From positions 1-35,726 of the forward strand of contig JAHFUL010000005.1 in assembly GCA_023265155.1 (NCBI GenBank): a stretch of 35,726 bases of DNA, written 5' to 3'. This DNA is from Acidobacteriota bacterium. GTDB taxonomy: Bacteria; Acidobacteriota; Vicinamibacteria; Vicinamibacterales; CAVVIG01. Below the pieces are notes generated by a model that was given only the letters and a program-made list of their open reading frames with translations, ran no database searches and was not told the origin of the DNA. Below, in pieces: positions 1 through 35,726 of this stretch; the stretch's first letter is position 1; the number at the start of each line of letters is the position of its first letter. The position numbers were made by a program, and so were the translations under genes.

Positions 1-938
<938 letters not shown>

Positions 939-1279
939 ATAAATCGTCTTGCCGACTCTTCAAGGGTCGGCCTACGTAGCGCGGGGCTTTCAGCCCCGCG
1001 TCTGCACGCAGAAACGCTGCGTGAAGTGTGAGTCGGTCAAACTACCGTTTGCAGGATATTCAGTTGTATCAGCCGGCAGCTCTCGGTTATCAGCGCTCAG
1101 CTGATAGCCGACGGCTGATAGCTGAAAGCTCTTTGACATGGCGGCGCTCAATGCGCCGCTCAAAGATTGTCTGGGACGACCCACCTTCGCGCCTTCCGGC
1201 GCTACGGCGGGCGAGCCGTGTGAGGCTTGCGCGCCGAAGCCCGCGAAGCGGGCGAAGGCGGGACCCCAGGCACGAAGTT
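939..1279 (+). other. 23S-5S internal transcribed spacer, long and repeat-filled
   Basis: About 340 bp separate the 23S and 5S genes, much longer than the usual several tens of bases to about 150. No tRNA or gene is seen. The spacer holds a GTAG-type REP (976-1000) and a small hairpin with arms CACGCAG/CTGCGTG (about 1005-1023). It also holds a segment rich in AGCTGATAGC words, with 9-bp arms TATCAGCCG (1067-1075) and CGGCTGATA (1112-1120), and a GC-rich imperfect palindrome built from CGCCTTCG/CGAAGGCG words (about 1178-1263). The transcript must be processed across these structures to release both rRNAs. Confidence 0.75.
976..1000 (+). repeat. REP-like palindrome in rRNA spacer
   Basis: GTAG (976-979) is followed by a perfect palindrome with 9-bp arms CGCGGGGCT/AGCCCCGCG around TTC. 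It has the same design (5' GTAG, GC-rich stem, CTTTCAG tip) as the REPs at 14190, 20816, 21578 and 24357, which is why it is assigned to that family. Confidence 0.7.
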
Positions 1280-1397
<118 letters not shown>

Positions 1398-1413
1398 TTA
1401 TTGACAAAGAAGG

Positions 1414-1455
1414 AGCCCCGATGGGTACGAGCAGACGCATCGGGGCTGTTTCTTT
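1414..1455 (+). terminator. Rho-independent terminator of the rRNA operon
   Basis: A 10-bp stem AGCCCCGATG (1414-1423) / CATCGGGGCT (1438-1447) with a 14-nt loop is followed by GTTTCTTT. The minus strand also has a T-rich stretch after the same stem, so it could act in both directions against the convergent gene at 1551-2525. Confidence 0.8.
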
Positions 1456-1460
1456 GTACA

Positions 1461-1496
1461 CGGGCAGCGACCTTCAACCCACACAGTCTCCCGTGA
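1461..1496 (-). pseudogene. Inverted, diverged fragment of a 5S rRNA 3' end
   Basis: Read on the minus strand, this stretch matches the 3' part of the 5S gene next to it. Blocks ACTGTGTGGG and AGGTCGCTGCC are identical to 1367-1394, with differences between them. Homology appears to fade beyond about 1500. It looks like the remnant of a second, inverted 5S copy facing the intact gene across the terminator. It could pair with the 3' half of the real 5S in a read-through transcript, but no function is evident. Confidence 0.55.
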
Positions 1497-1550
1497 CCGA
1501 CGGAGGGATGCCTGAGCGCCAGGTAAGCGAGCGCGACGCGCTCCAGCGCG

Positions 1551-2525
1551 TTACGGGGTCTGTCGCAGAATCACGACCTCGGAGCTTGTCACGACGAAGA
1601 CGAGCGAATCGGCCACCGCAACATCGCGCGCGGGCGCAGGTGTGCCATAGGAGCCGACAATCGTCGGCTTGGACGGGATCATGAGATCGACAACCTGAAG
1701 ACCGGCCGCGCCATCGGCGACATACGCCACCCTTCCCTTGAGGGCGACGCGTTGCGCGCCGCCCGGCGTGCGATACGGCGGCGCTTTGATTGGTTTCGCG
1801 GGATTGGACACGTCGTACACCTGAATCGACCCGCCGCCCACCAGGACCGCGAGGTTCGGCCCGGGCCCGCTGGAGGCGTCGGACACCTCGACAGTGCGAA
1901 GCCCGGTGCCCGACTGAAGCGTGCTCACCGGCTCCAGCGGATCCGGTTTGGCGAGGTCGAGCACATAGAATCCCGTCGGGCTGTCCACCGCGTACGCCAG
2001 CGAGCCGGATGTGACGACATCGCGCGCATAGCCGTCGACAAAAAATGACCCGAGCGACATCGGCTTGGCCGGATTGGAGATATCCACCAGGACGAGCCCC
2101 GCCATGTGATCGACCACGAGCGCTTTGGTGCCGAAGATGGCCGCGGCCTTGGCCTGTCCAGGCGTCTTGAGCGATCCGCGAAGCACTGGTGCCGATGGGT
2201 TCGACACGTCGAGTACCGCAAGACCGAAGAAGTTGTCACCCACATAGACGAGCGAGCCCTTCACGTTGAACGACCAGATTTCTTCAGGGAACGTGTAGGC
2301 GCTTTCACGTTTCGGCGCGGCGGGGTTCGAGACGTCGAAAATGGTCAGCGTCTTCCCGGCAGCCAGGTACGCATGCGTCCCCTGCACGTCGATCGTGTCC
2401 ACTTGTCCGGGAATCGATCCCACCTGAGAGAAACTCAAGGTCTGGCCCGAGACGACGGCCGCCGACAGACTGGCGATCGCCACTGAGCAGAATCGAACGA
2501 AACCCGTCGCGCTTCGGGTCGTCAT
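1551..2525 (-). CDS. Exported LVIVP-repeat beta-propeller protein
   Basis: 324 aa. The first 28 residues form a signal peptide (a basic start, then a hydrophobic stretch ending near VVSGQ). The rest is a string of roughly 40-residue units of the form VxGxxAYVAxGxxGLxVxDVSNPxxP, seen near residues 48-73, 90-115, 132-156, 175-195, 226-245 and 263-290. This is the LVIVP repeat, predicted to fold as a beta-propeller. Such proteins are surface or periplasmic with no assigned enzyme activity, and no catalytic motif is visible here. The start ATG overlaps the stop of the upstream PQQ-propeller gene (ATGA), so the two are probably translationally coupled. The gene converges on the rRNA operon. Confidence 0.85.
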   Translation of the reverse strand: MTTRSATGFVRFCSVAIASLSAAVVSGQTLSFSQVGSIPGQVDTIDVQGTHAYLAAGKTLTIFDVSNPAAPKRESAYTFPEEIWSFNVKGSLVYVGDNFFGLAVLDVSNPSAPVLRGSLKTPGQAKAAAIFGTKALVVDHMAGLVLVDISNPAKPMSLGSFFVDGYARDVVTSGSLAYAVDSPTGFYVLDLAKPDPLEPVSTLQSGTGLRTVEVSDASSGPGPNLAVLVGGGSIQVYDVSNPAKPIKAPPYRTPGGAQRVALKGRVAYVADGAAGLQVVDLMIPSKPTIVGSYGTPAPARDVAVADSLVFVVTSSEVVILRQTP

Positions 2526-3868
2526 GGGCGCGCTCCTTTCCCGATGCGGTAGAGGCTCGACTGCGTTCGTAGAATCACGCTTCCCCTCGCGATTGCCGGC
2601 GTGGCCAGTGACATCTCGTTGATCGAGTTCTTCCCCAGCAGCTTGAATTCGCGGCCCGCCTGCACCACGAACGTGTCGCCGTCCTCGCTCAGAAGAAAGA
2701 TCTTCCCGTTGTACGCCCAGGGTGACGCGGTGAAGCCGCTGGAGTCGGCCGAGATGCGCTGGCGCCCGTAGATCTGTTCACCGGTACGGGCGTCATGACA
2801 GAGAAGAAAGCCGCGATCGAGCAGGGTGTAGTAGTGGTTGCCGTACACGAGCGCGGACGTGTTGTAGGTCCCGAGCAAGGGCTGATACCACGCGACGTAT
2901 TTATTGCTGGTTTCATCGCCCTTGAGCGTGATGTCGCCCGACGCGCCTGGCCGGATCGCGAAGACGGGCCGCGGAGCGATGCCCGGATACCCGGAACTGA
3001 GGTACAGCAACCCGTCCCGCGTGAACGGCGACGGCGTGTCGAGGTTCGTCATCCCATCGAGCTCCCACAGGAGCTTCCCGTCGAGATCGTACGAGCGAAT
3101 GCGGCCGGTGCCTGCCGCCACGATCTCCGTGCGGACCTCGTTCTCCCACACGAGCGGCGTGGCCCAGTTTTGTGTCTCAGCCCGATTGACCTTCCAGATC
3201 TCGCGGCCGGTCTTTCGGTCGAGCGCCACGATAAACGATTGGGTGTTGTTGTCGTTGACGACATAGAGCCGATCCTTGTGCAGCACGGGCGAGGAGCCCG
3301 AGCCATACCGCGAGCCGCCGTCGAACGCCCCAATGTTCCGGGTCCAGACGGTCTTGCCGTTCATGTCGAGGGCAGCCACCAGCCCGATGGCGCCGAAGTA
3401 CACGTACACGCGCTCGCCGTCGGTGACCGGCGTCTCCGACGCGAACGAGTTCTTGATGTGTCTCGACGTGGTCGGAAATGCGCTGTGCAGCTCACTCTGC
3501 CAGCGGAGTCGGCCGGACCTGAAGTCGACGTCGTAGAGCATCCATCGCTGCGCCGACGAGGCTTTCAGGCTGCCTTGATCGTCGCCCGGATCGTACAGCC
3601 CCTTGATCGGCGCCGCTTCCTGCCCCGTACTGATCGCGGCAGTCAGAAAGATGTGGTCATCCCAGACGATGGGCGAGCTCCAGCCCAGGCCGGGGATTTT
3701 CGCCTTCCACACGACGTTCTCGGTTTCGCTCCAGGTTTCGGGAAGAGCAGGGTCGTCCGGGACGAGGCCGGCCTGAGGACCGCGGAATTGTGGCCACTGA
3801 TCGGTCGCCGAGACTCCCGTCAGCGCCAGCAGCAGGATGCCGACGGCGACGATCGCAGCGCGCTTCAT
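2522..3868 (-). CDS. Exported PQQ-like beta-propeller protein
   Basis: 448 aa from the chosen ATG, which has a strong AGGAGG site 6-7 nt upstream. The open frame continues upstream without such a signal. A signal peptide (MKRAAIVAVGILLLALTG) precedes the mature N-terminus DQWPQFRGPQAG, the usual opening of the PQQ-like WD40 propeller proteins common in Acidobacteria and Planctomycetes. Repeated blades such as VYVYFGAIGLVAALDMNGK and LYVVNDNNTQSFIVALDRK fit an eight-bladed fold. Whether PQQ is actually bound cannot be told, and many relatives are thought to be non-enzymatic. It overlaps the downstream LVIVP gene by 4 nt, giving a two-gene operon of exported propellers. Confidence 0.87.
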   Translation of the reverse strand: MKRAAIVAVGILLLALTGVSATDQWPQFRGPQAGLVPDDPALPETWSETENVVWKAKIPGLGWSSPIVWDDHIFLTAAISTGQEAAPIKGLYDPGDDQGSLKASSAQRWMLYDVDFRSGRLRWQSELHSAFPTTSRHIKNSFASETPVTDGERVYVYFGAIGLVAALDMNGKTVWTRNIGAFDGGSRYGSGSSPVLHKDRLYVVNDNNTQSFIVALDRKTGREIWKVNRAETQNWATPLVWENEVRTEIVAAGTGRIRSYDLDGKLLWELDGMTNLDTPSPFTRDGLLYLSSGYPGIAPRPVFAIRPGASGDITLKGDETSNKYVAWYQPLLGTYNTSALVYGNHYYTLLDRGFLLCHDARTGEQIYGRQRISADSSGFTASPWAYNGKIFLLSEDGDTFVVQAGREFKLLGKNSINEMSLATPAIARGSVILRTQSSLYRIGKGARP

Positions 3869-4278
3869 CGTTTGCCTCCTTCTCGCAGCGAAATTCGCGG
3901 GGCCTGCCGAAAACGGATGTGGGGTGTCCCACGCGGGGGGCGGTCGGATGATACACGACATCGGGGCGGAGGAGGCGATCCCGCACACACCTCCACGCGG
4001 GTCAATCCCGGCGGCTTCGACGAATTCGCGTGTCGCGGCTCAAACGCCGCCGGCGTTTGACAACTCGCCGGGGCCCGCCCGGCGGCTCGCGGCAGTATCG
4101 GGCTCGTCCGAACCCGACACGGCTCCAAGAGGGCAGAAAAGGAAAGCCCGGGAGACGGAGCGTGCAGACACTGCTGTCGATCGAGCGGCGACCCGGTCGC
4201 GCGGATGCACCTGATGAAGGACACGGCCCGGCGTTTTGGCGCCGGGCCCATTCAAAAGGGCGAGAGGGTCAGCGGCTA
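3869..4278. other. Intergenic region, 410 bp, no gene seen
   Basis: The region lies between the stop of the PspC gene and the start of the PQQ-propeller gene, both on the minus strand. Open frames here are shadows with no start signal or recognisable domain. The part near 3869-3960 must contain the promoter for the 3868-1551 operon, but no convincing -35/-10 pair was identified. A small palindrome CAAACGCCGCCGGCGTTTG sits near 4041-4059, and a strong hairpin lies at 4225-4248. Confidence 0.6.
4225..4248 (-). terminator. GC-rich hairpin downstream of the PspC gene
   Basis: Perfect 9-bp arms GGCCCGGCG/CGCCGGGCC close a 6-nt loop, 30 bp past the stop codon at 4279. There is no U-tract after the stem on the minus strand, so it may stabilise the 3' end rather than terminate on its own. 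Confidence 0.45.
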
Positions 4279-4827
4279 TCAGGCGGCCGACGCCGCCGGA
4301 GTCTCGGGAGTCGCGGGATTCAATGTTGCGCGCTGACGCATGGGCATGACGAACCACGCAATCACGTACGCGGCCACGCCGAGGACGATTGCGCCCGGGA
4401 CGACTGTGAGAACGATCCACGCGAGTCGCACGATCGTCGAGTCAATCTGGAGATATTCCGCGATTCCTCCACACACGCCGGCCATCTTGCGATCGTCCAG
4501 CGAACGCGTCAATCGCCTGGCTGGCGAGTCGGCCCGCGCTGGCTCCGTCGCCTCTGGCACGAGGACCCATGCGGCGAGGTAGGCCACGACGCCACCGATG
4601 AACCCGCCCGGCACAATCGAGAGCACGACCCAGGCCACCCGGACCAGGGTGACGTCGACGTCGAGATACTCGGCGATACCCGCGCAGATGCCGGCGATCC
4701 GTCCGCTCTCCGCGCGGCGGAAGAGTTTGCGTTGCAGGTTCCTGCCTGTGGCCGCTGCCCGGCGTCCGCAGGCGCGGCAGAAGGTCGAATCTGCCTCGAT
4801 GCTCGTGCCGCAGTGTGCGCAGTTCAT
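4279..4827 (-). CDS. Zinc-ribbon protein with two PspC domains
   Basis: 182 aa. The start ATG follows GGGAGG at suitable distance. Residues 3-20 hold two CxxC pairs (C3/C6 and C17/C20), a short zinc ribbon. Two copies of the PspC domain follow, each beginning RxxAGICAGIAEYL or KMAGVCGGIAEYL and running into a hydrophobic helix (WVVLSIVPGGFIGGVVAYL and WIVLTVVPGAIVLGVAAYV). The C-terminus is short and Ala/Pro-rich. PspC domains are associated with envelope-stress (phage-shock) responses and membrane insertion. No pspA is nearby, so a specific stress role is only suggested. It is divergent from the SDR gene at 4903. Confidence 0.85.
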   Translation of the reverse strand: MNCAHCGTSIEADSTFCRACGRRAAATGRNLQRKLFRRAESGRIAGICAGIAEYLDVDVTLVRVAWVVLSIVPGGFIGGVVAYLAAWVLVPEATEPARADSPARRLTRSLDDRKMAGVCGGIAEYLQIDSTIVRLAWIVLTVVPGAIVLGVAAYVIAWFVMPMRQRATLNPATPETPAASAA

Positions 4828-4902
4828 AATGCCTCCCAGATGGATTGGACGAACAGGACGGCCCGAGCGTTCGGAGGCGGGATCGTCCGCTGAGGACCAC
4901 AT

Positions 4903-5679
4903 ATGCTCGTCAAGGACAAAGTCATCGTCGTGACCGGCGGCGCGAACGGCATCGGCCGGGCCCTGTGTCAACGTTTCGCAAGGGATGGCGCCCGGATGGT
5001 CGTCGTCGCCGACTGCGATCCGGCGGCGAAGAGCGTGGCACGCGAGGTTGGCGGCTTCGCCGTGATTGCAGATGTCGGCGTCGAATCCGACGTCGCCCGG
5101 GTGGTGTCGACCGCAGTCGGGAGCTTCGGCCGCCTCGACCTGTTCTGCTCGAACGCCGGTATTTCGGTCCGCGGATCGCTCGAGACAACCACGGATGCTG
5201 AGTGGCAGCGCATCTGGCAGGTCAACCTGATGGCGCACGTCTATGCCGCACGCGCCGTGCTGCCGGTGATGCTGGCGGCCGGCGATGGCTACCTGCTGCA
5301 GACCGCGTCGGCAGCGGGACTGCTGACGCAGATCGGCGGCGCGCCATACGCGGTCACCAAACACGCGGCGGTCGCCTTTGCGGAGTGGCTGTCGATCACG
5401 TACGGCGATCGCGGCATCAAAGTGTCGTGTCTCTGTCCCCAGGGCGTGCGCACGCAGTTGCTCCAGGGAGCCCCGAGCGAGACGCACGCGCTGCTGGACG
5501 GAACCGCCATCGATCCCAGCGCCGTCGCCGATGCCGTCATAGCAGGGCTGGCGGATGAACGCTTCCTCATCCTGCCCCATCCCGAAGTCGCGGAGTATGT
5601 CCGCCGAAAGGCGAGTGACCACGATCGCTGGATTCGCGGAATGCGGCGGTTGCAGCAACGGTATAAAATCGAACCATGA
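4903..5679 (+). CDS. Short-chain dehydrogenase/reductase
   Basis: 258 aa, classical SDR. The cofactor site TGGANGIG is at residues 11-18, the NAG motif at 84-86, the catalytic Asn region VNLM at 108, the catalytic Ser at 136 (TASAAG), and YAVTK with Tyr149 and Lys153. D37 after strand 2 (VVVADCD) suggests NAD(H) preference. The substrate cannot be read from sequence. The final ATGA overlaps the start of msrB, so it probably belongs to one operon with msrB and msrA. Confidence 0.9.
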
Positions 5680-6080
5680 GCGATAAGCCCTCCGATGCCG
5701 AGAAGACGCGAGATCAATGGAAAGACACGTTGACGCCGGAGCAGTTTCACGTGCTTCGCGAGCACGGGACCGAGCGCCCCGGCGCCAGCCCTCTCAACGC
5801 CGAAAAGCGGAAGGGGACGTTTCGATGCGCGGGCTGCGGCCAATCGCTTTTCGAGTCCGAAACGAAGTTCGAGAGTGGCACCGGGTGGCCGAGCTTCTGG
5901 ATTCCCATCGAGGGTGCGGCGGAAACGACGGAAGACCGCAGCTTCGGCATGACGCGCGTCGAGGCGCATTGCTCGCGCTGCGGCGGACACCTCGGCCACG
6001 TCTTCGAGGATGGACCCCGGCCAACCGGGCTGCGTTACTGTATGAACGGTGCCGCACTGACCTTCGCACCCGATGAATAG
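5676..6080 (+). CDS. msrB: Peptide-methionine (R)-S-oxide reductase MsrB
   Basis: 134 aa, full length for MsrB. It reduces the R epimer of methionine sulfoxide in proteins. Zinc-binding CxxC pairs are at C51/C54 (CAGCGQSLF) and C99/C102 ([12 protein letters not shown]). The substrate-site block SGTGWPSFW is at 68-75, and the catalytic Cys is C122 in RYCMN (RYCIN in most relatives). There is no signal peptide, so it is cytoplasmic. Its ATG overlaps the SDR stop (ATGA), and msrA follows 23 bp later, a common pairing that covers both sulfoxide epimers. Confidence 0.96.
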
Positions 6081-6103
6081 TTGACCAACGTGGAGGGATA
6101 GAC

Positions 6104-6763
6104 GTGTTCGGAAAACCGCCGACGATTCCATCGCCGTCCAACGCCCTTCCGGGCCGGGACGCACGAATGCCCGTGCCAGCGGCGCACGTCGTGAACGGTC
6201 ACCGTCTCGAGGAGCCGTTCCCGGAGGGTCTGTCGCGCGCAATCTTTGGCATGGGCTGTTTCTGGGGCGCCGAGCGCAAGTTCTGGGAGCTCCGGGGCGT
6301 GTATTCGACGGCGGTTGGATATGCCGCCGGTCACACGGCCAATCCAACGTATCGCGAAGTCTGCAGCGGAATGACCGGCCACAGCGAGGTCGTTCTCGTC
6401 GTGTTCGATCCGGCCGTGATTCGCTATGACGATCTGTTGAAGGTGTTCTGGGAAAGCCACGATCCGACGCAGGGCATGCGCCAGGGCAACGACGTGGGAA
6501 CTCAGTATCGCTCCGGCATCTACTACGACGGCGACGAGCAGCGTCAGGCAGCGGAGGCCTCGCGCGCCATGTTTCAGAAGGTGCTGACCAGCGCGCGGCA
6601 CGGTGCGATCACCACTGAGATTCTGCCTGCTCCCGAGTTCTACTACGCCGAGGACTACCATCAGCAGTACTTGGCGAAGAATCCCGCGGGTTACTGTGGC
6701 CTCGGCGGCATCGGCGTGAGCTGTCCGGTGGGAGTGACCACGACGAAAGCGGCGATCTCGTAG
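6104..6763 (+). CDS. msrA: Peptide-methionine (S)-S-oxide reductase MsrA
   Basis: 219 aa, of the long E. coli-like type. It reduces the S epimer of methionine sulfoxide. The catalytic motif GCFWG is at residues 51-55 (C52). The block [20 protein letters not shown] and the C-terminal [12 protein letters not shown] with the resolving cysteines are intact. The start is GTG after GGAGGGATAGAC. No export signal is seen. The TAG stop codon lies within the GTAG of a REP element (6760-6783), so the repeat abuts or supplies the end of the gene. Confidence 0.96.
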
Positions 6764-6783
6764 GTCCGAGCTCGAGCTCGGGC
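6760..6783 (+). repeat. REP-like palindrome overlapping the msrA stop codon
   Basis: GTAG (6760-6763) is followed by a 20-nt near-perfect palindrome (GTCCGAGCTCGAGCTCGGGC) with one mismatch. It has the same 5' GTAG and arm sequence as the REPs at 14190-14389 and 21578-22135. It fills most of the 30-bp gap before hrpB. Confidence 0.65.
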
Positions 6784-6793
6784 GCCACCCCAC

Positions 6794-9190
6794 TTGTTGA
6801 TCTCGCTTCCAATCGACGCGCACGTTCCTGGGATCGTCGAGGCCATTCGGAGGGCCCGCGCGGTCATTGTCACGGCGCAACCAGGCGCGGGGAAGACGAC
6901 TCGCGTCCCGGCTGCGCTCGTGGACGATGGCCCCGTCATCCTGTTGCAGCCTCGGCGGGTCGCTGCGCGCGCCATTGCCCAGCGCATCGCTGAAGAGCGC
7001 GGCTGGACCGTCGGCAACGAGGTCGGCTGGCACGTACGCTTCGAACGCCGATTCGGCCCGGCCACGCGTCTCCTTGTGGCGACCGAAGGCGTACTGACCG
7101 CGCGTCTTCAGCAGGATCCCCTCCTCTCCAATTTTCGCACCATCGTCCTCGACGAGTTCCACGAGCGGAGCATCCATGCCGATCTCGGGATCGCTCTGGC
7201 AAAGCAGGCCTGGCGCGCCCGCAGCGATCTGCGCATCGTCGTCATGTCTGCCACGCTGGCGTCAGCGGTGGTTTCGTCGTTCCTGAACGACTGTCCTGTC
7301 GTCGACGTACCGGGGCGACTGCACGCGCTCGACATCGCGTACGCGCCAAACCAGACCGTCGCCGCGGCGGCGATCGATCTGCTCGATAGATCTTCCGGCG
7401 ACGTCTTGTGCTTCCTTCCCGGTGCGTTGGAGATCCGAAGGGCGATATCCGATCTGGAGAACCGGGGCGTGCGGGAGCGGGCCGACCTCGTGCCGCTCCA
7501 CGGGTCTCTCGAGCCAGCGGACCAGGACGCCGCCCTCCGCCCGCGGTCCCGACGCCGCGTGATCGTGGCGACGAACATCGCGGAAACTTCGGTGACCGTG
7601 CCCAATGTGACAGCCGTCGTCGATTCCGGGGTTCACAAAGTGGCGCGGTACGATGCCGCACGCGGCATCGACAGTCTGCAGATCGAACGGATCACTCAGG
7701 ATGCCGCCGACCAGCGGGCGGGACGTGCCGGGAGAATCGGCCCTGGGATCGTCACTCGGCTGTGGGATGGGCGAGACAGGCTGCGGCCACATCGCGAGCC
7801 GGAGATTCATCGTATCGATCTATCGGCGACCATGCTCCACGTGATCGCCTGGGGCGGCGACCCGGCGAGCATGGAGTGGTTCGACCCACCACGCCAGGAA
7901 GCGCTCGACGCCGCCATCGCTCTCGTTTTGCGGCTCGGCGCAGTTCGTGACGGAAAGCTGACCGATCTCGGACGCGAGATCCAACGGCTGCCGCTTCATC
8001 CGCGTCTCGCGCGGATGCTCGTCGCCGGCCAGGGAGATCGATCTCTTGTCCGGGCTCTCGTCCGGGCGTGTGCGCTCCTCTCAGAGAGGCATGTGTTTCA
8101 ACCGGGAACCGCGAGCACGACATCCGACCTGCTCTCTGCAGTCGATCACTGGTGCGACGTCCCGCCCCACGTCGAACGCGTGGCACGCGAAATTGAAGGT
8201 ATCGCGCTGGCTGCCGGAACGCCACCGGGACAGGTGTCATCGTCTGCGGCGGAGAGAGCTCCTGCGATGCAAGAGGCCGACTTCCGCCGTGCCGTGCTGG
8301 CGGGTTATCCCGATCGCGTGGCGCAGCGTCGCGACCCGGGATCGCCGCGCGTGAAGCTCGCGTCGGGCGCCGGCGGATTGATCGTGGCGGAGAGTGGTGT
8401 GCGCGAGGGCGAATTCCTCGTGGCGATAGACGTTCAGGCCGCGCGAAAGGATGCGCATGACGGAGCGGACCATCGGGTGCGCATGGCCAGTCGCGTCGAG
8501 CGCGAATGGCTCGAGCCGAATGCTACGGAAGTCGTGCACCGGTTCGATGCGGCCACCGGCATGGTCCGGGCGGTGGCGGTTGAGCGCTACGACGCACTCA
8601 CCCTGACCGAACGGCCGGTCGCGCCCGAACCAGAGCTCGCTGCGCGCCTGCTGGCGGACGCCTGGCTCGCCCGCGGGGCTCGCGAAGACGATGTGCAGCT
8701 TCTGCGGAGGCTTCAGTTCGCTGGTCACACGATCGATGTCGACAAGACGATCCGCACCGCGGCATACCGAGCGCGATCACTGGCCGAGGTGAACCTCGCT
8801 CGTTCGCTTCCGATCGAGATCACTCGGAGTCTCGATCGCGGCGCGCCCGGCTCTTTGATGTTGCCGAGCGGACGTCGCGTCGGGTTGGAGTATGGAGAGG
8901 ACGGCAGCGTGACGGCCGCAGTCAAGCTTCAGGAGCTATTCGGGCTGGCGGACACTCCGCTGATTGGTCCTCGGAGAGAGCCCGTACGCTTCGCCTTGCT
9001 CGCACCGAACGGACGCCCCGTTCAGATGACGCGCGATCTCCGGAGTTTCTGGGAGCGCACGTACCCGGAGGTGAGAAAGGAGCTGCGCGGCAGGTATCCG
9101 AAGCATCCCTGGCCTGAGGACCCATGGAGTGCGAGTCCCACCGCGGGGACGAAGAAACCCGTCGCCGCCAAGGAAAAGCGGAAGCGGTGA
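6794..9190 (+). CDS. hrpB: ATP-dependent DExH helicase HrpB
   Basis: 798 aa, close to the usual HrpB length. Walker A GAGKTT is at 31-36, the DEFH box (DEFHER) at 120-125, SAT near 152, and motif VI QRAGRAGR near 307-314. A long HrpB-specific C-terminal part follows. The family is annotated as ATP-dependent RNA helicase; in some bacteria it acts in mRNA processing or surface traits, and its role here is unknown. The frame is closed upstream by the msrA stop and contains no ATG, so translation must begin at TTG 6794 or TTG 6797. No good ribosome-binding site is visible because the REP occupies that position. Confidence 0.9.
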   Translation: MLISLPIDAHVPGIVEAIRRARAVIVTAQPGAGKTTRVPAALVDDGPVILLQPRRVAARAIAQRIAEERGWTVGNEVGWHVRFERRFGPATRLLVATEGVLTARLQQDPLLSNFRTIVLDEFHERSIHADLGIALAKQAWRARSDLRIVVMSATLASAVVSSFLNDCPVVDVPGRLHALDIAYAPNQTVAAAAIDLLDRSSGDVLCFLPGALEIRRAISDLENRGVRERADLVPLHGSLEPADQDAALRPRSRRRVIVATNIAETSVTVPNVTAVVDSGVHKVARYDAARGIDSLQIERITQDAADQRAGRAGRIGPGIVTRLWDGRDRLRPHREPEIHRIDLSATMLHVIAWGGDPASMEWFDPPRQEALDAAIALVLRLGAVRDGKLTDLGREIQRLPLHPRLARMLVAGQGDRSLVRALVRACALLSERHVFQPGTASTTSDLLSAVDHWCDVPPHVERVAREIEGIALAAGTPPGQVSSSAAERAPAMQEADFRRAVLAGYPDRVAQRRDPGSPRVKLASGAGGLIVAESGVREGEFLVAIDVQAARKDAHDGADHRVRMASRVEREWLEPNATEVVHRFDAATGMVRAVAVERYDALTLTERPVAPEPELAARLLADAWLARGAREDDVQLLRRLQFAGHTIDVDKTIRTAAYRARSLAEVNLARSLPIEITRSLDRGAPGSLMLPSGRRVGLEYGEDGSVTAAVKLQELFGLADTPLIGPRREPVRFALLAPNGRPVQMTRDLRSFWERTYPEVRKELRGRYPKHPWPEDPWSASPTAGTKKPVAAKEKRKR

Positions 9191-9248
9191 GGTTGGCCCA
9201 GAAGCGCAACGAGCCGATAGCGGCTGGCGAGAATGGCACGTCGAGTGA

Positions 9249-9269
9249 ACGGGCTCGATGAAAGCCCGT
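9249..9269. terminator. Hairpin between convergent hrpB and methyltransferase genes
   Basis: Arms ACGGGCT/AGCCCGT close a 7-nt loop in the 95-bp gap between two convergent genes. There is no T-tract on either side, so a terminator role is only suggested by position. Confidence 0.35.
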
Positions 9270-9285
9270 CACCCGAATGGGCATC

Positions 9286-9936
9286 TCATCGTTTGGCGTA
9301 GATCACGAACCACTTGTCCGTGAACAGATCGTTGAACTCCTCAACCGGTTTCAGGCCCGCCGCCGCCATCCACGCCGTCGTCTGCGCCTGGCTCACCTGC
9401 AGCTCCGGCTGGTTCCGGTGCCCGCCCTGATCCGGCTTGAAGTCGATCACCGCAATCCGGCCCGCTGGCTTGAGATACCCCGCGAGATTCTTCAGGTACA
9501 CGTCGCGATGCTCGATGTGGTGCAGCACGTCGTTGATGAATGCGAGGTCGATCTCGTCCGGAAGGGCCGGGTCGTCGAATTCGCCGAGCACCGGAACGAC
9601 GTTGACGATGCCCTGCTCGGTCGCCGCTTCCATGATGTGATCGAGGAGCTTCTCGTCCACGTCAACCGCGTAGACCTTGCCTCCCGGCTTGACCGCGGGC
9701 GAGAACCGGATCGTGAAAATCCCGGTCCCCGCGCCGATGTCGGCAACCATCTGACCGGGCTTGATGGCCAGCTTTGCAAGCGTCTCGTAGATCTTGAGAC
9801 TTTGAATGCGGGTTGGGCTCTCGAGCGTTGCGATCCACTCGTCAGCCGAGCGGTTGGCGAGTTGGGCCGCAGCCGGCTGTGCAAGAGCAACGGTGAGAGC
9901 GAACGCGACACACGCGAAGCATCGTTTCTTGGACAT
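9286..9936 (-). CDS. Exported class I SAM-dependent methyltransferase
   Basis: 216 aa. Residues 1-24 form a signal peptide (MSKKRCFACVAFALTVALAQPAAAQ in outline). The rest is a Rossmann methyltransferase: motif I VADIGAGTGIFTIRF near 65-79, acidic VYAVDVDE near 89-96, motif IV AFINDVLHHIEH near 132-143, and motif VI LKPAGRIAVIDF. The nearest recognisable type is the small UbiE-like family. An exported methyltransferase is odd because SAM is cytosolic, yet signal-peptide-bearing relatives occur in environmental bacteria. It starts 3 bp after the upstream MBL gene ends and is last in the 12882-9286 operon. The substrate is unknown. Confidence 0.85.
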   Translation of the reverse strand: MSKKRCFACVAFALTVALAQPAAAQLANRSADEWIATLESPTRIQSLKIYETLAKLAIKPGQMVADIGAGTGIFTIRFSPAVKPGGKVYAVDVDEKLLDHIMEAATEQGIVNVVPVLGEFDDPALPDEIDLAFINDVLHHIEHRDVYLKNLAGYLKPAGRIAVIDFKPDQGGHRNQPELQVSQAQTTAWMAAAGLKPVEEFNDLFTDKWFVIYAKR

Positions 9937-9939
9937 GGT

Positions 9940-10857
9940 TTATGGAATCTCTTTATACGTCAGATCCACGTTGGTTTTGAGGCGTGCCGCCTGGGGCGCA
10001 GCGTATCCCGTGTATTTCGCCGGGATCGTCCAGCTGCCGGCGATCTCGTCGACGGTTTTGCCGGCTTTCTTGGCCTCACGGACGGCGTTGAGGAAGTCAC
10101 GGTTGAACTCCGCGTACTCCTTCAAGTCGTTCCAGGTCATGACGGTGCTGTGTCCGGTGAGGATCGTGTCAACATTGCTGATGCCCGCCACGGCCTTGGA
10201 CAGCGTGTCTGGAATGGCGAGCCCGCTGCCGCCGTTCGCCGCATCCAATAGCGGAATGTTCTTCCCGGAAAACAGGTCCCCTGCGTGCATCGTCCGCAGC
10301 GCCGGGAAGACGACCCACGCGTCGCCGTTCGTGTGACCCGCGCCGAAATAGTACAAGTCAATTCGATCGTTCCCCGCGCCGATCGTCATCTTGTCCTTGA
10401 ACGTCCGCTTCGGCAGGCCTTTGCCGGCGCTGGTTGCGAAAATCGGCATCTTTTCCATGCTTGCCTTCGCGTTCTCGTGCGTCACGATGTCGACCGTCGC
10501 AGGGAACTCGACGTTGCCGCTCACGTGATCGCCGTGCGTGTGAGTGTTGATCAGCATCGTGACGGGCTTGTCGGTCAGCGTCTTGATCTTGTCGAGAATC
10601 GGCTGACCCCAGCCGGGATTCTTCGCGTCGACCACGGTGACCCCGTTTGTGGTGATGAACACACCCGTGTTGCCGCCGCCACCGGTCAGCATGAAGAGGT
10701 TGTCCTTCACCTTCTCCACGTTGACGACCGGCGGGCCCTGCGGGCCTCGCCCCTGGTTGCCCTGGGCAGCGCCGCCTGCCGGTGGCTGTTGGGCCGCGAC
10801 GGCCAAAGAGATTGCCCCGACGGCGATGATCGAGGTCAGTGCGATGCTTCGTGTCAT
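9940..10857 (-). CDS. Exported metallo-beta-lactamase-fold hydrolase (copy 1)
   Basis: 305 aa from an ATG with GGAGG 8-9 nt upstream. A signal peptide (residues 1-22) is followed by a low-complexity QPPAGGAAQGNQGRGPQ linker. The MBL motif THTHGDH (H106, H108, D110, H111) is intact, followed by GAGHTNGDAW and HAGDLF, which supply further metal ligands, and by LTGHS. It is a periplasmic, probably di-zinc hydrolase of the cyclase/SoxH-like MBL group. No substrate can be assigned. It is clearly paralogous to the next gene upstream and probably arose by tandem duplication. Stop and neighbouring start are 3 bp apart. Confidence 0.9.
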   Translation of the reverse strand: MTRSIALTSIIAVGAISLAVAAQQPPAGGAAQGNQGRGPQGPPVVNVEKVKDNLFMLTGGGGNTGVFITTNGVTVVDAKNPGWGQPILDKIKTLTDKPVTMLINTHTHGDHVSGNVEFPATVDIVTHENAKASMEKMPIFATSAGKGLPKRTFKDKMTIGAGNDRIDLYYFGAGHTNGDAWVVFPALRTMHAGDLFSGKNIPLLDAANGGSGLAIPDTLSKAVAGISNVDTILTGHSTVMTWNDLKEYAEFNRDFLNAVREAKKAGKTVDEIAGSWTIPAKYTGYAAPQAARLKTNVDLTYKEIP

Positions 10858-10873
10858 ACAGATACCTCCGGCA

Positions 10874-11800
10874 CTACTTCTTGAGCTCATCGGACAGTAG
10901 CTTCAGCTCTCCCGGGAGCCCCCCGAACAGGGCGGCCACGGTTCCTGAATAACCTGGATACTTGTCCGGCACTTTGTACTCGGTGGCAGCCTGCTCGGGT
11001 GTCTTGCCCGCCTTCAGCTCACCTTCGGCCCAGGTCACGAAATCCTTCATGAACTGCGCGTACGTCTGCAGATCGGCCGGGGTGGTCGTGGTCATACTGT
11101 GGCCGTTGATCACGGTGTCGATGTTCTTCAGCCCTGCGACCGCCTTCGAGAGGGTTTCAGGATACTGGAGCACGCTCCCACCGTTGCCCGGGTCGACGAG
11201 CGGCAGGCCTTTGCTTGCGAACAGGTCGCCCGCATGGACCGTGCGCAGCGCCGGGAAGACGACCCACGCGTCACCGTTGGTGTGGCCGGGTCCGAAGTAG
11301 TACAGATCGATCTGATCGGCGCCCTGACCGAGCGTCATCTTGTCTCTGAACGTCCGCTTGGCCATCCCCCTGCCGTTGTTTTGCTTGAAGATGTCCATCT
11401 TTTCCATGTTGGCCTTCGTGTTGTCCTGCGTGACGACGTCCACCGTCGCCGGGAACTCCACGTTGCCGCTCACGTGGTCGCCGTGCGCGTGCGTGTTGAT
11501 CAGCATCGTCACCGGCTTGGGCGTGAGCTCCTTCACTTTGTCGAGGATTGGCTGGCCCCAGCCCGGGTTCTTGGCATCGACCACGACGACGCCGTTGGTC
11601 GTGATGAAGACCGCGGTGTTGCCGCCGCCGCCCTTCAGCACGTACAGGTTGTCTTTCACCTTGTCGACGGTGACGACGGGCGGTCCCTGCGGACCTCGTG
11701 CCTGGCCCGCGCCGCGGGCAGCCGGTTGCTGATACGCGGCCGCGGCCATCGACAGGGCCCCCGCTGTGAGGATCGCAGTGAGAGCAATGATGCGCTTCAT
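10874..11800 (-). CDS. Exported metallo-beta-lactamase-fold hydrolase (copy 2)
   Basis: 308 aa. It has a signal peptide (about residues 1-22), a Pro/Gly/Ala-rich linker, then an MBL domain with THAHGDH (H104, H106, D108, H109), GPGHTNGDAW, HAGDLF and INGHS. Similarity to the downstream copy runs over the whole protein, including the linker (RGPQGPPVV in both), which supports tandem duplication. The ATG has TGGAGG upstream and overlaps the HupE-like stop (ATGA). The C-terminal tail after about residue 265 differs most between copies. Confidence 0.9.
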   Translation of the reverse strand: MKRIIALTAILTAGALSMAAAAYQQPAARGAGQARGPQGPPVVTVDKVKDNLYVLKGGGGNTAVFITTNGVVVVDAKNPGWGQPILDKVKELTPKPVTMLINTHAHGDHVSGNVEFPATVDVVTQDNTKANMEKMDIFKQNNGRGMAKRTFRDKMTLGQGADQIDLYYFGPGHTNGDAWVVFPALRTVHAGDLFASKGLPLVDPGNGGSVLQYPETLSKAVAGLKNIDTVINGHSMTTTTPADLQTYAQFMKDFVTWAEGELKAGKTPEQAATEYKVPDKYPGYSGTVAALFGGLPGELKLLSDELKK

Positions 11801-12882
11801 GAAATGCCTCCAGGGAAAAAAACACGCTGAATGAACCAGAAGGTGCCGGCGGCCATGACGACGACCGACCCGGCAACGGCGAACTGCCGGTCCGCCCAGG
11901 CCGTGCGTGATCTGAGGGCGGCGAGCGCCGATGCGATGGCAATGACGACGAGGAGCTGGCCGATTTCGACACCGACGTTGAAAGAGAGGAGCGACCAGGT
12001 GAGCGCGCGCCGAGGGAGATCCATGTCACGCAGCACGGTGGCGAAGCCGAAGCCGTGAATGAGCCCGAAGGCGAGCGCAATCCAGGCGCGCATGTCGCGG
12101 CCGTCCCGCACCAGGAGGTTGTCCACGCCGAGATAGACGATGGTGAGGGCGATCGCCGGCTCAATGAGACGGGAGGGCGGCGCAAGGATGCTGAGTGCGG
12201 CAAGCGATAAGGTGACACAATGCGCCGCCGTGAACGCGCTGATCAGCACGAGCAGTTGGCGTCGGGTTCCTCCGAGCAGCAGCAGGCCCACCAGAAAGAG
12301 GAGGTGCTCGGGTCCAACGAGGATGTGCCGGGCGCCATCGGCGATGAAGCGCCGAAGGACCGCAAGGATGCCCTGGCGGCTGCCTGTGAAGTACTCGAAC
12401 CGCGTCCGTCCCCGATCGAGGATCACCTGCGTCGCGATCGTTTCAGCCTGATAGAAATTGACGAAGGTTTGATGCGCCGGATCGTACGGGAAGAGGCTGG
12501 CGGTGACCACCAGCCGGCCGGGCGCTCGCGTCAGATCGTAGCGCCCGCGAAGCTTCAGGGACTGCCGCTCGCCGAGGATTTCAGGGGCGCCCCACACGCC
12601 GGCCGAGAGCGGCCGGCCATCGGCGTCGAGCCGGAGGCGGCTGTCGACAAGCGTGAGGATCTTTGCGGTCTGTGCCTGCAGCATAGCCGGCTCGAGGAGC
12701 CGTTCGGCGGGATCGATGCCGAGGTCGTGCGCGAGGTCGAACACGTGCGCGACCAGAGTGACGTCAACCGAGCCTGATTGCGGACGGATGTCGAGGTAAC
12801 TGAACGGCACCGGATGCGCGGACGCTGTCGCGCCGATTCCAAGGAACGCCAGGACCAACCCGGCGACACCCAGCCCTTTCAT
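11797..12882 (-). CDS. HupE/UreJ-like membrane protein
   Basis: 361 aa from ATG 12882; a TTG at 12891 is an alternative. A signal-like hydrophobic start ends in ASAHP. A beta-rich extracytoplasmic domain of about 160 residues follows, then six or seven membrane helices. Conserved histidine motifs sit in the membrane part: GPEHLLFLVGLLLLGG, AFTAAHCVTLSLA and GLIHGFGFATVL. This is the pattern of the HupE/UreJ_2 family, whose better known members are nickel/cobalt permease-like. Transport of a metal for the two downstream MBL enzymes is an attractive but untested idea. It is the first gene of a four-gene operon. Confidence 0.85.
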   Translation of the reverse strand: MKGLGVAGLVLAFLGIGATASAHPVPFSYLDIRPQSGSVDVTLVAHVFDLAHDLGIDPAERLLEPAMLQAQTAKILTLVDSRLRLDADGRPLSAGVWGAPEILGERQSLKLRGRYDLTRAPGRLVVTASLFPYDPAHQTFVNFYQAETIATQVILDRGRTRFEYFTGSRQGILAVLRRFIADGARHILVGPEHLLFLVGLLLLGGTRRQLLVLISAFTAAHCVTLSLAALSILAPPSRLIEPAIALTIVYLGVDNLLVRDGRDMRAWIALAFGLIHGFGFATVLRDMDLPRRALTWSLLSFNVGVEIGQLLVVIAIASALAALRSRTAWADRQFAVAGSVVVMAAGTFWFIQRVFFPGGIS

Positions 12883-12962
12883 GACCGTCAATGGTAACGT
12901 AAACTCACCAGGTTCAACGATCTGTACTATCCTATTGCGCCGTTTCCCTCACGGAGGTGGCG

Positions 12963-13421
12963 ATGCGGGTGTGGACGGCAAATGTGGCGTTTCTGGCGCT
13001 GATGATGGCTCCGGCGGCCATGGTCCTGCAGCAAAGGGCCGAGTTTACGGCGGTCGCGCTCGCCGTGGCGCTGCAGGACAAGGGAACCGTGAGCGTGCAT
13101 CAGATCCTGTTCGACACCGGAACGGCCACAATCAAGCCGGAGTCGGCCCCCACGCTGGCGTCCATCGGCGAGCTGCTTCAGAGCGACGCGATGCTGAAGG
13201 TCGAGATTCAGGGACATACGGACAATGTCGGGACTCCCGCCGTCAACCTGAGGCTGTCGCGGGATCGCGCCGCGGCCGTGAAAACCTACCTCGTTCAGAA
13301 TCTCGGCATCGCGGCGGACCGTTTGACGACCAGTGGGTTCGGCGATACGAAGCCGGTGGCCACCAACGCCACCCAGGATGGGCGGGCGCAGAACGTGCGC
13401 ATCGAGCTCCTGAAGAAATGA
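12963..13421 (+). CDS. OmpA-domain (peptidoglycan-binding) protein
   Basis: 152 aa from ATG 12963, five bases after GGAGG; a GTG at 12957 lies inside that site. A hydrophobic N-terminus (about residues 6-22) could be a signal peptide or anchor. The rest is one OmpA C-terminal domain: ILFDTGTATIKPES, then VEIQGHTDNVGTPAVN, LRLSRDRAAAVKTYLV and GFGDTKPVATN. The usual final NRRVE is replaced by AQNVRIE. It has no beta-barrel or long lipoprotein linker, so it is a minimal periplasmic OmpA-like protein likely to touch peptidoglycan. Confidence 0.87.
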   Translation: MRVWTANVAFLALMMAPAAMVLQQRAEFTAVALAVALQDKGTVSVHQILFDTGTATIKPESAPTLASIGELLQSDAMLKVEIQGHTDNVGTPAVNLRLSRDRAAAVKTYLVQNLGIAADRLTTSGFGDTKPVATNATQDGRAQNVRIELLKK

Positions 13422-13463
13422 AGAGCAGCTGACGAGGGATCCTCGGATCGGGTCAAAGGAGTG

Positions 13464-14180
13464 ATGGCGGAGATACGCATTCCGGTCGAGTACGCGTCGC
13501 ATCGCAAGGTCCGCGATCGCAACAAGCTCCATTATCGATTCAACCACTGGCCGGTCTGGGTCTGGGCCTTCTTCATCCTGCCGGGACCACTCACGGCCAA
13601 TCTCTTCGACCGCGGATTGGATTCGCGAATCCTGATCTGGCTGGGCGTGGTGGTGCTTGGCACCGCAATCGCCGGCGTCTGCCAGCGTCTGCCGGGCACA
13701 GAGGCGCGTCCGCTGATTGTTCGATTCATCGAGGATCGGCCGAACCCGAACCATCGACGCATCTGCTACACCGTGGCCTGGAGCGAGCTCGTGGCATTCA
13801 CCCTGCTCCACATCGTCGCGCTCGTGGCGGCGGTGATCACCGGGCAGTGGTATCTGAAGCAGCTGTACCGCCTCGCATATTTTCCGGTGGTGGTCGCGGT
13901 CTGGGCGATCGGCGCGCTGGGATGGTTGCCACGGGCGAAGCCGTCAACGCGCGGCGAAGGCTACGAGCGGCGCTACTTCTACGGTGCCGTGTGGGCAGTC
14001 TCGACGTCGCAGCCGGTCCTGTGGTTCGTGTGGAAGGTTCTGCCCCAGACGCGCGCGTTCGACGCGCTGAAGCTCGTGATTTTCGTGGGCATGCTCGTGG
14101 GCGTCGGGGCCCTCGCGTGGTTCGGCCGGTTGCCACGGACCCGCCCCATCGTCTCCGGCGAGTTCGCCATCTCTGCGTAA
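13464..14180 (+). CDS. Integral membrane protein of unknown function
   Basis: About 238 aa. Five or six hydrophobic segments are visible: WPVWVWAFFILPGPLTANL, ILIWLGVVVLGTAIAGVC, LVAFTLLHIVALVAAVITG, AYFPVVVAVWAIGALGWL, AVWAVSTSQPVLWFVW, and LVIFVGMLVGVGALAWFG. The N-terminus is polar and basic. I do not recognise the family. GTG 13461 and ATG 13464 are both possible starts, and AAAGGAG lies immediately upstream of both, closer than usual. It follows the OmpA-domain gene by about 40 bp and could be co-transcribed. Confidence 0.75.
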   Translation: MAEIRIPVEYASHRKVRDRNKLHYRFNHWPVWVWAFFILPGPLTANLFDRGLDSRILIWLGVVVLGTAIAGVCQRLPGTEARPLIVRFIEDRPNPNHRRICYTVAWSELVAFTLLHIVALVAAVITGQWYLKQLYRLAYFPVVVAVWAIGALGWLPRAKPSTRGEGYERRYFYGAVWAVSTSQPVLWFVWKVLPQTRAFDALKLVIFVGMLVGVGALAWFGRLPRTRPIVSGEFAISA

Positions 14181-14189
14181 GCCCCGATC

Positions 14190-14389
14190 GTAGGCCCGAG
14201 CTTCAGATCGGGCGAATCGGGCGATCGAGGATTGGCGCGATCCCGTAGCAACGCGAGAGGGCTGGCCTCTGACACGTAGGCCCGAGCTTTAGCCATCTGA
14301 CACGTAGGCCCGAGCATTGGCCATCTGACACGTAGGCCCGAGCTTCAGCTCGGGCGATCAGACACGTAGGCCCGAGCTTCAGCTCGGGC
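14190..14389 (+). repeat. REP array, five GTAG-headed units
   Basis: GTAG followed by GCCCGAGC occurs at 14190, 14276, 14304, 14332 and 14366, all in one orientation. Three units (14190, 14332 and 14366) carry a full palindrome of the type GCCCGAGCTTCAGCTCGGGC. The two 28-bp spaced units (14276, 14304) have a decayed right arm (TTTAGC, ATTGGC). The segment CATCTGACAC or GATCAGACAC precedes the later units. The array ends about 30 bp before the start of the downstream methyltransferase. Confidence 0.85.
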
Positions 14390-14421
14390 GATCAGCGGCT
14401 CGGGCGTCTGACGATCACATC

Positions 14422-15213
14422 ATGGCAAAGAAGGAAGGCTGGCACGGTTGGGAGGAATACGCTCCCTTCTACGACTGGGAGAACGCGCGGACGCTTGGTC
14501 GGCGAGACGTCCCGTTCTGGCGGCGCGCTGCCAGCCGCGTTGAAGGGCGCGTGCTGGAACTGGGCTGCGGCACGGGCCGCATCTCGCTTCCGCTGGCTCG
14601 GGCTGGCGTGTCGCTTGTGGGCGTCGATCGTTCCGCGGCGATGCTCGCGCGCGCCCGGCGACGGGTCCTGAGGAGGCACACGGCGTGGCCCGAGCGCCAG
14701 GCGCTGACGCTCGTCCAGGGCGATATTCGGGCGCTGCCGTTCGGCACAGGCGGGTTCTCCATGGTCGTGGCGCCCTACGGCGTGCTTCAATCGTTACTGC
14801 GCGACCGTGATCTCTCCGCCACTCTTGATTCGGTTGCGCGTGTGCTCGCCGTCGGGGGAATATTCGGCCTCGACCTCGTGCCCGATGTGCCCAACTGGCG
14901 GGAGTACCGGAACAAAGTCCAGATGCGCGGTCGCGCTGCGGGCGGCGCGCACCTGACGCTCGTCGAATCCGTGCGGCAGGAGCCGCGGCGGCATCTCACC
15001 ACGTTCGAGCAGCGGTACATCGAGCGCCGCGGCCGAAAGGTCGCCGAACACCGGTTCGAGCTCACGTTTCGCACGCTTCCGATCCGCACGATGACCAGGA
15101 AGCTGGAAGCCGCAGGATTCACGGTCGACGCGGTTCTCGGGGATTATCGGGGACGGCCGTGGGACGAGCGGTCCGATGTGTGGATCATCCTGGCTCGGCG
15201 AGACCCACACTAG
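14422..15213 (+). CDS. Class I SAM-dependent methyltransferase
   Basis: 263 aa, cytoplasmic. Motif I VLELGCGTGRISLPLARAG is near residues 44-62, the acidic residue of strand 2 is in VGVDRSAAML, motif IV-like VVAPYGVLQSLL follows, and then GGIFGLDLVPDVPNW. The C-terminal half continues with RTLPIRTMTRKLEAAGF. The N-terminal WHGWEEYAPFYDWEN matches small-molecule methyltransferases with a YxxxAxxYD opening. The substrate is unknown. The ATG lacks a clear ribosome-binding site, and a REP array lies just upstream. Confidence 0.87.
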   Translation: MAKKEGWHGWEEYAPFYDWENARTLGRRDVPFWRRAASRVEGRVLELGCGTGRISLPLARAGVSLVGVDRSAAMLARARRRVLRRHTAWPERQALTLVQGDIRALPFGTGGFSMVVAPYGVLQSLLRDRDLSATLDSVARVLAVGGIFGLDLVPDVPNWREYRNKVQMRGRAAGGAHLTLVESVRQEPRRHLTTFEQRYIERRGRKVAEHRFELTFRTLPIRTMTRKLEAAGFTVDAVLGDYRGRPWDERSDVWIILARRDPH

Positions 15214-15642
15214 CGAGGCTGCGCCTCAGACCCTCGAGGCTCCGCCTCGCTAGACGAACGTTTTTTACAGCCCCGCTGCGCGGGGTCGTCTTGACCTGAA
15301 AACTTGACTCATTCGGTGCAAATTTCGGAGGTCAAGACTTCTAGAGTCGTTTCAAGGCGCAGGCCGTATCGACAACCCACGTTGACATCAACCGGCCCAA
15401 TTGGCGCCCTCCACCCATTCACTGGATTCCGGGCATATGCCGCCGGCGCCAATCCACGGGTGGGGAGCCCTGAGAATCGTGGAACCCTATGTGCGAGACC
15501 AACGTGACCGACGGCCACCAGGCGGCAAAAATGGCCACGCGTGGGAGCGTCGGTAGGCGCACGTGGAGCGGGTCGTCGGTTCGTACCGGCAGTGTGGCGC
15601 CTTCCACCCATACAACGTTGGCCAGACGAGGGAAGACCCGGA
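15214..15642. other. Intergenic region, 429 bp, repeat-like, no intact gene
   Basis: At the left are hairpins GCGAGGC...GCCTCGC (15213-15253) and CCCCGCtgcGCGGGG (about 15271-15285), with TTTTTT between them; these could end the methyltransferase transcript. Inverted 8-mers CTTGACCT (15290) and AGGTCAAG (15329), and 9-mers ATTGGCGCC (15400) and GGCGCCAAT (15445), follow. The block GGCGCCcTCCACCCAT recurs with one change near 15596. No frame has a convincing start or domain. A minus-strand frame at 15419-15646 is faintly protein-like but unidentified. Confidence 0.5.
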
Positions 15643-16047
15643 TCAACTTTTAGAACGGACACGATCCCAGAGGCCCCGAGGATTCAGAATTGGGAGGGGC
15701 GCCTTGGCGGCAATGGCAAGGAGATCCTGATCTCCCGTCACCAGGACATCCGCTCCGCCCGCAACCGCCGAAGCCAAGATCCACCGATCATCCGGATCTC
15801 GAATAGGCAGGCTCGACGGGTTGGCGGGCTTCGGGACGACTTCCTGCGCTCGAAGGAGCGCCATGATATCGGCGACCGTGCCCGGTGGTAATTTGAGGCG
15901 TTGCGCGAGCACGTCGCGCAGTTCCTCGAGAACGACTTCACCCATAATTAGGTCGTGCTCCGCCAACACGATCCGTAACACGTCCGCACAGAGTCCCCTG
16001 GTGGCAAACGCGGCGACGAGCACGTTCGTATCGAGGAACACTCTCAC
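15643..16047 (-). CDS. PIN-domain toxin (COG1569-type)
   Basis: 134 aa PIN-domain protein, probable RNase toxin of a type II toxin-antitoxin pair. Acidic metal-ligand candidates are D6 (VFLDTNVLV), E41/E42 (VVLEELRDVL), D86/D87 (RDPDDRWILA) and D106 (VTGDQDLL). The opening MRVFLDTNVLVAAF and the DPDDRWIL block are typical of the putative PIN-family toxins of COG1569. Its ATG overlaps the stop of the ribbon-helix-helix gene upstream (ATGA), the normal antitoxin-first order. All active-site acids look intact, so it is probably functional. Confidence 0.9.
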   Translation of the reverse strand: MRVFLDTNVLVAAFATRGLCADVLRIVLAEHDLIMGEVVLEELRDVLAQRLKLPPGTVADIMALLRAQEVVPKPANPSSLPIRDPDDRWILASAVAGGADVLVTGDQDLLAIAAKAPLPILNPRGLWDRVRSKS

Positions 16048-16262
16048 GAGATCTCACGGAACACGTCTTCATCGGTCAGGTATCCGCGGGCCTCGGCGAA
16101 CGGCATGACGCGACGCCGCACGTCCTCAAAGCGCCGCAGGGATACCTCGCGTCGGACCGCTTGGCGCACAAGGTCGCTGCGGCTCTGGCCCGTCCGCTTG
16201 CAGAGCCGGTCGAGCAGACGTTCGAGATCTTTGTCGAGACGAATCGTCAGGGTGCCCTTCAT
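16044..16262 (-). CDS. Ribbon-helix-helix antitoxin
   Basis: 72 aa. The N-terminus KGTLTIRLDKDLERLLDRLC followed by GQSRSDLVRQAVRRE is a ribbon-helix-helix (CopG/MetJ) DNA-binding domain. The tail from about residue 45 would bind the PIN toxin. The gene starts directly at the edge of a 17-bp palindrome that contains an extended -10 element, so the mRNA may be leaderless and the complex may autoregulate. There is no Shine-Dalgarno sequence. Confidence 0.9.
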   Translation of the reverse strand: MKGTLTIRLDKDLERLLDRLCKRTGQSRSDLVRQAVRREVSLRRFEDVRRRVMPFAEARGYLTDEDVFREIS

Positions 16263-16279
16263 GTGTTACAGTGTAACAC
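16263..16279 (-). promoter_or_regulatory. Operator/promoter of the RHH-PIN module
   Basis: Perfect 8-bp arms GTGTTACA/TGTAACAC flank one central base. On the minus strand the same bases read TGTTACACT, an extended -10 (TGn then TACACT at 16275-16270), placed so that transcription would start at or near the A of the ATG (16262). No -35 match is seen. An operator overlapping the -10 fits autorepression by the RHH antitoxin. Confidence 0.65.
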
Positions 16280-16301
16280 GCTGGACACAAATCGACGCGC
16301 T

Positions 16302-16373
16302 GGCCAACATCCGTTTGCAGCCGACGGCGGCCGGCAAATGGTGCGCCGCCGCGGCTGAAACGGCGCGCTGGGC
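16302..16373 (+). other. attC-like recombination hairpin (candidate)
   Basis: The outer boxes GGCCAAC (16302-16308) and GCTGGGC (16367-16373) each match the integron core RYYYAAC/GTTRRRY at 6 of 7 positions. Inside, 16311-16331 pairs with 16345-16363 over 19 bp, with exactly two unpaired bases on one arm (G16317 and A16324) and a 13-nt loop. Extrahelical bases on one arm are a hallmark of folded attC sites. It sits between two toxin-antitoxin modules. No integron integrase is in the window, and the core GTT is GCT, so recombination activity is doubtful. Confidence 0.45.
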
Positions 16374-16429
16374 AGGCCTCGAATCGACGAAACTTGCAGA
16401 GGAGGTCCGAGTAGCGTGCAATACGGGCG

Positions 16430-16909
16430 ATGAAGCCGAGAGCGTACATCGAGACGACCGTCATCAGCTATCTGACGGCCCTGCCGAGCCGCGACTTGGT
16501 CCTGGCGGCGCACCAGCAGGTGACGCGTGATTGGTGGAGCACCCGCGAGGCGTTCGAATTGTACGTCTCGCAGTTCGTCTTGGATGAAGCGTCCGCCGGT
16601 GATGCCGGCGCGTCTGCCCGTCGAGTAGAAGCCCTTCGCGATCTCGGCATCCTCGATCTGACGCGCGAGGCAACGCTTCTCGCGGCCGAGCTCATTCGTG
16701 CCGGTGGCCTACCGGTCACGGCGAAGATCGACGCGCTCCACATCGCCGTGGCGTCAGTGCACGGCATGGACTATCTTGTGAGCTGGAATTGCACCCATAT
16801 TGCGAATGCGACGATGCGCGGGCGGATTGAAGCGATCTGCCGGGGCGCTGGATTCGAGCCACCGGTCATTTGCACGCCCATCGAGCTGGTGAAGGAGCAG
16901 GCACCATGA
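16430..16909 (+). CDS. PIN-domain protein, probable VapC-like toxin
   Basis: 159 aa. It opens with YIETTVISYL, the variant PIN start in which Glu replaces the first Asp. Further conserved points are E53 (VLDEAS), D101 in AKIDALHIAVA, and D114 with SWNCTHIAN near the end. This pattern is typical of a VapC-like PIN group in Acidobacteria and cyanobacteria. Its stop overlaps the start of a 59-aa gene (ATGA), which is probably its antitoxin placed second. An AGGAGG lies about 26 nt upstream of the ATG, too far to be ideal. The gene begins about 57 bp after the attC-like hairpin. Confidence 0.85.
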   Translation: MKPRAYIETTVISYLTALPSRDLVLAAHQQVTRDWWSTREAFELYVSQFVLDEASAGDAGASARRVEALRDLGILDLTREATLLAAELIRAGGLPVTAKIDALHIAVASVHGMDYLVSWNCTHIANATMRGRIEAICRGAGFEPPVICTPIELVKEQAP

Positions 16910-17085
16910 AGCCGTCGGATTCGATCGTCGACGAAGTCCGCGCTGCGCGCGAGGCGCTTGCGAAGGAATCCGGCGACGATATCGAGAAGATCGTAGAAGC
17001 CGCGCGGCGTCGCCAATCCAAGAGCGGCCGCAAAGTCGTAACACTGCCGCCCAGAAAAACAGATTCCGCTAAACGGGCATCCTGA
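16906..17085 (+). CDS. Small protein, candidate antitoxin for the PIN toxin
   Basis: 59 aa. The ATG at 16906 is preceded by AAGGAG and overlaps the PIN stop. The protein is a charged helix (SDSIVDEVRAAREALAKE, then DDIEKIVEAARRRQ) followed by a basic tail SGRKVVTLPPRK. Short proteins with the same VDEVRxxREA...SGRKxVxLPPR layout are found next to this PIN type. No DNA-binding domain is recognised. The antitoxin function is inferred from coupling, size and composition only. Confidence 0.7.
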   Translation: MKPSDSIVDEVRAAREALAKESGDDIEKIVEAARRRQSKSGRKVVTLPPRKTDSAKRAS

Positions 17086-17248
17086 CTGCCGTGGCTCCAA
17101 GCGGGCGTTCCGCTTCCGACGATTCAGCGCTTACTGGGACATCGCTCGCTGCAGGCGACACGCGCGATCTGCACCTCGCGCAGGTGGCGGGGTCGCGCCG
17201 GGCGCGCGGCTCGATCTGATCGACCGACTCGACCAGTCCCGGGCGTAG
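17086..17248 (+). pseudogene. Decayed C-terminal tail of a tyrosine recombinase
   Basis: Reading from 17101 gives AGVPLPTIQRLLGHRSLQAT, the box II region of phage-type tyrosine recombinases. A frame change is then needed to read RDLHLAQVAGSRRARGS, and a second to reach DLIDRLDQSRA and the TAG at 17246. The position expected to carry the catalytic Tyr (x in RxLH) is Asp. The N-terminal catalytic part is absent and nothing upstream joins in frame. It is a remnant of an integrase, directly downstream of the toxin module. Confidence 0.65.
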
Positions 17249-17538
17249 CCGGTGTGTCCCGTCGCCGTCCAGGTGACGGCCGCGATCGCGTCCCTCCGGC
17301 TCATCACCCACGCCTCGATGCTCCTCTGTCTTGCCGGCCAACCCCGCACCCATCCTGCGCGTCGTGTGCCTCCCGAACCCGCCGTCCTGGCCGTCATCCG
17401 AACGTCCCGGCCGGGCCCCCATGTCTGTCGCCCCCCAAGAAGCCGACCATCTGGCTCCCTCCGCGGCCTTAAGAAAACTGCGGCCCGGCCGACACCATAG
17501 TTGCCTCGATTGGCCGATCGGCGAAGCGATACCAGCTC
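17249..17538. other. Intergenic region, 290 bp, no gene recognised
   Basis: It lies between the recombinase remnant and the end of the sugar-dehydrogenase gene. Several frames are open because of high GC, but none has a start signal or a recognisable motif. It may be further decayed mobile-element DNA. Confidence 0.45.
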
Positions 17539-18798
17539 CTACGGAACGACGTGCAGGTTGATCGGCGCTGGCGGCGGGCTCGCTGATCCGATCGGCTGGA
17601 TCCGGCCGACGCTGCCGGCGCCGCGCGCGAGGTAGTACAGAAACCCATCTGGACCGACCTTCAGATCGACCGGCGACGAGATGCCCAGCGCAAACTGTGT
17701 CGCGGTGGACGGACCGGCGGGATCGATGTAGTAAATCCAGCCCGAACAGTACTCGGCGAAGAAGTACTTGCCGACATACGACGCCGGAAACGTCGACACC
17801 GCCGGGTTGTAAAACGCGCCGCCGGTGATCGCGCAGCCGGTCGGCGTCCCTCCGCTGTGCCGGTAGGAGTAAACAGGATTCGTGAATTGCGGAAACGCGG
17901 TGCCGCTGAACGGGCCTTCGGTCGCCGGCCACCCAAAATTTCGTCCCGGGCGCGCGTCGTTGATCTCTTCGAACGTCCCCTCGCCGACATCGTTGACGAA
18001 GGTGAGGCCCGTGCCGGGCTGAATGCTGAACGTGAACGGATTGCGCAGCCCCATCGTCCAGATCAACCGGTTCTTTCCAGTGGTTGTCGACAGGAACGGG
18101 TTGTCGGGAGGCACCTGGTCGGTCGGATCCGGCACCGGATTCATCCGGATGATCTTCCCGAGCAGATTATTGAGCGACTGCGCGTTGCTGCCGTTGCCGT
18201 TCTCGCCGTGCGCGGCGTAGAGCTTTCCGTCCAGCCCGAAATGGATGGCGCCTCCATTGTGGTTGGTGGCGCCGCTCAGATTGTCAAAGTCGAGGAGCAC
18301 CACCTCGGGGATCGCCGGATCCACGACGTCCCCGCTGGCTTTGAACCGGCTGATGCGATTATGAATGGCGGGCAATGTGGCCGTGTAGTAGAGATAGAGG
18401 AACTGGTTGCTGGCGAAGTCCGGATCGAACGCGATGCCGAGGAGCCCGCGCTCGCCAGATGAGTTGACGGTCAACGTGAGGAAGGGCGCCGGAAGCAGCG
18501 CGCCGTTCTTGATCACGCGCAGCTGCCCGCTCTGCTGCGCGACGAACACGCGTAGGTCGGGCGCGAGCTCCATCGCGGTGGGGCTCGACAAACCGCTAGC
18601 GACCGTCACGTCCTGAAAGCCCGGCGGAAGGCCGGCGGCTGCGCGCCCGTGAGACGCCGGCCACGCCGCCGCGATCATGAGCGCCAACGGTACCGCCCGC
18701 CAGCGTACACACGCCGGCAGTGGGAAGCGCGCGAGCCCGCGCGGTCTCGAGAATGCAGCGGCAGTCGGTATACGCACGGAAGTCTGTTGACCTCGCAC
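17539..18798 (-). CDS. Exported PQQ-dependent sugar dehydrogenase-like protein
   Basis: 419 aa from GTG 18798. The start is uncertain: a GTG at 18777 and a later Met at codon 41 are in frame, and no site has a strong ribosome-binding sequence. A basic and hydrophobic leader (RWRAVPLALMIAAAWPAS) precedes GLPPGFQDVTVASGLSSPTA, the opening of the glucose/sorbosone dehydrogenase propeller. Family blocks seen are GERGLLGIAFDPDFASN, NHNGGAIHFGLDGKLYAAHG, LGKIIRMNP, GLRNPFTFS, DVGEGTFEEIN and GRNFGWP. Relatives are soluble periplasmic quinoproteins oxidising sugars, but many have unknown substrates. The C-terminus ends in SPPPAPINLHVVP, like the beginning of a fibronectin-type domain that is missing. 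Confidence 0.85.
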   Translation of the reverse strand: MRGQQTSVRIPTAAAFSRPRGLARFPLPACVRWRAVPLALMIAAAWPASHGRAAAGLPPGFQDVTVASGLSSPTAMELAPDLRVFVAQQSGQLRVIKNGALLPAPFLTLTVNSSGERGLLGIAFDPDFASNQFLYLYYTATLPAIHNRISRFKASGDVVDPAIPEVVLLDFDNLSGATNHNGGAIHFGLDGKLYAAHGENGNGSNAQSLNNLLGKIIRMNPVPDPTDQVPPDNPFLSTTTGKNRLIWTMGLRNPFTFSIQPGTGLTFVNDVGEGTFEEINDARPGRNFGWPATEGPFSGTAFPQFTNPVYSYRHSGGTPTGCAITGGAFYNPAVSTFPASYVGKYFFAEYCSGWIYYIDPAGPSTATQFALGISSPVDLKVGPDGFLYYLARGAGSVGRIQPIGSASPPPAPINLHVVP

Positions 18799-18942
18799 CC
18801 GGACGCAAGACCCATACCGAGAGAATTACCGAGGAAAGCCCTGCGTATTTGGATCAGAGCGCGATGACCTACCAGCCCAAACCTGCACTACCGTTCGAGC
18901 ACCGACACTTGCCGTACTTCCCGCAATGAATGACGAAGGAGG

Positions 18943-19214
18943 ATGGCACACGCAGAAGATCACCCATTCTTGTGGTTCGATACGCAGGCCGAGGCGGCGG
19001 CGAATTTCTATGTCTCGATTTTCAAGAATTCCAAGATTGGGAAGATTGCGCGCTACGGCGAAGCAGGGCCCGGCCCTGCAGGCAGCGTGATGGTTGTCGA
19101 GTTCGAGCTCAGAAGTCGAAACGGGCCATGGAAGCCATGCTCAAGATGAAGAAGATCGACATGGCAGCCTTGAAGAAAGCCTACGACGAGCAACCATCCA
19201 GCGTCAGCCGATGA
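18943..19214 (+). pseudogene. VOC-family (PhnB/3-demethylubiquinone-type) gene with internal deletion
   Basis: The first part reads [18 protein letters not shown] and continues through [18 protein letters not shown] to MVVEFEL, the N-terminus of a VOC-fold protein of the PhnB-like group. About 15 codons on, and in another frame, comes [24 protein letters not shown], the typical C-terminal end of the same family. Intact relatives are about 150 aa, so some 80-90 codons in the middle are missing and the join is out of frame. The gene is not expected to give a functional protein. Confidence 0.75.
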
Positions 19215-19334
19215 CGAGGGGATTGACTGCGCGGCTAATTGCAGCCGACCGTGGCGCGAAGCCTCGCACGGCAGCACGGGTCCCAACAGCGGGTGCAGTC
19301 TGCAGCCTCGACCCCGGCCATCGCGCCTGCCGTA

Positions 19335-19343
19335 TGGTAAAAT
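19335..19343 (+). promoter_or_regulatory. Extended -10 promoter candidate upstream of yebC
   Basis: TGGTAAAAT (TGn then TAAAAT at 19338-19343) lies 38 bp before the yebC ATG. No clear -35 is seen at 17 bp spacing, which an extended -10 can tolerate. It may be the promoter of the yebC-ruvC-ruvA-ruvB run. Confidence 0.45.
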
Positions 19344-19381
19344 CTCCAGTCCCATCTCGTTGATTTCTATGGAGTTTTGAC

Positions 19382-20131
19382 ATGTCAGGCCATTCAAAAT
19401 GGGCTTCGATCAAGCACAAGAAGGGCGCACTCGACGCCAAGCGCGGGAAGATCTTCACGCGCCTGATCAAGGAGTTGACCGTGGCGGCCCGTGCCGGCGG
19501 CGGCGACCCCGACATGAACCCTCGCCTGCGCCAGGTCATCGCGGACGCGAAGGCGGCCAACATGCCGGCTGACAACATCAAACGGGCCATTCGCAAGGGC
19601 ACGGGCGAGGAGCCCGGCGTCTCGTACGAGGAAGCCCAGTACGAGGCCTACGGTCCGGGCGGCGCGGCCGTGATCATCGACGTCCTCACGGACAACAAGA
19701 ACCGGACCGTCGGCGAGCTTCGGCACACTCTCACGAAACACGGGGGGAACCTGGCCGAGACCAATGCCGTCGCGTGGATGTTCACCAAGCGCGGCTACAT
19801 CGTCGTGTCGAAGCAGAAAGCGAAAGAGGACGACCTGATGGCGGCCGTGATCGACGCCGGCGGCGACGACCTGCGCGACGACGGAGACAACTGGGAAGTG
19901 CTGTCCTCGCCTGAGACCTTTCACAAGGTGCTCGATGCGGTGAAGAAGCTTGGCATCGAACCGGAAGCCGCCGAGATCTCCATGCTCCCTCAGAACTACC
20001 TGAAGCTCGAGGGCAAGCAGGCGCAGTCGATGGTGAAGCTGATGGACGTGCTCGACGATCTCGACGACGTCCGCCACGTCTGGTCGAACTTCGACATCGA
20101 GGAAAAGGAGATCGAGGCCTCGCTGGCGTGA
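19382..20131 (+). CDS. yebC: YebC/PmpR-family protein
   Basis: 249 aa, full length. The start SGHSKWASIKHKKGALDAKR and blocks NMPADNIKRAIRKGTGE, YEAYGPGGAAVIIDVLTDN, NRTVGELRHTLTKHGG and the C-terminal LDDLDDVRHVWSNFDI are diagnostic. Members have been described as DNA-binding transcription regulators, and more recently as factors that relieve ribosome stalling. Which applies here cannot be told. GGAG lies 8 nt before the ATG. It overlaps ruvC by 4 nt (GTGA), the classic yebC-ruvC-ruvA-ruvB order. Confidence 0.97.
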   Translation: MSGHSKWASIKHKKGALDAKRGKIFTRLIKELTVAARAGGGDPDMNPRLRQVIADAKAANMPADNIKRAIRKGTGEEPGVSYEEAQYEAYGPGGAAVIIDVLTDNKNRTVGELRHTLTKHGGNLAETNAVAWMFTKRGYIVVSKQKAKEDDLMAAVIDAGGDDLRDDGDNWEVLSSPETFHKVLDAVKKLGIEPEAAEISMLPQNYLKLEGKQAQSMVKLMDVLDDLDDVRHVWSNFDIEEKEIEASLA

Positions 20132-20664
20132 CGATTTTCGGCATCGACCCCGGCTCCGATCGCACCGGCTACGGCTGCGTCGAGACCAACGGCTCGCGGC
20201 TTCGCCTCGTCCTCTCCGGAGCCATCGTCTCTGCCTCGCTCGGATCATTTCCGGAAAAGCTGCTCAAGATTCACACGGCGTTGGCTCTGCTTCTGAAGGA
20301 CTGCCGGCCCGACTGCGTGGCGATTGAAAACGTCTTTCACGGGGTCAATGCGCGGAGCGCATTGAAGCTCGGCCACGCTCGCGGCGTGGCGGTGCTGGCC
20401 GCCGTCGAGGCGGGACTGCCGGTCTTCGAATACACACCGGCCGAGATCAAGCGCGCCGTTGTGGGGAACGGGCGCGCGGAGAAGCATCAGGTCCAGCAGA
20501 TGGTGAAGCTGCTTCTCGAGCTGGCGAAACTTCCGTTGCCCTACGACGCCGCCGACGCGCTTGCTGTTGCCATCTGCCACTGTCATTCAATGCTTCCTGC
20601 CGGTGCTGCTGCCGCGATGACGAAGAGCGCCACGAGCTGGCGGCACTTCAGGCCCTCACGCTAA
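20128..20664 (+). CDS. ruvC: Holliday junction resolvase RuvC
   Basis: 178 aa endonuclease that cuts Holliday junctions together with RuvAB. The four catalytic acids are in place: D7 (FGIDPGSDRTG), E67 (AIENVF), and D140 and D143 (PYDAADALAVAICH). The start is GTG, overlapping the yebC stop. It is followed by about 310 bp of repeats before ruvA, so translational coupling with ruvA is lost. Confidence 0.97.
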   Translation: MTIFGIDPGSDRTGYGCVETNGSRLRLVLSGAIVSASLGSFPEKLLKIHTALALLLKDCRPDCVAIENVFHGVNARSALKLGHARGVAVLAAVEAGLPVFEYTPAEIKRAVVGNGRAEKHQVQQMVKLLLELAKLPLPYDAADALAVAICHCHSMLPAGAAAAMTKSATSWRHFRPSR

Positions 20665-20790
20665 ATGGTCCTTGGTCCTTGGTCCGTGGTCCTTGGTCCG
20701 TCCCTGGTCCTTGGGCCGTCCCTGGTCCTTGGGCCGCCCTGGTCCTTGGGCGATCCTCGTGTCGAGCCCTTCAATGTCGCTGGTCCTTGG
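20665..20790 (+). repeat. TGGTCCTTGG minisatellite
   Basis: The word TGGTCCTTGG or close variants (TGGTCCGTGG, CCTGGTCCTTGGGC) recurs about eight times with irregular 7-18 bp spacing. One inverted copy, CCAAGGACCA (20964-20973), lies at the ruvA start and supplies its ribosome-binding AAGGA. Otherwise the region is non-coding. Confidence 0.75.
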
Positions 20791-20796
20791 GCTCTG

Positions 20797-20896
20797 GAGC
20801 GCTTTTCACTATGCCGTAGTGTCCGCCTTCAGGCGGACCGTCGCCAAGTCCGGCTAAGGCTGGACACTACGTGCCACGGCATCGTGAAATGCGCTC
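20797..20896. repeat. 100-bp inverted repeat containing a REP pair (BIME-like)
   Basis: The outer 20-bp arms, 20797-20816 (GAGCGCTTTTCACTATGCCG) and 20877-20896, match at 18 of 20 positions. Inside lies a head-to-head pair: GTAG plus TGTCCGCCTTCAGGCGGACC (20816-20839), and GTCCGGCTAAGGCTGGACA plus CTAC (ending 20870). The whole could form a cruciform or long RNA hairpin between ruvC and ruvA. Confidence 0.8.
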
Positions 20897-20975
20897 TAGC
20901 CGTTGAAGGCTCGGCCAGGAGCGTTTCAGCGGTCTCCAATTCCAAGGACGCGCACGCCAGCAGCCAAGGACCATC

Positions 20976-21569
20976 GTGATCGCGCATCTGCGCGGACGCA
21001 TTCTCGACAAACAGCCGAATCGCCTTGTCGTGGACGTGAACGGGATTGGTTACGACGTGGCGGTGCCGCTGTCGACGTTCTACGGTCTGGGGGACGCGGG
21101 GAGCGACATCGCGCTTCGCATTCACACCCACGTGCGAGAGGACGCGCTTGCGCTGTACGGCTTCGCAACGCGACTCGAGCAGGAATTGTTCGAGCGCCTG
21201 ATCAGCGTGAGCGGCATCGGTCCGAAGCTGGCGCTGGCCGTATTGTCGGGTATCGAGCCGCCGGAGCTCATTCGAGCCATCGAGAAGGGCGATCTCGCGC
21301 GACTGACGGCGATTCCCGGTGTCGGGAAAAAGACTGGTGAACGGATCGTCCTCGAGCTGAGGGATCGGCTGCCGCGCGCGCGCGTCGAAACATCGGCCGT
21401 CGAAGTCGTCGGGACAACCGCGCTCAAAGACGACGTGCTCTCCGCCCTGGTGAACCTGGGGTATCATCGGCCGCTTGCCGAAAAAGCTGTGGCGGCGGCC
21501 GTGAAAGCCACGCCGGAGGGCGATTTCGAACGCACGTTGAAGCTGGCCTTGCGGGAATTGTCGCGTTGA
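20976..21569 (+). CDS. ruvA: Holliday junction branch-migration protein RuvA
   Basis: 197 aa, normal length. It binds the four-way junction as a tetramer and loads RuvB. The N-terminal OB domain MIAHLRGRILDKQPNRLVVD...GIGYDVAVP is clear. Two helix-hairpin-helix motifs follow: FERLISVSGIGPKLALAVLSG and RLTAIPGVGKKTGERIVLEL. The C-terminal RuvB-contact domain is DVLSALVNLGYHRPLAEKAV. The start is GTG, with AAGGA 6 nt upstream inside an inverted TGGTCC repeat copy. The 3' end is partly duplicated in the downstream array. Confidence 0.97.
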   Translation: MIAHLRGRILDKQPNRLVVDVNGIGYDVAVPLSTFYGLGDAGSDIALRIHTHVREDALALYGFATRLEQELFERLISVSGIGPKLALAVLSGIEPPELIRAIEKGDLARLTAIPGVGKKTGERIVLELRDRLPRARVETSAVEVVGTTALKDDVLSALVNLGYHRPLAEKAVAAAVKATPEGDFERTLKLALRELSR

Positions 21570-21577
21570 GACTCGGT

Positions 21578-22135
21578 GCCCGAGCTGAAGCTCGGGCCTA
21601 CGATCTGGCTACTGAAGCTCGGGCCTACGACCTGGCGTTGGGGGAATTGTCGCGTGAGAGCTGACAGTGAGACTGTAGGCCCGACCTTCAGGTCGGGCGT
21701 TCTGTTGAGTTAAGCCCTGGCGCCCGAGCTGAAGCTCGGGCCTACGATCTGGCTACGGAAGCTCGGGCCTACGAGCTGGCGTTGCGGAATTGTCGCGTGA
21801 GAGCTGACAGTGAGACTGTAGGCCCGACCTTCAGGTCGGGCGTTCTGTTGAGTTAAGCCCTGGTGCCCGAGCTGAAGCTCGGGCCTACGATCTGGCTACT
21901 GAAGCTCGGGCCTACGACCTGGCGTTGGGGGAATTGTCGCGTGAGAGCTGACAGTGAGACTGCAGGCCCGACCTTCAGGTCGGGCGTTCTGTTGAGTTAA
22001 GCCCTGGTGCCCGAGCTGAAGCTCGGGCCTACGATCTGGCTACTGAAGCTCGGGCCTACGAGCTGGCGTTGCGGAATTGTCGCGTGAGAGCTGACAGTGA
22101 GACTGTAGGCCCGACCTTCAGGTCGGGCGTTCTGT
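21578..22135. repeat. Tandem array of four about 144-bp units, each with three REPs
   Basis: The unit starts GCCCGAGCTGAAGCTCGGGC at 21578, 21722, 21865 and 22009, giving periods of 144, 143 and 144 bp; the last copy is cut short before ruvB. Each unit holds a reverse REP ending in CTAC, a second half-REP (GAAGCTCGGGCCTAC), a block GAATTGTCGCGTGAGAGC, and a forward REP GTAG plus GCCCGACCTTCAGGTCGGGC (one copy has GCAG). The non-REP block resembles the last codons and stop of ruvA (GGAATTGTCGCGTTGAGA). The array runs to within a few bases of the ruvB ATG. Confidence 0.9.
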
Positions 22136-22141
22136 TGAGCC

Positions 22142-23158
22142 ATGAACGATCGCCTCGTGACCGCGACCCGCGTCGATGAAGACTCACAGTACGAAGCGGG
22201 TCTGCGTCCGCGCATGCTCGATGAGTACATCGGCCAGGACCGCGTGCGCGAAAATCTTCAGGTGGCGATTACCGCCGCGAAACAGCGCGGCGAGCCGCTC
22301 GATCACGTCCTGCTGCACGGGCCGCCAGGCCTGGGGAAGACCACGCTGGCGTACGTCATCGCCAATGAGCTTGGGGTGTCGATCCGCGCCACGTCGGGGC
22401 CAGCCATCGAGAAGCCGGGCGACCTCGTGGGCATCGTGACGAATCTCGTGCCTGGTGAAGTGCTCTTCATCGACGAAATCCATCGGATGTCGCCGGTGGT
22501 CGAGGAGATTCTGTATCCCGCCCTCGAAGACTACGAGGTCGATATCATCATCGGCCAGGGGCCCGGCGCGCGAACGGTCAAAATGCGGTTGGAACCGTTC
22601 ACGCTGATTGGCGCCACGACGCGGACGGGCCTGCTGACGTCTCCGTTGCGCTCGCGGTTCGGGATCACGCACCGGCTGGAGTTTTACACCCCGGCCGATC
22701 TCGAAGAGATCGTCCGGCGGTCGGCGAAGATTCTCGACGTGCCGATCGAGGATCCGGCGGCCAGCGAGATAGCCCGGCGCGCCCGCGGCACCCCGCGCAT
22801 TGCGAACCGGCTGCTGCGCCGCGTTCGGGATTACGCGCAGGTGCGGGCCACCGGGACGATTACGCTGGCGGTTGCCCACGCTGGGCTCGAGCTGCTCGAG
22901 GTCGACGAGCATGGTTTCGACGAAGTGGATCGCAAGCTGCTCAGGACGATCATCGACAAGTTCGGCGGCGGCCCGGTGGGCCTCGGCACCATCGCCGCGG
23001 CGATCAGCGAAGAGAGGGACGCCATCGAGGATATCTACGAGCCCTTCCTGATTCAGATCGGCTTCCTGGATCGGACACCGCGCGGGCGCGTGGCGACGCC
23101 GCGGGCATATGGGTATTTCGGGCTCCAGGCGCCCGGGAGGGATTCAAGGCTGTGGTGA
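22142..23158 (+). CDS. ruvB: Holliday junction helicase RuvB
   Basis: 338 aa AAA+ motor for branch migration. The N-terminus [19 protein letters not shown] is typical. Walker [10 protein letters not shown] is at residues 60-68, Walker B LFIDEIHR near 108-115, sensor/arginine finger block [18 protein letters not shown], and the C-terminal winged helix [18 protein letters not shown]. The REP array ends a few bases before the ATG and no Shine-Dalgarno is visible, so translation may depend on the folded leader. It overlaps fabH by 7 nt if fabH begins at 23152. Confidence 0.97.
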
Positions 23159-24297
23159 GCCCGGTAGACCCGGTAGCCCCGATGGACCCGATGGACCCGA
23201 TGAACCCGATAAACCCGATAAACCCGATGAACAATGTCGGCACCGATCCACCGATGGAAGAGAGATTCGCTCCACGAGCCCGGCCGAAGCGCAGCCCGCG
23301 GTACGGCGGACGGCCGACGGCCATCACGTCGCTCGCCACCTATGTCCCGCCGCGCGTGCTGACGAATGCCGACCTGGAGAAGCTCGTCGAGACCACCGAC
23401 GCGTGGATCCTTCAGCGGACCGGCATCCGCGAGCGGCACATCGTCGATCCCGGCGTGGCCGCGTCGGATCTCGCCAAAGAGGCCGCGTTGAAGGCGATCG
23501 AACGGGCCGGGCTGACCCCCGACGACATCGGGTTCATCGTCGTCGGCACGGTGACCCCCGACATGATGTTTCCGAGCACCGCCTGCCTGCTGCAGCACAA
23601 GATCGGCGCGCACAGGGCATGGGGATTCGACCTGAGCGCTGCGTGCTCGGGGTTTACGTACGCGCTCACGACCGCGAGTCAGATCGTGGCGAGCGGGGCG
23701 CACGACCACGCGCTGGTCGTCGGCGCCGACGTGATGACGAGCATCATCGACTACCAGGATCGGGCCACCTGCGTGATCTTCGGCGACGGGGCGGGCGCCT
23801 GCGTGGTGTCGGCCGCGCCTGCCGACGAGGGAGCGATTCTCGACTACGAGCACGAGATCGATGGCAGCGGCGGGGCGGCGCTGTGCATGCCGGCAGGCGG
23901 CAGCCTGCATCCACCATCGCAGGAAACGATCGATCGGCGGTTGCACTACGTCAAGCAGGACGGCCAGACCGTTTTCAAATTCGCGGTCCGCAAGACCGAG
24001 GAAATCTCTCGGCGCATCATGGAGCGGAACGGGCTGACGCCTGATGACATCGATCTCTTCGTGTCGCACCAGGCGAACCGGCGGATTATCCAGTCGGCCA
24101 GCGAAAAGCTCGGCATCGATCCCGACAAGGTGATCATCAACATCGAGCGCTTCGGCAATACCACCGCGGCGACGATTCCGCTCGCGCTGAACGATGCCGT
24201 CTGTTCGGGTCGCCTCAAGAAGGGCGATCTCGTGCTGCTGGCGTCGGTGGGTGCAGGATTTACCGTCGGATCGGTGCTGGTCCGCTGGGGCTTTTGA
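23152..24297 (+). CDS. fabH: Beta-ketoacyl-ACP synthase III (FabH), with N-terminal repeat extension
   Basis: 381 aa from GTG 23152, which has GGGAGG 11 nt upstream. It condenses acetyl-CoA with malonyl-ACP to start fatty-acid synthesis. The catalytic triad is C165 (SAACSGF), H306 (SHQANRR) and N336 (GNTTAATIP). The canonical enzyme begins near [15 protein letters not shown] (about residue 58). The preceding residues include a stretch [18 protein letters not shown] encoded by a 9-bp repeat (23160-23231). A start at ATG 23227 or 23254 would skip most of it, but neither has a ribosome-binding site. The enzyme core looks intact. Confidence 0.92.
23160..23231 (+). repeat. 9-bp minisatellite at the ruvB-fabH junction
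   Basis: Eight tandem 9-mers of the type CCCGATGAA (variants CCCGGTAGA, CCCGATGGA, CCCGATAAA) total 72 bp, a multiple of three. It is the same repeat family as in tilS (CCCGGTGAA), about 5.4 kb away. Confidence 0.85.
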
Positions 24298-24298
24298 A

Positions 24299-24356
24299 GT
24301 AGAAGGGGGTAGAAGGTCGAAGGTCGAAGGCAGAAGGTCGAAGGTCGAAGGTAGAA
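24299..24356 (+). repeat. 7-bp tandem repeat (GAAGGTC)
   Basis: About seven copies of GAAGGTC/GAAGGCA/GAAGGTA follow the fabH stop directly and run into the BIME at 24357. No gene is seen. Confidence 0.75.
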
Positions 24357-24411
24357 GTAGTGCAGGCCTTCAGGCCTGCCCGACACGGCAGGGCTGAAAG
24401 CCCTGCACTAC
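24357..24411. repeat. REP pair (BIME-like)
   Basis: GTAG plus palindrome TGCAGGCCTTCAGGCCTGCC (24357-24380) is followed after six bases by its near inverted copy GGCAGGGCTGAAAGCCCTGC...CTAC, ending at 24411. The head-to-head design is the same as at 20816-20870, with a different stem sequence. Confidence 0.85.
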
Positions 24412-24444
24412 GATCGTTTGGTCCGCGCTACGATCCAATCTGGT

Positions 24445-25098
24445 ATGTCCCGAGTGTTCCTTCTGTCACCCGCCAACTGCAGCGGGCGGCGTGCGACGCA
24501 GATCCTGTCGCCGTGCGCCACCTTCGACCTCGCGGAGCGGCTGCGTTCATCTGAGGGCGCCGCGCTCGGTGATGTCTTCGCGTTCGTCAGCGGTCTGTAC
24601 TTTCGCGGGAAGCTGACGTACGCGCGCCGGTTCGCGTCACCGCCCGATCCGGACTATCCCGGTGTCCACATCATCACGCCCAACAGCGGGCTGCGGACGC
24701 CCGACACGCCGATCACGCAAACGGCGCTGCGGGCGTTCGCGGGCGCCGATGTGCATCCCGATAACGCGGCTTACCGCAAGCCGCTCGAGCAGAGCGCGCG
24801 CCTGCTGGAGCGCGACGTCGGCACTGATTGCGAGGTCGTCCTCCTCGGCAGCATCGCGTCCCCGAAGTACGTCGGCATCCTGCTCGAGATCTTTGGCGGG
24901 CGGTTAGGTTTTCCCGTGGCGTTCGTGGGCCGGGGTGACATGAGCCGAGGGGGCCTGTTGCTGCGCACGGCCGCGGATGGAACCGAGCTGGAGTACGCGC
25001 CCATCGCGGGCGCGGTCGTCCATGGCCGACGCCCACCAAAGCTGCCGCCTCTCGCCCGATCGACGGCGACGCTCCGAGCAGCTCGCCGATCTCCTTGA
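24445..25098 (+). CDS. Conserved protein of unknown function
   Basis: 217 aa from ATG 24445; a TTG at 24418 is in frame but unsupported. Recognisable patterns are SRVFLLSPANCSGRRATQIL at the start, FAFVSGLYFRGKLTYARRFA, VHIITPNSGLRTPDTPIT, DCEVVLLGSIASPKYVGIL and FPVAFVGRGDMSRGGLLLR. The last part is probably truncated or divergent, with a low-complexity Arg-rich tail. I recall similar proteins only as uncharacterised. There is no signal peptide, so it is cytoplasmic. It lies 51 bp before queA on the same strand, so a link to tRNA modification is possible but unproven. Confidence 0.75.
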   Translation: MSRVFLLSPANCSGRRATQILSPCATFDLAERLRSSEGAALGDVFAFVSGLYFRGKLTYARRFASPPDPDYPGVHIITPNSGLRTPDTPITQTALRAFAGADVHPDNAAYRKPLEQSARLLERDVGTDCEVVLLGSIASPKYVGILLEIFGGRLGFPVAFVGRGDMSRGGLLLRTAADGTELEYAPIAGAVVHGRRPPKLPPLARSTATLRAARRSP

Positions 25099-25149
25099 AG
25101 TCTTCGATCCGATCGCAGACGGCCTTGATCGCCATTAACATTCCATCCC

Positions 25150-26277
25150 GTGGACGTCGCCGACTTCCATTTCGAGCTTCCGACTGAACTGATCGCGCAG
25201 GAAGCGGCCGGGGAGCGCGCCGCGTCGCGTCTACTGCATCTCGAGCGCGAGGGCGGGCGTGTCAACCACACGCACGTGTCCGACCTGGGGGCACATCTGC
25301 GGCGCGGCGACGTCCTGGTCGTCAATGACTCGCGGGTATTCCCGGCTCGGCTGCTCGGCCGGCGTGTGCCGAGCGGCGGCGCCGTTGAGTGCCTGCTGAT
25401 CGGGCGGCTCGGGGATCAGTCGGGGTCAGACGGGGGTCTGACCCCAATTCGACCGTTGGGGTCAGACCCCCGTCTGACCCCGCTGTGGACGTTGTGGAAC
25501 GCGCTCATGCATCCCGGCCAGAAGCTGAAGGTCGGCTCTCGCGTCATCTTCGAAGGCGCCGCCACCGCTCTTCACGGCGAGGTGCTCGCGCGCGGATCGT
25601 TCGGCCGGCGTGTGATTTCTCTCTGGACCGATGCCGGCTCAACGCCCCTCGACGTCGACGCTGCCGTGGATGCGATCGGGCATGTGCCGCTGCCGCCCTA
25701 CATCAGGCGCGGCGATCGCCCGGAGGATCGCGAGCGCTATCAAACGGTCTTTGCCACGCGTCGCGGGTCGGTGGCGGCTCCGACCGCGGGACTGCACTTC
25801 AGCGAGGCGCTGCTGGCGCATCTCGGCGATCGCGGCGTCGAAATCGCGGCGATCACGCTTCACGTGGGATACGGGACGTTCCAGCCCGTCCGCGTCGAGC
25901 GGGTGGAGGACCACGTCCTTGAACCTGAGCGCTACGAGATCAGCGAGATGGCGGCCGGCGCGATCAATCGAGCGCTCGACGAGCATCGCCGCGTGATCAC
26001 CGTCGGGACGACCACGACGCGGACGCTCGAGGCCGTGGCGAAGGCACACGAGGGCCGAGTGGTGGCGGGAGCCGGCCAAACCGATCTCTTCATCTACCCG
26101 GGATTTTCATTTCGCGTGGTTCAGGGGCTGATCACCAATTTCCACTTGCCGCGCTCCTCGCTGCTGATGCTGGTGTCCGCGTTCGGTGGACGCGATCGTG
26201 TGCTGAAGGCGTACGCGGAGGCGATTGACGAGCAGTATCGGTTCTATAGTTACGGCGATGCCATGCTGATATTGTGA
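25150..26277 (+). CDS. queA: S-adenosylmethionine:tRNA ribosyltransferase-isomerase QueA, with repeat insertion
   Basis: 375 aa against about 356 in E. coli. It converts preQ1-tRNA to epoxyqueuosine-tRNA in queuosine synthesis. Family blocks are DFHFELPTELIAQEA, GDVLVVNDSRVFPARLLG, AAPTAGLHFSEALLAHL, TLHVGYGTFQPVRVE, TTTTRTLEAVA and TDLFIYPGFSFRVVQGLITN. Residues about 91-111 (SGSDGGLTPIRPLGSDPRLT) are encoded by a 60-bp nested palindrome inserted in frame, which accounts for the extra length. The start is GTG 25150 without a clear ribosome-binding site. All conserved blocks lie outside the insertion, so activity may be kept. Confidence 0.95.
   Translation: MDVADFHFELPTELIAQEAAGERAASRLLHLEREGGRVNHTHVSDLGAHLRRGDVLVVNDSRVFPARLLGRRVPSGGAVECLLIGRLGDQSGSDGGLTPIRPLGSDPRLTPLWTLWNALMHPGQKLKVGSRVIFEGAATALHGEVLARGSFGRRVISLWTDAGSTPLDVDAAVDAIGHVPLPPYIRRGDRPEDRERYQTVFATRRGSVAAPTAGLHFSEALLAHLGDRGVEIAAITLHVGYGTFQPVRVERVEDHVLEPERYEISEMAAGAINRALDEHRRVITVGTTTTRTLEAVAKAHEGRVVAGAGQTDLFIYPGFSFRVVQGLITNFHLPRSSLLMLVSAFGGRDRVLKAYAEAIDEQYRFYSYGDAMLIL
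25422..25481. repeat. 60-bp nested palindrome inside queA
   Basis: Two 24-bp arms (25422-25445 and 25458-25481) are exact reverse complements around a 12-nt centre. Each arm is itself a hairpin, GGGGTCAGAC/GTCTGACCCC, with a 4-nt loop of G or C. The total length is 60 bp, divisible by three, so the queA frame is preserved. The GGGGTCAGAC word differs from the GTAG-headed REPs and is probably another family. Confidence 0.9.
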
Positions 26278-26354
26278 GGCGGGCCTGATAAGGCCCGCCC
26301 CGCATGCGGGCTCTGACCTTGTCAGGTGTAGGGCCGGACCTTATCAGATCCGGC
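26278..26354. repeat. Pair of palindromes after queA
   Basis: The first palindrome, GGCGGGCC-TGATAA-GGCCCGCC (26278-26299), starts right after the queA stop. The second has GTAG (26328-26331) and arms GCCGGA/TCCGGC around CCTTATCAGA (to 26354), ending 10 bp before the next ATG. It follows the GTAG REP design with a CTTATCAG tip. The first hairpin may also end the queA transcript. Confidence 0.75.
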
Positions 26355-26364
26355 AGACCTCAAT

Positions 26365-27318
26365 ATGCCCTTCCCCTACGAAGAATTCGATCTCTCCGGC
26401 ATCCGGACGTATCCCCTCCGGTCGCGGCCGAACAAGGCCCAGGCGGAGGATTTCGCGCGTCCCTGCGCGCCTGGTTCGACGATCCGCGAGTTTCTCGACT
26501 CGCTTCCCGCGATTCTCGCCGCGGCCGACTTCAAGGCGATCGCGCGCGCCGTTGCGGAGGCCAGACAGGCGAGCGGGGTGGTATGGGGCATTGGCGCGCA
26601 CGTCATCAAGACGGGGCTCGGCCCGGTGCTGATCGATTTGATGGAGCGAGGGTTCGTTTCGGCGATTGCCACCAACGGCGCCGCCGTCATTCACGATTTC
26701 GAGGTGGCGCTCGTGGGCGCGACCTCAGAGGATGTGGACCAGACGCTTGGTCCCGGCACGTTCGGCATGGCCGAGGAGACAGGGCGACTGCTGAACCAGG
26801 CGATCACCGACGGCGTGGAGGGCGGCCTGGGGATCGGACAGGCCGTCGGACGGTTTCTTGCGGACCGCCAGCCGCAGTTTGCCCCGAGCAGCGTGCTTGC
26901 CGCGGCTGCGCGGCTCGGCGTGCCGGTCACCGCGCACATCGCGATCGGCACCGACATCATTCACATGCATCCGGCGGCGTCCGGCCGGGCGATCGGCGAG
27001 GGCAGTCTCCGCGACTTCCGCTATTTCGCCGCGAACGTGGCGCGCCTCGAGAACGGCGTCTACATCAACTGCGGATCAGCGGTGATTCTGCCGGAGGTCT
27101 TCCTGAAGGCGGTGGCGCTGGCGCGCAACCGCGGGTTCGCGCTGGCGGGCCTGACGACGGTCGATCTGGATTTCATCCGCGCGTACCGGCCCCAGACCAA
27201 CGTCGTGAGACGCCCGACGGCGCGGACGGGGCGCGGCTACTCGCTCATCGGCCACCACGAGATCATGATTCCGCTTCTGGCCGCGGCGATCGTCGATGCC
27301 GGATCACGGTTGGCGTGA
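26365..27318 (+). CDS. Conserved protein, possibly deoxyhypusine synthase-like
   Basis: 317 aa, well conserved in style but not firmly identified. Notable blocks are VVWGIGAHVIKTGLGPVLID, AIATNGAAVIHDFEVALVG, TSEDVDQTLGPGTFGMAEET, VTAHIAIGTDIIHMHPAA, NGVYINCGSAVILPEVFLKA, and GYSLIGHHEIMIPLLAAAI. The glycine-rich start and the GTDIIHMHP and GHHEIMIP histidine/acid motifs suggest a nucleotide-dependent enzyme. I have a weak recollection of deoxyhypusine synthase-type annotation for relatives, but the classic GGVEEDLIK motif is absent. There is no signal peptide. It lies between queA and the tRNA-tilS pair. Confidence 0.75.
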   Translation: MPFPYEEFDLSGIRTYPLRSRPNKAQAEDFARPCAPGSTIREFLDSLPAILAAADFKAIARAVAEARQASGVVWGIGAHVIKTGLGPVLIDLMERGFVSAIATNGAAVIHDFEVALVGATSEDVDQTLGPGTFGMAEETGRLLNQAITDGVEGGLGIGQAVGRFLADRQPQFAPSSVLAAAARLGVPVTAHIAIGTDIIHMHPAASGRAIGEGSLRDFRYFAANVARLENGVYINCGSAVILPEVFLKAVALARNRGFALAGLTTVDLDFIRAYRPQTNVVRRPTARTGRGYSLIGHHEIMIPLLAAAIVDAGSRLA

Positions 27319-27358
27319 ACGGACGCGGCCGATCGCCGTGTTAACATCACCAGTTCCG

Positions 27359-27435
27359 GCCGGAGTAGCTCAGTTGGTGAGAGCACGCGTCTCATAAGCG
27401 CGGGGTCGACGGTTCGAATCCGTCCTCCGGCACCA
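27359..27435 (+). tRNA. tRNA with CAU anticodon, probably tRNA-Met (tRNA-Ile2 not excluded)
   Basis: A full cloverleaf is present: acceptor GCCGGAG/CTCCGGC, D-arm GCTC/GAGC, anticodon arm CGCGT-CTCATAA-GCGCG with anticodon CAT, T-arm GACGGTTCGAATCCGTC, and encoded ACCA at 27432-27435. The G1-C72 pair and short variable loop fit an elongator. A CAU tRNA can be elongator Met, initiator, or the lysidine-modified Ile2 that TilS acts on. The initiator is unlikely because C1 and the three G-C pairs of the anticodon stem are missing. It is immediately followed by tilS. Confidence 0.93.
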
Positions 27436-27437
27436 TT

Positions 27438-27544
27438 TTGGGCGGGCAGGGCAGGCGGGCCTGGCAGGGCAGGCAAGAGGCACGCCGCTTCTGTTTCGCG
27501 CTCGCCTGCCGGCCTTGCCCGCCTCGCCAGCCTTGCCTGCCCAA
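27438..27544. repeat. GC-rich imperfect inverted repeat before tilS
   Basis: Outer arms TTGGGCGGGC (27438) and GCCTGCCCAA (ending 27544), with many internal GGCAGG/CCTGCC words, give a strong imperfect hairpin of about 107 bp. It fills the gap between the tRNA and the tilS start. The frame through it is open but has no sensible start. Confidence 0.7.
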
Positions 27545-27551
27545 TGTGACC

Positions 27552-29140
27552 ATGGAAGTCCTCGATCGCGTTCGACGCACGATTCACCGCTACGGCCTCG
27601 CCGAGCCCGGCACGCGCATCGTGGTGGCGGTGTCGGGTGGCTCGGATTCTGTTGCGCTCGCGCATCTTCTTCAGCGGCTCGACGCAGCCGGCGAGTTGCG
27701 CGTGGCGGGTGTCGCGCACTTCAACCATCAACTGCGGCCGGCGGCCGAACGCGATGAGCGCTTCTGCCGGGATGCGGCGGCTTCCCTCCGTTGGCCCTTC
27801 CTGGCCGGGCGCGAGGCGGTCGCCGAGCGGGCCCGCAGAGAACAGCGGTCCCTCGAAGACGCCGCCCGCACCGCGCGCCACGCCTTCTTTGAACGCGCTC
27901 GCGTCCACTTCGACGCCGACGTGGTGGCCCTTGGGCACACGAGGGACGATCAGGCGGAAACGTTTCTTCTGCGCCTCGTGCGAGGCGCCGGCATGCGCGG
28001 CCTTGCGTCGATGCATCCGCGTCGCGGCGCGATCGTCCGGCCGCTCCTCGCCTGCCGGCGCGCCGAGCTGCGCGAATATCTCGACGCCGCCGAGGTCGAC
28101 TACGTGCACGACGACAGCAACGACGATCTCACGATTCCCCGCAATCGCGTCCGCGCCCAACTGCTGCCGTTTCTCGAGCGGTTCAACCCCGCAATTGTGG
28201 ATGTTCTCGCCGGCGAGGCGGAAATCACCCGCGAAGCGTGGCACTGGATGGACTCGGCGGCCGCCGCGCTCTCGTCGCAGGTCTGCCGGCAGGAGTCCGA
28301 CGGGTCCTGGCGGCTCGATGCTGAGGCGCTCCATCGCGCGCCTTTGGCGCTCGCCCGGTTGGTGCTCCATCAGGCCATGACGCTCGCCGCGAGGGGACGG
28401 ACTGTTTCCTTCGCCCATGTCGAGCGCGCACTCGAGCTGACTCGGGCGGGCGGCGGCCCGCCCGGGGGTCCGATTGACGGGCCGGGACAACGGCTGGAAC
28501 GCGATGGCGCCGATATCGTCCTAAGGAGTAGGCCGGCCGAGCTGGTGGGCCGCTGGATGCCGAACCCTGTGAACCCTGTGAACCCTGTGAACCCGGTGAA
28601 CCCGGTGAACCCTCTGAACCCGGTGAACCCGGTGAACCCGGTGAACCCTCTGAACCCGGTGAACCCGGCGAACCCCGTGAACCCAGCGAACCCCGTGAAC
28701 CCAGCGAACCCCGTGAACCCCGTGAACCTTTTCAGATATCCATTGTCTATTCCTGGAGAGGTCGCGCTTGCTGAAGCCGGTTGCCTCGTCTCTGCGGAAG
28801 AGGCCGGTTCGGTCCAGGCAGCCGCCGCGGGCGATGCAATTCTGGGAAGCGGCGCTGTTGCGGTGATTCGGCGGGACCGGTGCACGGGAACCCTTTCAGT
28901 GCGTAACAGGCGCCCTGGGGATCGGTTTCGGCCACTTGGGCTCGACGGGCTCAAGAAGCTGCAGGACTTCTTCGTGGACCGGAAAGTGGCTCGGCGGCAG
29001 CGTGACGCGGTGCCGCTCGTGGTGGACGAACGGGACCGAATCGTTTGGGTGGCCGGGTACACCATCGACGAGGAGTTTCGGGTAACGAGCCCCGCGGAAG
29101 CCGTGATAATCTTGAGACTTAAGGTGCTGGGAGGCCCCGC

Positions 29141-29144
<4 letters not shown>
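27552..29144 (+). CDS. tilS: tRNA(Ile)-lysidine synthase TilS, with minisatellite insertion
   Basis: 530 aa from ATG 27552. It makes lysidine at C34 of tRNA-Ile2 so that it reads AUA. The PP-loop SGGSDS is at residues 28-33, with [42 protein letters not shown] and [15 protein letters not shown] all present. The C-terminal domain [25 protein letters not shown] is intact. Residues about 338-392 are (NPV/L/A)n, encoded by 18 tandem 9-bp units, between the catalytic part and the C-terminal domain. The GTG of ftsH overlaps its stop. No ribosome-binding site is seen upstream of ATG. Confidence 0.93.
28563..28724 (+). repeat. 18 x 9-bp minisatellite within tilS
   Basis: Tandem units AACCCTGTG, AACCCGGTG, AACCCTCTG, AACCCCGTG and AACCCAGCG give Asn-Pro-Val/Leu/Ala repeats and keep the frame. 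Variant units cluster (the alternating GTG/GCG block is at the 3' end), suggesting stepwise expansion. Confidence 0.93.
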
Positions 29145-31060
<1,916 letters not shown>

Positions 31061-31070
31061 GGGACGAAGC

Positions 31071-31149
31071 AATTTACAAGTGGGAATTGGGCAATGAGGC
31101 ATTCATTGTCCGCGACGAATTCATGATTCCCAATTGTGAAGTGTAAATT
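31071..31149. repeat. AT-rich imperfect inverted repeat between ftsH and folP
   Basis: Arms 31071-31091 (AATTTACAAGTGGGAATTGGG) in broken form and 31129-31149 are about three-quarters complementary. The composition is strikingly AT-rich for this genome. The right arm contains the folP GTG (31136) and its first codons. Confidence 0.65.
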
Positions 31150-32029
31150 CCCAGAGCGCCGTTCGTATTCCATCCCGCTCGCATCAGGGCGCGCCTTGTC
31201 TCTCGGCGAGCGTCCGCTCGTCATGGGAATTCTCAACATCACGCCCGATTCCTTCGCCCAAGCGTCGGCGCTCGTCGAGCCGGCAGCGGCCGTCGAGCGG
31301 GCGCTGCAGATCGAAGCGCAGGGCGCCGATCTCATCGACATTGGCGGGGAATCCACCCGGCCAGGCGCGGTGCCTGTACCGATCGCCGAAGAACTGGCGA
31401 GGGTTCTGCCCGTTCTGCGGGCGCTCGCGGGCCGCCTCCGCATTCCCATTTCAGTTGACACTTACAAGGCCGAGGTCGCCCGCGCCGCTCTGGGAGAGGG
31501 AGCCGTGCTGGTGAACGACGTCAGCGGGCTCCGGTACGAACCCGCTCTCGCGCGCGTCGTGGCCCACGCGGGGGCCGCGCTCATCCTCATGCACATGAGA
31601 GGACGCTCGACCAGCATGTACGCGGACGCGGACTACCGGGACGTGATCGCCGAGGTGACCCTGGAGCTCCGCGAAAGCCTGTCGACCGCGCAACTGGCCG
31701 GCGTGCCCCTCGACCGGCTGATAGTGGACCCAGGGATAGGGTTTGCCAAACACGCGGCCCACAGCTATGGTGTTCTGGCTCGTCTTGCCGAGGTATCCGA
31801 GGCGCTGGACCGGCCGCTGCTCTCGGGTCCCTCGCGCAAATCGTTCATGCGGGCGGCCCTGCAGGACCGGCCGGCGCTCGAGCGCGACTGGGGCACCGCG
31901 GCGGCCGTGACCGCGTCGGTCCTGGGAGGCGCTCACATCGTGCGCGTGCACGCGGTGTCGGAGATGGTCCAGGTGGTTCGTGTCGCCGAGGAAATCAGGC
32001 GCCACTCAGCCTCGGAAGCTGTCCGCTGA
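31136..32029 (+). CDS. folP: Dihydropteroate synthase FolP
   Basis: 297 aa. It condenses 4-aminobenzoate with the pterin pyrophosphate in folate synthesis, and is the target of sulfonamides. Family motifs are VMGILNITPDSF, DIGGESTRPGA, SVDTYKAEVARAAL, VNDVSGL, LMHMRG, VDPGIGFAK and GPSRKSF. The chosen start GTG 31136 adds about 29 residues before VMGILN, a length usual for this family. A TTG at codon 22 is the alternative. The GTG start and first codons lie in the right arm of the AT-rich inverted repeat, so the true start could be later. Confidence 0.93.
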   Translation: MKCKFPERRSYSIPLASGRALSLGERPLVMGILNITPDSFAQASALVEPAAAVERALQIEAQGADLIDIGGESTRPGAVPVPIAEELARVLPVLRALAGRLRIPISVDTYKAEVARAALGEGAVLVNDVSGLRYEPALARVVAHAGAALILMHMRGRSTSMYADADYRDVIAEVTLELRESLSTAQLAGVPLDRLIVDPGIGFAKHAAHSYGVLARLAEVSEALDRPLLSGPSRKSFMRAALQDRPALERDWGTAAAVTASVLGGAHIVRVHAVSEMVQVVRVAEEIRRHSASEAVR

Positions 32030-32053
32030 CAGCCAGGTGGAACGGATCCCTCA

Positions 32054-32863
32054 ATGAGCTGGCTCACAGTCATTCCGGCGCGCCCCAACGTCAGCTGGTG
32101 GGATCTCGTGGACATCCTCGTGGTGTCCTTGTTCGTTTATCAGGTCCTCAAGTTCATTCGCGGCACACGCGCGGTGCAGATGGCGCTTGGCGGCGCCGTG
32201 CTCATCGGGCTGTTCTACGGCTCCGAGTGGGCCCATCTCGAGACGGTCAGCTGGCTGGTTCGCAACCTGGCCACGTACCTCGTCTTCGCGCTGATCGTGC
32301 TGTTTCAGTCCGATATCCGGCGCGCGCTGGCGCACATGGGCCGCACGCCCTTCTTCAGGTTCTTTGCGGCCGACAAATCCGCGGAGGAATCGATCGAGGA
32401 GCTGGTGGTCGCCGCGGGCATGCTCTCGAGCCGGCGTGAGGGTGCGATCATGGCGGTCGAACGGCTGATTGGCCTCCGCAACTACATCGAGGGCGGCATT
32501 CCGATCGACGCCGCGCTGACCTACGATTTGCTCGTGAGCATCTTTCAGCCGACATCTCCCCTGCACGACGGCGCCGTCATCATCCGCGAGAACCGGATCG
32601 CGGCCGCCGCCTGCTTTCTTCCGCTCACCACCAACCCGAAGCTCGGCAAGGAGCTCGGGTCGCGGCATCGGGCGGCGATCGGCCTCACGGAGGAGAACGA
32701 TTCATTCGCTATCGTCGTCTCCGAAGAGACCGGCACGATTTCCATCGCCGCCGATGGACAGATCGAACGAGGGCTCGACGCGGACGCGCTGCGGCGACGG
32801 CTGCCGTCGCTGATGCTCCAGCGGCGCCGGGCGGCGCGCAACCGGAAAGTGCAGTACACGTGA
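32054..32863 (+). CDS. cdaA: Diadenylate cyclase CdaA
   Basis: 269 aa. It makes cyclic di-AMP from two ATP. Two to three N-terminal membrane helices (about residues 15-32, 38-55, 70-90) are followed by the DisA_N-type cyclase domain with LHDGAVII (D172-G173-A174) and GSRHRAAIG (R204-H205-R206), both catalytic motifs. The gene order cdaA-ybbR-glmM is the conserved c-di-AMP/peptidoglycan cluster known from Firmicutes and other phyla. The GTG of ybbR overlaps its stop. Confidence 0.96.
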   Translation: MSWLTVIPARPNVSWWDLVDILVVSLFVYQVLKFIRGTRAVQMALGGAVLIGLFYGSEWAHLETVSWLVRNLATYLVFALIVLFQSDIRRALAHMGRTPFFRFFAADKSAEESIEELVVAAGMLSSRREGAIMAVERLIGLRNYIEGGIPIDAALTYDLLVSIFQPTSPLHDGAVIIRENRIAAAACFLPLTTNPKLGKELGSRHRAAIGLTEENDSFAIVVSEETGTISIAADGQIERGLDADALRRRLPSLMLQRRRAARNRKVQYT

Positions 32864-33519
32864 AGACGATCAAGCCGCTGCAGCACCTTGGCTTGAAAGC
32901 CCTGTCGGTCGGCCTTGCCGTGCTGCTCTGGCTCATCGTGGCGGGAGAGGAGACCGTCGAGCGCGGACTGCGCGTCCCGCTGGAGCTGCAGCAGTTCCCC
33001 GCGGGCCTCGAACTGCACGGCGAGTCGCCGGCGTTTGTCGACGTGCGGGTCCGTGGCGCGTCGGGCACGCTCAGCGGGTTGTCGTCGGGAGACCTCTTTG
33101 CCGCGATCGATCTGCACACGGCGCGCCCCGGCGCCCGGCTTTTTCAGTTGACGCCCGAACAGGTGCGGACCCCGTTCGGCGTCCAGGTCGTGCAGGTCAC
33201 GCCTTCGAGCGTCGCGCTCACATTTGAAAACTCGAAAGCGCGCATGGTTCCCGTCCATCCTTTGTGGGAAGGGATTCCCGAGCGCGGCTACTTCGTGGGC
33301 GAGGTCACCGCCGCGCCGAAGATGGTGGAAGTGGCCGGGCCGGAAAGCTCGGTCGATCAGGTGACCGAAGCCGTGACCGAGCCAATCTCCGTTGCGGGCA
33401 TGCGTCAGACAGTCACAGAAACCGTCACGGTGGGTTTTGTTGATCCCGCACTTCGCGTGAAGAGTCCGCATCCCGCAACCGTCAGCGTCCAGGTCCAGAT
33501 CATTCGTGCAAAAGACTGA
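32860..33519 (+). CDS. ybbR: YbbR/CdaR-family protein
   Basis: 219 aa. It has one N-terminal membrane helix (about 10-28, LGLKALSVGLAVLLWLIVAG), then extracytoplasmic YbbR domains with repeated PAFVDVRVRGASGTL-like and VVEVAGPESSVDQV segments. In the characterised cluster YbbR/CdaR modulates the adjacent CdaA. It overlaps cdaA by 4 nt and glmM by 14 nt, so the three are likely translationally linked. Confidence 0.9.
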   Translation: MKTIKPLQHLGLKALSVGLAVLLWLIVAGEETVERGLRVPLELQQFPAGLELHGESPAFVDVRVRGASGTLSGLSSGDLFAAIDLHTARPGARLFQLTPEQVRTPFGVQVVQVTPSSVALTFENSKARMVPVHPLWEGIPERGYFVGEVTAAPKMVEVAGPESSVDQVTEAVTEPISVAGMRQTVTETVTVGFVDPALRVKSPHPATVSVQVQIIRAKD

Positions 33520-34861
33520 GTCTCCTCCGCGTCTATTCGGAACCGACGGCGTGCGCGGCATTGCCGGCGAGTATCCGCTCGATCCGCAAACCGTCCGCCG
33601 GCTGGGCGCAGCGCTCGTGCGCGCTTTGCCGGGAGGCGCCGATCCGCTGCGCTTCCTCGTTGGTCGCGACACGCGGGAATCTGGCAGCTGGATTGAGGCC
33701 GAACTGGCTCTCGGCGCGTCCGGTGAAGGCGCAGACGTGACGAGCGCCGGCGTCGTGCCGACTCCGGCCGTGGCGTACCTCACGCGCGCCGAGGGTTTCG
33801 ATGCCGGCGTGGTGATCTCCGCGTCGCACAACCCGTTCGAGGACAATGGCATCAAGGTCTTCTCGGGGCGCGGCGAGAAGTTCACGGAGCGTCTCGAGCG
33901 GGAAGTGGAACAGATTGTCCGCGACACCGCCTGGACGACGAAAGCCGGTTCGGCCGCGTCGCCTCCCGGCGCCGATCTTGTCGGCGCCTATCTCGACCAT
34001 CTTCGCCAGGTCCTGCCCGAAGCGGTGCCGCTGAAGGATTTCCGGCTCGCCATCGATTGCGCGCACGGGGCGACCACCCGAGTGGCGGAGGTGCTGTTCA
34101 AGAGTCTGGGCTTCGACGTCGTTGTCATCGGCAACGCACCCGATGGTCGCAATATCAACCTGCACTGCGGCTCGACCCATCCGGAGAGGCTCGCGGCGAC
34201 CGTCCTGAAGGCGGGCTGCGGCCTGGGCGTGGCGTTCGATGGCGACGGCGATCGCGCCATCTTCGTCGACGAGCGTGGGCAGATCGTCAACGGCGATGCG
34301 GTGCTGTTGATGTGCGCGCGGCAGCTGCAGCGCGAGGGCCGCCTGAAGGGCAATGCCCTCGTCGCCACCGTCATGAGCAATATCGGGTTGGAGCTCGCGC
34401 TGAAGGATCTCGGCATCGGCCTCGTGCGCTGCGCGGTCGGCGACAAGTACGTGATGGAAGAGATGATCGCTCGCGATTTGTCGCTTGGCGGCGAGCAGTC
34501 GGGCCACATCATCTTCTCGGACTATCTGTTCACCGGTGATGGATTGTGCACGGCGCTGAACGTGCTGCGCACCGTGGCGTTGAGCGGCCGGTCGCTGGCC
34601 GACCTCGCCGCCGATCTGGTGAGTTACCCGCAGGTATTGTTGAACGTCCGGGTCCGGGAGCGGGTCGACCTGACGACCGTGCCGGACGTGGCGGCCGCCA
34701 TCGCGAGAGTCGAGTCGCGCGTCGCCGGACAGGGCCGCCTTCTCGTGCGCTATTCAGGAACCGAGCCACTGCTGCGCGTGATGCTGGAAGGCAAGCGCGA
34801 AGACGAGATCCGCGCCTGGGCCCAGGAGATCATCGAGGCGATCAAACAGCACGTAGGGTGA
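33506..34861 (+). CDS. glmM: Phosphoglucosamine mutase GlmM
   Basis: 451 aa. It interconverts glucosamine-6-phosphate and glucosamine-1-phosphate on the route to UDP-GlcNAc. The phospho-serine is S107 in ISASHNPFEDNGIKVF, the metal site is AFDGDGDRAIF, the sugar-binding loop is GGEQSGHII, and the phosphate-binding block near the C-terminus is RYSGTEPLLRVMLEG. The N-terminus LFGTDGVRGIAGE is typical. The start is GTG and overlaps the ybbR 3' end by 14 nt. Confidence 0.97.
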   Translation: MQKTESPPRLFGTDGVRGIAGEYPLDPQTVRRLGAALVRALPGGADPLRFLVGRDTRESGSWIEAELALGASGEGADVTSAGVVPTPAVAYLTRAEGFDAGVVISASHNPFEDNGIKVFSGRGEKFTERLEREVEQIVRDTAWTTKAGSAASPPGADLVGAYLDHLRQVLPEAVPLKDFRLAIDCAHGATTRVAEVLFKSLGFDVVVIGNAPDGRNINLHCGSTHPERLAATVLKAGCGLGVAFDGDGDRAIFVDERGQIVNGDAVLLMCARQLQREGRLKGNALVATVMSNIGLELALKDLGIGLVRCAVGDKYVMEEMIARDLSLGGEQSGHIIFSDYLFTGDGLCTALNVLRTVALSGRSLADLAADLVSYPQVLLNVRVRERVDLTTVPDVAAAIARVESRVAGQGRLLVRYSGTEPLLRVMLEGKREDEIRAWAQEIIEAIKQHVG

Positions 34862-34942
34862 ATGTGGTCATCTGGTCATCTAGTCATTGATTGGGTCATT
34901 GCCGATCAATTGTCACCAAATGACCACATGACCAGATAACCA
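34862..34942. repeat. AT-rich inverted repeat between glmM and pdxJ
   Basis: Words TGGTCATCTGGTCAT on the left and ATGACCACATGACCAG on the right form an imperfect hairpin that fills the whole gap. No gene is seen. It is similar in design to 31071-31149. Confidence 0.6.
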
Positions 34943-34947
34943 AATTC

Positions 34948-35691
34948 ATGATCCGCCTGTCCGTCAACGTGAACAAAGTCGCCACGCTGCGCAACTCACG
35001 CGGCGCCCGGGTGCCTCGCGTGCTCGATGCGGTGGCGATCTGCGTCGAGTCTGGCGTCCACGGCATCACCGTCCATCCGCGTGCCGACCGTCGCCACATC
35101 ACTCCGGAAGACGTTCGCGAGATCGCCGCAGCGCTGGCCGATCGGCGTCCTGCCGTCGAATACAACATCGAAGGCGATCCTCGACCCGATCTCCTGGCGC
35201 TCGTACACGAGGTGCGGCCCGATCAATGCACGCTGGTTCCCGTCGTGCCGGGAGAGATCACCAGTCAGAAAGGATGGAGCGCAGGACCTGAGTCTGAACG
35301 GCTCCCAGGAGTGGTCCGCGATCTGAAGGCTCGCGGCGTTCGGATCAGTCTGTTCGTCGATCCCGAGGCATCGAGTATCGAGCTGGCCGCGTCGCTCGGC
35401 GCCGATCGGGTCGAGCTCTATACTGAGCCGTTTGCGCGGGCATTCGAACGCGGTGGGTTGGATGCGCGCCGTGCCGTCCACACGTACGCCAGCGCGGCGC
35501 GTCTGGCGCGCTCACTTGGCATGGGCGTCAACGCCGGCCACGACCTGGATCTCGATAACCTCCTGCTGTTCCGCGATCTACCGCACCTGGAAGAGGTCTC
35601 AATCGGTCACGCCATCATCTCCCGCGCGCTCTTCATGGGCCTGGCGCCCGTCGTCCGCGAGTACCTCGACGTGCTCGGGCCGGTGCTATGA
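34948..35691 (+). CDS. pdxJ: Pyridoxine 5'-phosphate synthase PdxJ
   Basis: 247 aa TIM-barrel enzyme of the DXP-dependent vitamin B6 route. It joins 1-deoxyxylulose-5-phosphate and 3-amino-2-oxopropyl phosphate. Motifs include LSVNVNKVATLRNSRG, GITVHPRADRRHI, VEYNIEGDP, QCTLVPVVPGEITSQKGW, ISLFVDPE, VELYTEPFA, MGVNAGHDLDLDN, and EVSIGHAIISRALFMGL. Catalytic Glu and His residues are in place. It starts with ATG directly after the inverted repeat; the spacing leaves no clear ribosome-binding site. Confidence 0.97.
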   Translation: MIRLSVNVNKVATLRNSRGARVPRVLDAVAICVESGVHGITVHPRADRRHITPEDVREIAAALADRRPAVEYNIEGDPRPDLLALVHEVRPDQCTLVPVVPGEITSQKGWSAGPESERLPGVVRDLKARGVRISLFVDPEASSIELAASLGADRVELYTEPFARAFERGGLDARRAVHTYASAARLARSLGMGVNAGHDLDLDNLLLFRDLPHLEEVSIGHAIISRALFMGLAPVVREYLDVLGPVL

Positions 35692-35700
35692 TCAGACCTG

Positions 35701-35726
35701 AGAGCCGAAAGCTGAGAGCTGATAGC
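35701..35726 (+). repeat. AGCTGATAGC-type repeat at window end
   Basis: GAGAGCCGAAAGC followed by TGAGAGCTGATAGC belongs to the same word family as 1067-1130 in the rRNA spacer (GCTGATAGCTGAAAGC). The element is cut off by the window end. Confidence 0.6.

Follow-up and report, generated by a model that had tools for sequence, protein, structure and literature searches.

An in-frame, REPIN-like palindrome in a loop of QueA from a Vicinamibacterales genome

The queA locus and its repeat family

The window, the whole stretch of 35,726 nucleotides that was analysed, belongs to a 2.53-Mb MAG of the Vicinamibacterales (Acidobacteriota), which is 66.5% complete and consists of 114 contigs (the home genome). 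It contains a queA gene whose reading frame runs through a long palindrome (Table 1). Judged from the relatives of its queA, the home genome groups with Vicinamibacterales/Acidobacteria MAGs. The queA product scored 428.9 bits against NF001140 (cut-off 324) and 373.2 bits against TIGR00113 (cut-off 267.45); with the curated family cut-offs exceeded and the fold conserved, it is a member of the QueA family. The original prediction had described a palindrome with two exact 24-bp reverse-complement arms, each a hairpin in itself. The repeat search recovered exact arms that are 3 nt longer than claimed, each holding the 24-nt sub-palindrome GGGGTCAGACNNNNGTCTGACCCC. As had also been stated, the element lies in frame and is a multiple of three nucleotides long: its 60 bp stand inside a genuine queA ORF and are translated as GSDGGLTPIRPLGSDPRLT. 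On each strand two of its three frames are open, and the third carries two TGA stops. The queA frame survived because two frames per strand are free of stops and the length is divisible by three. The very stable mRNA hairpin that had been expected was reproduced by calculation, with a fold of −68.2 kcal/mol compared with −29.95 ± 3.68 kcal/mol for shuffled sequences (z = −10.4).

Table 1. Features of queA and its palindrome (positions in the window)
Feature	Position	Strand	Description
queA	25150..26277	+	GTG start; 375 aa; tRNA preQ1(34) S-adenosylmethionine ribosyltransferase-isomerase; assigned by family profiles and PDB relatives
Enlarged-loop codons	25412..25491	+	residues ~88-114, flanked by beta strands 78-86 and 115-121; from relatives' alignments and AlphaFold2
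REP doublet (REPIN-like)	25421..25482	.	two exact inverted arms of 27 nt (25421-25447 / 25456-25482), 8-nt spacer; RNA hairpin
REP unit 1	25422..25445	+	GGGGTCAGACGGGGGTCTGACCCC; inverted repeat in itself; among the 9 exact GGGGTCAGACNNNNGTCTGACCCC copies in the MAG
REP unit 2	25458..25481	+	GGGGTCAGACCCCCGTCTGACCCC; reverse complement of unit 1

The palindrome is not a chance motif, since its core GGGGTCNGACCCC occurred 57 times in the MAG and the reversed control not once. The full 24-mer had nine exact matches (control 0), two of which are the queA arms. Further copies, for which a search had been proposed, were present both inside and outside genes. Two types of copy were distinguished in the MAG, the short 24-mer as in queA and a longer composite starting with CTAGCAGTCCGTGGCGCAAG, which seems to lie mostly outside genes. 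Longer composite palindromes of the form CTAGCAGTCCGTGGCGCAAG..GGGGTCAGACCCC..GGACTGCAACAGCCCGAT were seen at loci L010-L024, apparently as a separate dispersed family. Many relatives likewise had high copy numbers of the repeat, and their controls stayed near 0. The arrangement of two inverted REP palindromes around a short spacer is that of a REPIN, and so is the dispersal of the 57 cores and nine full 24-mers; alr (L246) has a like layout with a different spacer. No canonical GTAG was found at the foot of the queA element or of most of its 24-mer copies. We classify the queA element as a REPIN-like REP doublet belonging to the GGGGTC class.

The QueA loop in relatives and in Omnitrophota

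Most order-level relatives gave a two-part alignment to the home QueA, covering residues ~1-88 and 115-375. Because the alignment splits around residues 88-115, the extra residues are absent in most of these relatives. The extra protein length is located exactly at the palindrome, as had been proposed, and the empty sites to be looked for in relatives do exist, many of them having a short or empty loop that leaves query residues about 88-115 unmatched. Other relatives have a different palindrome at this position. Loop size varied within the family: some members have a few residues, others GGTCNGACC-type inserts (G005, G010, G016, G020, G026), and one loop of ~70 residues contains degenerate repeats (G025). 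Congeners differed as well, with a full REP in G026, a degraded one in G016 and the short remnant GGGTCCGACACG in G024. Since the loops vary among family members and congeners, the site turns over within genera. When inserts were compared with sampled DNA of their own genomes, those of G027, G094 and G099 showed only a weak excess, and there was no support for dispersal of those of G051 and G075.

The suggested structural model was obtained with AlphaFold2 from a 32-sequence alignment and had a mean pLDDT of 91.2, with most of QueA outside the loop near or above 90. Residues 91-96 fell below 50, and the block means across residues 91-110 were 48 and 55. In this model the ~20 residues are predicted to be unstructured and are placed in a beta-hairpin turn of a confident fold. 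The solved QueA chains 1yy3, 1vky and 1wdi, the sole strong matches by both sequence and fold, have only a few residues at the loop position. A tolerated turn is the simplest reading of the loop; the insert would then be nearly neutral and QueA presumably still active. A selected function of the 20 residues, such as a contact with tRNA or a partner, would fit their site on the beta domain of a tRNA-modifying enzyme and the recurrence of insertions there. It is nevertheless highly improbable, considering that the loop residues are wholly different between lineages and predicted to be disordered.

Same-loop inserts were also present in a second phylum, the Omnitrophota, where elements of the GTAG, GGGGAC and GGGGTC types occur in queA. 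The loop holds a palindrome with 23-nt arms in L127 and GTAGGGGC..GCCCCTAC elements in L135 and L219, whose inserts include GTAG..CTAC; in L199 it is occupied by a GGGGTCAGACCC palindrome, in L217 by a TCATCCTGAACGAAGTGAAGGATCT repeat. A second QueA insertion site near model position 266 was filled in L127, L135, L220, L223 and L224, and in one Omnitrophota queA two loops are each occupied by a REPIN. Inserts within QueA concentrate at two sites; the insertions mapped to site 109 are probably in part alignment spill-over from the main loop. The inserts of L135 recur elsewhere in the 69 kb sampled from the same genome (G101), with 73 and 54 11-mer matches compared with 1.0 and 4.4 expected, and near-identical copies were seen. 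In G100, the pattern GGTTCTGAGGGGGACA matched the queA copy itself only, and the sampled DNA showed no excess for its queA insert (6 matches vs. 11 expected). Nor did pattern search and sampled DNA support dispersal of the main-loop insert of L127.

The gene tgt was used as a control. Because it carries inserts too, the idea that QueA is uniquely hit was rejected. Among 136 Omnitrophota genomes, inserts of at least 20 aa were found in 10 queA and 3 tgt genes (Fisher p = 0.08), and inserts of at least 12 aa in 15 and 8, respectively (p = 0.19). The QueA loop is a recurrent site, yet its enrichment over other genes is suggestive only.

Two further explanations were weighed. The hairpin might be kept for a role in the mRNA, such as translational pausing, attenuation or control of queA mRNA stability, which would agree with the stability of the RNA fold and the frequency of palindromic inserts at the loop. 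We consider such a role very unlikely, because the hairpin is not conserved and is absent from many relatives, some loop inserts are tandem repeats with short inverted repeats only, and similar palindromes occur in unrelated genes of the home genome. An assembly or binning artefact might be suspected in a MAG of 114 contigs, given that repeats misassemble easily. However, the frame is exactly kept, the alr copy is in frame too, and assemblies of other genomes contain comparable inserts at the same loop, so that an artefact is scarcely credible.

Y1 transposases and the origin of the insert

Y1_Tnp genes (PF01797) were present in 62 of 100 relatives, and none was found in the home MAG (66.5% complete). 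Nested GGGGTC palindromes flanked 8 of 39 of the relatives' Y1_Tnp genes on both sides (L085, L087, L090, L092, L093, L097, L099 and L071) compared with 0 of 20,000 random positions in the relatives' sampled DNA, counted within 500 bp on each side with one mismatch allowed. Copies of GGGGTCAG or its variants bracket RAYT genes of relatives, for example in L085 and L092; no such case was found in the home MAG. In G026, an 18-mer reaching into the non-palindromic tail of the element had 11 copies in the genome (reversed control 0) and none in the congeners G016 and G024. Two of these copies stand on either side of the RAYT gene in contig C124, and a third is found in the queA-loop insert; alignment of the copies extends over the element. 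Because the 18-mer is common to the insert and the RAYT flanks, the G026 queA insert belongs to a RAYT-flanking REP family. For the queA element of the home genome, whose own RAYT was not found in the MAG, we infer that it belongs to such a family as well. At another locus (L301, G101:C120, 1440-1633), GTAGGGGC and GCCCCTAC stand just before and inside a Y1_Tnp match, possibly as a REP within the transposase gene.

Very probably, a GGGGTC REP doublet spread by a Y1 transposase of a RAYT was inserted or recombination-copied into a tolerant loop of queA and kept in frame. The element would be a non-autonomous REP doublet of 60-62 bp, mobilised by a RAYT/TnpA-REP-type transposase, a Y1 (HUH) tyrosine enzyme. 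It would have entered at the permissive beta-hairpin turn, either by insertion or by copying through recombination between REPs, and its DNA would now encode a disordered loop segment of about 20 residues. Selection would retain such copies only where the protein is unharmed; because only harmless copies are spared, the same loop, and in Omnitrophota also a second, would gather different palindromes in each lineage. The palindromes in the loop would then decay or be deleted. Against this explanation stand the home MAG (66.5% complete), in which no Y1_Tnp was found, the GGGGTC elements, which are without the canonical GTAG tetranucleotide, and the preference for QueA over tgt, which did not reach significance.

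Alternatively, the family may trace back to an ancestor with a single REP in its queA loop; this insertion would have been inherited vertically, then resized and homogenised by recombination with other genomic REPs. This would account for GGTCNGACC-type loops in several genera of one family and for the short remnant in G024 at the position of its congeners' inserts, and concerted change of REPs by recombination could mimic repeated insertion. We regard it as rather unlikely, because many family members have short unrelated loops, the G026 insert, including its non-palindromic tail, matches a repeat family of which no copy was found in two congeners, and unrelated elements occupy the same place in Omnitrophota. 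The original view of a mobile palindrome absorbed into the queA loop is supported.

The element shares with REP/REPIN (BIME) and RAYT (TnpA-REP) systems the short palindromes in inverted pairs, the many dispersed copies and, in relatives, a position beside a Y1 tyrosine transposase (Bertels and Rainey PMC3116915; Nunvar PMC2817692). It differs in its GGGGTC core without a GTAG foot, its location inside a coding gene and its own RAYT, which was not found in the incomplete genome. In PMC3733652 (Di Nocera 2013), Y1 transposases flanked by GGGGWSAS repeats (TIRtrons / TIRYT) are described, an Acidobacteria group included. GGGGTCAG fits GGGGWSAS, in relatives of the home genome a Y1 transposase likewise lies between repeats, and some TIRtron families are dispersed as dimers. 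Unlike TIRtrons, the units here are nested palindromes in the order Vicinamibacterales, and the likeness lies in the repeat motif and layout.

In-frame REPs in genes are already published. PMC3733652 catalogues such REPs, with tRNA-related genes among them and one case, recB, in which two Xanthomonas species carry the insertion at nearly the same position. These intragenic REPs and the Rickettsia palindromic elements (RPE) resemble the present case as in-frame palindromes encoding 20-30 aa in conserved genes, some tRNA-related; in contrast, one QueA loop is hit here by unrelated families in two phyla, and the text consulted does not name QueA among the affected genes. REP insertions inside tnpA-REP subclass 2.4 genes (PMC6006769) also keep the frame in a variable peripheral region, but queA encodes a housekeeping enzyme, not a transposase. 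The new part is the recurrent, cross-phylum QueA loop. In a limited search of open-licence papers, no precedent was found for unrelated families at one QueA loop in two phyla, nor any relevant literature on the palindrome sequence or on queA with palindromes.

Tentatively, the QueA loop may be an insertion-prone landing pad across phyla for the resident REP/RAYT family, so that queA would record REP history and palindromes would be a recurrent source of disordered segments in conserved enzymes. The name REP marks these repeats as extragenic; the copies described here lie within the reading frames of housekeeping enzymes. With different REP families converging on one loop in two phyla, queA offers a natural experiment on the accommodation of mobile DNA in proteins, and REP mobility can be traced through the lineage-specific match to repeats that flank RAYTs.

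Other genes and repeats

A second in-frame GGGGTC doublet was found in a probable alr (L246, G000:C55), in an N-terminal loop before VVKANAYGHG. The names alanine racemase, GatB, ketopantoate reductase, ATP/ADP translocase and glycosyltransferase/TPR-like were assigned by reading the sequence, with no family search. The alr stretch measured 33 residues in the home genome compared with 22-28 in most family members, and longer loops of 32-36 residues also occurred in G015, G017 and G026. In the G026 alr (L266), a different palindrome, GGGACGGGAGTCGG..CCGACTCCCGTCCC, lies in the same loop. A REP also runs in frame through L001, a membrane glycosyltransferase/TPR-like ORF. In ORFs that resemble GatB, ketopantoate reductase and ATP/ADP translocase, the stop codon seems to come from a REP. 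In L002, L241 and L248 the ORF ends in REP copies that appear to give the stop, directly after ..RGQTPV or ..RGLTPV.

Other repeats were noted in the window. Tandem arrays of CTGAAGCTCGGGCCTACG / GTAGGCCCGAGCTTCAG at 21575-22139 and 14268-14395 look like a GTAG-type palindromic repeat. In tilS (27438-29144), an in-frame 9-bp tandem array (28561-28728) encodes NPVNPVNP.. between the N- and C-terminal domains. It is a further case of a tRNA-modifying enzyme that has taken up a repeat. A further 9-bp tandem array (23160-23228) encodes 16 residues in the predicted 5' part of the fabH ORF, and the FabH domain begins after it, at residue 56.
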